Positions 1 to 64,000 of a DNA stretch of 64,000 nucleotides are shown one piece after another. The translations under genes and the position numbers were made by a program. How positions within the stretch are numbered: the first letter of the stretch is position 1; every line of letters starts with the position of its first letter. The stretch is taken from contig NZ_CM001514.1 in assembly GCF_000263715.2 (NCBI RefSeq), positions 5,890,498 through 5,954,497 on the forward strand. Reading direction: 5' to 3'. Origin of the DNA: Pseudomonas synxantha BG33R. GTDB taxonomy: Bacteria > Pseudomonadota > Gammaproteobacteria > Pseudomonadales > Pseudomonadaceae. The notes beneath the pieces were generated by a model. That model saw nothing but the letters and a program-made list of their open reading frames with translations. It did no database searches and had not been told where the DNA came from.

Positions 1-229
1 GGAGCGCCAGGGCCAGTTCCTCGATCTCTTCGGCCAACAGCGCCGCGCCGTAGAACTCGACCATTTGCAGCGCACCATGCACCTGGTGGATCCCGGCCAG
101 GCAATTGTCGAGGGTGTCGCCGTCGCCGGTTTCAACGTAAGCGTCCAGCGCCGAACGGGCCTGTTTCAGGGTTTCGGCAATGTCGCCCTTGACCCATTCG
201 AGGGCCACGTAGTCGTGCCGATCAACCAT
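1..229 (-). CDS. chpA: ChpA/PilL chemotaxis histidine kinase, N-terminal fragment
   Basis: Only the first 76 codons lie in the window; the gene continues past base 1. The visible protein begins MVDRHDYVALEWVKGDI and then shows a helical Hpt-like stretch with the segment 'VHGALQMVEFYGAALLAEEI', which is typical of the N-terminus of ChpA (PilL). ChpA is the very large CheA-like hybrid kinase with several Hpt domains that controls type IV pilus twitching and cAMP in Pseudomonas. The ATG at 229 is preceded by a GGAG ribosome site 6-7 bases upstream. It is the last gene visible of the pilGHIJ-chpA cluster. A REPIN separates it from pilJ, where pilK would be expected from the P. aeruginosa order. 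Identity is clear from motif and context. Confidence 0.85.
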   Translation of the reverse strand, partial: MVDRHDYVALEWVKGDIAETLKQARSALDAYVETGDGDTLDNCLAGIHQVHGALQMVEFYGAALLAEEIEELALAL

Positions 230-286
230 AACTGCTCCGCTTTGAATTCGTGGGTTGCTGGTATCTCACAAACAATGGAGATCCAA

Positions 287-374
287 TGTGGGAGCTGGCT
301 TGCCTGCGATAGCGGTGGGTCAGCAATACATCTGTATTTGACAGACCGCTATCGCAGGCAAGCCAGCTCCCACA
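287..374. repeat. REPIN (inward REP pair) between pilJ and chpA
   Basis: Two copies of the palindromic core GTGGGAGCTGGCTTGCCTGC face each other around a loop of about 30 bases, making a long imperfect hairpin. The arms match over about 28 bases. This is the same REP family seen at about ten other intergenic sites in this window. It lies exactly where pilK is expected. Confidence 0.9.
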
Positions 375-404
375 ATTGGACTGTGGCGTTCTTCAGGTCG
401 TATT

Positions 405-2456
405 TCAATCGTCCACCTGCTTGGGTGGCGGCAAAGTGAAACCCGACACCGACCTGCGCAACTGACTGGCCATCTTCGCCAGGTTACCAATGCTCTCGGC
501 GGTCGCGGTCGACCCCGACGACGTCTGCGTGGTGATCTGCTGGATCACATTCATGGTCAGGGAAATCTGCCCAGCCGAAGACGTCTGCTGCTGCGCCGCA
601 TTGGAAATGCTCTGGATCAGCGCCGCCAGGGTTTTCGACACGCCTTCGATCTCTTCCAGCGCGACCCCGGCATCCTGGGCCAGGCGTGCGCCGCGCACCA
701 CCTCGGTGGTGGTCTGCTCCATGGAGATCACTGCTTCGTTGGTGTCGGCCTGGATCGCCCGCACCAGAGTTTCGATCTGCCGGGTGGCCGCCGACGAGCG
801 CTCGGCCAGGCGTTGCACCTCATCGGCCACCACCGCAAAACCGCGCCCGGCATCGCCTGCCATGCTGGCCTGGATCGCGGCGTTGAGGGCGAGGATATTG
901 GTCTGGTCGGCAATGTCGTCGATCAGGCTGACGATGTCGCCAATTTCCTGGGACGACTCGCCCAGGCGCTTGATGCGCTTGGCGGTGTCCTGGATCTGTT
1001 CGCGAATGTTGTCCATGCCATGGATGGTGTTGTGCACCACCTCGTTGCCTTTGTTGGCGATCTCAACCGAGCGCTCTGCCACCGCTGAGGACTCGGCGGC
1101 GTTGGCCGATACCTGGTCGATGGACTGCGCCATCTGGTTGATCGCGGTAGACGCTTCGGCAATCTGCTGCGCTTGATGTTCCGACGCCTGGGCCAGGTGC
1201 ATGGCGGTGGCCTGAGTGTCCTGCACCGCGCCGGCGACTTGCCCGGCCGTCAGGTTGATGGTGGCGACCAGGTCACGCAATTGATCCACGGAATAGTTGA
1301 TCGAATCGGCGATGGTGCCGGTGAAGTCTTCGGTGACCGAGGCGGTGACGGTGAGGTCGCCGTCGGCCAGGTCTTCGATTTCATCCAGCAGGCGCATGAT
1401 CGCGTTCTGATTACGCTCGTTCTTCTCGGCGGTTTCACGCAGTTGGCGGTTGGTTTCGCGCACCATCACCAGGCCGATCAGGATGATCGAGGCCAGCGCC
1501 AACAGGCCCAGCAGATAGCCGCCGATGGTGTCGAAACTGCGCCCGCCGGCGAGGTTTTCAAAACCGGTGGCCAGGTGCGAGGCTTCATCGAGCAGGGTTT
1601 GCGACAGGTTGAAGATATGGCTCGCCGAGGCCCGCACCTGGAACAACTGCGGCGAGGTTTCGAGGATCTCATCCACGGAGCCTGAGACAAACTCGAACAG
1701 CTCGGCAATCTCCGCCAACCGCGTACGGGCGTCAGGGTCTTCGACCTGGGTGATACGCAGCCCGGGGTTGCCGTTGAGCATACCGTTGAGCACTACGCCA
1801 AAACGGTTGGCGTCGCGACCGAAGGCATCGGCGGCCTGCACGGCGGTTTCATCGCCCGCAAGCACGGTGTTGACCGCCCCCAGGATCCGTTCGGCCAGCA
1901 GCGACTGGCGCTGGGCCAACGCCACCTGGCTGGCCGGGGCGCCGCGTTGCAGCAGGATATCGACGACCTTTTCCGACTCCATCTGCAGTTGCGGCACGGT
2001 TTCGGCCAGGGTCGCAGCCACCTGGTGCAGGGACAGAACGGTCTGTTCGCTGGCGAGGATCGCATCGGTGTTTTTCAGCAGCGCTTCCCAGTCGGTCTGC
2101 ACGGCACGCATTTCGGCGCGCACCGCGCTGGGTGCAGCGGGCAAGCCGGTTTGCGGATCGCCCTTTTTCAGGTAGCCCCAACGCTGGGCAAAATCGTTGC
2201 GCGCCTCGCCCAGCAGCTTGAACGCGGCGGCCTTGCCGGCGGCGGCTTCGGTGGCGTTCTTGGCAATGCGCTGGGACAGCACGCGCAGCTCACCGGCGTG
2301 GCCGATGTACTGCTTGTCGTAGGTGGACTGGGTGTTGAGGTACGCAAAGTTGGCGAACAGCAACATGATGAACACGATCAAGGCGATAAACAGCACGATG
2401 ATCTGCGAACGGCTGCGCGAAGCGGCCTGGGGTTTGGGCGTGGTAACGGTGCTCAT
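405..2456 (-). CDS. pilJ: Twitching motility methyl-accepting chemotaxis protein PilJ
   Basis: This is the membrane chemoreceptor of the type IV pilus Chp system, passing signals to the ChpA kinase through PilI. The 683-residue product matches the usual PilJ length. It has a transmembrane segment near residues 18-40, then a PilJ sensor region with the conserved '[20 protein letters not shown]' stretch. A second membrane segment lies near residue 320. The cytoplasmic signalling domain has the MCP hairpin tip '[20 protein letters not shown]' near residues 530-550. The ATG at 2456 is chosen over an upstream in-frame start because it overlaps the pilI stop as ATGA, a usual coupled arrangement, and gives the family length. 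Confidence 0.95.
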
Positions 2457-2977
2457 GCGGCGACATCCATGAAGCCAGGGGCCTGGGCCAAAGCGAAGGG
2501 GCTGAAGACTTGCCACTGCGGGTCGCCGTCGAACTGGCCCTGGATAAACGGCGCGCCGGACGCGGTGCTGGCTATCCAGGCATCCAATGGGAAGTGCTGC
2601 ATACCGACCACTTCGTCTACCAGCAGCCCGACAAACACGTCATTGAACTCCACGACCAACACCCGCCTTTGCTTGCGCGCCTTGGACAACTCAAGGCCGA
2701 GGAAACCGCCCAGGTCCAGCACCGGCAGCAAGCGCCCGCGCAGGTTGGCCACGCCCTTGACCCAAGGCTTGACCCCCGGCATCAAGGTGCAACGCGGTTC
2801 ATGCAACACCTCGGCGACCTCGCCCATGGGCGCCACGTACCAGTGTGGCCCCAGGCGAAAGCCGATACCGCTCCAGCGCTGCAGGCGGGTTTCCTGGGAC
2901 GGCAGGTCGGCGGCCAGCAGGCGGCAACGGCGGTCGATGTCCAGCAGCAGCTCGAAGGCGGTTTGCGACTCGGTCAT
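2453..2977 (-). CDS. pilI: CheW-like adaptor PilI
   Basis: A 174-residue single CheW domain protein that couples the PilJ receptor to the ChpA kinase. The CheW core is visible in '[20 protein letters not shown]' and '[20 protein letters not shown]', which form the receptor/kinase binding barrel. It is the third gene of the pilGHIJ operon, 12 bases after pilH, and its stop codon overlaps the pilJ start. No unusual residues are seen. Confidence 0.94.
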
Positions 2978-2989
2978 GATCGCGAGCCT

Positions 2990-3355
2990 TTAGCCGGCCA
3001 GTACCTTGTTCAGGGTGGCGATCAGTGTGTCTTCGTCCACCGGCTTGGTCAGGTAATCCTTGGCGCCCTGGCGTGCACCCCAGATCTTGTCGGTTTCCTG
3101 ATCCTTGGTGGTGATGATGATGATCGGAATACCGTTGGTTTCCGGCTCCTTGGACAACTGGCGCGTGGCCTGGAAGCCGTTGAGGCCCGGCATCACGATG
3201 TCCATCAACACGGCGTCGGGCTTTTCCTGACGGGCCAGCGCTACGCCGTCCGCGCCGTTTTCGGCTTTCAGGACTTGATGGCCGTGCTTTTCCAGCATGC
3301 CGGTCAGTTTGTACATTTCAGTCGGCGAGTCGTCGACGATCAGAACACGTGCCAT
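2990..3355 (-). CDS. pilH: Twitching motility response regulator PilH
   Basis: A 121-residue stand-alone CheY-like receiver phosphorylated by ChpA; in P. aeruginosa it affects pilus retraction and acts partly as a phosphate sink. Receiver features are present: the acidic pair in 'VLIVDDSP' (D8, D9), the phospho-acceptor D52 in 'VLMDIVMPG', the T in 'IIIITTKD' and the conserved lysine in 'YLTKPVDE'. The ATG at 3355 has a GGGGAAAA ribosome site directly upstream and gives the exact family length. A slightly longer in-frame start exists but lacks support. Confidence 0.94.
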   Translation of the reverse strand: MARVLIVDDSPTEMYKLTGMLEKHGHQVLKAENGADGVALARQEKPDAVLMDIVMPGLNGFQATRQLSKEPETNGIPIIIITTKDQETDKIWGARQGAKDYLTKPVDEDTLIATLNKVLAG

Positions 3356-3401
3356 GGTTTTCCCCACTACATTGGTCGGCGCCGGCCCTTGTGAGGTGGC
3401 G

Positions 3402-3809
3402 TCAGTGTGCTTGTTCTACTGCGGCGAAGGCAGGCACATAGGCCTTGATCGCACCCAGCAGTTCTTCCTTGCTGAAAGGCTTGGTCAAAAATTGATCGAC
3501 ACCCACGATGCGCCCCTTGGCCTTGTCGAACAGGCCATCCCTGGAGGACAACATGATCACCGGGATCGCCTTGAACGCCGGGTTGTTCTTCACCAGGGCG
3601 CAGGTCTGGTAGCCATCCAGGCGCGGCATCATGATGTCGACAAAGATAATGTGCGGGTGATGATCCACAATCCGCGCCAGGGCATCGAAACCGTCGATGG
3701 CGGTGATGACCTCGCACCCCATGTTCTTCAACAGTGTCTCGGCGGTGCGGCGGATCGTTTTCGAATCGTCGATCACCATCACTCTCAAGGCGTTGGAATG
3801 CTGTTCCAT
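3402..3809 (-). CDS. pilG: Twitching motility response regulator PilG
   Basis: A 135-residue CheY-like receiver, first gene of the pil-chp operon, which promotes pilus extension. Receiver residues are seen: 'VMVIDDSKTIRRT', phospho-acceptor D58 in 'IIFVDIMMPRLDG', 'VIMLSSRDG', and the lysine of 'FLTKPFSKEE'. An open frame extends upstream, but the ATG at 3809 is chosen: it follows a GAG-type ribosome site and gives the usual length. The 239-base gap to the divergent gshB must hold the promoters of both operons. Confidence 0.94.
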   Translation of the reverse strand: MEQHSNALRVMVIDDSKTIRRTAETLLKNMGCEVITAIDGFDALARIVDHHPHIIFVDIMMPRLDGYQTCALVKNNPAFKAIPVIMLSSRDGLFDKAKGRIVGVDQFLTKPFSKEELLGAIKAYVPAFAAVEQAH

Positions 3810-4048
3810 ATCTGCTCTACCATCGCCACAGCGAATCGGTTTTCGGTGTGTACTGCCTGATGTTGCACAGGATGAGCGCCGCAAGCCTTGGAATTCAAGG
3901 GCTGCTACGCCGTGGCAGTCTTTTTAGCACAGTCTCCGGGCGCAATCTATCGAGGCACCCACCCGGTGGTTTTTCCTTGACCCACAACAACCACAGCGCC
4001 ACTCTGACGCCACTTTTATGCGCCCTAATTTGCTAGAGGAAATCCCCC

Positions 4049-5002
4049 ATGAGCGTTCGCGTCGGCATTGTCATGGACCCTATCGCCAGCATTTCCTATA
4101 AAAAGGACAGCTCGCTGGCCATGCTCCTGGCCGCCCAGGCCCGCGGCTGGACGTTGTTCTATATGGAACAGCGCGACCTGTACCAGGGCGACGGCGAGGC
4201 GCGGGCGCGGATGCGTCCGTTGCAGGTATTCGCCAACCCCGAGAAATGGTTCGAGCTTTCGGATGAAATCGACAGCCCCCTGAGCGACCTCGATGTGATC
4301 CTGATGCGCAAGGATCCGCCGTTCGACATGGAGTTTGTGTACTCCACCTACCTGCTGGAGCAGGCCGAACGCGCCGGCGTGTTGATCGTCAACAAGCCGC
4401 AGAGCCTGCGCGACTGCAATGAAAAGCTGTTCGCCACCCTGTTCCCGCAGTGCACGCCGCCGACCGTGGTCAGCCGCCGCGCCGATGTACTGCGTGAATT
4501 CGCTGCCAAGCATGGCGATGTGATCCTCAAACCGCTGGACGGCATGGGCGGCACTTCGATCTTCCGCCACCGCGCTGGTGACCCGAACCTGTCGGTGATC
4601 CTCGAAACCCTGACTGCGCTGGGCACCCAGCAGATCATGGGCCAGGCTTACCTGCCGGCGATCAAGGACGGCGACAAGCGCATCCTGATGATCGACGGCG
4701 AGCCGGTGGACTACTGCCTGGCGCGCATCCCGGCAGCGGGCGAGACCCGTGGCAACCTGGCGGCCGGTGGTCGTGGTGAAGCACGGCCGTTGTCGGACAA
4801 GGACCGCTGGATCGCCGCTCAAGTTGGCCCGACCCTGCGGGAAAAAGGTCTGCTGTTTGTCGGACTCGACGTAATTGGTGAGAACCTCACGGAAATCAAC
4901 GTCACCAGTCCAACCTGTATTCGCGAGATCGACAATGCATTTGGCACGAACATCGGCGAAATGCTGATGGCCGCCATTGAGCGCAAGCTACAAGCCAAGT
5001 GA
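4049..5002 (+). CDS. gshB: Glutathione synthetase
   Basis: Joins gamma-glutamylcysteine and glycine using ATP to make glutathione, in the cytosol. The product is 317 residues, the usual length, with the N-terminal GSH-synthase fold ('VRVGIVMDPIASISYKKDSS') and an ATP-grasp domain. ATP-grasp landmarks are 'DVILKPLDGMGGTSIFR' for nucleotide binding, and 'LLFVGLDVIGENLTEINVTS' near the C-terminus for metal and substrate. An AGAGGAAATCCCCC ribosome site precedes the ATG. It is followed 77 bases later by the tonB3-like gene, the same order as in P. aeruginosa. Confidence 0.97.
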   Translation: MSVRVGIVMDPIASISYKKDSSLAMLLAAQARGWTLFYMEQRDLYQGDGEARARMRPLQVFANPEKWFELSDEIDSPLSDLDVILMRKDPPFDMEFVYSTYLLEQAERAGVLIVNKPQSLRDCNEKLFATLFPQCTPPTVVSRRADVLREFAAKHGDVILKPLDGMGGTSIFRHRAGDPNLSVILETLTALGTQQIMGQAYLPAIKDGDKRILMIDGEPVDYCLARIPAAGETRGNLAAGGRGEARPLSDKDRWIAAQVGPTLREKGLLFVGLDVIGENLTEINVTSPTCIREIDNAFGTNIGEMLMAAIERKLQAK

Positions 5003-5079
5003 CATAGAACAGCCGGACACACACCAACATTGCGTTATCATGCGCCACCTGTGAAACGCGCGATGTTGGTTTTCTTGTC

Positions 5080-5985
5080 ATGACACTCCCGTCCGAACTG
5101 CCCCCAGAACTCACCCATCAAGGCGTGCGCCCGGCTGATCGGCTCGGATTTACCCTGTTTCTCGCCGCATTGATTCACCTCGCCTTGTTGCTGGGCGTGG
5201 GCTTCACCATGGTCGAGCCCAAGCAGATCACCAAGACCCTGGAAATCACCCTCGCTACGTTCAAAAGTGAGAAGAAGCCCGAAAAGGCCGACTTTCTTGC
5301 CCAGGACAACCAGCAGGGCAGCGGTACGCTCGACAAGAAAGCCGTGCCCAAGATCACTGAAGTAGCGCCCTTCCAGGACAACAAGGTCAATAAGGTCACC
5401 CCGCCGCCGGTGCCCAAGCCCGAGGTCAAGCAGGCAACGCCCAAGGCCGCCGTGACCACCGTTGCGCCCAAGCCGCAAAAGGCCCCGACCCAGCGCGAAA
5501 AAACCAGGACTGAACCCAAGCCCGAGCCGGTGAAGCCCGCGCCAACCTTCGACAGTTCGACGCTGTCCGACGAAATTTCCAGCCTGGAAGCCGAACTGGC
5601 TCACGAACAACAGCTGTATGCCAAGCGCCCGCGCATCTACCGCCTGAACGCCGCGTCGACCATGCGCGACAAAGGTGCCTGGTATAAAGACGAGTGGCGC
5701 AAGAAGGTCGAGCGCATCGGCAACCTCAATTACCCGGACGAAGCCCGGCGTCAGCAGATTTATGGCAACTTGCGCTTGCTGGTATCGATCAACCGTGACG
5801 GTTCGCTCTATGAAGTGCAGGTGCTGGAGTCCTCCGGCCAACCGCTGCTGGACCAGGCCGCCCAGCGCATCGTGCGCCTGGCCGCGCCTTTTGCGCCGTT
5901 CAGCGGCGACTTGAATGACGTGGACCGCCTGGAAATCATCCGCACCTGGAAGTTTGCCAAGGGCGACCGGCTGTCCAGCAACTGA
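5080..5985 (+). CDS. tonB3: TonB-family energy transducer (TonB3-like)
   Basis: A 301-residue inner-membrane TonB protein. It has a single N-terminal membrane anchor (about residues 22-44, 'LGFTLFLAALIHLALLLGVG'), a long Lys/Pro-rich periplasmic linker (about 60-165), and a C-terminal TonB domain (about 210-300) with 'YPDEARRQQIYGNLRLLVSI' and 'VQVLESSGQPLLDQAAQRIV'. Its position after gshB near the pil-chp cluster matches P. aeruginosa tonB3 (PA0406), which is needed for twitching and pilus assembly rather than iron uptake. No exbB/exbD genes are nearby. The orthology is inferred from context and architecture. Confidence 0.85.
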   Translation: MTLPSELPPELTHQGVRPADRLGFTLFLAALIHLALLLGVGFTMVEPKQITKTLEITLATFKSEKKPEKADFLAQDNQQGSGTLDKKAVPKITEVAPFQDNKVNKVTPPPVPKPEVKQATPKAAVTTVAPKPQKAPTQREKTRTEPKPEPVKPAPTFDSSTLSDEISSLEAELAHEQQLYAKRPRIYRLNAASTMRDKGAWYKDEWRKKVERIGNLNYPDEARRQQIYGNLRLLVSINRDGSLYEVQVLESSGQPLLDQAAQRIVRLAAPFAPFSGDLNDVDRLEIIRTWKFAKGDRLSSN

Positions 5986-6008
5986 CACCGCTCCTACACT
6001 TGTCAGTT
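5980..6008. terminator. Small inverted repeat after tonB3
   Basis: AACTGACA and TGTCAGTT form a perfect 8-base stem around a 13-base loop, starting at the tonB3 stop codon. There is no T-run, so it may be only a weak attenuator or an RNA-stability hairpin. Confidence 0.3.
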
Positions 6009-6035
6009 CGCCCCTCCAACGCCACACTAGCGGAC

Positions 6036-6605
6036 ATGAAAAACGTCAGCCCGACCTACCTCAAGCACCAATTCCTGATCGCCATGCCCCATATGGCCGA
6101 CCCGAACTTTGCGCAGACCTTGACCTACATCGTCGAGCACACGGCCAATGGTGCCATGGGGCTGGTGGTCAACCGTCCACAGGAGCTGAGCCTGGCCGAT
6201 ATCCTTGAGCAATTGCGCCCGGAACTCGACCCACCAACCCGCTGCCAGGATGTGCCGATCTATATCGGCGGGCCGGTGCAGACCGATCGCGGCTTTGTGT
6301 TGCACCCCACCGGGCCACAATACCAGGCCACGGTGGATCTTGAGGGCGTGTCACTGTCCACGTCTCAGGACGTGCTGTTCGCGATCGCCGATGGCGTCGG
6401 CCCTGAGCAAAGCCTGATTACCCTGGGCTACGCCGGTTGGGAAGCCGGGCAACTGGAGGCCGAGCTGGCGAGCAATGCCTGGCTGACCTGCCCGTTCGAC
6501 GCCGACATCCTGTTCAACACCGCCAGCGAACTGCGCCTTGATGCTGCCGCTGCCAAGCTGCGGGTCAACCTCAGCCTGTTGACCAGCCAGGCGGGGCACG
6601 CCTGA
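6036..6605 (+). CDS. algH: YqgE/AlgH family protein
   Basis: A 189-residue cytosolic protein of the UPF0301 (YqgE/AlgH) family. The N-terminus 'YLKHQFLIAMPHMADPNF' and 'GAMGLVVNRP' with 'IYIGGPVQTDRGFVLH' are family signatures. AlgH was named for an effect on alginate genes in P. aeruginosa, but its biochemical role is unsettled. The ATG at 6036 is preferred over an upstream frame opening at 6000 because it matches the family N-terminus and length. It overlaps ruvX by one base (TGATG), so the two are probably translationally coupled. Confidence 0.92.
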   Translation: MKNVSPTYLKHQFLIAMPHMADPNFAQTLTYIVEHTANGAMGLVVNRPQELSLADILEQLRPELDPPTRCQDVPIYIGGPVQTDRGFVLHPTGPQYQATVDLEGVSLSTSQDVLFAIADGVGPEQSLITLGYAGWEAGQLEAELASNAWLTCPFDADILFNTASELRLDAAAAKLRVNLSLLTSQAGHA

Positions 6606-7042
6606 TGGCCTTGCGTCTGATCCTGGGTTTTGACTACGGCACCAAACAGATCGGCGTAGCGGTCGGCCAGGTTATTACCGGACAGGCCCGGGAGCTGTGC
6701 ACCTTGAAGGCCCAGAACGGCATACCGGACTGGAACCAGGTTGAAGCCCTTATCAAAGAGTGGAAGCCCGACGCTGTGGTGGTCGGCCTGCCCCTGAACA
6801 TGGATGGCACCCCCAGCGACATGTGCCTGCGCGCCGAAAAATTCGCGCGCCGCCTCAATGGCCGCTACAACCTGCCCTTCTATACCCACGATGAGCGCCT
6901 GACCACCTTTGAAGCCAAGGGTGAGCGCCGTGACCGCGGCGGGCAGAAGGGCAGTTACCGCGACAACCCCGTGGACGCCATCGCCGCCGCCTTGCTGTTG
7001 CAGGGTTGGCTGGATGAAAACACCGCTTTATTTGAATCCTGA
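6605..7042 (+). CDS. ruvX: Holliday junction resolvase RuvX (YqgF)
   Basis: A 145-residue RNase H-fold nuclease, essential in many bacteria and linked to 16S rRNA 5'-end maturation and possibly Holliday junction processing. The nuclease core motif 'LGFDYGTKQIGVAVGQ' at the N-terminus supplies the first catalytic Asp. 'VVVGLPLNMDGTPSDM' and 'VDAIAAALLLQGWLDE' are the other family blocks. The start overlaps the algH stop; the neighbouring order algH-ruvX-pyrR-pyrB-pyrC' is the conserved Pseudomonas order. Confidence 0.95.
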   Translation: MALRLILGFDYGTKQIGVAVGQVITGQARELCTLKAQNGIPDWNQVEALIKEWKPDAVVVGLPLNMDGTPSDMCLRAEKFARRLNGRYNLPFYTHDERLTTFEAKGERRDRGGQKGSYRDNPVDAIAAALLLQGWLDENTALFES

Positions 7043-7055
7043 CCCGCCGCGATCC

Positions 7056-7155
7056 TGTGGGAGCGGGCTTGCCCGCGAAGAACGTTAACGATACCGCGTG
7101 AAGGCTGGATGAACGCGGTACCCATGAGTTTTTCGCGAGCAAGCTTGCCCCTACA
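7056..7155. repeat. REPIN-like pair, divergent REP subtype
   Basis: TGTGGGAGCGGGCTTGCCCG faces TTCGCGAGCAAGCTTGCCCC around a loop of about 50 bases. The core differs from the dominant REP of this window (GCGGGCTTGCCCGCGAAG against GCTGGCTTGCCTGCGATAG), so it belongs to a sister REP subtype. It lies between ruvX and pyrR. Confidence 0.8.
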
Positions 7156-7174
7156 CACTTAAAAAGGAGCCCCC

Positions 7175-7681
7175 ATGAGCCTGCCCAATCCCGCCGAACT
7201 GATCAGCCAGATGGCATTACGCCTCAAGGCGCACCTGGAACACCGCGGCATCAGCGAACCGCGCTTTATCGGCATCCGCACCGGCGGTGTCTGGGTAGCC
7301 CAGGCGTTACTGGAAGAACTGGGCAGCGATTCGCCCCTGGGTACACTGGACGTGTCCTTCTACCGCGACGACTTCAGCCAGAACGGCCTGCACCCACAGG
7401 TGCAACCTTCGGCCCTGCCATTTGAGGTTGAGGGCCAGCACCTGATTCTGATCGATGACGTATTGATGAGCGGCCGTACCATACGCGCCGCCATGAACGA
7501 ACTGTTCGATTACGGGCGCCCGGCCAGCATTACGTTGGTGTGCCTGCTGGACCTGGATGCTGGCGAATTGCCGATCAGCCCGGATGTCGTGGGCGCAACA
7601 CTGTCTTTGCAAGCCCGGCAGCGGGTAAAATTGTCCGGTCCCACGCCGCTCGAACTCGAACTGCAAGACCTTGCCCTTTAA
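7175..7681 (+). CDS. pyrR: Bifunctional pyr regulator / uracil phosphoribosyltransferase PyrR
   Basis: A 168-residue PyrR-family phosphoribosyltransferase. The PRPP-binding loop '[18 protein letters not shown]' lies near residues 90-107, and an N-terminal block '[12 protein letters not shown]' is also typical. In Gram-positives PyrR attenuates pyr mRNA; in pseudomonads PyrR has been linked to control of pyr genes, possibly at the DNA level. It stands directly upstream of pyrB with a 24-base gap and has a GGAG ribosome site, so it probably shares a transcript with pyrBC'. Confidence 0.93.
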
Positions 7682-7705
7682 ATCGCCTTGTACAGAGTCC
7701 CCGCG

Positions 7706-8710
7706 ATGACGCCTCTAGATGCCAAGCGCCCGCTGCAGCTCAATGCTCAGGGCCAGTTGCAACATTTCTTGTCCCTCGACGGTTTGCCCCGCGAACTGCT
7801 CACCGAAATCCTCGATACCGCCGATTCGTTCCTTGAAGTCGGCGGCCGGGCGGTGAAGAAGGTGCCGCTGTTGCGCGGCAAGACCATCTGCAATGTGTTC
7901 TTCGAGAACTCCACCCGTACCCGCACCACCTTTGAACTGGCAGCCCAACGGCTGTCGGCCGACGTGATCACGCTGAACGTGTCCACCTCGTCGGCGAGCA
8001 AGGGCGAGACCCTGCTCGACACCCTGCGCAACCTCGAAGCCATGGCCGCCGACATGTTCGTGGTCCGCCACGGCGACTCCGGCGCCGCGCACTTCATCGC
8101 CGAGCATGTGTGCCCGCAGGTCGCGGTCATCAACGGCGGCGACGGCCGCCACGCCCACCCGACCCAGGGTATGCTCGACATGCTCACCATCCGTCGGCAC
8201 AAGGGCGGCTTTGAAAACCTCTCGGTGGCCATCGTCGGCGACATCCTGCACTCCCGTGTAGCACGCTCGAACATGCTGGCCCTCAAAGCCCTGGGCTGCC
8301 CGGATATCCGCGTGATCGCGCCGAAAACCCTGCTGCCCATCGGCATCGAACAGTATGGCGTGAAGGTCTACACCGACATGGCCGAGGGCCTCAAGGATGT
8401 GGACGTGGTGATCATGCTGCGTCTGCAACGCGAGCGCATGGCCGGTGGCTTGCTGCCCAGCGAAGGCGAGTTCTACCGCCTGTTCGGCCTGACCACCGCC
8501 CGTTTGGCCGGGGCCAAGCCGGATGCCATCGTGATGCACCCGGGGCCGATCAACCGCGGGGTGGAGATTGAGTCGGCGGTGGCCGATGGCCCGCAGTCGG
8601 TGATCTTGAACCAAGTGACCTACGGCATCGCGGTACGCATGGCCGTGCTGTCCATGGCCATGAGCGGGCAGACCGCGCAACGTCAATTCGAGCAGGAGCA
8701 GGCCCAGTGA
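7706..8710 (+). CDS. pyrB: Aspartate carbamoyltransferase catalytic subunit
   Basis: Catalyses carbamoyl phosphate plus aspartate to carbamoylaspartate, the committed step of pyrimidine synthesis. The product is 334 residues. The carbamoyl-phosphate loop '[12 protein letters not shown]' and 'HPGPINRG' are intact. Pseudomonas ATCases are class A dodecamers of PyrB with the inactive PyrC' subunit and carry a regulatory N-terminal extension of about 30 residues; residues 1-30 here are consistent with that. The ATG at 7706 gives the family length; a TTG six codons upstream is rejected. It overlaps pyrC' by 4 bases. Confidence 0.96.
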
Positions 8711-9978
8711 AGCTCAGCATTCTCGGCGCCCGAGTCATCGATCCAGCCAGTGGCCTGGACCAAGTTACCGATCTTTATCTGGACGCCGGCAAGATCATCG
8801 CCATTGGCGCCGCACCTGCCGGCTTCAACGCCATCGAAAGCATCGACGCCAAGGGCCTTGTAGCCGCGCCCGGGCTGGTGGACCTGAATGTCGCCCTGCG
8901 CGAACCGGGCTACAGCCGCAAAGGCAACATCAACAGCGAAACCCAGGCCGCTGCGGCCGGTGGCGTGACCAGCCTGTGCTGCCCGCCGAACACCAAGCCG
9001 GTGCTGGACACTTCGGCGGTGACCGAGCTGATCCTGGACCGCGCCCGTGAAGCCGGCAATTGCAAGGTGTTTCCCGTCGGCGCCCTGAGCAAAGGCCTGG
9101 ATGGCGAACAACTGGCCGAACTGATCGCACTGCGCGATGCCGGTTGCGTGGCCTTCAGCAACGGCTTGGAAAGTTTTCGCAGCACCCGCACGCTGTGCCG
9201 TGCCCTGGAATACGCGGCCACCTTCGACCTGACGGTGATCTTCCACTCCCAGGACCGCGACCTGGCCGAAGGCGGCCTGGCCCATGAAGGGGCAGTCGCC
9301 AGCTTCCTCGGCCTGCCGGGCATCCCGGAAACCGCCGAAACCGTGGCCCTGGCCCGTGACCTGTTGCTGGTGGAGCAAAGCGGCGTACGCGCACACTTCA
9401 GCCAGCTGACCAGCGCCCGCGGCGTTGCCCTGATCGCCCAGGCCCAGGCCCGTGGCTTGCCAGTGACGGCGGATGTGGCGTTGTACCAATTGATCCTGAC
9501 GGATGAGGCGCTGATCGACTTTTCCAGCCTGTATCACGTGCAGCCTCCCCTGCGTACCAAGGCCGACCGTGACGGTTTGCGCGCGGCAGTGAAGTCGGGG
9601 GTGGTGTCGGCGATTTCCAGCCATCACCAGCCTCACGAGCGTGACGCCAAGTTGGCGCCATTTGGCGCAACCGAGCCGGGTATCAGTAGCGTGGAGTTGT
9701 TGTTGCCGCTGGCGATGACGTTGGTGGAAGACGGCTTGCTCGACCTGCCGACGCTATTGGCCCGCCTGAGCGCCGGCCCGGCCGACGCCCTGCGCTTGCC
9801 GGCGGGCAAGCTTGAAGTCGGTTCGCCAGCGGACCTGGTGCTGTTTGACCTGGGCAGCTCGACGGTGGCAGGGGAGCGTTGGTTGTCCAAGGGTGAAAAC
9901 TGCCCGTTCATTGGCCACAGCCTGCCGGCGACGGTGCGCTACACCTTGATGGATGGGCGGATCAGCTACCAGGCCTGA
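8707..9978 (+). CDS. pyrC': Dihydroorotase-like subunit PyrC' (predicted inactive)
   Basis: A 423-residue amidohydrolase-fold protein starting at GTG 8707, overlapping pyrB. Active dihydroorotases carry an HxH zinc motif in 'D.HVHLR.PG'; here the same place reads '[11 protein letters not shown]', so both metal histidines are gone. This matches the PyrC' pseudo-dihydroorotase of P. putida and P. aeruginosa, which is needed to assemble the active ATCase dodecamer and has no dihydroorotase activity of its own. The true dihydroorotase must be encoded elsewhere in the genome. Confidence 0.94.
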
Positions 9979-9990
9979 TGCTGGCAAAAC

Positions 9991-10091
9991 TGTAGGAGCG
10001 AGCTTGCTCGCGAAAAACGCATAGGCGACGAGGGCAGCCTGTCAGCACTGCGTCATCGTTGACGTTCTTCGCGAGCAAGCTCGCTCCTACA
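9991..10091. repeat. REPIN, GAGCTTGCTCGCGAA subtype
   Basis: TGTAGGAGCGAGCTTGCTCG and its inverted copy flank a loop of about 50 bases. The subtype differs from the dominant GCTGGCTTGCCTGCGATAG element of this window. It sits between the convergent ends of pyrC' and the TM2 gene and may act as a bidirectional 3' stabiliser. Confidence 0.88.
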
Positions 10092-10097
10092 GGTTAT

Positions 10098-10526
10098 TCA
10101 GCGGCCGCTGTTGCGCTCGGCATTGCGGATCGAGATCTGCGTATTCAACGTCCAGAAGTCATACAGCACCCCAATCAGGAACAAACCGCCGGTCAGCAGG
10201 TAGATCAGGCCGGTGATCCATTTGCCCTGGTACATACGGTGCACACCGAACAGGCCCAGGAACGCCAACAGGATCCACGCGACGTTGTATTCGATAGGCC
10301 CGGCGGTAAAACGCAGGTCGGCTTCACGGTCCATGGCCGGGATGAGGAATACGTCGATCAACCAACCAATGCCCAGCAGGCCGAAGGTAAAAAACCAGAT
10401 CGTGCCGGTCACGGGTTTGCCGTAATAAAAGCGATGCGCCCCGGTAAAACCGAAAATCCACAGCAGGTAACCGATCACCTTGCTATGGGTATCTTGCTGC
10501 TGACCAACCTGTTGATAGGTGTTCAT
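10098..10526 (-). CDS. Membrane protein with two tandem TM2 domains
   Basis: A 142-residue inner-membrane protein. Residues about 16-66 carry one TM2 unit ('GFTGAHRFYYGK', then 'GLLGIGWLIDVF') and residues about 82-130 carry a second ('GLFGVHRMYQGKW', then 'GLFLIGVLYDFW'). The protein is therefore an internal duplication with four membrane segments. TM2 proteins have no settled bacterial function. It is monocistronic, convergent with pyrC' and divergent from the NlpC/P60 gene. Confidence 0.85.
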   Translation of the reverse strand: MNTYQQVGQQQDTHSKVIGYLLWIFGFTGAHRFYYGKPVTGTIWFFTFGLLGIGWLIDVFLIPAMDREADLRFTAGPIEYNVAWILLAFLGLFGVHRMYQGKWITGLIYLLTGGLFLIGVLYDFWTLNTQISIRNAERNSGR

Positions 10527-10738
10527 GGAGTACCTCTTTTGCTTCGATAGATAAATTTTTTCATTTTCTTTGTGACTTTTTTACGAGCGCCCGACGTACG
10601 GCAAATGGTATCTTCCTGCCCTCAAAGCCTTATGCCACCTGACTTGTGTAGGACAATTGCGGCAATTCGTCGCGTTTTTCCTGGATTTGACCCCAAGGTT
10701 CAGTCGACAAACGGCCTGAGAACGACACAAAAAGCTGT

Positions 10739-10744
10739 TATAAA
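10739..10744 (+). promoter_or_regulatory. Possible -10 box for the NlpC/P60 gene
   Basis: TATAAA lies 31 bases upstream of the ATG at 10776. No convincing -35 is seen at the right spacing, so this is only a weak promoter call within the 249-base divergent gap. Confidence 0.3.
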
Positions 10745-10775
10745 GTTGCGCGCAAACCCATAAGAGCCACGCCTA

Positions 10776-11414
10776 ATGCGACCATTTTTCAAGACATGGC
10801 TGACCATCTGCCTATTAATGCCACTGGCCGCCCACGCCACCAATCGTGAGCAACGACTTCCGAACGTCAATGGTTTCACCCCTAAAGTCCACAGCACAAC
10901 CACCAAGGCCAAATCGGTAAAGCTGACCGTCAACCGCCCGACTCAACTGAGCAAGGCACACGGTAAAGCAACACCCGGCCTGATGGCTGTCAACACCAAG
11001 CAAAGCAGCAACGTCCTCAGCCGTGCCGTCAACGTGCTGGGTACTCCTTATCGTTGGGGCGGCAGCAGCCCAAGTAAAGGGTTCGACTGCAGCGGGCTGG
11101 TTAAATATGCATTCAACGATGTAAAAGCGGTGGATTTGCCACGCACCTCCAACGCCATGGCTGCCGGCCACGGCTTGAAGGTTGATCGCAAAGACCTGAA
11201 GCCCGGAGACTTGTTGTTCTTCAAGCTCAAGAGCCGCCAGGTCAACCACGTTGCCATCTACCTGGGCAACGACCGTTTTATCCACGCGCCGCGTCGTGGC
11301 AAGTCGGTGAGCATCGACACGCTGAAAAAGCCGTTCTGGGACAAGAACTACGTGATTGCCAAGCGTGTGCTGCCTAAAGAGCAGAACAGCAACCTGCGGA
11401 TCGTGCAGCGCTAA
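10776..11414 (+). CDS. Secreted NlpC/P60 (C40) cell-wall peptidase
   Basis: A 212-residue protein with a Sec signal peptide ('TWLTICLLMPLAAHA', cleavage near residue 22), a basic linker to about residue 70, and a C-terminal NlpC/P60 domain. The catalytic Cys is in 'FDCSGLVKYAF' and the catalytic His in 'NHVAIYLGN'. This family hydrolyses peptide stems of peptidoglycan in the periplasm. It is most likely a DL-endopeptidase of the Spr/MepS type, although no lipobox is seen. It is monocistronic and followed by a REPIN. Confidence 0.9.
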   Translation: MRPFFKTWLTICLLMPLAAHATNREQRLPNVNGFTPKVHSTTTKAKSVKLTVNRPTQLSKAHGKATPGLMAVNTKQSSNVLSRAVNVLGTPYRWGGSSPSKGFDCSGLVKYAFNDVKAVDLPRTSNAMAAGHGLKVDRKDLKPGDLLFFKLKSRQVNHVAIYLGNDRFIHAPRRGKSVSIDTLKKPFWDKNYVIAKRVLPKEQNSNLRIVQR

Positions 11415-11455
11415 GCCAGGCGCCACTGAAGCTCCCCATTTGAAATGCAATCAAA

Positions 11456-11545
11456 TGTGGGAGCTGGCTTGCCTGCGATGACGGTGTGTCAGTTGGCAGA
11501 GAGAGCGCCTGACAGCCCGCTATCGCAGGCAAGCCAGCTCCCACA
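11456..11545. repeat. REPIN between the NlpC/P60 gene and pilT
   Basis: An inward pair of the dominant REP (GTGGGAGCTGGCTTGCCTGC). It separates two convergent genes. The left flank TTGAAATGCAATCAAATGTG is shared, in inverse orientation, with the element at 19411-19497. Confidence 0.9.
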
Positions 11546-11562
11546 TTGAGTATCTGTGCGTT

Positions 11563-12597
11563 TTAGATATCTGCAGGCACCCTCGCCTTCTCCCGCGCCT
11601 CTTCCCGGCTGACCAGCCCCGCGCCGACCAACGCCTTCAAACTCATATCCAGCGTCTTCATCCCCAACGCGCCACCGGTCTGAATTGCCGAAACCATCTG
11701 CGCCACCTTGTCCTCACGGATCAGATTGCGAATCGCCGGCGTGCCCAGCATGATTTCATGGGCGGCCACACGGCCGCCGCCGACCTTCTTCACCAGTACC
11801 TGAGACACCACCGCCTGCAACGATTCCGACAACATCGAGCGGACCATGGCCTTTTCCCCGGCCGGGAAGACGTCCACCAGCCTGTCTACAGTCTTTGCAG
11901 CCGATGAAGTGTGCAGGGTGCCAAACACCAGATGCCCGGTCTCAGCTGCCGTCAAGGCCAGGCGGATGGTTTCCAGGTCGCGCAATTCGCCTACCAGGAT
12001 CACATCAGGGTCTTCCCTCAGGGCCGAGCGCAGCGCCACGCAGAAGCTGTGGGTGTCGCGGTGCACCTGGCGTTGGGTGATCAGGGCCAGTTTCGGCCTG
12101 TGGATAAATTCGATGGGGTCTTCAAGCGTGAGGATGTGCTGGCGCCGGTGCCGGTTCAGATAATCGATCATCGCCGCCAGCGTCGTGGACTTGCCCGAAC
12201 CCGTAGGCCCGGTGACCAGCACCAGGCCACGGGGGAACTGAGCCATACGCTGGAAGACCTCGCCCAACCCAAGGTCTTCCAGGCTCTGGACCTCGGTCGG
12301 GATGGCGCGAAACACCGCGCCTATACCGCGATTCTGGCGGAACACGTTCGCCCGAAAGCGTGCGACTCCCGGCAATTCGAAGGCAAAATCCGTTTCAAGA
12401 GATGTTTCGAAATCCTTTTGTTGGTGTTTATTCAACAAAGGGCTCACCAGATCGACCAGTTGCGCTGCGTTCAGCACCGGCTCATCCATCGGCCAGACCT
12501 CGCCATCGACTCGCAGCATCGGCGCCAGGCCGGCCGACAAATGCAGGTCACAGGCGCCACGGCTTACGCTGGCCGTCAGCAATTGCGTGATATCCAT
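11563..12597 (-). CDS. pilT: Type IV pilus retraction ATPase PilT
   Basis: A cytosolic hexameric ATPase that powers pilus depolymerisation. The 344-residue product matches the family length. Visible motifs are Walker A 'GPTGSGKSTT' near residues 133-142, the Asp box 'EDPDVILVGELRD', the His box 'TGHLVFGTLHTSSAAKT' and the retraction-specific C-terminal motif 'AIRNLIRE'. The ATG at 12597 starts 'MDITQLL', as in other PilT proteins; an in-frame ATG four codons upstream and a longer frame are rejected. The usual partner pilU is not downstream, where a convergent NlpC/P60 gene is found. Confidence 0.94.
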   Translation of the reverse strand: MDITQLLTASVSRGACDLHLSAGLAPMLRVDGEVWPMDEPVLNAAQLVDLVSPLLNKHQQKDFETSLETDFAFELPGVARFRANVFRQNRGIGAVFRAIPTEVQSLEDLGLGEVFQRMAQFPRGLVLVTGPTGSGKSTTLAAMIDYLNRHRRQHILTLEDPIEFIHRPKLALITQRQVHRDTHSFCVALRSALREDPDVILVGELRDLETIRLALTAAETGHLVFGTLHTSSAAKTVDRLVDVFPAGEKAMVRSMLSESLQAVVSQVLVKKVGGGRVAAHEIMLGTPAIRNLIREDKVAQMVSAIQTGGALGMKTLDMSLKALVGAGLVSREEAREKARVPADI

Positions 12598-12654
12598 AGG
12601 GCTTTCCATTTCCAGTAGAATGCCGCGGACTCCATATCCACGGGCGCATCTTGA

Positions 12655-13350
12655 ATGTCGACGATAGCAGACAACATTGGCCTGGTTAGCCAGCGCATCC
12701 GCGCCGCAGCCGACGCCGTGCAACGTGACGCAAGCAGCATCCACCTGCTGGCCGTGAGCAAGACCAAACCCGCACAAGCCGTGCGCGACGCCTATGCCGC
12801 CGGGATGCGCGATTTTGGCGAGAACTACCTGCAAGAAGCCCTGGGCAAACAGGCGGATTTAACCGACCTGCCCTTGAGTTGGCACTTCATCGGCCCCATT
12901 CAATCGAACAAGACTCGCGCGATCGCCGAGAACTTCGCTTGGGTGCATTCCGTGGACCGCCTGAAAATCGCACAACGCCTGTCCGAACAACGCCCGGCCG
13001 ACCTGCCGCCGCTGAATATCTGCATCCAGGTCAATGTCAGTGGCGAGGCCAGCAAATCCGGCTGTACGCCGGCCGACCTGCCGGCCCTGGCCAACGCGAT
13101 CAGCGCCCTGCCGCGCTTGAAGCTGCGCGGCCTGATGGCGATCCCCGAGCCGACTGAAGATCGGGCCGCACAGGATGCGGCGTTTGCCAGCGTGCGCGAC
13201 CTGCAAGCCAGCTTGAACCTGGCGCTGGACACACTTTCCATGGGCATGAGCCATGACCTTGAGTCGGCCATCGCCCAAGGCGCCACCTGGGTGCGGATCG
13301 GTACCGCCCTGTTTGGCGCCCGCGACTACAGCCAGCCGCAAAACGGCTGA
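12655..13350 (+). CDS. yggS: PLP homeostasis protein (YggS/PLPBP family)
   Basis: A 231-residue alanine-racemase-N-like TIM barrel that binds pyridoxal phosphate through K36 in 'LLAVSKTKPA' and buffers cellular PLP. 'FGENYLQEALGK' and 'WHFIGPIQSNKTR' are diagnostic, as is 'LSMGMSHDLESAIAQGATWVRIGTALFGAR' in pieces near the C-terminus. It is divergent from pilT with only 57 bases between starts and is followed by proC 25 bases later. The yggS-proC-yggT order is widely conserved. Confidence 0.95.
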   Translation: MSTIADNIGLVSQRIRAAADAVQRDASSIHLLAVSKTKPAQAVRDAYAAGMRDFGENYLQEALGKQADLTDLPLSWHFIGPIQSNKTRAIAENFAWVHSVDRLKIAQRLSEQRPADLPPLNICIQVNVSGEASKSGCTPADLPALANAISALPRLKLRGLMAIPEPTEDRAAQDAAFASVRDLQASLNLALDTLSMGMSHDLESAIAQGATWVRIGTALFGARDYSQPQNG

Positions 13351-13375
13351 CTTCCCTCGAAAATAAGGACCTGTC

Positions 13376-14194
13376 ATGAGCAACACGCGTATTGCCTTTA
13401 TCGGCGCCGGTAACATGGCGGCCAGCCTGATCGGTGGCCTGCGGGCCAAGGGCCTGGACGCCGAACAGATCCGCGCCAGCGACCCGGGTGACGAAACCCG
13501 CGAGCGCGTCAGCGCCGAACACGGCATCAAGACCTTTGCCGACAACGCCGAAGCCATCCACGGCGTCGACGTGATCGTGCTGGCGGTCAAACCACAAGCC
13601 ATGAAGGCCGTGTGCGAGAGCCTGCGTCCAAGCCTGCAGCCGCATCAATTGGTGGTGTCCATTGCCGCCGGCATCACCTGTGCCAGCATGAAAACCTGGC
13701 TCGGTGACCAGCCGATCGTACGTTGCATGCCCAATACCCCAGCGTTGCTGCGCCAGGGCGTAAGCGGTTTGTACGCCACCGCTGAAGTCAGCGCGCAGCA
13801 GCGTGACCAGGCTCAGGAGTTGCTGTCTGCGGTGGGCCTTGCCGTATGGCTGGAGCAGGAGCAGCAACTGGATGCGGTCACCGCCGTTTCCGGCAGCGGC
13901 CCGGCCTACTTCTTCCTGTTGATCGAGGCCATGACCGCCGCTGGCGTCAAGTTGGGCCTGCCCCACGAGGTTGCCGAACAACTGGCTGAGCAAACGGCCC
14001 TGGGCGCCGCGAAAATGGCTGTCGGCAGCGATGTCGATGCCGCCGAACTGCGCCGGCGGGTAACGTCGCCGGGCGGCACCACGCAAGCCGCCATTGAATC
14101 GTTCCAGGCCGGGGGCTTTGAGGCCCTGGTGGAAAAAGCACTGGGTGCCGCGGCACATCGTTCGGCCGAGATGGCTGAGCAACTGGGCAAATAG
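13376..14194 (+). CDS. proC: Pyrroline-5-carboxylate reductase
   Basis: Reduces 1-pyrroline-5-carboxylate to proline with NAD(P)H, the last step of proline synthesis. The 272-residue product has a Rossmann 'IAFIGAGNMAASLIGGL' at the N-terminus, 'RCMPNTPALL', and the P5CR signature 'AVSGSGPAYFFLLIEAM' with 'RRVTSPGGTTQAAIESF'. An AATAAGGAC ribosome site precedes the ATG. It lies between yggS and yggT in one transcription unit. Confidence 0.97.
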   Translation: MSNTRIAFIGAGNMAASLIGGLRAKGLDAEQIRASDPGDETRERVSAEHGIKTFADNAEAIHGVDVIVLAVKPQAMKAVCESLRPSLQPHQLVVSIAAGITCASMKTWLGDQPIVRCMPNTPALLRQGVSGLYATAEVSAQQRDQAQELLSAVGLAVWLEQEQQLDAVTAVSGSGPAYFFLLIEAMTAAGVKLGLPHEVAEQLAEQTALGAAKMAVGSDVDAAELRRRVTSPGGTTQAAIESFQAGGFEALVEKALGAAAHRSAEMAEQLGK

Positions 14195-14219
14195 TCGTCC
14201 CTTACCAAGGTAATCAAAC

Positions 14220-14807
14220 ATGCTCGGAATCAATGACGCTGCCATTTTCATCATTCAGACCTTGGGCAGCCTGTACCTGCTGATCGTGCTGATGCGCTTT
14301 ATCCTGCAACTGGTGCGGGCGAACTTCTACAACCCGTTGTGCCAGTTCGTGGTCAAGGCTACCCAACCGCTGCTCAAGCCACTGCGCCGGGTGATCCCGA
14401 GCCTGTTCGGCCTGGACATGTCGTCGCTGGTGCTGGCGTTGCTGCTGCAGATCCTGCTGTTCGTGGTGATCCTGATGCTCAACGGCTACCAGGCGTTCAC
14501 CGTGCTGCTGTTGCCGTGGGGCCTGATCGGTATTTTCTCGCTGTTCCTGAAGATCATTTTCTGGTCGATGATCATCAGCGTGATTCTCTCGTGGGTCGCA
14601 CCCGGCAGCCGTAGCCCGGGTGCCGAACTGGTGGCTCAGATCACCGAACCGGTGCTGGCACCCTTCCGTCGCCTGATCCCGAACCTGGGTGGTCTGGATA
14701 TCTCGCCGATCTTTGCGTTTATCGTGATTCAGTTGCTGCAGAGCTGGGTGATTCCACGCCTGGCGTACTTTGCCTACATGCCCAAAGAGCTGTTCGGCCT
14801 GATCTGA
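14220..14807 (+). CDS. YggT-family membrane protein
   Basis: A 195-residue inner-membrane protein with two YGGT repeats (about residues 8-90 and 105-190), each with two membrane helices. Each repeat contains an 'ANFYNP'- or 'ITEPVLAPFRRLIPNLGGLD'-type loop. Family members are linked to osmotic tolerance in E. coli and to cell-division sites in plastids; the molecular role is unknown. It closes the yggS-proC-yggT unit. Confidence 0.92.
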   Translation: MLGINDAAIFIIQTLGSLYLLIVLMRFILQLVRANFYNPLCQFVVKATQPLLKPLRRVIPSLFGLDMSSLVLALLLQILLFVVILMLNGYQAFTVLLLPWGLIGIFSLFLKIIFWSMIISVILSWVAPGSRSPGAELVAQITEPVLAPFRRLIPNLGGLDISPIFAFIVIQLLQSWVIPRLAYFAYMPKELFGLI

Positions 14808-14819
14808 ATGCCGTAGCCC

Positions 14820-14923
14820 CTATGGGAGCTGGCTTGTGTGGGAGCTGGCTTGCCTGCGATAGCATCACCTCGGTGTGTCTGAAAACCGCGGTGCCTGCAT
14901 CGCGGGCAAGCCCGGCTCCCACA
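14820..14923. repeat. REPIN with an extra truncated REP head
   Basis: A full inward REP pair starts at 14837. Just in front of it stands a truncated direct copy of the first 15 bases of the REP (TATGGGAGCTGGCTTG), which looks like a slipped duplication of the left arm. It lies between yggT and metX. Confidence 0.85.
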
Positions 14924-15028
14924 TAAACCCTTTCCACATTTTGTATCTGCGTACTGGTACAGACCATTGCTTGCCGCTAGGGTCCCCGCTCTTTAGACTT
15001 ACGCCTCATTTAAACGAGAGCAGGGTCG

Positions 15029-16168
15029 ATGCCAGCTGCCTTTCCCCCCGATTCTGTTGGACTGGTCGTGCCTCAAGTGGCGCACTTCAGCGAACCGCTG
15101 GCCCTGGCCTGCGGCCGTTCGTTGCCTGCCTACGACCTGATCTACGAAACCTACGGCCAACTGAACGCCACGGCGAGCAACGCCGTTCTGATCTGCCACG
15201 CCCTGTCCGGCCACCATCACGCCGCCGGTTTCCACAGCGTTGACGAGCGCAAACCCGGCTGGTGGGACAGTTGCATCGGCCCCGGCAAGCCCATCGACAC
15301 CAACAAGTTCTTCGTGGTCAGCCTGAACAACCTCGGCGGCTGCAATGGCTCCACCGGCCCCAGCAGCCTCAACCCGGACACCGGCAAGCCATTCGGCGCG
15401 GACTTCCCGGTGTTGACCGTAGAAGACTGGGTACACAGCCAGGCACGCCTGGCCGACCTGCTGGGCATCCACCAGTGGGCCGCGGTAATTGGTGGCAGCC
15501 TGGGCGGTATGCAGGCGCTGCAATGGACCATCAGCTACCCGGACCGTGTGCGCCATTGCCTGGCCATCGCCTCGGCGCCCAAGCTGTCGGCGCAGAACAT
15601 CGCCTTCAACGAAGTGGCGCGCCAGGCCATCCTCACCGACCCCGAGTTCCACGGCGGTTCGTTCCAGGAAGCCGGCGTGATCCCCAAGCGCGGCCTGATG
15701 CTGGCGCGGATGGTGGGGCATATCACCTACCTGTCCGATGACTCCATGGGCGAAAAATTCGGCCGTGGCCTCAAGAGCGAGAAGCTCAACTACGACTTCC
15801 ACAGCGTCGAGTTCCAGGTGGAAAGCTACCTGCGCTATCAGGGCGAAGAGTTTTCCGGACGTTTTGATGCCAACACCTACCTGTTGATGACCAAGGCCCT
15901 GGACTACTTCGACCCGGCGGCCAACCACGACGACGACCTGGCGAAAACCTTCGAGCACGCCACGGCCAAGTTCTGCGTGATGTCATTCACTACCGACTGG
16001 CGCTTCTCGCCGGCCCGCTCCCGTGAGCTGGTGGATGCCCTTATGGCTGCCAAGAAGGACGTCTGCTACCTGGAGATCGATGCACCGCAAGGCCACGACG
16101 CCTTCCTGATTCCGATCCCGCGTTACCTGCAGGCCTTTAGCAACTACATGAATCGAATCGCACTGTGA
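15029..16168 (+). CDS. metX: Homoserine O-acyltransferase MetX (likely O-succinyl)
   Basis: A 379-residue alpha/beta-hydrolase acyltransferase that activates homoserine for methionine synthesis. The nucleophile S157 is in '[14 protein letters not shown]'; the oxyanion and substrate block '[20 protein letters not shown]' is intact, and the His of the triad is in '[12 protein letters not shown]'. Pseudomonas MetX enzymes use succinyl-CoA despite belonging to the MetX family, so the acyl donor is inferred to be succinyl-CoA. It is followed 7 bases later by metW, the usual partner. Confidence 0.95.
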
Positions 16169-16175
16169 GAACGCC

Positions 16176-16796
16176 ATGAGAGCCGACCTGGAAATCATCC
16201 AAGACTGGATCCCCGCCGGCAGCCGCGTGCTCGACCTGGGCTGCGGCGATGGCGAACTGCTGAGCTGGCTGCGCGACAACAAGCAAGTCACCGGCTACGG
16301 CCTGGAAAACGACCCGGACAACATCGCCCAATGCGTGGCCAAGGGCATCAACGTAATCGAGCAGGACCTGGACAAGGGCCTGGGCAACTTCGCCAGCAAC
16401 AGCTTCGACATCGTGGTGATGACCCAGGCCCTGCAAGCCGTGCACTACCCGGACCGCATCCTCGACGAAATGCTGCGGGTCGGGCGCCAATGCATCATCA
16501 CCTTCCCCAACTTCGGCCACTGGCGCTGCCGCTGGTACCTGGCCACCAAGGGCCGTATGCCGGTCTCGGATTTCCTGCCGTACACGTGGTACAACACGCC
16601 GAACATCCACTTCTGCACCTTCGAAGACTTCGAAGCCCTGTGTGGCGAGCGTGAAGCCAAGGTCATCAACCGCCTTGCCGTCGATCAACAGCACCGCCAC
16701 GGCTGGGCGAGTAAGCTATGGCCCAATCTACTGGGCGAAATCGGTATTTACCGGGTCAGCAGTCCTGGCCTGACCGACCACAAAGTTGCCGTCTAA
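16176..16796 (+). CDS. metW: Methionine biosynthesis protein MetW
   Basis: A 206-residue SAM-methyltransferase-fold protein. The SAM loop 'SRVLDLGCGDGELLSWLRDN' sits near residues 17-36, and 'IITFPNFGHWRCRWYLATKG' and 'YTWYNTPNIHFCTFEDFE' are MetW family blocks. MetW is always next to metX and supports MetX activity; the methyl acceptor, if any, is not known. It is translationally close to metX (7-base gap). Confidence 0.95.
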   Translation: MRADLEIIQDWIPAGSRVLDLGCGDGELLSWLRDNKQVTGYGLENDPDNIAQCVAKGINVIEQDLDKGLGNFASNSFDIVVMTQALQAVHYPDRILDEMLRVGRQCIITFPNFGHWRCRWYLATKGRMPVSDFLPYTWYNTPNIHFCTFEDFEALCGEREAKVINRLAVDQQHRHGWASKLWPNLLGEIGIYRVSSPGLTDHKVAV

Positions 16797-16817
16797 TCAT
16801 CTTCAAGAGGGACGTTC

Positions 16818-17252
16818 ATGAGTCGTTTGGCTATTTTTCTATTGACCGCATGCCTGGGCGCCAGCGCCATGGCCGCCGACACTATCGACGCTAATCGCAA
16901 AAAAGACTTCGGCGATATCACCGTTCACTACAACACCTTCACCTCCAGCTTCCTGCCACCGGAGACCGCGCAGAATGTTGGCGTGGTGCGCAGCAAGGAG
17001 AAGGGCTTGATCAATGTGACCGTGATCAAGGGCGTGGCCCCGGTCGCGGCGCAAGTGACGGGTACCATCAAAGACCTGGGCGGCAAAAGCGAAATCCTGA
17101 CGTTCAAGCAAATCGAAGAGAAAGGCGGCATCAGCTACCTCGCGCCCTACTCGGTGACCCAGCGCGAATACAAGACGTTTACCATCAACGTTGAAACCGG
17201 CGGCAAAGCCCATGGTTTCCAATTCAACCAAGAACTGTTTCCGGCCGAATGA
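16818..17252 (+). CDS. Secreted DUF4426 protein
   Basis: A 144-residue protein with a Sec signal peptide (residues 1-20, '[16 protein letters not shown]'). The mature part resembles the DUF4426 family found beside metW/rdgB in Pseudomonas, with '[20 protein letters not shown]' near its start. The function is unknown; the fold is predicted to be a small periplasmic beta-sandwich. It overlaps rdgB by 4 bases, so co-translation is likely. Confidence 0.88.
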
Positions 17253-17845
17253 TGAACCTTACCCAACTCGTACTGGCCAGCCATAACGCCGGCAAACTCA
17301 AAGAACTGCAGGCCATGCTCGGCGAATCCGTGCAACTGCGTTCGATTGGCGAGTTCAGCCAGGTCGAACCGGAAGAAACCGGCTTGTCGTTCGTTGAGAA
17401 CGCGATCCTCAAGGCCCGCAACGCAGCACGCATCTCCGGCCTGCCGGCCCTGGCGGATGACTCGGGCCTGGCGGTGGACTTTCTCGGCGGCGCGCCCGGC
17501 ATTTATTCGGCCCGTTACGCTGACGGCAAGGGCGATGCAGCCAATAACGCCAAGCTGCTCGACGCGCTCAAGGACGTGCCCGACGCCGAACGTGGTGCAC
17601 AGTTCGTCTGCGTGCTGGCCCTGGTGCGACATGCCGATGACCCGCTACCGATCCTGTGCGAAGGCTTGTGGCACGGGCGCATCCTGCACGCCGCCAGCGG
17701 TGAGCATGGCTTCGGTTATGACCCGCTATTCTGGGTGCCGGAGCGCAATGTCTCCAGCGCCGAACTGAGCCCGGCCGACAAGAACCAGATCAGCCACCGC
17801 GCCCGCGCCATGGCCTTGCTGCGCCAGCGCCTGGGCTTGAAATGA
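17249..17845 (+). CDS. rdgB: dITP/XTP pyrophosphatase (RdgB/HAM1)
   Basis: Removes non-canonical purine nucleoside triphosphates (dITP, XTP) by hydrolysing them to monophosphates, protecting DNA. The 198-residue product has the family motifs '[12 protein letters not shown]', '[20 protein letters not shown]', and '[15 protein letters not shown]'. The start overlaps the DUF4426 stop; a second ATG one codon later is also possible. Its 3' end overlaps hemW by 4 bases. Confidence 0.96.
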
Positions 17846-19044
17846 CCCAGAACACCTCTGCGCAGCCGCTGATCCACGGTGGCGCGCAAACACCACGGGC
17901 GGCCCTGCCCCATCTGCCGCCCCTGGCGCTATACATCCACATCCCGTGGTGCGTGCGCAAATGCCCGTATTGCGACTTCAACTCCCACACCGCCAGCAAG
18001 GTGCTGCCGGAAGAAGAGTATGTAGATGCATTGCTGGCGGATCTGGATCAAGACCTGCACGCCGTTTATGGCCGGGAACTGAGCTCGATTTTCTTCGGTG
18101 GCGGCACGCCCAGCCTGTTCAGCGCCGCCGCCTTGGGCCGCTTGCTCAAAGGCGTTGAAGCCCGTATTCGGTTCGCCGCAGATATCGAGATCACCCTGGA
18201 AGCCAACCCCGGAACCTTCGAGCAAGAGAAGTTCGTGGCGTACCGCAAACTGGGGATCAATCGCCTGTCCATCGGCATCCAGAGCTTCCAGCAAGAGAAG
18301 CTTGAAGCCCTGGGCCGCATCCATAATGGCGATGAAGCCGTGCGCGCCGCTGGCATGGCGCGCCAGGCCGGGTTCGATAACTTCAATCTGGACTTGATGC
18401 ACGGCCTGCCCAATCAATCCCTCGACGATGCCCTGAGCGACCTGCGCCAGGCCATTGCGTTGAAGCCAACCCACCTGTCCTGGTATCAACTGACCCTGGA
18501 ACCCAACACCGTCTTCTGGAACCAGCCGCCCGCGCTGCCCGAAGACGATACGCTGTGGGATATCCAGGAAGCCGGCCAGGCGCTGCTCGCCGAACACGGT
18601 TACGCGCAATACGAGGTGTCGGCCTATGCCCAACCGGGGCGGCCGGCACGGCATAACCTGAATTACTGGAGCTTTGGCGACTTTATCGGCATCGGCGCCG
18701 GCGCCCACGGCAAGCTCAGCCACCCGGACGGGCGCATCGTCCGCACCTGGAAAACCCGCGCACCCAAGGACTACCTCAACCCGGCCAAAAGCTTCCAGGC
18801 CGGAGCGAAAGAGCTGACCAACGACGAACTGCCGTTCGAGTTTCTGATGAACGCTCTGCGCCTCACCGAAGGGGTCGATGCCAAGCTCTACGCCGAACGC
18901 ACCGGCCTTGATCTGGCCAGCCTCGATGAAGGCCGCCGCGAGGCAGAACAAAGTGGATTAATGCAGGTCGAACCGTCACGCCTGGCGGCAACCGACCGCG
19001 GGCAACTCTTTCTCAATGACCTGTTGCAGACGTTTTTGAGCTGA
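17842..19044 (+). CDS. hemW: Radical SAM heme chaperone HemW
   Basis: A 400-residue radical-SAM protein, often misannotated as HemN. It binds heme and a 4Fe-4S cluster and helps insert heme into respiratory enzymes. The Cx3Cx2C cluster motif is in '[16 protein letters not shown]', and lacks the extra Cys of true HemN. The glycine-rich SAM motif '[10 protein letters not shown]' and '[19 protein letters not shown]' are typical. It is the last of a tight metX-to-hemW run. Confidence 0.93.
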
Positions 19045-19063
19045 TCGCTCTTAAGGAAATCGA

Positions 19064-19387
19064 ATGGATCTGGTACTCGACCTGCTCGCCACCGTATCCC
19101 GCTGGAGCCGTAGCAACCTGTCGGAAATCTCCCTGGCCCTGGTGGGTTGTCTGCTGGTGCTGTTCGGCGCAGATATCAAGGGCTGGGTCGAAGCACGCCT
19201 GGGCAACATTGCCGGCGCCTTGCGCGTACCCTTGATGGCCCTGCTGTGCCTGATCGGCAGCGGTGCGGCGTTGATCTACGCTACGCCGTGGATTGTGCGG
19301 GGGCTGAGCCAGTTCAACAACTACAGCCTGGCGCCGGTGTTGATCGTGGTGCTGGTGTTGATTGGGGTAGTGGCAGACCGCCGCTGA
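19064..19387 (+). CDS. DUF3392 membrane protein
   Basis: A 107-residue protein with three predicted membrane segments (about 20-38, 53-75 and 85-105) and a conserved 'VLFGADIKGWVEARLG' loop. It matches the small DUF3392 family seen after hemW in Pseudomonas. No function is known. A weak AAGGAAAT ribosome site precedes the ATG. Confidence 0.85.
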   Translation: MDLVLDLLATVSRWSRSNLSEISLALVGCLLVLFGADIKGWVEARLGNIAGALRVPLMALLCLIGSGAALIYATPWIVRGLSQFNNYSLAPVLIVVLVLIGVVADRR

Positions 19388-19410
19388 TCCAGCAGGCACT
19401 ACAAAACAAA

Positions 19411-19497
19411 TGTGGGAGCTGGCTTGCCTGCGATAGCATCACCTCTGTATCACTGATATACCGAGGTGTCTGTATCGCAGGCAAGCCAGCTCCCACA
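19411..19497. repeat. REPIN between the DUF3392 gene and trmB
   Basis: An inward pair of the dominant REP between convergent genes. The right flank ATTTGATTGCATTTCAA is the inverse of the left flank of the element at 11456-11545. Confidence 0.9.
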
Positions 19498-19525
19498 TTT
19501 GATTGCATTTCAAGCTGATGACTGT

Positions 19526-20251
19526 TTAAGCCAACTTCTCGAACTTCAAGTCCCACACCCCATGCCCCAACCGCTCACCACGGCGTTCGAACTTGGTGAT
19601 CGGCCGCTCGGCCGGGCGTGGCACGCATTTGCCGTCTTCCGCCAGGTTGCGGTAGCCAGGGGCAACGTTCATCACTTCCAGCATGTATTCCGCGTACGGT
19701 TCCCAGTCGGTGGCCATGTGCAGGATGCCGCCCACCTTGAGCTTGCTGCGTACCAGCTCCGCGAAGGAGGCCTGGACGATACGGCGCTTGTGGTGACGGG
19801 CTTTGTGCCATGGGTCCGGGAAGAACAGCATCAGGCGGTCGAGGCTGTTGTCGGCGATGCAGCGGTTGAGCACTTCAATCGCGTCGCAGTCGTAGACTCG
19901 CAGGTTGGTCAGGCCCTGGGTCAGCACGCCATTGAGCAATGCGCCGACACCTGGACGGTGGACTTCCACACCGATGAAATCCTGCTCCGGCGCGGCAGCG
20001 GCCATCTCCAGCAGGGAGTGACCCATACCGAATCCGATTTCCAGGGACCGCGGGGCCGAACGACCGAACACCTGGTCGTAATCCACCGGCGCGTCGGCCA
20101 GCGGCAACACGTACAGCGGCGTGCCTTGCTCCAGGCCCTTTTGCTGGCCTTCGGTCATACGGCCGGCGCGCATCACAAAACTCTTGATGCGGCGGTGCTT
20201 GGACTCGTCGCCCGCTTCCACGGTGTTCGGCGTTTCGTTTGATTCAGTCAT
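19526..20251 (-). CDS. trmB: tRNA (guanine-N7)-methyltransferase
   Basis: Makes m7G46 in the variable loop of tRNAs using SAM. The 241-residue product has the SAM motif '[15 protein letters not shown]', '[13 protein letters not shown]', the conserved '[15 protein letters not shown]' loop, and the C-terminal '[20 protein letters not shown]'. The ATG at 20251 is used; a TTG one codon before it is ignored. It follows thiG by 9 bases on the same strand. Confidence 0.96.
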
Positions 20252-20260
20252 CAATGGCTC

Positions 20261-21055
20261 TTACTTGATCAGACCATCCAGCGGCGAAGAGGCGCTGGCA
20301 TAGAGTTTTTTCGGCATCCGCCCGGCGAGGTAGGCCAGGCGGCCCGCGACGATGGCGTGGTTCATGGCTTGGGCCATCATGACCGGCTGCTGGGCATGGG
20401 CGATGGCCGAGTTCATCAGCACCGCGTCGCAACCCAGCTCCATGGCGATGGTCGCGTCGGAGGCCGTGCCCACACCCGCGTCCACCAGCACCGGGATTTT
20501 GGCTTCTTCGAGGATGATCTGCAGGTTGTACGGGTTGCAGATGCCCAGGCCGGAACCGATCAGGCCAGCCAGTGGCATCACGGCGATACAGCCGATTTCT
20601 GCCAGCTGCCGGGCGATGATCGGGTCATCGCTGGTGTAGACCATCACGTCGAAGCCTTCCTTGACCAGGGTCTCGGCGGCCTTGAGGGTTTCGATCACGT
20701 TGGGGAACAGGGTTTTCTGGTCGGCCAGCACTTCCAGCTTCACCAGGTTGTGGCCGTCCAGCAACTCACGGGCCAGGCGGCAGGTGCGCACGGCTTCGAT
20801 GGCGTCGTAGCAACCGGCGGTGTTCGGCAGGAAGGTGTAGCGGTCTGGGGACAGCACTTCGAGCAGGTTCGGTTCGCCTTCGATCTGGCCCAGGTTGGTG
20901 CGGCGCACGGCGAACGTCACGATTTCGGCACCCGAGGCTTCGATGGCCTGGCGGGTCTCTTCCATGTCGCGGTATTTGCCGGTGCCGACCAGCAAGCGGG
21001 ACTGGTAGGTACGACCGGCCAGGACGAAAGGCTTGTCGTTACGAACGATGCTCAT
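20261..21055 (-). CDS. thiG: Thiazole synthase
   Basis: Builds the thiazole phosphate of thiamine from deoxyxylulose phosphate, dehydroglycine and ThiS thiocarboxylate. The 264-residue TIM barrel carries the Schiff-base lysine near K106 in '[11 protein letters not shown]', plus '[15 protein letters not shown]' and '[20 protein letters not shown]'. It lies 54 bases after thiS, forming a thiS-thiG unit followed by trmB, the usual Pseudomonas arrangement. No TPP riboswitch is seen upstream. Confidence 0.97.
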
Positions 21056-21109
21056 GGGAAATCCTCTGTTTGGATGAGGTTCTGCAGAATGCGTTACCGC
21101 CGTGGCGGA

Positions 21110-21310
21110 CTAGCCGCCACCGATGGCGTGGACCACTTCGACCTGGTCGTTTTCCTTCAGCGAGATCTCGGCGTGCTGGCTACGCGGAACGATATCCAGG
21201 TTGAGCTCCACTGCGACGCGACGCCCGGTCAGGTCCAGGCGGGTCAGCAGGGCCGCGACGGTTTCACCGTCGGGCAGTTCAAAGGGTTCGCCGTTCAACT
21301 GAATGCGCAT
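21110..21310 (-). CDS. thiS: Sulfur carrier protein ThiS
   Basis: A 66-residue ubiquitin-like sulfur carrier for thiazole formation. It ends in the required C-terminal 'AIGGG' diglycine that is adenylated and thiocarboxylated. 'MRIQLNGEPFELPDGETVAALL' in shorter pieces is the family N-terminus. The ATG at 21310 is chosen because the open frame upstream has no homology; the resulting size is the family norm. Confidence 0.95.
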   Translation of the reverse strand: MRIQLNGEPFELPDGETVAALLTRLDLTGRRVAVELNLDIVPRSQHAEISLKENDQVEVVHAIGGG

Positions 21311-21389
21311 GCCACGGGCCGCCATCGTTTTTAGGGGCCAGCATTCTAGCGCGATTGGGACCTGCCGGTCAGCTCCAAGCGTCAAGCGG

Positions 21390-21764
21390 TCAAAGCTGCA
21401 AGCGCCACGCTGCCAGGCCAAGGAAGAACCAGCCAAGCAGGAACGCCAGCCCGCCAAACGGCGTGATGATCCCGAGTTTGCTGATGCCAGTCATCGTCAA
21501 CACATACAGGCTGCCCGAGAACAGCAGGATACCGACGGTAAACGAGATACCCGCCCAACTGACCAATCGACCGGGAATATGCGCCGCCAGCAACGCCACG
21601 CCGAACAACGCCAGGGCGTGCACCAGTTGGTAGGTCACGCCGGTATGGAAGATCGCCAGGTAGTCGGCGCTCAGGCGGTTTTTCAGGCCGTGGGCGGCGA
21701 ACGCCCCCAGGGCGACACCGGTAAAACCGAAAAAGGCAGCCAGCATCAGAAAGCTACGCAGCAT
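21390..21764 (-). CDS. DUF423 membrane protein
   Basis: A 124-residue inner-membrane protein with four helices. The N-terminal 'GFTGVALGAFAAHGLKNRLS' and 'YQLVHALALFGVALL' are signatures of the DUF423 (YwdK-type) family. No function is established. It diverges from mtgA with 74 bases between starts and precedes thiS on the same strand by 79 bases. Confidence 0.92.
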   Translation of the reverse strand: MLRSFLMLAAFFGFTGVALGAFAAHGLKNRLSADYLAIFHTGVTYQLVHALALFGVALLAAHIPGRLVSWAGISFTVGILLFSGSLYVLTMTGISKLGIITPFGGLAFLLGWFFLGLAAWRLQL

Positions 21765-21838
21765 GGGGAACTCCAGTCAGACTCATCGGGCAGGGTCTGT
21801 ATAATGGCCCGCTCAACGGGTTCGGCCAAGCCATCTCT

Positions 21839-22561
21839 ATGCTGCGTGTCCTCTTCAAACGCTTTCTCAACGTCGTGAAATGGTTTGCCATCGGCAGTGT
21901 GTTGTTGGTTCTGCTGTTTCGTGTGGTGCCGCCCCCGTTCACCGCGCTGATGGTGGAGCGCAAGGTCGAGTCCTGGATCGACGGCGAACCCATTGACCTG
22001 CAACGCAACTGGGTGCCGTGGGATGAAATCAGCGATGACCTCAAAGTGGCGGTGATGGCCGGTGAAGACCAGCGCTTCCCGCAACATTGGGGCTTTGATT
22101 TTGGCGCGATCCAGGCCGCGATCCTGCACAACGAGCGCGGCGGTTCGATTCGCGGCGCCAGTACGCTGAGCCAGCAAGTGTCGAAAAACCTGTTCCTGTG
22201 GGCCGGCCGCAGCTATTTGCGCAAGGGCCTGGAGGCATGGTTTACCGGGTTGATCGAGGTGCTGTGGCCCAAGGAGCGGATTCTTGAGGTGTACCTCAAC
22301 AGCGTGGAATGGGATGAAGGCGTGTTTGGTGCAGAGGCGGCGGCGCGACATCACTTTGGCGTGAGCGCCAAGGGGCTTTCACGGCAACAAGCCAGTTACC
22401 TGGCGGCGGTGTTGCCTAATCCAAGGGTGTGGAGTGCCAGTCATCCGACCGCGTATGTGGCCAGACGAGCGGCCTGGATTCGCCAGCAGATGAGTCAATT
22501 AGGTGGCAGTGGTTACTTGGCGGAGCTGAACAACTCCCGAAAAGCACCTTGGTCCGACTGA
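21839..22561 (+). CDS. mtgA: Monofunctional peptidoglycan glycosyltransferase MtgA
   Basis: A 240-residue GT51 enzyme that polymerises lipid II glycan strands at the outer face of the inner membrane. It has an N-terminal anchor (about 14-36) and the GT51 motifs 'VMAGEDQRFPQHWGFD' (catalytic Glu), 'RGASTLSQQVSKNLFL' and 'KERILEVYLNSVEWDEGVFG'. There is no transpeptidase domain, which marks MtgA. It is monocistronic, with a REPIN before rpoH. Confidence 0.95.
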   Translation: MLRVLFKRFLNVVKWFAIGSVLLVLLFRVVPPPFTALMVERKVESWIDGEPIDLQRNWVPWDEISDDLKVAVMAGEDQRFPQHWGFDFGAIQAAILHNERGGSIRGASTLSQQVSKNLFLWAGRSYLRKGLEAWFTGLIEVLWPKERILEVYLNSVEWDEGVFGAEAAARHHFGVSAKGLSRQQASYLAAVLPNPRVWSASHPTAYVARRAAWIRQQMSQLGGSGYLAELNNSRKAPWSD

Positions 22562-22575
22562 CACAATACGGGACC

Positions 22576-22665
22576 TGTGGGAGCTGGCTTGCCTGCGATG
22601 AGGGCAGGTCAGCCAACTCATCTGCAAACTGACACACCGCTATCGCAGGCAAGCCAGCTCCCACA
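22576..22665. repeat. REPIN after mtgA
   Basis: An inward pair of the dominant REP. Its right flank CCACAGTGGACTGTG resembles the right flank of the element at 287-374 (CACAATTGGACTGTG), suggesting related parent copies. Confidence 0.9.
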
Positions 22666-22702
22666 GTGGACTGTGCCGGATTTGAAACTTTCGAACACAA
22701 AC

Positions 22703-22738
22703 AAAAATGCCCCGGTCTTTCGATCGGGGCATTTTTTG
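22703..22738. terminator. Bidirectional rho-independent terminator of rpoH
   Basis: AAAAATGCCCCGGTC pairs with GATCGGGGCATTTTT around a TTTC loop, one G-U pair included. Poly-A and poly-T flanks make it act on both strands: it ends rpoH on the minus strand 12 bases after the stop and can stop readthrough from mtgA on the plus strand. Confidence 0.93.
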
Positions 22739-22749
22739 TTCACAGCGCT

Positions 22750-23604
22750 TTACGCAGCAATCGACAACTTCAACTTGTTCATCGCGCTTTTCTCAAGCTG
22801 ACGAATCCGCTCAGCCGACACGTTGTACTTCTGCGCCAGGTCATGCAGCGTGGCTTTCTCTTCCGCCAGCCAGCGCTGGTAGAGAATGTCACGGCTGCGT
22901 TCGTCCAGCACTTCCAGCGCTTCGTGCAGGTTGTGGTTGGAATTGTCGCTCCAGTCGGCATCTTCCAGTTGACGCGCCGGGTCGTACCGGTGGTCTTCCA
23001 GGTAGTTGGCAGGCGATTGGAAGGCGCTGTCGTCATCCGCTTCGGCGGCTGGGTCGAAGGCCATGTCATGGCCGGTCAGGCGGCTTTCCATCTCGCGCAC
23101 TTCACGAGGCTCCACACCGAGGCTTTCGGCCACGCGGTGGACTTCTTCGTTGTTCAGCCACGCCAGGCGTTTTTTCTGGCTGCGCAGATTGAAGAACAGC
23201 TTGCGCTGGGCCTTGGTGGTCGCCACTTTCACGATGCGCCAGTTGCGCAGGATGAACTCGTGGATTTCCGCCTTGATCCAGTGCACGGCAAACGACACCA
23301 GGCGCACACCCATTTCAGGGTTGAAGCGCTTTACAGCCTTCATCAGGCCAACGTTGCCTTCCTGAATCAGGTCAGCCTGGGCCAGGCCGTAGCCGCTATA
23401 GCTACGGGCGATATGTACGACAAAACGCAGGTGGGCGAGCACCATCTGCCGAGCCGCCCCCAAATCCTGCTCATAGTAGAGACTCTCGGCCAGTTCACGC
23501 TCCTGCTCGGGTGTCAGCAATGGAATGCTGTTGACCGTGTGCACATAGGCCTCCAGGTTCGCACCCGGGACCAAGGCATAAGCAGGTTGCAAAGAAGTGG
23601 TCAT
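22750..23604 (-). CDS. rpoH: RNA polymerase heat-shock sigma factor RpoH
   Basis: A 284-residue sigma-32 protein. Region 2 has '[20 protein letters not shown]' and '[18 protein letters not shown]'; the RpoH box '[15 protein letters not shown]' is present and distinguishes it from RpoD/RpoS. Region 4.2 ends with '[20 protein letters not shown]'. The ATG at 23604 has a strong GGAGG site 9 bases upstream; an upstream in-frame start is rejected. It follows the ftsYEX operon in the same orientation, with its own promoter region and terminator. Confidence 0.97.
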
Positions 23605-23653
23605 ACGAAAAAACCTCCGACTCACATAACTCGTGCAGTTCAGCACTGCGAAA

Positions 23654-23681
23654 ATTGACCTGGGAACCGTAGGACAAGTTC
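23654..23681 (-). promoter_or_regulatory. Candidate AlgU/sigma-E promoter of rpoH
   Basis: On the minus strand GAACTT (23681-23676) is followed after 17 bases by TCAAT (23658-23654), close to the GAACTT-N16/17-TCnnA pattern of AlgU. P. aeruginosa rpoH is known to have an AlgU-dependent promoter, so the match is plausible. It lies about 50 bases upstream of the start codon. The -10 is imperfect. Confidence 0.45.
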
Positions 23682-23734
23682 CCTAAACCACTGATACGGT
23701 CAATACAAACGAAACCACATTAATCTGGCATTAA

Positions 23735-24757
23735 CTACTTCGGCGCCAGTTCACGTAAATGCCGTGCTACCGCAATCCAGGCACCGATATACCCCAACAA
23801 CACCGCGCCAAGCAAGAGACTCAGACCATCGGCTACCGGCACCCCGGCCAGGGCAAAATCACTGCCATACAAACCGGCCAGCCCGACAACCGCGTCGTTC
23901 AACCAATTCAGGCCAAACGCCAGCACGCCCCAGGACAACACCCCGGCACCCAGGCCATAAAGCGCGCCCATGTACAGGAAAGGACGGCGTACATAGCTGT
24001 CCGTGCCGCCGACCAGTTTAATCACTTCTATCTCGGTGCGACGGTTTTCAATATGAAGACGAATGGTATTACCTATCACCAAAAGTAATGCAGACACTAA
24101 TAACACCGTCAGGCCGAACACAAAGCGGTCACCCAGCTTGAGGATCGCGGCCAGGCGCTCTACCCAGACTAGATCAAGTTGGGCCTGTTGCACCTTGGGC
24201 ATCTCTGCGAGTTTTTGTCGCAGGGCCTCCAGCGCCGGCTTGTCGACCTCATTCGGCGTCACCAGCACCACGCCCGGCAGCGGGTTCTGCGGCAGTTCCT
24301 TGAGCGCCTCGCCCAGGCCGGATTGCTGCTGGAACTCTTCAAGGGCTTGATCGCGGCTGATGTATTCGGCATCCGCCACGCCCGGAATGTTCTTGATGTC
24401 GTCGCGCAGCGCTTCGCCGTCCTTGCTGCTGGTGTCCAGGTTCAGGTACAGCGATATCTGCGCCGCCCGCTGCCAGGAACCGCCGAGGCGTTCCACATTA
24501 TTAAGCAGCAGCGACAAGCCCATCGGCAGGCTCAAGGCTACGGCCATGACCAGGCAGGTGAAAAAGCTGCCGATCGGCTGTTTGCCCAGGCGCCGCAGGC
24601 TGTCAAGCAGGCTGGCGCGATGGCTTTCGATCCAGGCGTGCAGCAAGGTGCCGAAGTCCGGGCCATCGTCTTCGTCACGCTTTTTCTTCGGCGGTTGCGG
24701 ATCGGCAGGCTTGGGTGCCACGCGTTCGGATACTTTGGGGCTACGGGTAGCACTCAT
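23735..24757 (-). CDS. ftsX: Cell division ABC permease FtsX
   Basis: A 340-residue inner-membrane protein with four helices and a large periplasmic loop. FtsX with FtsE couples the divisome to peptidoglycan hydrolases via EnvC-type activators. A long N-terminal cytosolic tail (about 1-65) contains a basic 'QPPKKKRDEDDG' patch. The first helix is near residues 65-86, and the other three are after about 215, including 'VLLVSALLLVIGNTIRLHIE'. It overlaps ftsE by ATGA. Confidence 0.95.
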   Translation of the reverse strand: MSATRSPKVSERVAPKPADPQPPKKKRDEDDGPDFGTLLHAWIESHRASLLDSLRRLGKQPIGSFFTCLVMAVALSLPMGLSLLLNNVERLGGSWQRAAQISLYLNLDTSSKDGEALRDDIKNIPGVADAEYISRDQALEEFQQQSGLGEALKELPQNPLPGVVLVTPNEVDKPALEALRQKLAEMPKVQQAQLDLVWVERLAAILKLGDRFVFGLTVLLVSALLLVIGNTIRLHIENRRTEIEVIKLVGGTDSYVRRPFLYMGALYGLGAGVLSWGVLAFGLNWLNDAVVGLAGLYGSDFALAGVPVADGLSLLLGAVLLGYIGAWIAVARHLRELAPK

Positions 24758-25425
24758 ACGCCAGCCTCCCCATCACCGATCAAGCGGCCGCGTTGCAAGG
24801 TCAACATGCGATGGCGCATACGGGCGATCAGGGCCAGGTCGTGGCTGGCGATCAATACGCTGGTGCCCAGCCGATTGATGTCTTCGAACACCCCCATGAT
24901 CTCGGCCGCCAGGCGCGGGTCGAGGTTACCGGTGGGTTCGTCCGCCAGCAGCAAGGCCGGGCGGTGGACGATGGCGCGGGCAATACCGACGCGCTGTTGC
25001 TGGCCGGTGGACAGGTCCCCCGGGTAAAGGTCGGTCTTGTCCGACAAGGCCACGCGCTCCAGCGCCGAATCCACGCGCTTGACGATTTCGGCTTTGGACA
25101 GCCCGAGAATCTGCAGCGGCAGCGCGATGTTGTTGAACACCGTGCGATCGAACAGCAGCTGGTGATTCTGGAACACCACGCCGATCTGGCGGCGTAGAAA
25201 CGGAATTTGCGCATTGCTGATGGTAGCCAGGTCCTGGCCCGCCAGCAGCAACTTGCCGGTGGTCGGGCGCTCCATGGCGAGTAACAGGCGCAACAGCGTG
25301 CTTTTGCCAGCGCCCGAGTGACCGGTGACAAACAAGAACTCGCCGCGACGCACTCGAAAGCTCAGCTCATGCAAGCCCACATGCCCGTTGGCATAGCGTT
25401 TACCGACCTGTTCAAATCGAATCAT
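24754..25425 (-). CDS. ftsE: Cell division ATP-binding protein FtsE
   Basis: A 223-residue ABC ATPase partner of FtsX. Motifs: Walker A 'GHSGAGKSTLL' near residues 36-46, signature 'LSTGQQQRVGIARA', Walker B 'ALLLADEPTGNL' and the H-loop 'SHDLALI'. It overlaps both ftsY upstream and ftsX downstream by 4 bases each, so the three genes form a tightly coupled ftsYEX operon. Confidence 0.96.
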   Translation of the reverse strand: MIRFEQVGKRYANGHVGLHELSFRVRRGEFLFVTGHSGAGKSTLLRLLLAMERPTTGKLLLAGQDLATISNAQIPFLRRQIGVVFQNHQLLFDRTVFNNIALPLQILGLSKAEIVKRVDSALERVALSDKTDLYPGDLSTGQQQRVGIARAIVHRPALLLADEPTGNLDPRLAAEIMGVFEDINRLGTSVLIASHDLALIARMRHRMLTLQRGRLIGDGEAGV

Positions 25426-26816
25426 GAACGCTCCCGCTCGGCAAACAGTGCCTGTACAAAGGGTTCGGCTTCAAAGGTGCGCAGGTCGTCGATACCTTCA
25501 CCGACACCGATATAACGAATCGGCAACCCGAACTGTTTGGCCAGGGCGAAAATCACTCCGCCTTTGGCCGTGCCGTCGAGCTTAGTCAATGCCAGGCCGG
25601 TCAGCTGCACCGTCTGGTTGAATTGTTTGGCCTGGCTGATGGCGTTCTGACCAGTACCGGCGTCGAGCACCAGCAAGACTTCATGCGGCGCATCGGCGTC
25701 GAGCTTGCTGATCACACGGCGGACTTTCTTCAGCTCTTCCATCAGGTTGTCTTTGGTGTGCAGGCGCCCGGCGGTATCGGCGATCAACACGTCGATATTA
25801 CGCGCCTTGGCAGCTTGCACGGCATCGAAGATCACCGAAGCGGAATCGGCACCGGTGTGCTGGGCGATCACCGGGATCTTGTTGCGTTCGCCCCATACCT
25901 GCAACTGCTCGACGGCGGCGGCACGGAAGGTGTCACCGGCGGCGAGCATGACTTTCTTGCCCTCGCCCTGCAGCTTCTTGGCCAGCTTGCCGATGGTGGT
26001 GGTTTTGCCCGCGCCGTTGACGCCGACCACCAGGATCACGAACGGCTTGTTCGGGGTGATCACCAGCGGCGCTTCCACGGGCTTGAGCATTGCAGCCAGT
26101 TCGGCCTGCAAGGATTTGTACAACGCATCGGCGTCGGTCAGTTGCTTGCGCGCGACCTTCTGGGTCAGGCTCTGGATGATTACGGCGGTGGCTTCGACCC
26201 CCACATCAGCGGTGAGCAGGCGGGTTTCGATGTCTTCCAGCAGTTCATCGTCAATGACCTTCTTGCCCAGAAACAGGCTGGCCATACCTTCGCCGATGCT
26301 GGCGCTGGTCTTGCTCAGGCCCTGCTTGAGGCGGGCGAAAAAGCCGCTCTTGCTGGTTTCGGCAGGCGCGACAGGCTCTTCGATCACAGCAGGCGCGGCA
26401 ACGACAGCAGGCACTTCAACCGGGATTTCGACCGCTGGCGGCGTCTGGACCACTACCTCTACCGGTGGCGCCACCGGAATGGGCGGCGTCACGTGTTCAG
26501 CCTGCACATCTTCAACCAGTGCCACCGGCTCTTCGGCTACCGGTAGCGCAAGCCACGGTTTGTGCTCGGGCTCGGGCTCCGGCTCGGGTTCTGCCTCGAC
26601 CACCGGCTGCAATACCGGCTCCGCGATGGGCAACACCACCGGCGCCGGCGTCTCGGCAACCGGCTCGGCTTCTACTATAGGCTCTGGAATAGGCTCGGCT
26701 TGAACCTGTGGCTGTTCGACGACGGTTTCCTGCGGCTTTTTGCGCAGCCATCCGAACAGGCCTTTTTTCTCGCCAGCCGCAGCTGGGCTCTTCTTGTCGT
26801 CGTTGGAACCAAACAT
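25422..26816 (-). CDS. ftsY: Signal recognition particle receptor FtsY
   Basis: A 464-residue SRP receptor GTPase that docks ribosome-SRP complexes at the inner membrane. Residues 1-30 form the amphipathic 'KKGLFGWLRKKPQ' membrane-targeting part. Residues about 35-165 are an acidic, proline/valine-rich A domain, dense in 'EPEPEPE'-like runs. The NG domain follows, with 'GVNGAGKTTTIGKLAKKL' (G1), 'DTAGRLHTKDNLM' (G3) and 'TKLDGTAKGGV' (G4). It is the first gene of the ftsYEX operon and diverges from the M16 peptidase pair. Confidence 0.97.
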   Translation of the reverse strand: MFGSNDDKKSPAAAGEKKGLFGWLRKKPQETVVEQPQVQAEPIPEPIVEAEPVAETPAPVVLPIAEPVLQPVVEAEPEPEPEPEHKPWLALPVAEEPVALVEDVQAEHVTPPIPVAPPVEVVVQTPPAVEIPVEVPAVVAAPAVIEEPVAPAETSKSGFFARLKQGLSKTSASIGEGMASLFLGKKVIDDELLEDIETRLLTADVGVEATAVIIQSLTQKVARKQLTDADALYKSLQAELAAMLKPVEAPLVITPNKPFVILVVGVNGAGKTTTIGKLAKKLQGEGKKVMLAAGDTFRAAAVEQLQVWGERNKIPVIAQHTGADSASVIFDAVQAAKARNIDVLIADTAGRLHTKDNLMEELKKVRRVISKLDADAPHEVLLVLDAGTGQNAISQAKQFNQTVQLTGLALTKLDGTAKGGVIFALAKQFGLPIRYIGVGEGIDDLRTFEAEPFVQALFAERERS

Positions 26817-27052
26817 GGAGGACGGCTATCTCAAAGTAGCGATGCGCCAGGGCGCCTCGGTAAATAAATTCGATGCAGAACAGACTGCTTTAACGCCCGC
26901 TTGTTCATGCGCAACATTTTGTAAGGCGTAAATAAGTGCCTTGGCAAATCGTTTCAATATGGGACTGAAGCGATAAAATCGGCGAAACGTGGAAGATTGT
27001 CGGGGAAAAACGCCAACTACTCCAACTTTCCTACGACTGAACCCAGGACTAG

Positions 27053-28510
27053 ATGACGACCGCAGTGGCCGTCCCTAAATCGGATCAGTATCCTAGCACC
27101 TCCTCGCCCGCCGACGCTAAGACCAAGCGGGCAGCCCAACAGGTTAAAAAACGAATGAATGCTCTAGCCCGCCGCGCCGCAGGCCTGCTGCTCAGCACAG
27201 TTTGTCTGCCCCTTTCAGCCTTCGCTGCCGACCCACAACCCACCCATGAATTTACTCTGGATAACGGCCTTAAAGTGGTCGTGCGCGAAGACCATCGCGC
27301 GCCAGTGGTGGTTTCCCAGGTCTGGTACAAGGTTGGTTCAAGCTACGAAACCCCAGGCCAGACCGGTTTGTCCCACGCCCTTGAACACATGATGTTCAAA
27401 GGCAGCGCCAAGGTCGGCCCCGGCGAAGCCTCGCTGATCCTGCGTGACCTGGGCGCCGAAGAAAACGCGTTCACCAGCGATGACTACACCGCGTATTACC
27501 AGGTGCTGGCCCGCGACCGCCTGGGCGTGGCCTTTGAGCTGGAAGCCGACCGCATGGCCAGCCTGCGCCTGCCGGCCGACGAGTTCAGCCGCGAAATCGA
27601 GGTAATCAAGGAAGAACGCCGCCTGCGCACCGACGACAACCCGATGTCCAAGGCCTATGAGCGCTTCAAGGCCATGGCCTTCCCGGCCAGCGGCTACCAC
27701 ACGCCGACCATTGGCTGGATGGCTGACCTTGAGCGCATGAAGGTCGAGGAGCTGCGCCACTGGTACCAATCCTGGTATGTGCCCAACAACGCTACCCTGG
27801 TAGTGGTCGGCGATGTGACCCCGGACGAGGTGAAAAGCCTGGCCCAGCGGTACTTCGGCCCGATCCCCAAGCGTGATGTGCCACCGGCGAAGATCCCACT
27901 GGAGCTGGCCGAACCCGGCGAGCGCCTGCTGACCCTGCGGGTGCAGACCCAACTGCCAAGCGTGTTCCTGGGCTTCAACGTACCGGGCCTGGCCACCGCC
28001 GAAGACAAACGCTCGGTGCAAGCCTTGCGCCTGATCTCGGCCCTGTTGGACGGCGGCTACAGTGCACGTATCTCCGAGCAACTGGAACGTGGTGAGGAGC
28101 TGGTATCCGCCGCGTCCACCAACTACGACGCCTATACCCGTGGCGATACGTTGTTCATGCTCTCGGCCACGCCCAACCAGCAGAAACAAAAGACCGTCGC
28201 CCAAGCCGAAGCCGGCCTGTGGCGCCTGCTTGATGAGTTGAAAGCCAAGCCGCCGACCGCTGAAGAACTGGAGCGCATCCGTGCTCAGGTCATCGCCGGC
28301 CTGGTGTACCAGCGCGACTCCATCACCAGCCAGGCCACTGCCATCGGCTCCCTGGAAACCGTCGGCCTGTCCTGGAAGCTGATGGACACCGAACTGGCCG
28401 ACCTGCAAAGCGTGACGCCAGAAGATATCCAGAAAGCTGCGCGCACCTATTTCACCCGCGAACGTCTGAGCGTCGCCCATGTTTTGCCTGAGGAGACCGC
28501 TCATGAGTGA
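27053..28510 (+). CDS. M16 zinc peptidase, catalytically intact subunit
   Basis: A 485-residue (or 451-residue) M16 metallopeptidase. The inverted zinc motif HxxEH is intact in 'LSHALEHMMFKG', and a downstream 'REIEVIKEERRLRTDDNP' carries the third ligand. A clear Sec signal sequence 'LLLSTVCLPLSAFAA' begins after an internal ATG at 27155; the upstream ATG at 27053 has the better ribosome site (CAGGA), so the true start is open. It is exported and likely forms a pair with the next gene, whose start it overlaps by 8 bases. Confidence 0.9.
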   Translation: MTTAVAVPKSDQYPSTSSPADAKTKRAAQQVKKRMNALARRAAGLLLSTVCLPLSAFAADPQPTHEFTLDNGLKVVVREDHRAPVVVSQVWYKVGSSYETPGQTGLSHALEHMMFKGSAKVGPGEASLILRDLGAEENAFTSDDYTAYYQVLARDRLGVAFELEADRMASLRLPADEFSREIEVIKEERRLRTDDNPMSKAYERFKAMAFPASGYHTPTIGWMADLERMKVEELRHWYQSWYVPNNATLVVVGDVTPDEVKSLAQRYFGPIPKRDVPPAKIPLELAEPGERLLTLRVQTQLPSVFLGFNVPGLATAEDKRSVQALRLISALLDGGYSARISEQLERGEELVSAASTNYDAYTRGDTLFMLSATPNQQKQKTVAQAEAGLWRLLDELKAKPPTAEELERIRAQVIAGLVYQRDSITSQATAIGSLETVGLSWKLMDTELADLQSVTPEDIQKAARTYFTRERLSVAHVLPEETAHE

Positions 28511-29993
28511 TCGTAAAAGCAGCCGCCTGATCCTGCCCAGCCTGATCGCAGTCACCCTGATTGCGGCCAGTGCCGTGTATTTCCTGCGCCCGAGCGAGTC
28601 GGTCGCCAGCCAGGCTCTGGAAAAGGCCCAATCGGCCAGCACCCTGCAGTCGCTGGCGGAACTGGACGGCAAGGCGCCAACCAACCGCAAGCTCGATGTG
28701 CAAACCTGGACCACCGCCGAAGGCGCCAAGGTACTGTTTGTCGAAGCCCATGAACTGCCGATGTTCGACATGCGCATCCTGTTCGCCGCCGGCAGCAGCC
28801 AGGATGGCGACACACCGGGCCTGGCGCTGATGACCAACGCCATGCTCAACGAAGGCGTGCCGGGCAAGGATGTCAGCCAGATCGCCAGTGGCTTTGAGGG
28901 CCTCGGCGCCGACTTCGGCAATGGTGCCTACCGCGACATGGCGCTGGTCACCCTGCGCAGCCTGAGCGACAGCGATAAACGCACCGCAGCCCTGGCACTG
29001 TTCGACCAGGTTATTGGCCAACCGACGTTCCCGGCAGACTCCCTGGCGCGGATCAAGAACCAGATCCTGGCCGGCTTCGAGTATCAGAAGCAGAACCCCG
29101 CCAAGCTGGCGAGCATCGAACTGTTCAAGCGCCTGTACGGCGATCACCCTTACGCGCACCCGAGCGAAGGCACCCCCGAGAGTGTGCCGAAGATCACCCT
29201 GGCGCAGTTGAAGGCATTCCACGCCAAAGCCTACGCGGCGGGTAATGCTGTGATTGCGGTGGTCGGCGACCTGACTCGCGCCGAGGCCGAGGCCATGACG
29301 GCCAAAGTGTCGGCCTCACTGCCCAAGGGCCCGGCCATGGCCAAGATCGCTCAACCGACCGAGCCAAAAGCCGGCCTGAGCCGTATCGAGTTTCCCTCCA
29401 AGCAAACCCACCTGCTGTTTGCGCAATTGGGCATCGACCGCGCCGATCCGGACTACGCAGCTCTGTCCCTGGGCAACCAGATCCTCGGCGGCGGTGGCTT
29501 CGGTACCCGCTTGATGAGCGAAGTGCGCGAGAAACGCGGCCTGACCTACGGCGTGTACTCCGGTTTCTCGCCGATGCAGGTGCGCGGCCCGTTCATGATC
29601 AACCTGCAGACCCGCGCCGAAATGAGCGGCGGCACCCTGCGCCTGGTTGAGGATGTACTGGCTGACTACCTCAAGAACGGCCCCACGCAAAAAGAACTGG
29701 ACGACGCCAAGCGCGAACTGGCCGGCAGCTTCCCGCTGTCCACCGCCAGCAACGCCGATATCGTCGGGCAGCTGGGCGCCATGGGTTTTTACAACCTGCC
29801 GCTGAGCTATCTGGAAGATTTCATGAAACAATCCCAGGCCCTGACCGTAGAGCAGGTCAAGGCTGCAATGAACAAACACTTGAGCGCCGACAAGATGGTC
29901 ATCGTGACCGCCGGCCCGACGATTGCGCAAAAGCCACTACCGCCCCCCACTGATAAACCTGCCGAGCAGCCGCTCGGGGTTCCGGAGCATTAA
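28503..29993 (+). CDS. M16 peptidase homologue lacking the zinc motif
   Basis: A 496-residue M16 family protein with an N-terminal membrane anchor/signal ('LILPSLIAVTLIAASAVYFL', about residues 9-28). The HxxEH position reads 'LALMTNAMLNEGVPG', so the zinc site is absent. Such inactive subunits partner active M16 subunits, as in mitochondrial processing peptidase and many bacterial pairs. The C-terminal 'EKRGLTYGVYSGFSP' R/Y motif for substrate binding is present. It is the second gene of the pair and overlaps rsmD by one base. Confidence 0.9.
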   Translation: MSDRKSSRLILPSLIAVTLIAASAVYFLRPSESVASQALEKAQSASTLQSLAELDGKAPTNRKLDVQTWTTAEGAKVLFVEAHELPMFDMRILFAAGSSQDGDTPGLALMTNAMLNEGVPGKDVSQIASGFEGLGADFGNGAYRDMALVTLRSLSDSDKRTAALALFDQVIGQPTFPADSLARIKNQILAGFEYQKQNPAKLASIELFKRLYGDHPYAHPSEGTPESVPKITLAQLKAFHAKAYAAGNAVIAVVGDLTRAEAEAMTAKVSASLPKGPAMAKIAQPTEPKAGLSRIEFPSKQTHLLFAQLGIDRADPDYAALSLGNQILGGGGFGTRLMSEVREKRGLTYGVYSGFSPMQVRGPFMINLQTRAEMSGGTLRLVEDVLADYLKNGPTQKELDDAKRELAGSFPLSTASNADIVGQLGAMGFYNLPLSYLEDFMKQSQALTVEQVKAAMNKHLSADKMVIVTAGPTIAQKPLPPPTDKPAEQPLGVPEH

Positions 29994-30610
29994 TGGCCAG
30001 TTCATCTCGCCCGAAAAAACCTGTCCACAACGTGCATAACGGTGTGGGCCAACTGCGCATCATTGGCGGTGAATGGGGCAGCCGCAAGCTGAGCTTCCCC
30101 GACGTCGTAGGCCTGCGCCCGACGCCGGATCGCGTGCGTGAAACCCTGTTCAACTGGCTGGCGCCATACATCGGCGGGGCCAAGGTGCTGGACCCGTTCG
30201 CCGGCAGTGGCGCGCTGTTCCTGGAGGCGCTGTCCCGTGGCGCAGCCCAGGGCCAGGCGTTGGATGCCAGCAATGTGGCGGTGTCCAGCCTCAAGGAACA
30301 CCTGGGCACGCTGCGTTGCACCACCGGCCAGGTACAGACGGCTGACGCGCTGCGCTACCTGGAAACCCAGGCGGTGACTGAATACGACGTGGTGTTCCTC
30401 GACCCGCCGTTCAACCAGAACCTGCTGCCGACTGTGTGTGCTTTGCTCGAAGAGCGCCAGTGGCTGGCACCGGATGCCTGGATCTACACTGAAAGCGAGA
30501 CCGCGCCGTCAACGCTCGGCCTGCCGGGCAGTTGGCGCCTGCATCGGGAGCAAAAGTCCGGGCGGGTGTATTACGCGTTGTGGCACCGCTTGGTCGAAAA
30601 CGCCGCTTAA
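29993..30610 (+). CDS. rsmD: 16S rRNA (guanine966-N2)-methyltransferase RsmD
   Basis: Methylates G966 of 16S rRNA in the small subunit. The 205-residue protein has the SAM motif 'VLDPFAGSGALFLEALSRGA' and the catalytic 'VVFLDPPFNQNLL' (DPPF). The N-terminal 'RIIGGEWGSRKLSFP'-type block is close to family form. It starts inside the stop of the M16 gene (TAATG). Confidence 0.95.
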   Translation: MASSSRPKKPVHNVHNGVGQLRIIGGEWGSRKLSFPDVVGLRPTPDRVRETLFNWLAPYIGGAKVLDPFAGSGALFLEALSRGAAQGQALDASNVAVSSLKEHLGTLRCTTGQVQTADALRYLETQAVTEYDVVFLDPPFNQNLLPTVCALLEERQWLAPDAWIYTESETAPSTLGLPGSWRLHREQKSGRVYYALWHRLVENAA

Positions 30611-30634
30611 CCTGTGGCAGGGGAGCTTGCCACG
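30611..30634. repeat. Short REP-like palindrome upstream of the YheT-like gene
   Basis: CTGTGGCAGGGGAGCTTGCC resembles the GTGGCGAGGGAGCTTGCTCC type of REP found in other fluorescent pseudomonads. Only one degenerate arm is present, so this is a weak call. It may lie on the 5' leader of the next gene. Confidence 0.35.
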
Positions 30635-30661
30635 GCGAGCTCACTGGCTACCGAGAGTTTC

Positions 30662-31657
30662 ATGACCCCCTCTTCCGATTTGTTCAAACCCGCCTTCGGC
30701 CTCGGCAACCCGCACCTGCAAACACTGTGGGGGCCGCTGTGGCGCCCGGCGACCCATATCGAACGCCAACGCGAACGTCTATGGCTTGAAGACGGCGACT
30801 TCCTCGACCTCGACTGGCATGGTCCCCATGACCTGCACGCACCGTTGGTACTGGTGCTGCATGGGCTGACCGGTTCGTCCAATTCGCCCTATGTGGCCGG
30901 CCTGCAACAAGCCCTCGCCGGCCAAGGTTGGGCCAGCGTTGCGCTGAACTGGCGCGGCTGCTCGGGCGAGCCCAACCTTCTGGCGCGCAGTTATCACTCC
31001 GGGGCCAGCGAAGACCTGGCCGCGGCGATTGCCCATCTGCGCGCCAAACGGCCACTGGCACCGCTGTATGCCGTGGGGTATTCCCTGGGCGGCAATGTGT
31101 TGCTCAAGCACTTGGGCGAAACCGGCGTGACTTCGGGGCTGCAAGGCGCGGCGGCGGTCTCGGTGCCGTTCCGCCTGGACCAATGCGCTGATCGCATCGG
31201 GCTGGGGTTTTCGCGGATCTACCAGAAGCACTTCATGCGCGAGATGCTGGCGTACATTCGCGTAAAGCAACGCCAGTTTTTGCAAGATGGACGTGAGGAA
31301 GGTCTGAAAACCCTGGAGGCACTGGGCTCCCTGGAGAAGATGCGCACGTTCTGGGACTTCGATGGGCGAGTGACTGCGCCGTTGCATGGCTTCTTGAGTG
31401 CTGAGGATTACTATCGCCGCGCCTCCAGCCGCTACTACCTGGGCGATATCCGCACACCAACACTGATCATCCAGGCCGCCGATGATCCGTTTGTGTTTGC
31501 TCATAGCCTGCCGGAAGCGAGTGAGCTGTCGGAGTGCACCGAGTTTGAATTGCTGACAAAGGGTGGGCATGTGGGCTTTGTGGAGGGTTCACTGAAACGT
31601 CCCGGCTATTACTTGGAACGCCGCATCCCACAGTGGTTACTGACACAACGCAGTTAA
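30662..31657 (+). CDS. YheT-family alpha/beta hydrolase
   Basis: A 331-residue alpha/beta hydrolase of the YheT/ABHD1-3 group. 'GNPHLQTLWGPLW' near the N-terminus and 'LVLHGLTGSSNSPYV' (oxyanion region) are family marks. The nucleophile Ser is in 'AVGYSLGGNVLLKHLGE', with acid and His in 'IQAADDPF' and 'KGGHVGFVEG'. Substrates are probably lipids or short esters but unknown. The ATG at 30662 is used; the GTG at 30614 would add a REP-derived leader with no homology. Confidence 0.9.
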   Translation: MTPSSDLFKPAFGLGNPHLQTLWGPLWRPATHIERQRERLWLEDGDFLDLDWHGPHDLHAPLVLVLHGLTGSSNSPYVAGLQQALAGQGWASVALNWRGCSGEPNLLARSYHSGASEDLAAAIAHLRAKRPLAPLYAVGYSLGGNVLLKHLGETGVTSGLQGAAAVSVPFRLDQCADRIGLGFSRIYQKHFMREMLAYIRVKQRQFLQDGREEGLKTLEALGSLEKMRTFWDFDGRVTAPLHGFLSAEDYYRRASSRYYLGDIRTPTLIIQAADDPFVFAHSLPEASELSECTEFELLTKGGHVGFVEGSLKRPGYYLERRIPQWLLTQRS

Positions 31658-31687
31658 AAATGTGGGAGGGTTTACAGGGCCAATTGC

Positions 31688-32542
31688 TCAGTCGCCTGTT
31701 GCAATTTCCCGCGCCGGATCCGTAATCCACTCACTCCACGACCCCGCATACAACTTGCCCAACGGATACCCCGCCAACGCCAGCGCAAACAGGTTATGGC
31801 ACGCCGTCACCCCCGAACCGCAATACGCCACCAACTCCTGCGGCGGGCGCCCCTGCAATTGCGCGGCATAGCGTTGCTTGAGTTGCTCGGCCGGCAAGAA
31901 ACGACCATCACTGCCCAGGTTTTCAGTGAATGCCGCGCACTGCGCGCCAGGGATGTGCCCGGCAATCGGATCGATGGGCTCTACTTCGCCACGAAAACGC
32001 GCCTGGGCGCGGGCGTCGATCAAGGTCAGGCCGGGCTGACCCAGACGTTTTTGCAAATGCTCGGCATCCAGCACCAGTCGATTATCCGGCGCACCAGTGA
32101 AGGTGCCCGGCTCGGTCAGCGGCGCATCCAGACTCAAGGGGAAACCGGCGCTGTGCCAGGCCTTGAGGCCACCATCGAGAATAAACACCCCATCACGCTT
32201 ACCCAGCCAGGCCAGCAGCCACCAGGCACGGGCGGCATAGGCACCGGGGCCGTCGTCATACAGCACCACATCGGTGTCGGCGCTGATGCCCCAAGCTCGC
32301 AGCTGTTTGGCGAAGGTGTCCGCCGCAGGCAAAGGATGGCGGCCGGTCAAGCCCTTGGTCACCGGGCCACTCAGATGGCGCTCCAGGTCGGCGTATTGCG
32401 CGCCCTCGATATGCCCTTCGGCGTAGCTGCACAGGCCGTAATCCGGGTCTTCCAGGGCAAAGCGGCAATCCAGGATCACCAGCCCTGCCGACTTCTGGCG
32501 CTCGGCCAATTGCTGGGGGCTGATCAGTTGGGCAAGCGGCAT
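31688..32542 (-). CDS. sseA: 3-mercaptopyruvate/thiosulfate sulfurtransferase
   Basis: A 284-residue protein with two rhodanese domains. The C-terminal active site loop is 'YCGSGVTACHN', and CGSGVTA is the form typical of 3-mercaptopyruvate sulfurtransferases, whereas thiosulfate rhodaneses usually carry CRKGVT. The N-terminal domain is structural ('VILDCRFALEDPDYG', 'YDDGPGAYAARAWWLL'). The ATG at 32542 follows an AGGAG site. It lies 33 bases downstream of the TetR gene on the same strand and could be co-transcribed with it. Confidence 0.88.
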   Translation of the reverse strand: MPLAQLISPQQLAERQKSAGLVILDCRFALEDPDYGLCSYAEGHIEGAQYADLERHLSGPVTKGLTGRHPLPAADTFAKQLRAWGISADTDVVLYDDGPGAYAARAWWLLAWLGKRDGVFILDGGLKAWHSAGFPLSLDAPLTEPGTFTGAPDNRLVLDAEHLQKRLGQPGLTLIDARAQARFRGEVEPIDPIAGHIPGAQCAAFTENLGSDGRFLPAEQLKQRYAAQLQGRPPQELVAYCGSGVTACHNLFALALAGYPLGKLYAGSWSEWITDPAREIATGD

Positions 32543-32575
32543 GACTGACTCCTGTGAATACAAAGGGGAAAGGTC

Positions 32576-33247
32576 TTACTTCACTTCTTCCAGTGCCTGG
32601 TTCAGGGGCACGTAAAATTCCTTGAACAACGCATCCACCGCTTCTTTGGCCTGGGGCGTGACAAACCCCGCCTCCAACACCAGCACCTGGTACACCCCGC
32701 GCTTGATCGCCTCGGCGCTCAGGTGGGTGGACTTTTCGTTGGTGGTGCACAGGAACCGCACCCAGGAAGTCAGGATGATCCAGGCATTCAGGGTCAGGGC
32801 TTCGGTTTGCACCGGGTCCATATTCAGAATGCCGGCATCGACAAACCCCTGGTAAATGGCACCGCCCTGGATCAGGCAACGCTGGGAAAACCGCCGATAG
32901 CCCGTGGCCAGTTCCGGATCGCTCTCCAGCAGATGTTCGAGGTCGCGGTGCAGGAAACGATAGCGCCACATGCCCGCCAGTACGGCTTGCAGATAAAAGC
33001 GCTTGTCCTCCACCACCATCGTGCGCCCCTGGGGCGGGCGCAGGAAACTGTCCACCAGGGCTTCATATTCGCGAAACAGCACGGCGATGATCGCCTGCTT
33101 GTTGGGGAAGTGGTAGTACAGGTTGCCCGGAGAAATCTCCATATGGGCGGCGATATGGTTGGTGCTGACACTGCGCTCGCCCTGCTGGTTAAAAAGCTCC
33201 AGGCTGGTTTGCACAATGCGCTCGCTGGTCTTTACTCGTGGTGCCAT
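32576..33247 (-). CDS. TetR-family regulator, divergent from the aldehyde dehydrogenase gene
   Basis: A 223-residue TetR repressor. The N-terminal HTH reads 'VSTNHIAAHMEISPGNLYYHFPNKQAI' in shorter pieces (about residues 27-53). The ligand domain has a conserved 'RYRFLHRDLEHLLESDPEL' block. It is transcribed divergently from the coniferyl aldehyde dehydrogenase-like gene across a 146-base gap that holds a good promoter overlapped by an inverted repeat. The same arrangement occurs in P. aeruginosa (PA0367/PA0366), so it probably represses that operon and itself. The ligand is unknown, possibly an aldehyde or fatty compound. Confidence 0.9.
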   Translation of the reverse strand: MAPRVKTSERIVQTSLELFNQQGERSVSTNHIAAHMEISPGNLYYHFPNKQAIIAVLFREYEALVDSFLRPPQGRTMVVEDKRFYLQAVLAGMWRYRFLHRDLEHLLESDPELATGYRRFSQRCLIQGGAIYQGFVDAGILNMDPVQTEALTLNAWIILTSWVRFLCTTNEKSTHLSAEAIKRGVYQVLVLEAGFVTPQAKEAVDALFKEFYVPLNQALEEVK

Positions 33248-33330
33248 GGGGGATCAGCTTCCAAACACGGGATGGGGCATCTTACGGCCTATGCTGGCCA
33301 GGTTAAATCTGGATGTTACTGCAATGTTAT

Positions 33331-33360
33331 TTGACAATTTAGAGCAATGACTCTAAAAAT
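33331..33360 (+). promoter_or_regulatory. Sigma-70 promoter with overlapping operator for the calB operon
   Basis: A consensus -35 TTGACA (33331-33336) is followed after exactly 17 bases by TAAAAA (33354-33359). A perfect inverted repeat TTTAGAG-N6-CTCTAAA (33338-33357) fills the spacer and part of the -10. This is where a TetR repressor would block polymerase. The start codon of the dehydrogenase lies 34 bases downstream. Confidence 0.7.
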
Positions 33361-33393
33361 CCAGGCAGACCTATAACAATCGGGAACTGCGCC

Positions 33394-34821
33394 ATGTCTG
33401 CCAACGTTGCCTACCTGCAAGATGCCCAGGCCTTGGACCACCTCCAGAAGCTGTTCGAAGCCCAGCGTCGCGCCTACGCCGCCAACCCGATGCCACCAGC
33501 TGCGCAACGCCAACAATGGCTCAAGGCCCTGCGCGATGTGCTCAGCAACGAACGCCAGGCGCTGATCACTGCGATCAGCCAGGACTTCAGCCATCGCAGC
33601 GCAGACGAAACCCTGTTCGCCGAATTGATGCCCAGCCTGCATGGCATTCACTATGCCAGCAAACACCTCAAGGGCTGGATGAAACCCTCCCGCCGCGCTG
33701 TAGGCATTGCCTTCCAGCCCGCCTCGGCAAAAGTCATTTATCAACCCTTGGGCGTCGTCGGCGTCATCGTGCCGTGGAACTACCCGTTGTATCTGGCTAT
33801 CGGCCCGCTGGTCGGGGCTTTGGCCGCCGGCAACCGGGTGATGCTCAAGCTCAGCGAGTCCACACCGGCCACCGGCGAACTGCTCAAGGCGCTGCTGGCC
33901 AGGATCTTCCCCGAGGACCTGGTGTGCGTGGTGCTGGGCGAAGCCGAAGTGGGCATGGCGTTTTCCAAATTGCGCTTCGATCACCTGCTGTTTACCGGCG
34001 CCACCAGCATTGGCAAACACGTGATGCGTGCGGCGGCCGAAAACCTCACGCCGGTCACCCTGGAACTGGGCGGCAAGTCACCAGCCATCGTCTCGGCCGA
34101 TGTACCGCTCAAGGACGCCGCCGAGCGCATCGCCTTCGGCAAAGCCCTGAATGCCGGGCAAACCTGTGTGGCGCCAGACTATGTGTTGGTACCGGAGGAC
34201 CGCGTCGCAGGGTTTGTCGAGGCGTATTCCAAGGCCGTACGTGGGTTTTATCCGACCCTGGCCGACAACCCTGACTACACCGCCATCATCAACGAGCGGC
34301 AACTGGCCCGGCTCAATGCCTACGCCAAGGATGCCACCGACAAGGGCGCCACCCTGGTCCCACTGTACGAGCAAGGCCAGGCTCGACGTATGGCCCACAG
34401 CCTGCTGCTGAATGTCAGCGACGACATGACCGTCATGCAGGACGAGATTTTCGGCCCGCTCTTGCCCATCGTGCCGTATCGCGGCCTTGACCAAGCCTTT
34501 GCCTACATCAACCAGCGCCCACGCCCACTGGCCCTGTATTACTTCGGCTACAACAAGAGCGAGCAGGAGCGTGTGCTCCATGAGACCCATTCCGGCGGCG
34601 TATGCCTGAACGACACCTTGCTGCACGTAGCCCAGGACGACATGCCATTTGGTGGCATCGGCCCGTCGGGCATGGGCCATTACCACGGCCATGAAGGCTT
34701 CCTGACATTCAGCAAGGCCAAGGGCGTGCTGGTTAAACAGCGCCTGAACGCGGCGAAGTTGATCTACCCCCCTTACGGCAAATCGATTCAGAAATTGATC
34801 CAGAAGTTGTTTATCCGCTGA
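33394..34821 (+). CDS. calB: Coniferyl aldehyde dehydrogenase-like ALDH
   Basis: A 475-residue NAD(P)+ aldehyde dehydrogenase of the CalB/fatty-aldehyde (ALDH3) type. 'VGVIVPWNYPLYLAIGPLVG' and 'FTGATSIGKHVM' line the cofactor site; the general base Glu is in 'VTLELGGKSPAIV', and the nucleophile Cys is in 'NAGQTCVAPDYVLV'. A hydrophobic C-terminal end ('IQKLIQKLFIR') may contact the membrane. It starts an operon with a Tat lipoprotein and a GMC oxidoreductase. The natural substrate is uncertain; medium or long-chain alcohol-derived aldehydes are as plausible as coniferyl aldehyde. Confidence 0.88.
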   Translation: MSANVAYLQDAQALDHLQKLFEAQRRAYAANPMPPAAQRQQWLKALRDVLSNERQALITAISQDFSHRSADETLFAELMPSLHGIHYASKHLKGWMKPSRRAVGIAFQPASAKVIYQPLGVVGVIVPWNYPLYLAIGPLVGALAAGNRVMLKLSESTPATGELLKALLARIFPEDLVCVVLGEAEVGMAFSKLRFDHLLFTGATSIGKHVMRAAAENLTPVTLELGGKSPAIVSADVPLKDAAERIAFGKALNAGQTCVAPDYVLVPEDRVAGFVEAYSKAVRGFYPTLADNPDYTAIINERQLARLNAYAKDATDKGATLVPLYEQGQARRMAHSLLLNVSDDMTVMQDEIFGPLLPIVPYRGLDQAFAYINQRPRPLALYYFGYNKSEQERVLHETHSGGVCLNDTLLHVAQDDMPFGGIGPSGMGHYHGHEGFLTFSKAKGVLVKQRLNAAKLIYPPYGKSIQKLIQKLFIR

Positions 34822-34850
34822 TAACCACCCCCTTCAGGACGATAAAAACA

Positions 34851-35396
34851 ATGAACCCCAGCCTGAACGATTCACCCGCACTGTCTCGGCGCGGGGTCTT
34901 GAAAATCGGCTTGTGCGCCAGCGCTTTCCTCGCCACGGCCGGGCTTGGTGCCAGCCTCAGCGGTTGCTCCAGCAGTACGCCGGCCAGCGGCTTCGCGATG
35001 TTGCGCGCCAGTGATTTGCCGTTCTTGCGCGCAGTGATCCCAGTGCTGCTGGAGGGTGCGGCCAGCGCCGAGACAGTGGTCGCAGGCATTGAAGACACCC
35101 TGAAAAAACTCGACTACAGCCTGCAAAACTTGTCGCCGGAGATGTTCAAGCTCACCCAGCAGTTATTCGACGTGCTGGGCATGGGCATCACCCGCGGCCC
35201 GCTGACCGGTATCTGGGGCAGTTGGGAAAATGCCAGCAGCGAGCAGATCCGCAACTTCCTGCACCGCTGGGAAAACAGCTACCTGAACCTGCTGCGCATG
35301 GGCCAGGGCTCGCTGCTCAAGTTGGTGATCATGGCCTGGTATTTCCGGCCCGCCTCCTGGGCCCATTGCGGTTATCCCGGCCCGCCGAAGATCTGA
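34851..35396 (+). CDS. Tat-exported lipoprotein, gluconate dehydrogenase subunit 3-like
   Basis: A 181-residue protein with an N-terminal twin-arginine motif 'LSRRGVLKIGL' and a lipobox 'ASLSGC', so it is exported folded by Tat and probably lipidated. The mature domain (about 50-175) is helical and resembles the small subunit of membrane GMC dehydrogenases ('FLRAVIPVLLEGAA'). The next gene encodes a GMC oxidoreductase without its own signal, suggesting hitch-hiker export of the pair. The start at 34851 has a CAGGA ribosome site. Confidence 0.82.
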   Translation: MNPSLNDSPALSRRGVLKIGLCASAFLATAGLGASLSGCSSSTPASGFAMLRASDLPFLRAVIPVLLEGAASAETVVAGIEDTLKKLDYSLQNLSPEMFKLTQQLFDVLGMGITRGPLTGIWGSWENASSEQIRNFLHRWENSYLNLLRMGQGSLLKLVIMAWYFRPASWAHCGYPGPPKI

Positions 35397-35433
35397 TTCG
35401 CATCCCTCACAATAAAAACCAGAGACGACCCTG

Positions 35434-37029
35434 ATGCCCGTACCCGATCTGTTCCGCGATGGCCTGGCCCGTGGCTGGAAAACCCACAATGGCGCCGCCC
35501 TCGACAACGACCTGACCCTGGAAGCCGATGTGGCCATCATCGGCAGCGGTGCCGGTGGTGGCACCACCGCCGAGATTCTCAGCGCCGCTGGCTACAAGGT
35601 GTTGCTGATCGAAGAGGGCCCACTCAAGACCAGCAGTGACTTCAAGCTGCTCGAAGACGAAGCCTACGCCAGCCTCTACCAGGAAGGCATCGGCCGCATG
35701 AGCAAGGACGGCGCCATCACCATCCTGCAAGGTCGGGCGGTGGGCGGCACCACCTTGATCAACTGGACCTCCAGCTTTCGTACACCCGACGCCACCCTCG
35801 CCCACTGGGCCAGCGAATACGCGGTGAAGGGCCACAGCAGCGCCGAGATGGCGCCCTGGTTCGAAAAAATGGAACAACGCCTGGGCATCGCACCCTGGGC
35901 GCTTCCACCGAATGCCAACAACGATGTGATCCGCAAAGGCTGCGAAAAGCTTGGCTACAGCTGGCATGTGATCCCGCGCAATGTGCGCGGCTGCTTCAAC
36001 CTGGGTTATTGCGGCATGGGTTGCCCGGTGAACGCCAAACAATCGATGCTGGTGACGACCATCCCCTCCACCCTGGAGAAAGGCGGCGAACTGCTGTACC
36101 TCGCCCGCGCCGAGCAGCTCAAATACAGCGGCGACACCATCAGCAGCCTGGAATGCGTGGCCATGGACGAGCGCTGCGTGGCGCCGACCGGGCGCAAGAT
36201 CAGCGTAAAAGCCAGGCATTACGTGCTGTCGGGCGGCGGTATCAATAGCCCGGCCCTGCTGATGCGCTCGGACGCGCCCGACCCGCATTCGCGGCTGGGC
36301 AAGCGGACCTTCTTGCACCTGGTCAACTTCTCGGCGGGGCTGTTCGACGAAGTGATCAACCCGTTCTACGGTGCGCCGCAGTCGATTTACTCCGACCATT
36401 TCCAATGGCAGGACGGCACTACCGGCAAAATGTCCTACAAGCTCGAAGCGCCACCCTTACACCCAGGATTGGCCAGCACCTTGTTTGGCGGCTACGGCAA
36501 ACAGAACGCGTTGGACATGAGCCAACTGCCTCACACCCACGCCATGCTCGCCCTGCTGCGCGACGGCTTTCACCCCGACAGCCCGGGCGGCAGCGTGGAT
36601 TTACGCGGCGATGGCACACCCGTGCTTGATTATCAGGTTTCGCCCTACGCCTGGGACGGCCTGCGCCGGGCCTTCCACAGCATGGCCGAGATTCAGTTCG
36701 CGGCAGGGGCCAAATCGGTCAAACCGTTGCATCACGACGCACGGTACGTGAACAGCCTGGCCGAAGCGCGCAGCATGATTGACGGTTTGAACCTGGAGTT
36801 GCACCGCACAACCCTTGGCAGTGCCCATGTGATGGGCGGCTGTGCCATGGGCGAAGATCCGAAGCATGCGGTAACCGACAGCCTCGGTCGCCACCACCAA
36901 CTGCGTAACCTTTCGATTCATGACGGCTCGCTGTTTCCTACCAGCATCGGCGCAAATCCCCAGTTGTCGGTGTATGGATTGAGCGCCCAACTGGCGTCAG
37001 CCTTGGCCGAACGTCTGAAAACAGCGTGA
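35434..37029 (+). CDS. GMC-family FAD-dependent alcohol oxidoreductase
   Basis: A 531-residue GMC oxidoreductase. The FAD loop GxGxxG is at residues 37-42 ('AIIGSGAGGGTTAEIL'). A Cys-rich segment 'CFNLGYCGMGCPVNAKQS' (about residues 188-205) is typical of the long-chain/alicyclic alcohol dehydrogenase branch. The C-terminal block 'GSAHVMGGCAMGEDP' and 'HDGSLFPTSIGANPQLS' carries the catalytic His/Asn region. It is third in the calB operon and likely oxidises an alcohol to the aldehyde that the ALDH removes. No signal peptide is seen. Confidence 0.88.
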   Translation: MPVPDLFRDGLARGWKTHNGAALDNDLTLEADVAIIGSGAGGGTTAEILSAAGYKVLLIEEGPLKTSSDFKLLEDEAYASLYQEGIGRMSKDGAITILQGRAVGGTTLINWTSSFRTPDATLAHWASEYAVKGHSSAEMAPWFEKMEQRLGIAPWALPPNANNDVIRKGCEKLGYSWHVIPRNVRGCFNLGYCGMGCPVNAKQSMLVTTIPSTLEKGGELLYLARAEQLKYSGDTISSLECVAMDERCVAPTGRKISVKARHYVLSGGGINSPALLMRSDAPDPHSRLGKRTFLHLVNFSAGLFDEVINPFYGAPQSIYSDHFQWQDGTTGKMSYKLEAPPLHPGLASTLFGGYGKQNALDMSQLPHTHAMLALLRDGFHPDSPGGSVDLRGDGTPVLDYQVSPYAWDGLRRAFHSMAEIQFAAGAKSVKPLHHDARYVNSLAEARSMIDGLNLELHRTTLGSAHVMGGCAMGEDPKHAVTDSLGRHHQLRNLSIHDGSLFPTSIGANPQLSVYGLSAQLASALAERLKTA

Positions 37030-37063
37030 AAAACCGTTCGATTCACGGCATTTATCTACGTAA

Positions 37064-37966
<903 letters not shown>

Positions 37967-37992
37967 GCCTTTTCATTGCCCGTAAAGGCCTG

Positions 37993-38066
37993 ATCGCAGG
38001 CAAGCCAGCTCCCACACTTGGATATGTGAATACATTCAAATGTGGGAGCTGGCTTGCCTGCGATAG
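37993..38066. repeat. Outward-facing REP pair with conserved spacer
   Basis: Two copies of the dominant REP in tail-to-tail orientation (opposite to the usual REPIN), separated by a 23-24 base AT-rich spacer (38017-38040). The spacer is nearly the same as those at 51670-51747 and 60096-60171 once oriented. It lies between convergent ferredoxin and mutM genes. Confidence 0.9.
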
Positions 38067-38089
38067 CGATCTCAGCCCTCACCCAGCAA

Positions 38090-38902
38090 TCAGCTCTGGC
38101 ACTTGGGGCAAAACACACTCGCCCGCTGCCCCAGCACCACATTGCGCAACTCGCTCCCGCAGACCTTGCACGCCTCGCCGCCACGGCCATACACGAACAG
38201 TTCCTGCTGGAAATACCCCGGCTGCCCATCACCGCCGATAAAGTCGCGCAGCGTGGTGCCGCCCCGCTCGATAGCGGCGGCCAGCACCCGCTTGATCTCA
38301 ATCGCCAATTTCAAATAGCGCCCGCGTGAAATACCACCAGCGGCGCGACGCGGATCAATCCCCGCCGCAAACAACGCCTCTGTCGCATAGATATTGCCCA
38401 CGCCCACCACCACCGCGTTGTCCATGATGAACGGCTTCACCGCCATGGACTTGCCGCGTGACAGCTGGAACAAACGCTCGCCATCAAACAGCTCGGTCAA
38501 CGGCTCCGGGCCCAGACGCAGCAGCAGTTCGTGGTTGTGCGGATCCTGGCTCCAGAGCATCGCGCCGAAACGCCGAGGGTCGGTGTAGCGCAGGGCCATC
38601 CCCGACTCCAACTCGATATCCACATGTTCATGCTTGGCCGCGGGCATACCGACCTCAACCAGACGCAGGTTGCCCGACATACCCAAGTGACTGATCAAGG
38701 TGCCCACTTCAGCATTGATCAACAGGTACTTGGCCCGCCGCTCCACCAGCACGATGCGCTGGCCAGACAGGCGCACATCCAGGTCTTCCGGGATCGGCCA
38801 GCGCAGGCGCCGCTCACGCACCACCACGCGGCTGACGCGTTGGCCTTCCAGGTGCGGGGCAATGCCGCGTCGGGTGGTTTCGACTTCAGGTAACTCGGGC
38901 AT
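38090..38902 (-). CDS. mutM: Formamidopyrimidine-DNA glycosylase (Fpg/MutM)
   Basis: Excises 8-oxoguanine and formamidopyrimidines and nicks the abasic site. The 270-residue protein begins '[14 protein letters not shown]', with catalytic Pro2 and Glu3. '[14 protein letters not shown]' and a C-terminal zinc finger '[10 protein letters not shown]'...'FCPKCQ' are intact. It is followed on the same strand by nothing within the window block and preceded by the HDOD gene with a 21-base gap. Confidence 0.97.
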
Positions 38903-38923
38903 GTGTACCTCTTGAATGACGGT

Positions 38924-39790
38924 TCAGTGCGCGCCCAGTTCGCGGATCGACAACTTCAGGCTTTCGAAGTCGTAATCCGACAGGCCCACGTAATCCAGCA
39001 CCAGGTGCCCGATTGCATTCCACTCATGGTCCACCGCCTGGTTCCCCAGTACGCGAAACGACGAACAGATATGCTCGGCCATCTTCAAGATAGCCAGCAG
39101 GTTCTTGAGCTGCGGGTTGCGCGACGACTCATCGCTGAAAATCGCCAGGGCGTTGTGGTGATTGGCGATGGCGTCGGTGACATGCTCCGGCAGGCGCCAG
39201 GACTTGGCGGTGTAGTAGCCGACCACTGCGTGGTTGGTGTGGAACGCGTTGTTTTCGGTATCGACCACGCGGCAATCCGGGCCGGCGTTGGCGTAAGCCT
39301 GTTCCAGCACAGACATGTAGTTGGGAAAACGCTTGAGCATCAACGGTACGCCGCAATCGTGGAACAGGCCCAAGGCATAGGCTTCGTCGACGGTTTGCGA
39401 GCCGGTGCGCTTGGCCAGCGTGAGGCAGGTCATCGCCACATCCTGGGCGGTGTCCCAGAAACGGTTGAGGGTAACGATGGTGTCGTCGCTCATCTCGCCC
39501 TTGATCGACTGCGCGTTGATCAAGTTGATGATCGAGCGGCTGCCCAACAGGTTTACCGCACGCTGGATCGATGCAATTTTGTTGCTCAGGCCGTAATACG
39601 GCGAATTGACGATCTTCAGCAGCGCACCAGACAAGCCCGGGTCCTGGGAGATCAACCGTGCGATCACTTCCAGGTCCGGGTCGGGCATGTACTGCTCCAT
39701 CTGCAAATCCACCATGATTTGCGGTTGGGGCGGCACGCTGATGCCTTGCAGGGCCTGTTGAATCTGCTCGGCGGAAAGCTCTTGGGACAT
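38924..39790 (-). CDS. HDOD-domain signalling protein
   Basis: A 288-residue protein whose HDOD domain covers about residues 20-215. It has 'PPQPQIMVDLQMEQYMPDPD' at the start and 'ARLISQDPGLSGALLKIVNS', typical of HDOD regulators. The HD metal residues are not all conserved, as usual for HDOD. HDOD proteins act in c-di-GMP, motility or stress control without known enzyme activity. It is upstream of mutM by 21 bases and probably shares a transcript with it. The specific role is not known. Confidence 0.88.
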   Translation of the reverse strand: MSQELSAEQIQQALQGISVPPQPQIMVDLQMEQYMPDPDLEVIARLISQDPGLSGALLKIVNSPYYGLSNKIASIQRAVNLLGSRSIINLINAQSIKGEMSDDTIVTLNRFWDTAQDVAMTCLTLAKRTGSQTVDEAYALGLFHDCGVPLMLKRFPNYMSVLEQAYANAGPDCRVVDTENNAFHTNHAVVGYYTAKSWRLPEHVTDAIANHHNALAIFSDESSRNPQLKNLLAILKMAEHICSSFRVLGNQAVDHEWNAIGHLVLDYVGLSDYDFESLKLSIRELGAH

Positions 39791-39875
39791 AAATACACAC
39801 TCTGGACTAGGCGCGAATTCTACCCCTTATGCAGCCGTGACCGACACCCAAAAACCCAAGTGAAACCCGATCGAA

Positions 39876-39962
39876 TGTGGGAGCTGGCTTGCCTGCGATA
39901 GCATCACCACCGTACGTCTGATACACCGCACCGCCCGCATCGCAGGCGAGCCAGCTCCCACA
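39876..39962. repeat. REPIN upstream of rlmI
   Basis: An inward pair of the dominant REP, between the divergent HDOD and rlmI genes. It ends 20 bases before the -10 candidate of rlmI, so the promoter's -35 region abuts the repeat. Confidence 0.9.
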
Positions 39963-39981
39963 TGAAAGAGTGCGCAAAGGG

Positions 39982-39987
39982 TATACT
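39982..39987 (+). promoter_or_regulatory. -10 box of the rlmI promoter
   Basis: TATACT in the context AAAGGGTATACTCCCGC lies 27 bases before the ATG at 40014. A poor -35 (CATGAA) sits about 16-17 bases upstream at the REPIN edge. The gap is short and the gene starts here, so this is a reasonable promoter call. Confidence 0.5.
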
Positions 39988-40013
39988 CCCGCTCTTTTTT
40001 CCGGAGCGACGTC

Positions 40014-41210
40014 ATGTCCCTGCCAAGCCTGCGTCTCAAAGCCAACGCCGATCGTCGTTTGCGCAACGGCCACCTGTGGGTCTACAGCAATGAAATCGAC
40101 GTGGCCGCCACCCCACTTCACGGCTTCCAGGCAGGCGACCAGGCTATCCTGGAAGCAGCCGGCGGCAAGACCCTGGGCATCGTGGCCATGAGCCCGAACA
40201 ACCTGATCTGCGCCCGCCTGCTGTCGCGCGACATCAAGTTGCCGCTGGACAAGTCACTGCTGGTGCACCGCCTCAACGTCGCGCTGTCCCTGCGTGATCG
40301 CCTGTTCGACAAGCCGTTCTACCGCCTGGTCTACGGTGATTCCGACCTGCTGCCGGGCCTGGTGGTCGACCGTTTCGGCGACATCCTGGTGGTGCAGATC
40401 GCTTCGGCGACCATGGAAGCGCATAAAGAAGACGTGATCGCGGCCCTCACCCAGGTGCTCAAGCCCAGCGGCATTCTGTTCAAGAACGACTCCGCCGCAC
40501 GCGACGCCGAGGGCCTCAACCGCTACGTCGAAACGGTTTTCGGCCTGGTGCCGGAGTGGGTGGCGCTGGAAGAGAACGGCGTGAAATTCGAAGCCCCGGT
40601 GATCCAGGGCCAGAAAACCGGCTGGTTCTACGACCACCGCATGAACCGCGCCCGCCTGGCCCCGTATGCCAAAGGCAAGCGCGTGCTCGACCTGTACAGC
40701 TACATCGGCGGCTGGGGCGTGCAAGCTGCAGCCTTTGGCGCCAGTGAAGTGTTCTGCGTCGACGCTTCGGCCTTCGCCCTCGACGGCGTAGAGCGCAACG
40801 CCGCGCTGAACGGCTTTGCCGAGAAGATGACCTGCATCGAAGGCGACGTGTTCGAGGCCCTCAAGGAACTGAAAGCCAGCGAAGAACGCTTCGACGTGAT
40901 CGTCGCCGACCCGCCGGCTTTCATCAAACGCAAAAAAGACATGAAAAACGGCGAAGGCGCCTACCGCCGCCTCAACGAGCAAGCCATGCGCCTGCTCAGC
41001 AAGGACGGAATCCTGGTCAGCGCTTCGTGCTCGATGCACCTGCCGGAAGACGATCTGCAAAACATCCTGCTGACCAGCGCCCGTCACCTGGACCGCAATA
41101 TCCAGATGCTCGAACGCGGCGGCCAGGGCCCGGACCACCCGGTGCATCCGGCGATTGTCGAGACTCGGTATATCAAGAGCATTACTTGTCGCTTGCTGCC
41201 TAATAGCTGA
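40014..41210 (+). CDS. rlmI: 23S rRNA (cytosine1962-C5)-methyltransferase RlmI family
   Basis: A 398-residue class I methyltransferase of the RlmI/YccW group. The N-terminal PUA domain (about 1-75, 'RRLRNGHLWVYSNEI') is followed by an RNA-binding linker and a SAM domain with 'VLDLYSYIGGWGVQAAAFGA'. The catalytic pair is 'VIVADPPAFIKRKKD' and Cys in 'LVSASCSMHLPEDD'. It is monocistronic and ends in a hairpin at 41224-41256. Confidence 0.93.
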   Translation: MSLPSLRLKANADRRLRNGHLWVYSNEIDVAATPLHGFQAGDQAILEAAGGKTLGIVAMSPNNLICARLLSRDIKLPLDKSLLVHRLNVALSLRDRLFDKPFYRLVYGDSDLLPGLVVDRFGDILVVQIASATMEAHKEDVIAALTQVLKPSGILFKNDSAARDAEGLNRYVETVFGLVPEWVALEENGVKFEAPVIQGQKTGWFYDHRMNRARLAPYAKGKRVLDLYSYIGGWGVQAAAFGASEVFCVDASAFALDGVERNAALNGFAEKMTCIEGDVFEALKELKASEERFDVIVADPPAFIKRKKDMKNGEGAYRRLNEQAMRLLSKDGILVSASCSMHLPEDDLQNILLTSARHLDRNIQMLERGGQGPDHPVHPAIVETRYIKSITCRLLPNS

Positions 41211-41223
41211 CAGCGGGATGCTC

Positions 41224-41256
41224 CCCGTAGGAACAGTCAACGACTGATCCTACGGG
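41224..41256. terminator. Hairpin after rlmI
   Basis: CCCGTAGGA pairs with TCCTACGGG, and an inner CAGTC pairs with GACTG across a single A-A mismatch, giving a long near-perfect stem 14 bases past the stop. The downstream T tract is short (GCCTTTC), so efficiency is uncertain. Confidence 0.6.
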
Positions 41257-41352
41257 CCTTTCAGATGTTTCCCACTGCCACTTCCATTGACTTCCCTTGC
41301 CGCCAAACCGACTCTCTTCCCCCCAGCAAGGAAGGATAGAGCGGTCCGGTTG

Positions 41353-42543
41353 ATGCCTATTAGTACAGCCACATCGAACAAGTCATATTTCATCGTACTG
41401 TTGATGACCATGACCCTGCTCGCCGTCTTCCCCCTCGACGTAGTCCTGCCGTCCTTTCCCGCCCTCTCCAATCACTTTGGCCACACGCCTTCAGAAATCG
41501 CCCAGTCCGTCAGCATTTTTGCCATTGGCCTGGCCGTCTCGTTGCTGCTGATAGGCCCGTTGTCTGACATGTTCGGCCGCAAAAAACTGCTGCTGGCAGG
41601 TATTGCCTTATCGGCGCTGGGTGCAGCCGGTTGTTTGCTGGCCCCGGATTTCAATTGGTTTATCGGCTTTCGCGTGGTTCAGGCCGTAGGGTGCGGGGCG
41701 TTTGCCCTGTCGCAGGCGCTTATCCAGGACTTGTTTACAGGACGGGAGCTGCAACGGATTCGAATCTGGATGACCACCGCCGGCGGAGTGTTCATCTCAA
41801 GCTCGCCACTGATGGGCACCTGGCTGCAAATTTATGGCGGATGGCAGGCGAGTTTTTACGTGTTTATCGTGTTAGCCACAGTGGTGTGGCTCTGGTCCGC
41901 ACGCCTGCTGCACGACTCGCGCAGCAGCCATCGCCCTTCACCGCTACAGTTCTTCAACGGCTATTGGCTGCTGTTTTCCGACCTCCGTTTCGTCAGCTAT
42001 TGGTTGATTTCCGCCCTGGCCTTTGCCTGCCATTTCTCGTTTATCGTGATGTCGCCCCTGATCTTCATGGAGCGCTTGAACCTGTCGACGTATCAATTCG
42101 CCTGGGCATTGCTGCTATATGGCGCGGCCTACGTCTGCGGCGGAGTGATTGCCAGTATCCTGCATCGCAAAATGGACGCCGACCGGCAAATCAACACTGG
42201 CCTGTTGCTGATCACTGTTTCAGGTCTGGTCATGCTCTGGCTGGCCTGGCAGTTCGGCCTGTCGGCCGCCACGGTGCTGATCCCGATGTTGATCTGCACA
42301 GCCGGCACCACCATCTGTCGACCCATTGCCAACTCCAAGGCCATGAGCCTCTACCCGCAACTGGCTGGCACGGCGACCTCTGCCGGTAGCTTGCTGATTT
42401 TCATGTGCGGCGGCCTGATCAGCCTGGTGATCAACCTGGCCACCGCCAACCTGACCACCGCGCTAGCCCTGTGCTTTCTAATCCTGAGTGCCGCCGGGCT
42501 CGCCCTGAATGCGCTGATCAAGCAGCGCCCACATGTCCTGTAG
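41353..42543 (+). CDS. Bcr/CflA-type MFS drug exporter
   Basis: A 396-residue major facilitator protein with 12 predicted helices. Motif A between helices 2 and 3 reads 'GPLSDMFGRKKLLLAG', and the start of helix 1 'VFPLDVVLPSFPAL' matches the Bcr/CflA drug:H+ antiporter family, as does 'FRVVQAVGCGAFALSQALIQD'. The substrate is unknown. The ATG at 41353 is used; an AAGGAAGGA element lies rather far (17 bases) upstream, so the exact start is not firm. Codon choice is slightly less GC-rich than in flanking genes. Confidence 0.85.
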   Translation: MPISTATSNKSYFIVLLMTMTLLAVFPLDVVLPSFPALSNHFGHTPSEIAQSVSIFAIGLAVSLLLIGPLSDMFGRKKLLLAGIALSALGAAGCLLAPDFNWFIGFRVVQAVGCGAFALSQALIQDLFTGRELQRIRIWMTTAGGVFISSSPLMGTWLQIYGGWQASFYVFIVLATVVWLWSARLLHDSRSSHRPSPLQFFNGYWLLFSDLRFVSYWLISALAFACHFSFIVMSPLIFMERLNLSTYQFAWALLLYGAAYVCGGVIASILHRKMDADRQINTGLLLITVSGLVMLWLAWQFGLSAATVLIPMLICTAGTTICRPIANSKAMSLYPQLAGTATSAGSLLIFMCGGLISLVINLATANLTTALALCFLILSAAGLALNALIKQRPHVL

Positions 42544-42781
42544 CGGCTATCTTCAAGGTTACGGCCATTCCCTCCAGCCGCCAGCGGTGTAGAATCGGCC
42601 CTATTCATCGCCAGTCATCCCCCGGCGGGTTTATGAGCTCGAGGCCCAAGCAAGCGGCGATCCCGCGATGCGAGTGGCAACTTCCGGACACACGGCCATT
42701 TTTCGGGTGTTCCAGTCGTCAATTAGAAGCTCACTCCCCTTTGCACCTGATTAATAAGTGATTAGCCGCCCGGAGTGCTCC

Positions 42782-44623
42782 ATGCCAGATTACCGCTCGA
42801 AAACATCCACCCACGGCCGCAACATGGCCGGCGCCCGCGCACTGTGGCGTGCCACGGGGATGAAGGATGACGACTTCAAGAAGCCGATCATCGCGATTGC
42901 CAACTCCTTTACCCAGTTCGTACCGGGCCACGTCCACCTCAAGGACCTGGGCCAACTGGTCGCCCGCGAGATCGAACGCGCCGGCGGTGTAGCGAAAGAA
43001 TTCAACACCATCGCCGTGGACGACGGCATCGCCATGGGCCATGACGGCATGCTGTATTCCCTGCCGAGCCGCGAGATCATCGCCGACTCCGTGGAGTACA
43101 TGGTCAACGCCCACTGCGCCGACGCCATCGTGTGCATCTCCAACTGCGACAAGATCACCCCCGGCATGTTGATGGCTGCCTTGCGCCTGAACATTCCGGT
43201 GATCTTCGTCTCCGGCGGCCCGATGGAAGCCGGCAAGACCAAGCTCGCCTCCCACGGCCTCGACCTGGTTGACGCCATGGTGATCGCCGCCGATTCCAGC
43301 GCTTCTGACGAGAAGGTCGCGGAATACGAGCGCAGCGCTTGCCCGACCTGCGGTTCGTGCTCCGGCATGTTCACCGCCAACTCGATGAACTGCCTGGTCG
43401 AAGCCTTAGGTCTCGCCTTGCCGGGTAACGGTTCCACACTGGCCACCCACAGCGACCGCGAGCAACTGTTCCTGCAGGCCGGCCGCACCATCGTCGAGCT
43501 GTGCAAACGCTATTACACCGAGAACGATGAGTCGGTGCTGCCGCGCAACATCGCCAACTTCAAGGCGTTCGAGAACGCCATGACCCTGGACATCGCCATG
43601 GGCGGTTCCACCAATACCATCCTGCATTTGCTGGCCGCCGCCCAGGAAGCCGAGATCGACTTCGACCTGCGCGATATCGACCGCCTGTCCCGCCACGTGC
43701 CGCAACTGTGCAAGGTCGCGCCGAACATCCAGAAGTACCACATGGAAGACGTGCACCGCGCCGGCGGGATCTTCTCGATCCTCGGCTCCCTGGCCCGGGG
43801 CGGCCTGCTGCACACCGACCTGCCGACCGTGCACAGCAAGTCCATCGCCGAAGGCATCGCCAAATGGGACATCACCCAGACTGACGACGAAGCCGTGCAC
43901 ACCTTCTTCAAGGCTGGCCCGGCCGGTATCCCGACCCAGACCGCGTTCAGCCAGTCGACCCGTTGGGACACCCTGGACGCCGACCGCGAAAACGGCTGCA
44001 TCCGTAGTGTCGAGCACGCCTACTCGCAAGAAGGTGGCCTGGCCGTGCTGTACGGCAACATCGCTCTCGATGGCTGCGTGGTGAAAACCGCCGGAGTGGA
44101 TGAGTCCATCCACGTCTTCGAAGGCCGCGCCAAGATCTACGAAAGCCAGGACAGCTCGGTACGCGGCATCCTCGCTGACGAAGTCAAGGAAGGCGACATC
44201 GTGATCATCCGCTACGAAGGCCCCAAAGGCGGCCCGGGTATGCAGGAGATGCTCTACCCCACGTCCTACCTGAAATCCAAAGGTCTGGGCAAAGCCTGCG
44301 CGCTGCTGACCGACGGGCGTTTCTCCGGCGGGACTTCGGGCCTGTCCATCGGCCACGCTTCCCCGGAAGCCGCTGCCGGTGGCGCGATTGGCCTGGTGCA
44401 GGATGGCGACAAGGTGCTGATCGACATTCCGAACCGCTCGATCAACCTGTTGATCAGCGATGAAGAACTGGCGGCACGCCGGGTTGAGCAAGACAAAAAG
44501 GGTTGGAAGCCGGTAGAAAAACGCCCGCGAAAAGTCACTACCGCGTTGAAGGCTTACGCATTGTTGGCCACCAGTGCCGACAAAGGTGCTGTACGTAACA
44601 AGGCAATGCTCGACGGCCTGTAA
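42782..44623 (+). CDS. ilvD: Dihydroxy-acid dehydratase
   Basis: Dehydrates dihydroxy acids to 2-keto acids in valine, leucine and isoleucine synthesis; an Fe-S enzyme. The 613-residue protein has the cluster ligands in '[12 protein letters not shown]' and '[17 protein letters not shown]', with '[20 protein letters not shown]' near the C-terminus. The N-terminus '[19 protein letters not shown]' from ATG 42782 is the family form; an in-frame ATG eight codons upstream is rejected. It ends in a strong terminator. Confidence 0.97.
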
Positions 44624-44632
44624 GCCCCGCGC

Positions 44633-44667
44633 ATCAAAATGCCCCGCCAGGTGCGGGGCATTTTGAT
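44633..44667 (+). terminator. Rho-independent terminator of ilvD
   Basis: ATCAAAATGCCCCGC and GCGGGGCATTTTGAT form a perfect 15-base stem with a 5-base loop, 10 bases after the ilvD stop. The A/T-rich outer stem gives a T run on both strands. Confidence 0.92.
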
Positions 44668-44703
44668 GCCTGGAGATAGCCCCAAGCACAATGATGATCA
44701 AAA

Positions 44704-44731
44704 TGTGGGAGGGGGCTTACTCCCTCCCACA
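44704..44731. repeat. Single REP palindrome, GGGGGCTT subtype
   Basis: TGTGGGAGGGGGCTTACTCCCTCCCACA is a near-perfect palindrome read as a lone REP (given here as TGTGGGAGG and CCTCCCACA arms). It differs from the dominant REP of the window. It lies between convergent ilvD and the TonB-dependent receptor gene. Confidence 0.75.
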
Positions 44732-44749
44732 GAAGTGATGCGTCAGGCT

Positions 44750-47197
44750 TTAGAACTGTGGGGTGTAGGTCATGCTGAACATCACGTTACGCGGGTCGCC
44801 ATAGTAGTTACTGCCCCACGTCGCGTTATACGCAGGGATGTAGTACTTCTTGTCGAACATATTGTTCAGGTTCGCCGCCACGGTGAATTCCTGGTTGATC
44901 TTGTAGGCCACCCGCGAATCCCACAGTGCATTGCCGGGTACGCTGAAGTTGCGGTCGTAGGCTTCGGTGCTGCTTTGTGCGGTTACGCCGGCACCGACAC
45001 TGAACTGCTGCCAATCGCCCGGCAACTGGTAGTCACCCCAGACCTTGAGCAGGTGCTTGGGTGTCCAGGTGCTGAAGATCTTGCCTTCGTAAGTGTCGTC
45101 TTTGAGGAATTTGGTGGTGTTGTAGGTGTAGCTGGAGACCAGTTGCAAACCCGGCAGCACTTCGCCGCTCAAAGTGGCTTCGAAGCCTTGGCTGCGAACC
45201 TTGCCCGAGGCGAGCGAGCAGTACCAGCCGCCGCAGACTTTGCCGCCTTGCAGGTCTTGTGCCGCACGGTTTTCCTGGTCATAACGGAAGATGGCGAACG
45301 AGGTATTCAGACGACCGTCCGCCAGTTCACCCTTCAGGCCCAGTTCGTAGTTCTGGCCTTCGATGGGCTTGAGCACGGTCAAAGACGTGGTCAGGTTGGT
45401 CTGGGGTTCGAACGCGTCAGCGTAGCTGGCGTAGGCCGACCATTGGTCATTGAGGGCGTAGACCAGGCCGGCGTACGGGGTAACGTGACCATTGCTCTGC
45501 GTGGTGCTGCGGGTTGGGTCGCCATACACACCCCGGGAACCGCTCTCGTCGGTGTAGCCATAGTCATACCAACTGGTACGTGCACCGAGAATCAAGGTCA
45601 GTGGGTCCACAACCTTGACGCGCCAAGTGCCATAAACCCCTTTCTGGCGAATGTCATACCAACTTTTCGTAGCATTTCCCGCCTGGAAAAGCTGGTTTTT
45701 GTCGCGCTGTGGACGGTTGTGATCGATGTTGAAAATGTCCGCGCCGGCCGTCGCTGCTCGCGCCCACTGGTCGTTGGTGGTGAGTTTGGAATAGTTGGCG
45801 CCCAGCACCATCTCCTGTTGCAAGCCCAAACCTTCAAACTTGCCGTTCACATACACATCCACCCCACGGCTCTTGGTATTGAAGTCGGTGACCCAGTCCA
45901 CATAACGCACATTGCCGGCGGTGCCGGGGTTGGGAATCTCATCCCAGGTCGCCTGGTAGGTCGCGTCGTTGTGTTCATCCATGGCCACGAGGGCAGCTTT
46001 CACCTTCCAGTCATCGTTGAAGCGATGCTCGATATCGGCAAACACCTGGGTCTGGTTATTGACGTTGCGGTTCCAGCTGGCGCCGACAAAAGTCGAGCGC
46101 GGCAGGCCGATATCGCTGCCATTGGCGTAACGGGGCAGTGACATGAAGTTGGGGCGCGAGTGGCCTTTCTGGTTGCTGACCCCCACACCGACGGTGGTGT
46201 CTGGCGTGAAGTCGTAGTCCACGGCGGCATACACCGTCTGATTCCAGCCACCGGCATAGTCAACGAACGAGTCCGTCGTGTCGTAATCCGCCACAAACCG
46301 GCCGCGCAGGGTGCCTTCGGCATTGAGCGGGCCACCGGCATCGACCTGGGTGCCGTAGTGGTCCCAGGAGCCGGCTTTTGCGGTGATCGTCACGGTCGGG
46401 TCCTGCTGGCCACGCTTGCGCACCAGGTTCATGGTGCCGCCCGGGCTGTTGGCGCCTTGCAGCAAGGCGGCCGGGCCGCGCAGGGTTTCTACACGGTCAT
46501 AGATGGCCATGTTTTCAGTGAGGTAGCTGCCCAACGCATAGGTGTTACGCGGGATGCCCACGCCATCGTATTGCAGGGTGCCGACCTCAAAGCCACGGGA
46601 GAAAATGAACATACCGGGCCCAGGGGATTTGGTCGCTGTCAGGCCGGGGGTGCGCTTGACCACTTCGGACAGCTTGGTGGTGTTCTGGTCATCCATCTGC
46701 TTGCGTGTCATGACGCTGACCGATTGCGGGATGTCCTTGAGCTTCTGTTCGCCTTTGCCAAGGGTCACCGCGCCCGTGGTGTAAGAGCCGCTACCCTCGG
46801 TGGTGGCGCCCAGGCGTTCGGCGCTGATGGTGGTGGCGCCGACTTCGATGGCCGAACCGCTGGCCACGCGCTTTTCCAGGGTGACCGTATCGGCATTGAT
46901 AAACGCCGCGCTCAATCCCGTGCCGCCAAGCAGTTGCGCGAGCGCTTCGCGCTGACCGAGATTGCCTTTCACACCTGGCGATATCACCCTCTGGGTCAAC
47001 TCACCCGACACCAGCACCTGAACGCGCGTCACCGCCGAAAACGCCGCCAACGCGCCGTCCAGGCTCTGCCCCGGAATATCAAAACGGTACGTCTGGGCTT
47101 GCGTAGTCTCGGCGGCCTGCAAATACAGCGATGCAGTGCCACAAGCCATGGAAATGGCCAGTGCCAGCAAGGGCCGTGCGGCGAATCGGTGTGCCAT
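44750..47197 (-). CDS. TonB-dependent siderophore receptor with signalling domain
   Basis: An 815-residue outer-membrane receptor. After a signal peptide (about 1-29, ending 'YLQAAE') comes a secretin/TonB short N-terminal signalling domain (about 35-110, 'TYRFDIPGQSLDGALAAFS'). Then come a plug with 'LKDIPQSVSVMTRKQMDDQN' and a 22-strand barrel ending in the C-terminal aromatic 'MTYTPQF'. It belongs to the FpvA/FoxA-like ferri-siderophore group. With the upstream FecR and FecI genes it forms a cell-surface signalling system. The ATG at 47197 has a GGGGAG site. The siderophore is unknown, likely xenosiderophore. Confidence 0.93.
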   Translation of the reverse strand: MAHRFAARPLLALAISMACGTASLYLQAAETTQAQTYRFDIPGQSLDGALAAFSAVTRVQVLVSGELTQRVISPGVKGNLGQREALAQLLGGTGLSAAFINADTVTLEKRVASGSAIEVGATTISAERLGATTEGSGSYTTGAVTLGKGEQKLKDIPQSVSVMTRKQMDDQNTTKLSEVVKRTPGLTATKSPGPGMFIFSRGFEVGTLQYDGVGIPRNTYALGSYLTENMAIYDRVETLRGPAALLQGANSPGGTMNLVRKRGQQDPTVTITAKAGSWDHYGTQVDAGGPLNAEGTLRGRFVADYDTTDSFVDYAGGWNQTVYAAVDYDFTPDTTVGVGVSNQKGHSRPNFMSLPRYANGSDIGLPRSTFVGASWNRNVNNQTQVFADIEHRFNDDWKVKAALVAMDEHNDATYQATWDEIPNPGTAGNVRYVDWVTDFNTKSRGVDVYVNGKFEGLGLQQEMVLGANYSKLTTNDQWARAATAGADIFNIDHNRPQRDKNQLFQAGNATKSWYDIRQKGVYGTWRVKVVDPLTLILGARTSWYDYGYTDESGSRGVYGDPTRSTTQSNGHVTPYAGLVYALNDQWSAYASYADAFEPQTNLTTSLTVLKPIEGQNYELGLKGELADGRLNTSFAIFRYDQENRAAQDLQGGKVCGGWYCSLASGKVRSQGFEATLSGEVLPGLQLVSSYTYNTTKFLKDDTYEGKIFSTWTPKHLLKVWGDYQLPGDWQQFSVGAGVTAQSSTEAYDRNFSVPGNALWDSRVAYKINQEFTVAANLNNMFDKKYYIPAYNATWGSNYYGDPRNVMFSMTYTPQF

Positions 47198-47327
47198 GGA
47201 TGGTGCTCCCCGGTGCAAAAGTCTGTGATCGGCGCCGCACTACTTGAGAGTGCTTACTATTTACGCCTCAGTGATCAAGGACGAACGCTTGCGGGGAAAC
47301 CCTGAAAGTTTTTTCAAAAAAATGTGC

Positions 47328-48284
47328 TTACGACGCCTTGCCTTCACGCAACACCAGTAAATACGGGGTGTAGTGCTCAGCGCGCAGGTTGAGGGTGTAT
47401 TCCAATGCCTTGATCACCGCGTCGGGTTTGTCGATTTCAAACACCCCCGACACCACTCGATTGCGCAGCGCATCCCCAAGTACCAGGGTTTTGCCTGGCC
47501 AGTAACGGTTCAACTCACTGACCACGTCCGACAGCGGTTGCTGACGAAACACCAACTGTCGCTGGCGCCAGGCAAACCCGCTGGCCGGGTCGAAACCGTG
47601 GACTTCAGCCAGGCGTTGGTCCTGGTACTCCACCGCCCGTCCCGGCTCCAGATACACCGGTGTGCCACTGCCGGAACTGACCTGCACCTTGCCCTGCGCC
47701 ACCTGCACGAGGGTTTGCGCATCGCGTCGCGCCACACTGAACCGGGTGCCGACCACCTTCACCCAGCCGTCGCCGGACTGCACCACGAACGGTCGCGCCG
47801 GGTCCTTGGCCACCTCGAAGAAACCTTCGCCACGCAACAGCCGCACCTGGCGCTCGCCCGCACTCATGCGCACCTGTATGGCACTGTCGGTATTGAGCTG
47901 CAGGTGGGAGCCATCGGCCAGCTCGATGCTGCGTGACTCGCCGGTGCCGGTGGCATAGTCCGCACGCATGCGGTCAAGCCAAGGTGTGTTCTGCACAGTC
48001 AGGCCCACCGCCAGCAGCACGGCCGCGGCGCAGGCCCAGCGCGACCAGCGCCGTGCGGGCTTGCGCCAGGCAGCCTGTTCGGCGCGACGAACGACCCGCG
48101 CCGGTTCATGCAAGCCACCGAGCATCGCCTGCACTTCCTGCCAGGCGGCATCCTGGGCATCACCCTGCTCCAGCCAGATGGCAAAAGCCTGCAGTTCGCC
48201 AGGCGTGACATCCTCGGCCTGCAGGCGGAAATACCAGGCGGATGCTTCGCCGAACAGTTCGTCGGCTGTGGGGGTAGCGGTCAT
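47328..48284 (-). CDS. FecR-family anti-sigma/transducer protein
   Basis: A 318-residue inner-membrane regulator. The cytosolic N-terminus (about 1-80) has the anti-sigma 'EASAWYFRLQAEDVTPGELQ' and W residues typical of FecR; one membrane helix spans about 83-97; the periplasmic FecR domain follows ('SIELADGSHLQLNTDSAIQV', 'GEGFFEVAKDPARPFVV'). A C-terminal STN-like part ends the protein. It senses the ligand-loaded receptor and controls the sigma factor encoded just upstream, overlapping it by 4 bases. Confidence 0.94.
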   Translation of the reverse strand: MTATPTADELFGEASAWYFRLQAEDVTPGELQAFAIWLEQGDAQDAAWQEVQAMLGGLHEPARVVRRAEQAAWRKPARRWSRWACAAAVLLAVGLTVQNTPWLDRMRADYATGTGESRSIELADGSHLQLNTDSAIQVRMSAGERQVRLLRGEGFFEVAKDPARPFVVQSGDGWVKVVGTRFSVARRDAQTLVQVAQGKVQVSSGSGTPVYLEPGRAVEYQDQRLAEVHGFDPASGFAWRQRQLVFRQQPLSDVVSELNRYWPGKTLVLGDALRNRVVSGVFEIDKPDAVIKALEYTLNLRAEHYTPYLLVLREGKAS

Positions 48285-48814
48285 GACCGACGTCCTTGTT
48301 CATCGCAGGCAAGCCGCTTCTTGATAAAGCCACGGCATTCAATCAAGGCGCGACGCAATTGGTATTCCACACTGCGCGGGCTGATCGACAGGCGTTCGCC
48401 GATCTCGCGATAGGAGAGTTCGTCGACATGATAGAGCAGGAAGATCTGTCGAGTCGCTTCAGGCAACGCCAAAATCGCGTCCTGCATCAACTGTTGCTGT
48501 TGATAGGCAGCCAATTGCTCATCGATACCCGGGTTGCTGCACGGCAATTCTTCGCTGGGCTCGCCGGCATCCAGGCGTTCGCGGCGAATGGCCTGGCGCT
48601 GGTGATCGCGCACCAGGTTGCTGGCGATGGTGAAGAGGAACGCCGGGAGATTGTCGATTTTATCGCCACAGTCCATGCGAGCCAGGCGCAGGAATGACTC
48701 CTGAGTCAGGTCGGCGGCCACTTGGGCACTGCCGGTGCGGCGAGTGACGAAGGCTTCGAGGGCTTTCTTCTGCTCCGCGAACAGGCGCGCGATCTGCGAA
48801 TTCCAGGAGAGCAC
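48281..48814 (-). CDS. FecI-type ECF sigma factor
   Basis: A 177-residue iron-starvation ECF sigma factor that should transcribe the receptor gene. Region 2 reads 'AADLTQESFLRLARM' and 'AFLFTIASNLVRDHQRQ'; region 4 reads 'EATRQIFLLYHVDELSYREI' and 'SPRSVEYQLRRAL'. It starts at GTG 48814 with an AAGGT site. The last codons ('RLACDEQGRRS') are written in DNA almost identical to a REP arm (see findings). A 16-base palindrome lies in the promoter region. Confidence 0.93.
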   Translation of the reverse strand: MLSWNSQIARLFAEQKKALEAFVTRRTGSAQVAADLTQESFLRLARMDCGDKIDNLPAFLFTIASNLVRDHQRQAIRRERLDAGEPSEELPCSNPGIDEQLAAYQQQQLMQDAILALPEATRQIFLLYHVDELSYREIGERLSISPRSVEYQLRRALIECRGFIKKRLACDEQGRRS

Positions 48815-48876
48815 GGCACTACCTTGAGAAGAACGTGGGGTTCAGGAGGTGTGCACGCTAGCAGAGGATGAGATTT

Positions 48877-48892
48877 AATCGCAATAGCGATT
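48877..48892. promoter_or_regulatory. Palindrome upstream of the ECF sigma gene
   Basis: AATCGC-AATA-GCGATT is a perfect 6-base inverted repeat about 63 bases upstream of the sigma start. FecI-type genes are usually Fur-repressed and this AT-rich site is a candidate operator, but it matches the Fur consensus only loosely. Confidence 0.35.
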
Positions 48893-48903
48893 GGTTTCCA
48901 GCT

Positions 48904-48953
48904 AAAAGCTGCAAGCTACAAGAAAACGCAAATCCGCTTCTTCTTGCAGCTTG
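48904..48953. repeat. Imperfect hairpin GCTGCAAGCTACAAG-type repeat
   Basis: AGCTGCAAGCTACAAGAA and TTCTTGCAGCTTGCACCT form an imperfect stem around a loop of about 15 bases. Such GCTGCAAGC repeats recur in pseudomonads. It ends 17 bases after the pchP stop and may serve as its terminator. Confidence 0.55.
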
Positions 48954-48969
48954 CACCTAACAACTGCCC

Positions 48970-50031
48970 TTATTGAATCTCCTCCGGCTTGACGATCACC
49001 CAATTCTTGTCCGCCGTCACCGGCAACCCTTCCTTGGCTTGAGCCGCCGCGTGCTTGGCGATCATGCCGTTAAGCTGGGTCATGTACTTGTCTTTACGGT
49101 TGATCCACAAATGGATGCCCCCCTTGGCCACGTCCACATCGTGGAACAGCATGTAACCGTCGCTGGTGGGTGTATCACCGCCGACGATCACCGGTTTTTT
49201 CCACTCGTCGATATAGGTGAGAATCGCCGCGTGCTTGCCGGCCATCCAGGTCGCCGGGGTCCACAGGTAGGGCGTCAGCTCCAGGCCGAGGTTGGCCTTC
49301 TCGTCATATTTACCCGCGGTGATCTGCTTGCGTGCGGTGGTCAACTCGCCGGTCTTGCGGTCCTTGAGCATCGTGGTCACGCCGATGACGTTCTCGGGCT
49401 TTACGTTGTAGCCGTACTTCGGATCGGCCGCGACCATGCGCACCAGTTCCTCGGACGCGGCGGTCATCACATACACCTCGATGCCGTTTTCCATCAGTTT
49501 GTTGTAGAGCTCGGCCTGGCCAGTGAAGACTTTCGGCGGCTGTATCTCGGTTTTTTTCACCACGTCGCCTTCAAAATAGCTGACGGGTACGGGCTTGCCG
49601 GAGGCCATCAGCTCGTCGACCTGCACCTTGAGTTCCTTGAGGGTGAAGCCGGAAAAAATCTGCGCAACCCAGGGGTAGCAGACCATGTCGTCGACTTCGC
49701 ACAGGCGGTAGTAGTAGCTGAACAGACTTTCCTTATGGTCGGCGGTGTCTTTGAAGGGGATAAGCTTGAGCGATGGGTCCATGGTTTCGCGGGTGATCAG
49801 ACCCTTGTTTTCCATGTACGGCAGCAGCGACTCTTCAAGGTCGTAGCGGTAGCTGGTGTTGTCCATGTCGAACACCGCATAGTTACCCTTGTTGGCGTTG
49901 GCGGCGATCATTTCGTTGAGTTGCTTGGCGGCCGGTGCCGGCCAGTGTTTCAACTCGGTGGCGGCAAACGCCTGGCTGGCGAGTCCGAGGCAAAAGGCTG
50001 CGGATAAGAGTAGTTTCGGCGCGAGCTTCAT
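48970..50031 (-). CDS. pchP: Periplasmic phosphorylcholine phosphatase
   Basis: A 353-residue HAD-superfamily phosphatase with a Sec signal peptide ('LLLSAAFCLGLASQAFA', residues 1-23). HAD motif I is 'AVFDMDNTSY' (D55, D57), motif II 'YVMTAASEE', and motif III 'VIVGGDTPTSDGYML'. The sequence matches the PchP family (P. aeruginosa PA5292), which frees choline from phosphorylcholine in the periplasm. It faces away from tcyP with a 242-base gap. Its location beside ilvD-folA differs from P. aeruginosa. Confidence 0.9.
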   Translation of the reverse strand: MKLAPKLLLSAAFCLGLASQAFAATELKHWPAPAAKQLNEMIAANANKGNYAVFDMDNTSYRYDLEESLLPYMENKGLITRETMDPSLKLIPFKDTADHKESLFSYYYRLCEVDDMVCYPWVAQIFSGFTLKELKVQVDELMASGKPVPVSYFEGDVVKKTEIQPPKVFTGQAELYNKLMENGIEVYVMTAASEELVRMVAADPKYGYNVKPENVIGVTTMLKDRKTGELTTARKQITAGKYDEKANLGLELTPYLWTPATWMAGKHAAILTYIDEWKKPVIVGGDTPTSDGYMLFHDVDVAKGGIHLWINRKDKYMTQLNGMIAKHAAAQAKEGLPVTADKNWVIVKPEEIQ

Positions 50032-50179
50032 AGGCGTTGTCTCCCTCAAGTGAAAGACATCGACGCTAACAAATCCCTGTGACACTTATCACCCGAGCGC
50101 GACGGCTTTGGTTCTGATTCCGCCACGGCCATGCGCACTAGCGTCAGACGCTTATTCCAAAAACGACAGTCACCATTCC

Positions 50180-50200
50180 ATATTGGTATTAAATCAATAT
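50180..50200. promoter_or_regulatory. AT-rich inverted repeat upstream of tcyP
   Basis: ATATTG-N9-CAATAT is a perfect 6-base inverted repeat in the 242-base divergent gap, 74 bases before the tcyP start. It has the look of a LysR-type regulator site (T-N11-A-like); CysB would be a fitting regulator, but no match was tested. Confidence 0.3.
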
Positions 50201-50273
50201 ATTTCAAGCTGTTAGGCTTCCCGGTTCGCAATCGCAGGCTCACGCGATTGGCTGCCTTCTCAACGGAGCTTCA

Positions 50274-51665
50274 ATGAATCTGCCCCTGATTCTCAATTTA
50301 TTGGTGTTCGTGGCCCTCTTGCTGGGCCTGGCACAAACCCGTCGGACTAACTGGAGCCTGGCCAAGAAGGTCCTGTTCGCCCTGGTCTTGGGCGTGCTGT
50401 TCGGTGCGGCTTTGCACACCATCTATGGCGACGGCAATCCAGTGCTCAAAGCCTCCATCGGCTGGTTTGATCTGGTCGGCAATGGCTATGTGCAGTTGCT
50501 GCAAATGATCGTGATCCCGCTGGTGTTCGCTTCGATCCTCAGTGCCGTGGCGCGCCTGCATAACGCCTCATCCCTGGGCAAGATCAGCTTCCTGACCATC
50601 GGCACGCTGTTGTTTACCACGGCCATTGCGGCGCTGATCGGCATCGGCCTGACCAACCTGTTCGGCCTCACCGCCGAGGGCCTGGTGGCCGGCACCCAGG
50701 AAATGGCGCGCCTGCAAGTGATCCAGAGTGATTACGCAGGCAAGGTCGCCGACCTGAATATCCCGCAGTTGCTGCTGTCGTTCGTGCCGGCCAACCCATT
50801 CGCCGACCTGGCCCGGGCCAAGCCGACGTCGATCATCAGCGTGGTGATTTTTGCCGCGTTCCTCGGGGTGGCCGCGCTGCAACTGCTCAAGGATGATGTG
50901 GAAAAGGGCCAGAAGGTCATCAACGCCATCGACACCCTGCAAGCCTGGGTGATGCGCCTGGTGCGCCTGGTGATGAAGCTGACCCCGTACGGCGTGTTGG
51001 CGCTGATGACCAAGGTGGTTGCCGGTTCCAACCTGCAAGACATCATCAAGCTGGGCAGTTTCGTGGTGGTGTCGTACTTGGCCCTGGGCCTGATGTTTGT
51101 GGTGCACGGCCTGCTGCTATCGTTGGCCGGGATCAACCCGCTGCGCTTTTTCCGCAAGGTGTGGCCGGTACTGACCTTTGCCTTCACCAGCCGCTCCAGC
51201 GCCGCCTCGATCCCCTTGAGTATTGAAGCGCAGACCCGCCGCCTGGGTATCCCCCAGTCGATCGCCGGTTTCGCCGCTTCGTTTGGCGCGACCATCGGCC
51301 AGAACGGTTGCGCTGGTCTTTACCCGGCGATGTTGGCGGTGATGGTCGCACCGACCGTAGGCATCAACCCGTTGGATCCGCTGTGGATCGCGACGCTGGT
51401 GGCGATTGTGACCTTGAGTTCGGCGGGCGTTGCCGGCGTAGGCGGCGGTGCGACCTTCGCCGCGCTGATCGTACTGCCGGCCATGGGCTTGCCAGTATCG
51501 CTGGTGGCGTTGCTGATTTCGGTGGAACCACTGATCGACATGGGCCGTACGGCGTTGAACGTCAATGGTTCGATGACGGCGGGGGCGATTACCAGCCAGA
51601 TCATGGGGCAGACGGATAAAAAGCTGTTGAATGCCGATGAGCATGCCGAGTTAGCGCAGGTCTGA
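50274..51665 (+). CDS. tcyP: L-cystine:sodium symporter TcyP/YdjN
   Basis: A 463-residue dicarboxylate/amino acid:cation symporter (DAACS) with about 10 helices and re-entrant loops. '[20 protein letters not shown]' and '[20 protein letters not shown]' (serine-rich hairpin) and '[19 protein letters not shown]' are typical of the TcyP/YdjN cystine branch rather than GltP. It probably imports cystine for sulfur. It is monocistronic and followed by an outward REP pair. Confidence 0.87.
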
Positions 51666-51669
51666 TAGA

Positions 51670-51747
51670 CCGCTATCGCAGGCAAGCCAGCTCCCACATT
51701 TGAATGTATTCACACATCAAAATGTGGGAGCTGGCTTGCCTGCGATG
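51670..51747. repeat. Outward-facing REP pair with conserved spacer
   Basis: Same layout as 37993-38066: two dominant REPs tail to tail around a spacer that reads TTTGAATGTATTCACACATC. The copy at 60096-60171 carries the inverse spacer with a single difference. It separates convergent tcyP and folA. Confidence 0.9.
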
Positions 51748-51750
51748 CTT

Positions 51751-52263
51751 TTAGGCTTTTTCCCACACTTCGAAGTTGTAGGCCGGTTTATCACCTTCGG
51801 CCGGATTTTCGACATTCGACACCAGCTTCCACTGGTTCCTATCAAACTCTGGAAACCACGCATCCCCTTCCGGGCTCAGCGCCACTCGCGTCAGGTACAG
51901 GCGATCGGCCTGCTGCAGTCCCTGCGCATACAACTGCGCGCCGCCGATCAACATCAGCTCGTCCACGCCTTGGGCCTTGGCCCACTCCTCGGCACGCTCC
52001 ACCGCTGCTTCCAATGACGGAAAAACTTGCGCACCTTCAAGCGTCAGATCGGTCTGACGGCTGACCACTATGTTCAAGCGCCCTGGCAGCGGTCGACCCA
52101 GGGAATCCCAGGTCTTGCGCCCCATGATGATCGGCTTGCCGAGCGTGGTGGCCTTGAAATACTTGAAATCCCCCGGCAAATGCCAGGGCATGCTGTTGTC
52201 GACGCCGATCACGCGGTTTTCACCGAGGGCTGCGATCAGGCTTAAAGGGAGAGTTTTTTTCAT
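51751..52263 (-). CDS. folA: Dihydrofolate reductase
   Basis: Reduces dihydrofolate to tetrahydrofolate with NADPH. The 170-residue protein has the Met20 loop 'MPWHLPGDFKYFKATT', 'IIMGRKTWDSLGRPLPGRLN', and 'ELMLIGGAQLYAQGL'. It diverges from the DUF2868 gene with a 69-base gap. The P. aeruginosa order places folA close to ilvD; here an accessory block lies between. Confidence 0.97.
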   Translation of the reverse strand: MKKTLPLSLIAALGENRVIGVDNSMPWHLPGDFKYFKATTLGKPIIMGRKTWDSLGRPLPGRLNIVVSRQTDLTLEGAQVFPSLEAAVERAEEWAKAQGVDELMLIGGAQLYAQGLQQADRLYLTRVALSPEGDAWFPEFDRNQWKLVSNVENPAEGDKPAYNFEVWEKA

Positions 52264-52332
52264 GGCGACGAGAATACCAGAGCCGCGAGTCAGCGGTTAT
52301 GCTCCACCTTCACTGAAACAACAGGATGGCGC

Positions 52333-53712
52333 GTGACTGCACTGACTCCTCTGCACACACTCTGGCTGACAGAAGCCGTGCGCCTGCGTGAAGAACACGC
52401 CGGCCCCCTGGAAGACCTGGAAGCCAACCGCCTGGCCCGCACGGCCGGGGGCGACCTGTCGACGCGTATTACCCAACGCGCCTTGCACCTGGCCGAGCGC
52501 GATGGCCTGACCGGTGCCCTCACGCGCTGGCTGCAAGGCGCGCGCCTGGCGCTGGTATTACTGGCGGTCGTGGCCGTGATCAGTGGCGCCGGTCTGGCGT
52601 TCGCGGCGCTGGGCAATGGCCTGACGCCGGTGAACGTGTTCTGGGCCCTGGGCAGCCTGCTCGGGTTGAACCTGATCCTGCTGGTCAGTTGGGCCCTGGG
52701 GCTGCTGTTTGCTGGCGAACACAGCGCCAGCCTTGGGCGCCTGTGGTTATGGCTCAGCGAGAAACTGGCGCGTGACGCCAAAGCCGCACAATTGGCGCCA
52801 GCGTTGCTGCTGTTGTTGCAACGGCAAAAACTCAATCGCTGGGCGGTGGGTGTGCTGGTCAACAGCCTGTGGCTGCTGGCCTTGCTCAGCGCCATGGTGA
52901 TCCTGCTGACCCTGCTCGCCACCCGTCGTTACGGCTTTGTGTGGGAAACCACCATTCTCGGCGCCGACACGTTTGTCGCCGTGACCCAGGCCCTCGGCAG
53001 CCTGCCCGCTTTGCTGGGTTTCAATGTGCCAACCGTCGACATGATCCGTGCCAGCGGCGATTCAGCCCTGAATATCGAAAACGCCCGCCAAGCCTGGGCC
53101 GCCTGGCTGGTGGGCGTATTGCTGGTCTACGGCCTGCTGCCCCGGTTGATCCTCGCCCTGTTCTGCCTGTGGCGCTGGAAAATCGGGCGTGCGGCGTTGC
53201 GCCTGGACCTCAACCTGCAAGGCTACACCCAACTGCGCGAACGCCTGATGCCCAGCAGCGAACGGCTTGGGGTCAACGATGCCGCGCCCGAACAGCTGCA
53301 CCACGTCAGCGGCGGCGTCAGCGAGATGGACAGCGACGGCGCCTTGCTGGTGGCCATCGAACTCGACGATCACCACCCGTGGCCACCCAAGCTGCCCAGC
53401 AACGTTAAGAACGCCGGCATCCTCGACAGCCGTGAATCGCGAAACAAGCTGCTGGAACAACTCAGCCGTTTCCCGCCCGCACGTCTGGTCATCGTCTGCG
53501 ACCCGCGCCGCTCGCCGGACCGTGGCAGCCTGGCGTTGATCGCCGAACTGGCGCGCAGCGCCACCGCCACCCGTGTATGGCTGCTGCAAGCGCCGCCCGG
53601 CCAGGGGCTGGACGCCGAACGCCTGGGTGACTGGCACACCGCACTGCAACAACTTGAGCTGCCCTTTGCCGATTGCGCACCACTGAACTGGCTGGAGACC
53701 GGGCATGACTAA
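52333..53712 (+). CDS. DUF2868 membrane protein
   Basis: A 459-residue membrane protein starting at GTG 52333. It has an N-terminal cytosolic part (about 1-65, 'LEANRLARTAGGDLSTRITQRA'), four membrane helices (two near 70-125, 'LLLRRRYG'-type bracket at about 180-200, one near 255-275), and a soluble C-terminal part after about 285 with 'LLVAIELDDHHPWP' and 'LVIVCDPRRSPDRGSLAL'. It matches the DUF2868 family found with DUF3482 GTPases. It overlaps the next gene by 8 bases. No function is known. Confidence 0.85.
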   Translation: MTALTPLHTLWLTEAVRLREEHAGPLEDLEANRLARTAGGDLSTRITQRALHLAERDGLTGALTRWLQGARLALVLLAVVAVISGAGLAFAALGNGLTPVNVFWALGSLLGLNLILLVSWALGLLFAGEHSASLGRLWLWLSEKLARDAKAAQLAPALLLLLQRQKLNRWAVGVLVNSLWLLALLSAMVILLTLLATRRYGFVWETTILGADTFVAVTQALGSLPALLGFNVPTVDMIRASGDSALNIENARQAWAAWLVGVLLVYGLLPRLILALFCLWRWKIGRAALRLDLNLQGYTQLRERLMPSSERLGVNDAAPEQLHHVSGGVSEMDSDGALLVAIELDDHHPWPPKLPSNVKNAGILDSRESRNKLLEQLSRFPPARLVIVCDPRRSPDRGSLALIAELARSATATRVWLLQAPPGQGLDAERLGDWHTALQQLELPFADCAPLNWLETGHD

Positions 53713-55072
53713 ACCGCTGAAACTCGCCGTGGTCGGCCACACCAATGTCGGCAAGACCTCACTGCTGCGCACCCTCACCCGTGACGTGGGCTTCGGCGAA
53801 GTCTCCCATCGCCCCAGCACCACGCGGCATGTCGAAGGCGCGCGCTTGTCGGTGGATGGCGAAGCCTTGCTGGAGCTGTACGACACGCCCGGCCTGGAAG
53901 ACGCCATCGCCCTGCTCGACTATCTGGAGCGCCTGGATCGCCCCGGTGAACGCCTGGACGGTCCCGCTCGCCTGGCGCGTTTTCTGGAGGGCAGCGAAGC
54001 ACGCCAGCGGTTCGAACAGGAAGCCAAGGTGTTGCGCCAACTGCTCGCCTCGGACGCCGGCCTGTATGTGATCGACGCCCGCGAGCCAGTACTGGCCAAG
54101 TACCGCGATGAGCTGCAAGTGCTGGCCAGTTGCGGCAAACCCTTGTTGCCGGTGCTCAACTTCGTCACCAGCAGCGACCAGCGCGAGCCGGACTGGCGCG
54201 AAGCCCTGGCCCGCCTCGGCCTGCACGCGCTGGTGCGCTTCGACAGCGTGGCGCCGCCGGAAGACGGTGAACGTCGCCTGTATGAAAGCCTGGCCCTGCT
54301 GCTGGAAAACTCCCGCCCGCAGTTGGAACGCCTGATCCTCGATCAAGAGGCCCAACGCCAGGCCCGCCAGCAAAGCGCCGCACGCTTGATCGCCGAACTG
54401 CTGATCGACTGCGCGGCCTGCCGTCGCAGCGTCGTCACCGAAGATGAGCAGCAAGCCATCGGCGATCTGCGCAAAGCGGTGCGCCAACGAGAACAAAAGT
54501 GTGTTGAAGCCCTGCTCAAACTGTTCGGCTTTCGCCCACAGGATGCCGCCGCCAGTGATCTACCGTTGCTTGATGGTCGCTGGGGCGATGACTTGTTCAA
54601 CCCCGAAACCCTCAAGCAACTTGGCGTGCGGGTCGGTGGCGGAATCGCCGCCGGTGCCGCTGCCGGTGCTGGCGTGGATCTCTTGGTCGGCGGCCTGACC
54701 CTCGGCGCCGCGGCCCTGGCCGGCGCTATCGCCGGTGGCGCCCTGCAAACCGCACGCAGCTATGGCAGCCGCCTGCTGGGCAAGATCAAAGGCCAACGCG
54801 AGCTGACCGTCGACGACAGCGTGCTGCGCCTGCTCGCCTTGCGCCAACGTCAGTTGCTCAAGGCCCTTAGTCTGCGCGGGCATGCGGCGATGCATAGCAT
54901 CAAGGTCGACACGCCCCAGGACAAAACCTGGCGCGAGGGCAAGCTGCCCGACGCACTGCACAAGGCCCGCGCCTATCCGCAATGGTCATCCCTCAACGCT
55001 CAGCCAAAGTTAAACCAGGCTGAACGTCAGGAGCAGCTTCAAGCATTGGCGCAGGCACTCAAGGATCAATAA
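53705..55072 (+). CDS. DUF3482 GTPase with glycine-zipper membrane segment
   Basis: A 455-residue Era/TrmE-like GTPase. G1 is 'GHTNVGKTSL' (residues 11-20) and G3 is 'DTPG' (60-63). The G4 place reads 'NFVTSSD', a departure from NKxD, so base specificity is open. Residues about 305-355 are a Gly/Ala-rich zipper ('GGGIAAGAAAGAGVDLL', 'LAGAIAGGALQ'), which may insert in membrane. A basic/helical C-terminus follows. It is translated with the DUF2868 membrane protein, and the two probably act together at the inner membrane. Confidence 0.87.
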   Translation: MTKPLKLAVVGHTNVGKTSLLRTLTRDVGFGEVSHRPSTTRHVEGARLSVDGEALLELYDTPGLEDAIALLDYLERLDRPGERLDGPARLARFLEGSEARQRFEQEAKVLRQLLASDAGLYVIDAREPVLAKYRDELQVLASCGKPLLPVLNFVTSSDQREPDWREALARLGLHALVRFDSVAPPEDGERRLYESLALLLENSRPQLERLILDQEAQRQARQQSAARLIAELLIDCAACRRSVVTEDEQQAIGDLRKAVRQREQKCVEALLKLFGFRPQDAAASDLPLLDGRWGDDLFNPETLKQLGVRVGGGIAAGAAAGAGVDLLVGGLTLGAAALAGAIAGGALQTARSYGSRLLGKIKGQRELTVDDSVLRLLALRQRQLLKALSLRGHAAMHSIKVDTPQDKTWREGKLPDALHKARAYPQWSSLNAQPKLNQAERQEQLQALAQALKDQ

Positions 55073-55113
55073 TAGTGAATGCCCATTGAGTGGAGAGACA
55101 CCTGACTCAATGC

Positions 55114-55689
55114 TCAAGAGGCTGGGATATCCAAGACCTTGACCTCAAAGGCTTCAGGCTCGTGCCAGCTGAACAACAAATAGAGCTCCGCCAACTGGTG
55201 GACCAAACCCCGATCAAGATCATCGATCACACCGTCATGATTGACATCGAAATGAATGTTCCATTCGAGCACTTGGTCGTTATCAAAGTCATAAGCGGCA
55301 TTCCACGCGACCAACGTATGAGGTTCGTTGATCCCGGCCTCCTCCTGCACGTGCAGACGCACAGTGTCGGGCGTACCGTCCTTGTAGAAATCTTCGGAGA
55401 AGATTTTCAGATAGCGCGTGGAAGCCGTCCCAGGATTAAACCAGTTGAGCTTCAAATAGGCAGAGGCAAACCTGTCCAACAACAGTTTATCGAGCCGGCT
55501 TTCCCGACCGTCATTCGTCACGTCCCCTCTGCTGTAGTCGATTTTTCCGTCAGTTGGGAAGTCGTAGGCAATGGCTTGTTTGACCAGGCTGTCCTGAATA
55601 CCCTGCGTGCTCTGGTAGAACTGAAGCACTACAGTATCCGCCCGGCCAGCCCCTGTATGGTCCTGTGCGAAAACTTTTAAATAGCGCAT
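55114..55689 (-). CDS. Dockerin-like Ca-loop repeat protein, copy 5 of the array
   Basis: A 191-residue protein of the tandem array. It shows the internal duplication most clearly: residues 1-85 ('RYLKVFAQD', 'ADTVVLQF', 'DVTNDGRESRLDKLLL', 'YLKLNWF') align with 92-176 ('RYLKIFSED', 'PDTVRLHV', 'DVNHDGVIDDLDRGLV', 'YLLFSWH'). Loops at 56-67 and 148-159 have the D-x-N-x-D-G...D spacing of EF-hand/dockerin loops. There is no signal peptide or membrane segment. The ATG at 55689 lies 13 bases inside the preceding gene. It is the last gene of the array. Function is not recognised; calcium binding is inferred. Confidence 0.8.
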   Translation of the reverse strand: MRYLKVFAQDHTGAGRADTVVLQFYQSTQGIQDSLVKQAIAYDFPTDGKIDYSRGDVTNDGRESRLDKLLLDRFASAYLKLNWFNPGTASTRYLKIFSEDFYKDGTPDTVRLHVQEEAGINEPHTLVAWNAAYDFDNDQVLEWNIHFDVNHDGVIDDLDRGLVHQLAELYLLFSWHEPEAFEVKVLDIPAS

Positions 55690-56270
55690 TGATCGACGCC
55701 TTGTTCAAATTTATTCAAACTCGGATGAGCGTGGTCATACCATTTGAACGCAAGGAAATTGATGCACATGGATCGGATCAACGCTGTGTCGTCTTTGTCA
55801 GCGACGCCGTTTCTGTCCACATCGCCAGCGGTAAATGACTCCAAGACACCGTTATGGTCGGTATCGTATCCGGCGGCCTGGTAAACAAGTACCGGTTTAC
55901 GCAGAGGGCTGTGGCGGCGATCCAGGAAGTTTAACTGCACGCCGTGGGGAAGACCGTTGGCTTCGTCTTGTATCGCCATCACCATGAGCGTACGTCGCCA
56001 ACTTTCACCCTTGTTAAACCAGTTCAGTCTCAGGAACGTATTGGCAAATGCCTTGAGCAACCAATAATCAACGACATCACTTTTACCGTCAAAGTTTATG
56101 TCGCCGGAACACTGAAAATCCACGATCTCATCGGCGTCAATATCCGTTGCGACAGCCTCATGATGCAACTCGTCAATGCCTGTGGAGTGACGTTGATAAA
56201 AATGCACAATGACCGTGTCGGCCACGCCATTGCCGCAACGGTCTTGGGCGGTCGCTTTCAAATAACGCAT
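55677..56270 (-). CDS. Dockerin-like Ca-loop repeat protein, copy 4 of the array
   Basis: A 197-residue paralogue. It begins 'MRYLKATAQDRCGNGVADTV', has loops 'DINFDGKSDVVD' (57-68) and 'DVDRNGVADKDD' (150-161), and the half-end motifs 'TFLRLNWF' and 'NFLAFKWY'. Residues 180-197 are an extra tail not found in the other copies; its DNA covers the ribosome site and start of copy 5, suggesting loss of the ancestral stop. It starts at ATG 56270 in a gap of about 300 bases that also holds a truncated copy. Function is not recognised. Confidence 0.8.
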   Translation of the reverse strand: MRYLKATAQDRCGNGVADTVIVHFYQRHSTGIDELHHEAVATDIDADEIVDFQCSGDINFDGKSDVVDYWLLKAFANTFLRLNWFNKGESWRRTLMVMAIQDEANGLPHGVQLNFLDRRHSPLRKPVLVYQAAGYDTDHNGVLESFTAGDVDRNGVADKDDTALIRSMCINFLAFKWYDHAHPSLNKFEQGVDQCAI

Positions 56271-56410
56271 TACGTACTCTCATTTTAATAGCTGAAGAAC
56301 CACAGAGAGTAATACTACTTACGTCCGCACCTCTAGCCGTCGACTCCCTATTTTTCGTATGAGTTTGCACTGGCTGTTATCAGTAGACGCAGGTCAACCG
56401 CTGTTATTTT

Positions 56411-56515
56411 TTACCATTTGAACGCAAGAAAACTGCTGCGCAGGGAACGGATCAGTTCTTTGTCGGCCTGATCGACCACACCGTTTTTGTCGATCTCGGT
56501 ATGGGTCAGCCGTTT
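56411..56515 (-). pseudogene. Truncated C-terminal remnant of an array paralogue
   Basis: On the minus strand the frame ending at TAA 56413-56411 reads 'KRLTHTEIDKNGVVDQADK' followed by 'ELIRSLRSSFLAFKW' and a stop. This matches the C-terminal part of the array proteins ('THSDIDHNGVADKADK', 'LLRTLCKSFLAFEW'). The frame is closed by a TAA at 56563-56561 and no start or N-terminal half is present. It is therefore a decayed sixth copy between copies 3 and 4. The rest of 56271-56586 holds no gene that I can see. Confidence 0.75.
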
Positions 56516-56586
56516 CAAAGATCCGCCCCCTATCCAGTGCTCAACGCCTACCGCCAAACGTTAAAAAGAGCAACAATCACTGATGG

Positions 56587-57120
56587 CTAACACCAATTAA
56601 ACTTGGTGTACAACTTGACCATGTGCTGCAGAGCGTCTCGATCTACCGTATCAAACAGGCCGTCGGGAAACTCTTCTTCATCCAGTCGCATCACCCCACG
56701 TTCAGTGTAGTCGCAAGCGGAGACGCTCATTACAAGTTTATTTTTGCCAATCATTGGTTTCTCACTCTGATAGAAATCCAATCGAATTTCAACAGGATTG
56801 GTTGCCTTATCGAAGCGGCTCACATAGAAATTTATCGATCGGTTTGACATTGCCGGTCGGCTGAGCCAACTCAGTTTCAATACACTGTTAGCAAAGTCCT
56901 TAAGCAGCTCCCTGTCCTGCTGGCCTGAGACAATACCATTACCGTCAATATCTCCAGTGACTTGATAGTCAACCAAACCGTCAGCCGTGATATCAACGGC
57001 TGTAGCTTTACGCATCACTTCATCGGGTAGTTTTGGATTACGCTGAATAAAAAATAGACTCACAGTATCTGTCTGGGCATTGGAACTCTGGTCCTTCACA
57101 ACAACTTTCAAATAACGCAC
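56587..57120 (-). CDS. Dockerin-like Ca-loop repeat protein, copy 3 of the array
   Basis: A 177-residue paralogue read from GTG 57120. That start gives the family N-terminus '(M)RYLKVVVKD' and has GGAG 8 bases upstream; an in-frame GTG two codons earlier sits too close to the ribosome site. The first half keeps the loop 'DIDGNGIVSGQQD' (57-69), but the second half is eroded, reading 'FPDGLFDTVDRD' where others have a full loop. Base composition is more AT-rich than in flanking genes. It ends 'YTKFNWC'. Function is not recognised. Confidence 0.78.
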   Translation of the reverse strand: MRYLKVVVKDQSSNAQTDTVSLFFIQRNPKLPDEVMRKATAVDITADGLVDYQVTGDIDGNGIVSGQQDRELLKDFANSVLKLSWLSRPAMSNRSINFYVSRFDKATNPVEIRLDFYQSEKPMIGKNKLVMSVSACDYTERGVMRLDEEEFPDGLFDTVDRDALQHMVKLYTKFNWC

Positions 57121-57209
57121 TCGCACTGCTCCTTTTATTTAGCGTTGCGCCTTACTTAAGGTCGCACCATCAACAATTCCAAACGCTTTAACTCAATGCT
57201 TAGCCAGGT

Positions 57210-57761
57210 TCAAACACTAGACTTGTTGTTGTACCACTGCATTGCCAGAAAAGATGTGCCCAGCGCCCGGATCCATTCCTTATCGGTTGTGTCGGCGATA
57301 CCGTTCCTATCGATATCACTGTTAGTAAAGGTCTCAAGCACACCATTACCGTCAGCGTCATAAGCAGCGGCATTGCACGTCAGGCTCTCCTTGCGAATAC
57401 CGCCCAACATATCATTGAGCTGCAACTTAATAGCATTAGGTTTGCCTTGCTTATCATAATGATCCACATACAGGGTCAAGGTACGTTGAGCGCTATCCCC
57501 TTTATTAAACCAGCCAAACTTTATAAACGTATTCGCAAATGCCTTGAGCAATTGTTTATCTCGAATAGTGCGCTGCCCATCACGATTGATATCGCCGGCG
57601 CACTGCACATCGATAACAGAGTCGCCGTCCATATCTACGGCCAGGGCCTCATGACTCAATTCATCCGGCTCGCCATCTCGACGCTCAAAAAAGTGCAATA
57701 TAACGGTGTCGACCTTTCCATTACCGCTTCGGTCTTGGGCGGTGGCTTTTAAGTAGCGCAT
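57210..57761 (-). CDS. Dockerin-like Ca-loop repeat protein, copy 2 of the array (most regular)
   Basis: A 183-residue paralogue and the best model of the family. Acidic loops lie at about residues 10-19 ('DRSGNGKVDT'), 43-51 ('DMDGDSVID'), 57-68 ('DINRDGQRTIRD'), 135-143 ('DADGNGVLE') and 149-160 ('DIDRNGIADTTD'). The helix after each main loop ends in 'FIKFGWFN' or 'FLAMQWYN'. Residues 1-86 and 92-178 are two copies of one unit. The ATG at 57761 has AAGGAG five bases upstream, inside the end of copy 1, with 2 bases between genes. No export signal. Function is not recognised. Confidence 0.82.
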   Translation of the reverse strand: MRYLKATAQDRSGNGKVDTVILHFFERRDGEPDELSHEALAVDMDGDSVIDVQCAGDINRDGQRTIRDKQLLKAFANTFIKFGWFNKGDSAQRTLTLYVDHYDKQGKPNAIKLQLNDMLGGIRKESLTCNAAAYDADGNGVLETFTNSDIDRNGIADTTDKEWIRALGTSFLAMQWYNNKSSV

Positions 57762-57763
57762 GG

Positions 57764-58291
57764 TCACTCCTTCGTTTCATACCACTCAAACGCCAGGAAG
57801 CTTTTGCACAACGTCCTGAGCAAGGCCTTGTCAGCCTTGTCGGCAACCCCGTTGTGATCGATATCACTATGGGTAAACGTCTCCAGCACTCCGTCGCTGT
57901 CGATGTCATAACCCATGGCGGTGGAGACCAGCAAAGCTTTCCCCCCAGACGCCTTGCTCTCTCGGAACTCCAGCGTCACCGAGGCTGGCCACCCCGCCTC
58001 GCCAAAATCATCCACGTACAGGACGAGCGAGCGCTGCCAATAGCTTGCCGTATTGAACCAATTGAGCTTCAAGAAGTTGTCGGCGAACGTCGCGATCCGT
58101 CGCTTATCCAGGTCCAGCGCACCGGCCTTGCTATGTCCTCCCCACTTCGCACCCAGGGTCATTTCCTGGCCGACGATATCGTAGATCAGCTCATCGGGGC
58201 GACCGGGCCGCTGCTGATAAAAGTGCAAAATGACCGTATCGGCATGACCGTTGCCGTGGAGGTCCTGGGCAATGGCTTTTAAGTAATGCAT
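57764..58291 (-). CDS. Dockerin-like Ca-loop repeat protein, copy 1 of the array (first half degenerate)
   Basis: A 175-residue paralogue, first in the transcription direction. It starts 'MHYLKAIAQDLHGNGHADTV' at ATG 58291, after an AAGGAAG site. The first-half acidic loops are replaced by an unrelated 'MTLGAKWGGHSKAGALDLDK' stretch (44-63), while the second half is intact with 'DIDSDGVLETFTHSDID' and 'HNGVADKADKALL' and ends 'FLAFEWYE'. It is 93 bases downstream of the PhnZ-like gene, without a clear terminator between. Function is not recognised. Confidence 0.8.
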   Translation of the reverse strand: MHYLKAIAQDLHGNGHADTVILHFYQQRPGRPDELIYDIVGQEMTLGAKWGGHSKAGALDLDKRRIATFADNFLKLNWFNTASYWQRSLVLYVDDFGEAGWPASVTLEFRESKASGGKALLVSTAMGYDIDSDGVLETFTHSDIDHNGVADKADKALLRTLCKSFLAFEWYETKE

Positions 58292-58384
58292 CCGTACTGC
58301 TTCCTTTAATTGAAGAAGCAAGCACCTTAATGAGCTGACAACAGGTACTCTAGGCGGCGTATCTGCGTATTGCGTGAGACCCCT

Positions 58385-58939
58385 CTACGTAGCCAGTAGC
58401 CTCGCAGCCTTGGACTTGAGTATTTGCAAGTCCAACACCGGCACCTGCGTTTCCTTGGCTTGCTCGTCCCAGTGGCGCATGCGCAGGCTGATCTGGCACA
58501 GCGGATCCTGCTCAAATATCTGGGCCTCCTCGGCCGTCATCACGCCGCCCTGATATCCCAGGGTACGCCGGCTGGCCTCACTCAAGCCCGCGTAATAGCC
58601 CGGCTGGCTGAAGGTCAGGTAACGCTTGGCCGGTACGTGATATTCCACCAACTTGGCCATGCGTTCGCTAAAGCCTGCACGGCGCAAGTAATCCGCGCCC
58701 AGCCGCTCATGGCTGACCACGCCATAACCGCCCATGTTCTCGGCGCCCTGGCCGCAGAGATGGCCGATGTCGTGGAAGAACGCCGCCAGCACCACCTCAT
58801 CATCAAAACCTTCGGCCATGGCCAACTGCGCGGCCTGGGACATGTGCTCGATCTGCGACACCGGTTCGCCGATGTAATCGGCCGTGCCATGTTGTTCGTA
58901 CAAGCCAAACACTTGGGCAATCGCCTGTTCCGGGCTCAT
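58385..58939 (-). CDS. PhnZ-like HD-domain phosphonate oxygenase
   Basis: A 184-residue HD-domain protein of the phosphonate-operon HDIG family that includes PhnZ, a mixed-valent di-iron oxygenase cleaving hydroxylated aminoethylphosphonate. The metal motif 'AFFHDIGHL' is present, and 'DYIGEPVSQIEH' gives a Tyr-x-x-Glu pair (Y22, E25) equivalent to PhnZ Y24/E27, which bind iron and the substrate amine. The ATG at 58939 overlaps the oxidoreductase stop by one base. A PhnY-type hydroxylase is not in the window; it may lie elsewhere. Confidence 0.85.
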   Translation of the reverse strand: MSPEQAIAQVFGLYEQHGTADYIGEPVSQIEHMSQAAQLAMAEGFDDEVVLAAFFHDIGHLCGQGAENMGGYGVVSHERLGADYLRRAGFSERMAKLVEYHVPAKRYLTFSQPGYYAGLSEASRRTLGYQGGVMTAEEAQIFEQDPLCQISLRMRHWDEQAKETQVPVLDLQILKSKAARLLAT

Positions 58940-60072
58940 CACGTCTCTCCCCACAAGGTACTGATATTTCGCTCGGCCATCGCCGGCCCAACGCTCATGC
59001 CCACGCCGGTATGCATCAACGCGGCGCTGACACCGGGTGCCGCCTGCACAAACGAGAACGGCCCGGGCCCGCGAGCGCCGTAGACGCCTTGCCAGCGTTC
59101 GACCACCTGGATTTTGCAGCCCAGGGTCTGTTCGGCCAGCTCGATCATCCAGTCATCTACCTGCTCGGCATTGAAGGGCGACGGGTCGCTGTCGTAATGG
59201 TGGGAGTCACCGATGATCAGTTCGCCATGGGGTGTAGGGCTGATCAACAGGTGAATGCCGTGTTCCTGCAGATGCGGCGTTTCACGCAGGATCTGCGCCT
59301 GGACTGCAGCGGCCTCCGGCAGGTCGGCGAAAGCGCCGTAATGCACGCAACTCAAGCCGGTGAGCAGGGCGTGTTGCAGGTTCAGGTTCAGCACCGGCCG
59401 CGCACGCAGCATTTGCAGGCGGCAGGTCTGCGGGTTGAGCGGGGCGATGGATTCGGCCAACAGGGTCTGATAGTCGTGGCCGGAGCAGACGATGATCTGC
59501 TCGCCGCGAAAGCTGCCGGCCGTGCTGTGCAATTGGCCCGGTTCGACGTCGCGTACCAGCGTGGAGAAGTGAAATTCCACACTCAGGTGCTGGCTCAGGT
59601 AATGGATCAGCGCCGGGATCGCCTCGCGGGAATACAGTTGCTGATCGTCCTTGCCATGCAACGCGGCGCGGTGATGGCGGAACTGGCCGGCGTAGAGATC
59701 CTTCATCGCAGCGCCTTGCAGCAGCTCCACGTTATAGCCGTGCTCCCGGGCACGCCCGGCGCAAAAGGCTTCGAGCAACTGTTCTTCGGCCTCGGTGCGG
59801 GCGAACAGGTAGGAGCCATTGCGCTTGAGTGCAAGGCCCGCTGCTAGCGCCCATTGGCCCCAGATGTCGCGACTTTCCCGTGCCAGGTCGAGCATCGGGC
59901 CCGGCGGCTGGCCGGTGACCAGGGCCTGGCCGAAGTTGCGTACCGAGGCGCCCAGCGGTGTGGCGCTGCGCTCGAACACCTTGACCTTGAGGCCGCGCTT
60001 GGCGGCGGCATAAGCGTGGGACAGGCCGAGGATGCCGGCGCCGATGATCAGCAGGTCGCTGTGGTGTGTCAT
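58939..60072 (-). CDS. TIGR03364-type FAD-dependent oxidoreductase of phosphonate clusters
   Basis: A 377-residue DAO-fold flavoprotein. The FAD motif 'LLIIGAGILGLSHAYAAAKR' is at the N-terminus (GxGxxG at 11-16), and 'GVYGARGPGPFSFVQAAPGV' with 'LMHTGVGMSVGPAMAERN' ends it. The family is found next to aminoethylphosphonate genes and is thought to oxidise N-substituted amino-phosphonates. The ATG at 60072 follows GGAG-like bases; the longer frame reads REP sequence and is rejected. It is coupled to the HD gene. Confidence 0.85.
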   Translation of the reverse strand: MTHHSDLLIIGAGILGLSHAYAAAKRGLKVKVFERSATPLGASVRNFGQALVTGQPPGPMLDLARESRDIWGQWALAAGLALKRNGSYLFARTEAEEQLLEAFCAGRAREHGYNVELLQGAAMKDLYAGQFRHHRAALHGKDDQQLYSREAIPALIHYLSQHLSVEFHFSTLVRDVEPGQLHSTAGSFRGEQIIVCSGHDYQTLLAESIAPLNPQTCRLQMLRARPVLNLNLQHALLTGLSCVHYGAFADLPEAAAVQAQILRETPHLQEHGIHLLISPTPHGELIIGDSHHYDSDPSPFNAEQVDDWMIELAEQTLGCKIQVVERWQGVYGARGPGPFSFVQAAPGVSAALMHTGVGMSVGPAMAERNISTLWGET

Positions 60073-60095
60073 GGAGTGATGTCCTGAATTCGAAG

Positions 60096-60171
60096 CCGCT
60101 ATCGCAGGCAAGCCAGCTCCCACATTTTGATGTGTGAATACCTTCAAATGTGGGAGCTGGCTTGCTTGCGA
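60096..60171. repeat. Outward-facing REP pair with conserved spacer
   Basis: Third copy of the tail-to-tail REP element, with spacer TTTTGATGTGTGAATACC in the opposite orientation to 51670-51747. The right arm ends GCTTGCTTGCGAAG, a little diverged. It sits inside the phosphonate operon, between the binding-protein and oxidoreductase genes. Confidence 0.9.
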
Positions 60172-60197
60172 AGGGGCCATAAGCCCTAACGAAAACC

Positions 60198-61220
60198 TTA
60201 CTGACCCGCCACCTTCTCCGACTTACCGTCATAGCGCTTGCGCCATTCAGCCAGGATGCTGTCGCGATTTTTCGAGGCCCAGGCAAAGTCGTTCTTGATC
60301 AGGCGCTGCTCGTAGTCGGCCGGCAATTCGGTCTGCGGCTTGGCGATACCCGGCTGGGCGAGGATGGCGAAGTTAGCCTTGTACAGCTCCATCGCCGCTG
60401 GGCTGGCGGAAAAGTCAGCGAGTTTTTTTGCCGCATCGGCGTGTGCGCTGCCCTTGACTACGGCGGTGGCTTCGATCTCCCAGCCCAGGCCCTCTTTGGG
60501 CAGAATGATGTCCAACGGGGCGCCCTGGCGTTTGAGTTGAATCGCCGGGTATTCAAAGGAAATCCCGATCGGGAACTCACCGGACGCCGCCAGCTTGCAC
60601 GGCTTGGAGCCGGAGTGAACGTATTGGCCGATGTTCTGGTGCAGGTCGTCCATGTACTGCCAGCCTTGCTTCTCGCCGAAGGTCTGCAACCAGGCACTGA
60701 CATCCAGAAAGCCCGTGCCGGACGATGCCGGGTTAGGCATGACGATCTTGCCCTTGTACTCAGGCTTGGTCAGGTCCTGCCAGCTCACCGGTTTGGTCAG
60801 GCCCTGCTTTTCGGCTTCGATGGTGTTGAAGCACAGGGTCGCAGCCCACACGTCCATGCCCACCCAGGCCGGCGGGTTGGCGGCGTCTCGGTAGTTTTTG
60901 CCGATCTTGTCCAAATCCTTGGGCGCGTAGTTGTCGAGCATGCCTTGCTGGTCGAGGATCGCCAGGCTTGAGGCGGCCAGGCCCCACACCACGTCAGCCT
61001 GCGGGCGGTCTTTTTCAGCCAGCAGCTTGGCGGTGATGATGCCGGTGGAATCGCGTACCCACTTGATCTCGATGTCGGGGTTGGCCTGTTCGAAGGCTTT
61101 TTTGTAGGTCTTCAACTGTTCGGCTTCAAGGGCCGTGTACACGGTCAATTCGGTCTTGGCGAAGGCATTCAGGCTGAATGCCGTGAGTACCGCAGCGACC
61201 AGCGCCAGGGGCTTGAACAT
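60198..61220 (-). CDS. phnS: 2-Aminoethylphosphonate ABC transporter, periplasmic binding protein
   Basis: A 340-residue periplasmic solute-binding protein with a signal peptide ('ALVAAVLTAFSLNAFA', about 1-21). The fold is of the iron/putrescine/AEP cluster ('LTVYTALEAEQLKTYKKAFE' start, 'VVWGLAASSLAILDQQGML', 'MPNPASSGTGFLDVSAWLQ'). Together with the adjacent permease and ATPase it matches the phnS2-U2-T2 AEP uptake set. Substrate assignment is by family and neighbours. Confidence 0.88.
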   Translation of the reverse strand: MFKPLALVAAVLTAFSLNAFAKTELTVYTALEAEQLKTYKKAFEQANPDIEIKWVRDSTGIITAKLLAEKDRPQADVVWGLAASSLAILDQQGMLDNYAPKDLDKIGKNYRDAANPPAWVGMDVWAATLCFNTIEAEKQGLTKPVSWQDLTKPEYKGKIVMPNPASSGTGFLDVSAWLQTFGEKQGWQYMDDLHQNIGQYVHSGSKPCKLAASGEFPIGISFEYPAIQLKRQGAPLDIILPKEGLGWEIEATAVVKGSAHADAAKKLADFSASPAAMELYKANFAILAQPGIAKPQTELPADYEQRLIKNDFAWASKNRDSILAEWRKRYDGKSEKVAGQ

Positions 61221-61243
61221 GGAGCACCTCCTTCAGGGATGTT

Positions 61244-62956
61244 TTATTGGCCGGGCGCGGTCTGGCGCCAGGCTTGGGAGCGACGCAGCGCGCCACGTGA
61301 GGCCCACGCCAGCAACAGCGAGACGCCGACTGAGGTGAACAGGATCAGGGTCGACATGGCCGCCGCGCCGCCCACGTTGCCGGCGTCGTCCATGTTCAGC
61401 ACGGCGACGGCGGCGAGGATGGTGTCGGGGCTGTAGAGAAAGATCGCGGCGGACACGGTGGTCATCGCCGACACAAACAGGTAGCGCAGGATATCCAGCA
61501 GCGCCGGCAGGCAGATCGGCACCGTGACGCGCCAATAGTGGCGGTACAACGGCGCCTTGAGCGACAACGCCGCCGCCTCGAACTCGGCGTCCAGCTGGCG
61601 CAGGGCGGTGGTCGCGGTCATCTGCGCGGTGGTCAGGTAGTGCGCAATGGTGCACACCACCAGCAACGCCATGCTCCCGTAGAACACGTGCAGCGGGTTG
61701 CCGTTGAGGTTGAAAAAGAACACGTAGCCCAAGCCGAGCACCAGCCCCGGCACCGCCATCGGTACGAAGCTGAGCATGCGCAGCGCCAGGTTCAGGCCCT
61801 TCTGGCCCTTGGTCTTCTCCATCAGGTAGGCGCCGGTGAAGATCAGCACACTGCCGATCAACGCCGTGCACAGCGCCATGGTCAGGCTGTTGCGGTAGGC
61901 CAGCCAGCCGCCGCCGGCGGTGTCTTCGAACTGGTAGTGGTTGAGCGATAGCGACAGGTTGTACGGCCAGAACTTCACCAGCGACGAATACACCGCCATC
62001 CCGAACACCAGCAGCAACACCGCGCAAATCAGCAACACGATGGCCAGGTAGCAAGCGTCGCGCAGCCGCGATGGCGCGGGCAGAAACACTTGGGCGCGAC
62101 CGCTCATCGAGTCGCCATGCCGACGGCGCAACCAGGCATCCACGCCGAAGCTGAACAGTGCCGGCAGCAGCAACACCATGCCGATCAACGCGCCGCGCCC
62201 GAACTGTTGCTGACCGACCACCGCCTTGTAGGCTTCCAGCGCCAACACCTGGTAATCACCGCCCACCACCACCGGCACACCGAAGTCGGTGATGGTCAGG
62301 GTAAACACCAGGCAGAACGCGGCGAACACTGCCTGGCGCGTGGCCGGCCAGGTAATGCTGCGAAACGCCCGGGCCGGGCTGGCGCCCATGCTCGACGCGG
62401 CATCGAACAAGCGTGCATCCGCCAGGGACAGCGCCGAGAGCAAGATCATCAAGGCATGGGGAAAGGTGTAGATCACTTCACCGAGCACAATGCCCCAGAA
62501 GCCGTAGATATTGTCCGAGAGCAAGCCGCGCAACATGCCCTGGTTGCCGAACAGATAGACCAGGGCAATGCCCGGCAGCATCGACGGCGCCATCAAGGGC
62601 AGCAATGACAAACCGCGCCAGACGGTCTTGCCGGGAATCAGCGTACGTTGCAGGGCGTAGGCAAACAGGTAGGCCAGCGGTACGACGATGGCCGCCACGC
62701 TGAGGGAAACTTTCAGGCTATTGCCCAGCAACCAGTGGAAGTTGGCGCTGGTCAGCAGTTCCCGCGCTGCCACCAGGCCACCGCCCTGCCCGGCTTCGCT
62801 GCTGAAGCCGCGCCAGAAGATCGCCAGCAACGGCAGCAGGACAGCCACCACCAACAGGCCGAGCCAGAGCCATTTGCCGCCGACTACAAAGAGGCGGTCG
62901 CCCCACTCGGCGCGGGACACCTGACGCGGTACCGGCAATGTCATGACGGCGGCCAT
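61244..62956 (-). CDS. phnU: 2-Aminoethylphosphonate ABC transporter, fused permease
   Basis: A 570-residue permease with about 12 helices in two fused binding-protein-dependent permease domains. Each has an EAA-type loop: 'LFDAASSMGASPARAFRSIT' in the first half and 'EFEAAALSLKAPLYRHYWRV' in the second. Single fused permeases are typical of the phnU2 group. The start is taken at ATG 62956, one base past the stop of the ATPase gene; ATG 62944 is possible. It is second in the operon. Confidence 0.87.
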   Translation of the reverse strand: MAAVMTLPVPRQVSRAEWGDRLFVVGGKWLWLGLLVVAVLLPLLAIFWRGFSSEAGQGGGLVAARELLTSANFHWLLGNSLKVSLSVAAIVVPLAYLFAYALQRTLIPGKTVWRGLSLLPLMAPSMLPGIALVYLFGNQGMLRGLLSDNIYGFWGIVLGEVIYTFPHALMILLSALSLADARLFDAASSMGASPARAFRSITWPATRQAVFAAFCLVFTLTITDFGVPVVVGGDYQVLALEAYKAVVGQQQFGRGALIGMVLLLPALFSFGVDAWLRRRHGDSMSGRAQVFLPAPSRLRDACYLAIVLLICAVLLLVFGMAVYSSLVKFWPYNLSLSLNHYQFEDTAGGGWLAYRNSLTMALCTALIGSVLIFTGAYLMEKTKGQKGLNLALRMLSFVPMAVPGLVLGLGYVFFFNLNGNPLHVFYGSMALLVVCTIAHYLTTAQMTATTALRQLDAEFEAAALSLKAPLYRHYWRVTVPICLPALLDILRYLFVSAMTTVSAAIFLYSPDTILAAVAVLNMDDAGNVGGAAAMSTLILFTSVGVSLLLAWASRGALRRSQAWRQTAPGQ

Positions 62957-62957
62957 C

Positions 62958-64000
62958 TCAGGCAAACACCTGCAGGCTGCGCGGCGGCAAGGCCACCCAG
63001 ATGTCCTGGGCGCCCAGGCGTGGCATGGCTTCGGGTGCCAGTTCGGCCAGCAACGGATGGCCCGGCAACTGTTCCAGCTCAAAGCTCATGCGGCAGCGGT
63101 TGCCGAGGAAGGTAATTTCGCGAACCTTGGCCGGGAACAGGTTTTCTTCATGCACCGTCGGGTTGACGCTGATCGCTTCCGGGCGACAGAACAGGCGGCC
63201 CGACCTGGCCACACCCGCATCGTCGGCCAGGCGCATATTCATTCCGCCGACCTGGGCATGGCTGGCGCTGCTACGGCTGAACGGCAACCAGTTGCCCTGG
63301 CCGACAAACTCGGCCACGAACGGCGTGGCCGGGCGGCCGTAGATCTCCTGGGGCGTGGCGTACTGCTCGACCTTACCGTTGTTCATCACGGCAATGCGGT
63401 CGGCCATCAACATGGCTTCGTCCTGGTTGTGGGTCACCATCAAGGTGGTAATTCCCAGGCGCCGCTGCAATTGGCGCAGCTCGGTGCACAAATGCTCGCG
63501 CACACGGGCGTCGAGGGCCGACATCGGTTCATCCAGCAGCAATAACGAAGGGGCCGGCGCCAATGCACGGGCCAGAGCGACGCGCTGCTGCTGGCCGCCG
63601 GAGAGTTGGCCGGGGTATTTCTTTTCGCTGCCGACCAAACCGACCAGTTCAAGCATCTGCCCGACGCGCTTGCGCACTTCATCGCGGCCGCTGCCTGTGA
63701 GGCCGTAGCCGATGTTTGCTTCAACCGTGAGATTGGGGAACAGCGCGTAGGACTGAAACAGGATGCCGTAGTCTCGCGCCTGGGGCGGCAGCAGGGAAAC
63801 GTCCCGCTCGCCCAGGTAAAGCTCACCGCTATCCTGGCGCTCCAGGCCGGCGATGCAGCGCAGCAACGTGGTCTTGCCGCAGCCGGACGGGCCCAGCAGG
63901 CACACCAGCTCGCCGGCGGCGACGTCCAGGGACACGCTGTCCAGCGCGGTGAAAGCGCCAAAGCGTTTCTGGATCCCGCGCACCTTCATGGGCGCGCCGG
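62958..64000 (-). CDS. phnT: 2-Aminoethylphosphonate ABC transporter, ATP-binding protein (5' end uncertain)
   Basis: An ABC ATPase of at least 343 residues from ATG 63989. Motifs: Walker A 'LLGPSGCGKTTLL' (about 31-43), Q-loop 'LFQSYALFP', signature 'LSGGQQQRVALARAL', Walker B 'LLLLDEPMSALD', H-loop 'VTHNQDEA', then a TOBE domain ('FCRPEAISVNP'). The frame is open upstream of 63989 to the window edge ('GAP' before the Met) and no ribosome site is visible, so the true start may lie beyond 64000. It leads the phosphonate operon in this window. Confidence 0.87.
   Translation of the reverse strand, partial: GAPMKVRGIQKRFGAFTALDSVSLDVAAGELVCLLGPSGCGKTTLLRCIAGLERQDSGELYLGERDVSLLPPQARDYGILFQSYALFPNLTVEANIGYGLTGSGRDEVRKRVGQMLELVGLVGSEKKYPGQLSGGQQQRVALARALAPAPSLLLLDEPMSALDARVREHLCTELRQLQRRLGITTLMVTHNQDEAMLMADRIAVMNNGKVEQYATPQEIYGRPATPFVAEFVGQGNWLPFSRSSASHAQVGGMNMRLADDAGVARSGRLFCRPEAISVNPTVHEENLFPAKVREITFLGNRCRMSFELEQLPGHPLLAELAPEAMPRLGAQDIWVALPPRSLQVFA

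Follow-up and report, generated by a model that had tools for sequence, protein, structure and literature searches.

We asked what kind of protein is encoded by five neighbouring genes of Pseudomonas synxantha BG33R, whose products carry dockerin-like calcium loops, and what such a set could do in the cell. The window is the whole stretch of 64,000 nucleotides that was analysed, and the array lies in it as follows:

55114..55689, minus strand: copy 1, 191 aa; Thr at position 3 of the N-terminal loop, C-terminal loop intact
55677..56270, minus strand: copy 2, 197 aa; both loops intact
56411..56530, minus strand: decayed sixth copy, about the last 40 residues of a C-terminal half with loop and helix (E 8.6e-7 and 1.7e-8)
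56587..57120, minus strand: copy 3, 177 aa, GTG start; C-half loop degenerate
57210..57761, minus strand: copy 4, 183 aa, ATG start; both loops intact; source of the structure model
57764..58291, minus strand: copy 5, 175 aa, ATG start, first copy in the direction of transcription; N-half loop lost, C-half loop intact

The array and its family in Pseudomonas

The five minus-strand genes encode related proteins of 175–197 residues, as originally predicted, with 31–37% identity to copy 1 across the array and 23 invariant columns in the alignment of the five copies (A1), a similarity well beyond chance. A search of the strain's own genome with copy 4 recovered the other four copies (E 9.8e-58 to 3.6e-25). 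The 13-base overlap and the 2-base gap that had been reported are both correct by coordinates: copies 1 and 2 overlap at 55677–55689, copies 4 and 5 are separated by 57762–57763, and the remaining two gaps measure 316 and 89 bases. The claimed N-terminal motif stood in most of its parts (all five copies have Tyr-Leu-Lys, Asp10 and Asp-Thr-Val), except that its glycine is missing from copy 3, and a tryptophan marks the end of both halves in 5 out of 5 copies. Regarding start codons, a TTG lies 30 bases outward of the ATG of copy 5, a GTG lies two codons upstream of the ATG of copy 4, and the listed frame of copy 3 starts two codons before its GTG. The G+C content of the array is 45–56% versus 58–66% in five neighbours. 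This low G+C, the decayed sixth copy and the internal twofold repeat described below were points absent from the original prediction.

We found no whole-protein match to a characterised family, which would have spoken against the original prediction, in the copies of Pfam, NCBIfam, PHROGs and PADLOC that were searched, and none of these collections has a model for the family; the description of an unknown family with dockerin-like calcium loops was borne out. Clear members were detected in 55 of the 298 Pseudomonas genomes and in none of 368 other genomes of the class. The half-unit model, run against 398 genomes of the phylum, gave 7 matches at E ≤0.01: two were from Pseudomonas, and the other five (E 2.5e-4 to 0.01) covered 21–56 positions around the loop, inside other frames, and were set aside. 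A protein database search with residues 1–180 of copy 1 returned 63 proteins at E ≤0.01 among 224 candidates, and every entry with a named organism came from Pseudomonas and was annotated as 'hypothetical protein'. In the searches made, the family appears restricted to this genus.

Within Pseudomonas, family genes stand alone or in groups of two or three, with both fused doubles and single-unit proteins among them, and the family is not peculiar to this array. Among the 55 named loci, 43 carry one copy, 9 carry two and 3 carry three; the present array has five. Its five copies fell into five supported tree groups, each of which also holds other strains (copy 5, for instance, groups in a clade with members from loci L071, L026 and L039), and they represent separate lineages. 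The family genes are under purifying selection, with dN/dS of 0.10–0.29 in the 11 computable pairs out of 14. Phage and plasmid records held no match to copy 4, A2 turned up no relative among viral contigs, and a phage, plasmid or viral origin was rejected.

Fold, internal repeat and calcium loops

The two halves of each protein are homologous (hhalign E 8.6e-25, with 20 of the 56 sequences per side and with the degenerate N-half of copy 5 and C-half of copy 3 left out), and single-unit relatives are homologous to the C-terminal half (E 4.6e-11). The structure predicted for copy 4 (pLDDT 93.1, pTM 0.88) has strands at residues 2–10, 19–26, 34–42 and 52–54 and a helix at 66–82 in its N-terminal half, and strands at 93–102, 108–118 and 125–134, a two-residue bridge at 144–145 and a helix at 158–173 in its C-terminal half. 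One single-unit relative, modelled separately from an alignment restricted to 12 single-unit proteins, was predicted with strands at 5–12, 21–28, 31–40 and 47–50 and a helix at 64–78 (pLDDT 88.6), in an order of elements identical to that of a two-unit half. Each unit is thus predicted with high confidence as three long strands, a short fourth one, a 12-residue loop and a helix, present twice per protein. Since single-unit and two-unit forms both occur, the way in which one unit gave rise to a paired fold can be cleanly tested. Unrelated folds between copies, which would have spoken against the original prediction, are not indicated: the sequences are similar enough for one fold, the model itself being of copy 4 only.

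The loops of copy 4 are placed as follows:

57558..57593, minus strand: 12-residue EF/dockerin-type loop of the N-terminal half, residues 57–68
57282..57317, minus strand: 12-residue EF/dockerin-type loop of the C-terminal half, residues 149–160

The D-x-N-x-D-G loops attributed to the array hold for most of it. A canonical EF-hand loop (12 residues, ligands at positions 1, 3, 5 and 12, Gly at position 6) is present in 8 out of 10 cases under a loose rule and 7 out of 10 under a strict one, whereas the C-half loop of copy 3 and the N-half loop of copy 5 are degenerate. Across the 56 two-unit proteins of the family, the loose rule found the N loop in 45, the C loop in 46 and both in 35, and no protein had lost both. 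The array proteins are predicted to bind calcium.

Dockerin type I domains (PF00404) consist of two adjacent loop-helix repeats in about 60–70 residues. The array proteins share with them the 12-residue D-x-[DN]-x-[DN]-G-x5-D loop with a helix directly after it, and the short matches found by sequence among solved structures were centred on the loop, with dockerins first. They differ in that the two loops of copy 4 lie 92 residues apart with the predicted strands 93–102, 108–118 and 125–134 between them, which implies that the halves are built as strand-loop-helix units, unlike dockerin repeats. Dockerin_1 scored 18.9 bits in copy 1 (three stretches, the best at residues 35–73) and 15.3 bits in copy 2, and none of the five copies reached the cut-off of 22.9 bits; one of ten relatives scanned exceeded it (24.2 bits, on 18 residues), and a precomputed PF00404 label was attached to 10 of the 63 database relatives. 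Another weak match was to DUF6802 (PF20615), restricted to the loop region (residues 134–163 of the copy 5 frame; 17.3 bits versus a cut-off of 27).

In none of the five copies did hydropathy or inspection by eye point to a signal peptide or a membrane segment, as stated originally (the top 19-residue Kyte-Doolittle mean was 0.73), and the first predicted strand of copy 4 begins at residue 2. The array proteins are likely cytoplasmic, judging from their sequences, and show no sign of the secretion expected of dockerins.

Among the contexts for Dx[DN]xDG calcium motifs, Rigden et al. (2011) include strand-loop-helix, the context predicted for the array family; the family itself was not seen in the passages of that paper that we consulted (PMC3123361). 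The same source states that, inside cells, large numbers were found for the EF-hand and the calcium blade only, and a dockerin/EF-type loop in the predicted strand-loop-helix unit of apparently cytoplasmic proteins would add to a group that is reportedly not numerous (PMC3123361). EfhP (PA4107) of P. aeruginosa, compared here by its description only, is likewise a Pseudomonas protein with calcium loops, and is described as having two canonical EF-hand motifs (PMC9132961, PMC4053335). Canonical EF-hands have a helix on both sides of the loop, unlike the array units, where a helix was predicted only after the loop and none ahead of it in either model (copy 4 and the single-unit relative).

Foldseek returned no match at E 0.001 in the PDB or among viral models. 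The alpha1-alpha2 platform of MHC class I and the beta1 domain of MHC class II resemble the models in the order of elements only: the top class I and class II rows had 8% and 6% identity, with scores at the noise level stated for the tool, and we do not claim kinship. An MHC-type platform consists of two halves, each of four strands and a helix, joined into a single sheet that bears both helices. MHC proteins are not known to have calcium loops.

Chromosomal slot and possible roles

The array is bordered by two genes:

53705..55072, plus strand: DUF3482 GTPase-type gene (PF11981, 378.2 bits, and PF01926), bordering the slot on one side
58385..58939, minus strand: HD-domain gene, the other border (PF01966)

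Most family loci occupy this one slot, between the DUF3482 gene and the HD gene of a phosphonate locus; in the window the HD gene stands at the end of its cluster, which we take to be of the aminoethylphosphonate type from the neighbours. In 16 out of 30 loci the border genes lie 63–264 bases apart without a family gene. Loci L044 and L064 have a family gene beside DUF3482 and no phosphonate-type genes among the six listed upstream, while L068 keeps the HD gene with other genes intervening. A functional link to the phosphonate-type genes was disfavoured, because of L044 and L064 and of the 16 loci with empty slots, and no neighbour was found to explain the array, in agreement with the original prediction. 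Because the array varies between strains and relatives have the slot empty, natural strains can be compared to test its function.

We tentatively prefer, with somewhat less than even confidence, to read the array as a strain-variable set of diverged two-unit Pseudomonas proteins that are likely cytoplasmic, calcium-locked binding platforms. What is established here is a family with an internal twofold repeat, with single-unit relatives and a preferred slot, whose members form separate lineages and are under purifying selection. The two units would share one sheet carrying two helices, each held in place on it by a calcium ion bound in the preceding 12-residue loop. A ligand (a peptide or protein, most likely) would bind at the surface that lies between the helices or next to them, and single-unit relatives would need to pair as homodimers for an equivalent platform. 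Strains would keep different subsets of old variants because each variant would have its own partner. A bolder version, which we regard as very unlikely, would make them calcium-locked, MHC-like recognition platforms particular to Pseudomonas, built from pairing single units and fused two-unit proteins, spread in self-contained cassettes with their own promoter, and forming strain-specific repertoires whose variants each have a different peptide or protein to present or capture. The original suggestion of a calcium-responsive or self-assembling set is, for its part, speculative.

The proteins could instead be cytoplasmic calcium buffers or sensors like calerythrin or calmodulin-like proteins, with loops that load as calcium rises, so that the protein reshapes or stores the ion, and with copies that add capacity or range of affinity. 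The conservation of the EF/dockerin-type loops, at least one of which is kept by each of the 56 two-unit proteins, would fit this, as would the acidic pI (4.65–5.45 in the five copies) and the lack of a visible signal peptide; calerythrin's family is described as intracellular calcium buffers (PMC10574481). The predicted context is strand-loop-helix, however, and not the helix-loop-helix of sensors, the conserved sheet makes up most of each unit, which is beyond the needs of a buffer, and the patchy presence in 55/298 genomes argues against a general calcium role. We consider this explanation possible, though on the unlikely side.

An orphan immunity or antitoxin array, in which each copy acts against a different toxin from rival strains, is a less probable and rather doubtful reading. 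It would account for small soluble proteins without signal peptide, the preferred slot, strain-variable, diverged and constrained paralogues, decayed remnants and low G+C. Inspection by eye of 51 contexts (50 named loci plus the window) and of 10 further regions, however, revealed no toxin-like neighbour, PADLOC matches reached only E 0.004 in 2 of 6 proteins, the phage, plasmid and viral searches were empty, and the dN/dS values indicate constraint and not rapid change.

Export by an unrecognised route, with extracellular calcium folding the proteins for a role on the surface of the cell or within the biofilm matrix, seems quite unlikely given five copies without signal peptide or membrane segment; no recurrent transport neighbour was recognised by eye in these contexts and regions either, except the phosphonate-type transporter of the main slot. 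True dockerins docking to cohesins are extremely improbable: despite the weak Dockerin_1 matches and labels, this reading had already failed on layout, the five copies score below the cut-off and a PF00404 search of the strain's own genome gave 0 matches, which upholds the original view that these are not cellulosomal dockerins.

Upstream elements

Two 5' elements of the two-unit family were found in the array:

58313..58384, minus strand: element ahead of copy 5, with a TCYTACR-like box A, a box B and a -10-like box C (32.7 bits)
56296..56367, minus strand: weaker second element, ahead of copy 2 (18.9 bits)

Both sites belonged to the 40 from which the element model (R1) was built, these being 40 of 97 upstream stretches chosen for having the boxes. 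In the strain's own genome, with 150 of 365 candidates scored, R1 found the two array (training) sites and, weakly, a third at E 0.34 that precedes a C4 antisense RNA (RF01695). A regulator shared with C4 RNAs was dropped, since R1 over 31 C4-type loci matched only at this same locus. Neither array site was recovered by a pattern search, which yielded one site elsewhere and two in the reversed control.

Motifs were also sought in the 97 upstream stretches. Sites for AlgU, RpoN, ANR, Crc, PhoB and Fur showed no clear excess there, and GGA-type motifs were in excess (18 versus a shuffled mean of 4.5; 70 versus 48), as would equally be expected from ribosome-binding sites. Finally, the array might have a second transcription start at the element ahead of copy 2.

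The array and its protein family

As predicted originally, five related genes of the window lie side by side on the minus strand and encode products of 175–197 residues. Identity to copy 1 is 31–37% among the other copies, and 23 columns of the alignment are invariant. The genome is one 6.3-Mb contig, and copy 4 as query recovered from it all five copies and a decayed sixth; one further match (E 0.47) was disregarded.

55114–58291, minus strand: array of five genes (copies 1–5 by coordinate, copy 5 transcribed first)
56411–56530: decayed sixth copy, reduced to roughly its final 40 residues and located between copies 2 and 3

The array is poorer in G+C (45–56%) than five neighbouring genes (58–66%). 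The closest named relative at this locus was P. antarctica (85% identity in the best segment).

No NCBIfam model matched the five copies and no Pfam model scored over its own cut-off, in line with the earlier claim of an undescribed family. Dockerin_1 reached 18.9 bits on copy 1 (22.9 required) and passed its cut-off in one of ten relatives scanned (24.2 bits, 18 residues long), while 10 out of 63 database relatives carried a precomputed PF00404 label. Among the open-access papers listed on dockerins, bacterial EF-hands, MHC-like folds and DUF3482, none was on these proteins by its title and abstract opening. This is a real, unnamed protein family with a known calcium loop in an unusual arrangement. 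One database relative, P0063 (189 residues, from a 1157-base contig), matches copy 1 in its first part and is annotated PF07291 in the remainder; it is probably chimeric or mis-assembled.

Each protein consists of two repeats: the N-half and C-half profiles matched at E 8.6e-25 over 85 columns (20 out of 56 sequences per side, the degenerate N-half of copy 5 and C-half of copy 3 excluded). Thinning at 90% identity left 79 sequences, of which these 56 have 165 residues or more and are neither fragments nor fused doubles. The AlphaFold2 model of copy 4 built on them (pLDDT 93.1, pTM 0.88) predicts a two-unit sheet-and-helix fold. Each unit has three long strands, one short strand (no more than a two-residue bridge in the second unit), a loop and a helix, with the 12-residue EF/dockerin-type loop immediately preceding the helix.

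Under the looser of two rules for calling a loop intact, the loop was kept in 45 N-halves and 46 C-halves of the 56 proteins and in both halves of 35. None had lost both, which is only suggestive because about 2 of the 56 would be expected under independent loss. Eight of the ten loops in the window were intact by this rule. Among the 79 sequences, 22 of 139–151 residues form a shorter subfamily, which had no N-half loops and kept the C-half loop in the rows listed in the alignment (A3).

Distribution, genomic slot and lineages

The strain survey proposed earlier was run for presence, copy number and neighbours. The family was present in 55 of 298 genomes sampled from the genus, in 5 of 198 at family level, all Pseudomonas, and in 1 of 369 at class level, that of the window itself; every one of the 55 loci from the genome-contig scan was titled Pseudomonas. 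These loci held one copy (43 loci), two (9) or three (3), counting 130–260 residues as one, a fused double (L061, L066) as two, and including one broken gene. The five copies in the window were the largest number found.

Contexts were listed for the window and 50 of the 55 loci, the other five having no called family gene there. In 47 of these 51 a family gene adjoined a DUF3482 gene, the exceptions being L057, L059, L060 and L062; the main slot lies between this gene and the HD gene of a phosphonate locus. From 59 genomes searched, 30 loci centred on DUF3482 were fetched: in 16 the HD gene stood 63–264 bases off without a family gene, family genes were present in 10, and neither lay within the stretch covered in 4. 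Beside DUF3482, the family gene also occurred where the phosphonate-type cluster was missing (L044 and L064, none among the six genes listed upstream) or interrupted (L068), thus the whole neighbourhood is strain-variable. At other sites, members adjoined genes that were named by eye: a YkgJ-like gene and typA (L134, L137), a pxpABC-like operon and a MoxR-like gene (L129–L133, L135), or a sensor-type gene (L128). The location in L062 was unique, and about 1.2 kb from its family gene lie two genes that resemble, by eye, an AAA-type ATPase and a DUF4276-like partner (L062:5024–6783).

A maximum-likelihood tree built on the 56 proteins requires five changes of the 'window' label. Copies 1, 2 and 4 each grouped first with one other strain (support 100/98, 99/90 and 100/96). 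Four other strains join copy 3 (100/99) and three join copy 5 (98/92). This makes the array a collection of old lineages, held by strains in differing subsets, and not the product of recent local amplification. The dN/dS (NG86) was 0.10–0.29 in the 11 out of 14 family pairs where it was computable, values that are rough because dS exceeded 1 in 7 of the 11.

Possible function

The proteins are constrained, and strains hold variable sets of them in a preferred slot. Calcium in the loop preceding each helix would lock the helix onto the sheet, the resulting platform would bind a partner, and variants would differ in the partner bound; as a whole, this leading reading is put forward tentatively. 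The same loops could make the proteins a calcium buffer or sensor, which we consider rather unlikely. An orphan immunity array, a reading that also concerns the strain-variable sets, appears improbable. The proteins look soluble and show no signal peptide by hydropathy and by eye; a surface protein exported by an unrecognised route is a slightly weaker candidate still. The calcium loops are dockerin-like, as originally described; the layout differs from that of dockerins, and a true dockerin is very improbable.

Single-unit relatives and upstream elements

The half-unit search, suggested for proteomes, was run here on genomes with models of the family and of the half-unit. It brought up proteins of about 80–100 residues with a single unit in other Pseudomonas. 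One of them as query matched 13 of 149 genomes, and an alignment of 18 matched 79 of 249, matches to two-unit genes included. Built from 12 of the 18 sequences, the single-unit profile matched the C-half at E 4.6e-11; from all 18, it matched the two-unit family at E 1.6e-10. One protein modelled with AlphaFold2 from 12 single-unit sequences alone showed four strands, loop and helix (pLDDT 88.6). The strict loop was present in 11 of these 12 and, by eye, in 5 of the 6 others, the one without it being L149:1846–2076. Single units would pair with one another, and two-unit proteins may be such pairs in fused form.

Single-unit genes lie, by eye, between or beside radical-SAM and cytochrome c genes in eight loci (L097, L104, L138, L139, L144, L145, L148, L150). 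The superfamily thus has another hot spot here, where as many as three diverged copies cluster (three in L144; two singles and one double in L145). The double (L145:677–1237, 186 residues) is of single-unit type, adjoins single-unit genes and is perhaps a second, separate two-unit fusion.

Many two-unit genes have a conserved 5' element that begins 80–92 bases ahead of the start codon.

Box A: TCYTACR
Box B: CTAGAG, CTGGAG, CAGAG or ATGGA types, mostly 26–28 bases past box A
-10-like box: CTA-type, mostly 22–24 bases past box B

A motif search of width 70 over 76 upstream stretches, which include orthologues and are not independent, gave a log-likelihood of 954 vs 201–213 in three shuffles (fewer restarts); at width 50 the search settled on the end of the HD coding sequence instead. 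A matrix from 34 of 40 picked rows (rows known from other slots excluded, the slot of some unchecked) placed the best site at -89 to -94 in 13 of 13 genes of other slots, about four independent groups, and in 0 of 10 single-unit genes. The evidence at other slots is this position. By score alone, only 6 of the 13 were matched by at most 5 of 100 shuffles, and L128 and L130 scored no better than shuffles. In the window the element precedes copy 5 (32.7 bits) and copy 2 (18.9 bits), both sites in the training set. Two-unit genes may thus travel with their own predicted promoter.

Unlike this element, a palindrome CTGTCA-N4-TGACAG followed by TAGA was seen by eye upstream of six single-unit genes (L140–L145; imperfect in L141), and is likely an operator or promoter of a putative regulator. 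Finally, genomes of Pseudomonas very commonly carry C4 antisense RNA (RF01695): it had 20 matches in the genome of the window (e.g. L185:1642–1726, where L185 covers positions 526517–529576 of that genome). At least one match occurred in 36 of 40 genomes of the genus, 35 of them above the curated threshold, with more than 40 matches in four; 14 control genomes had none.
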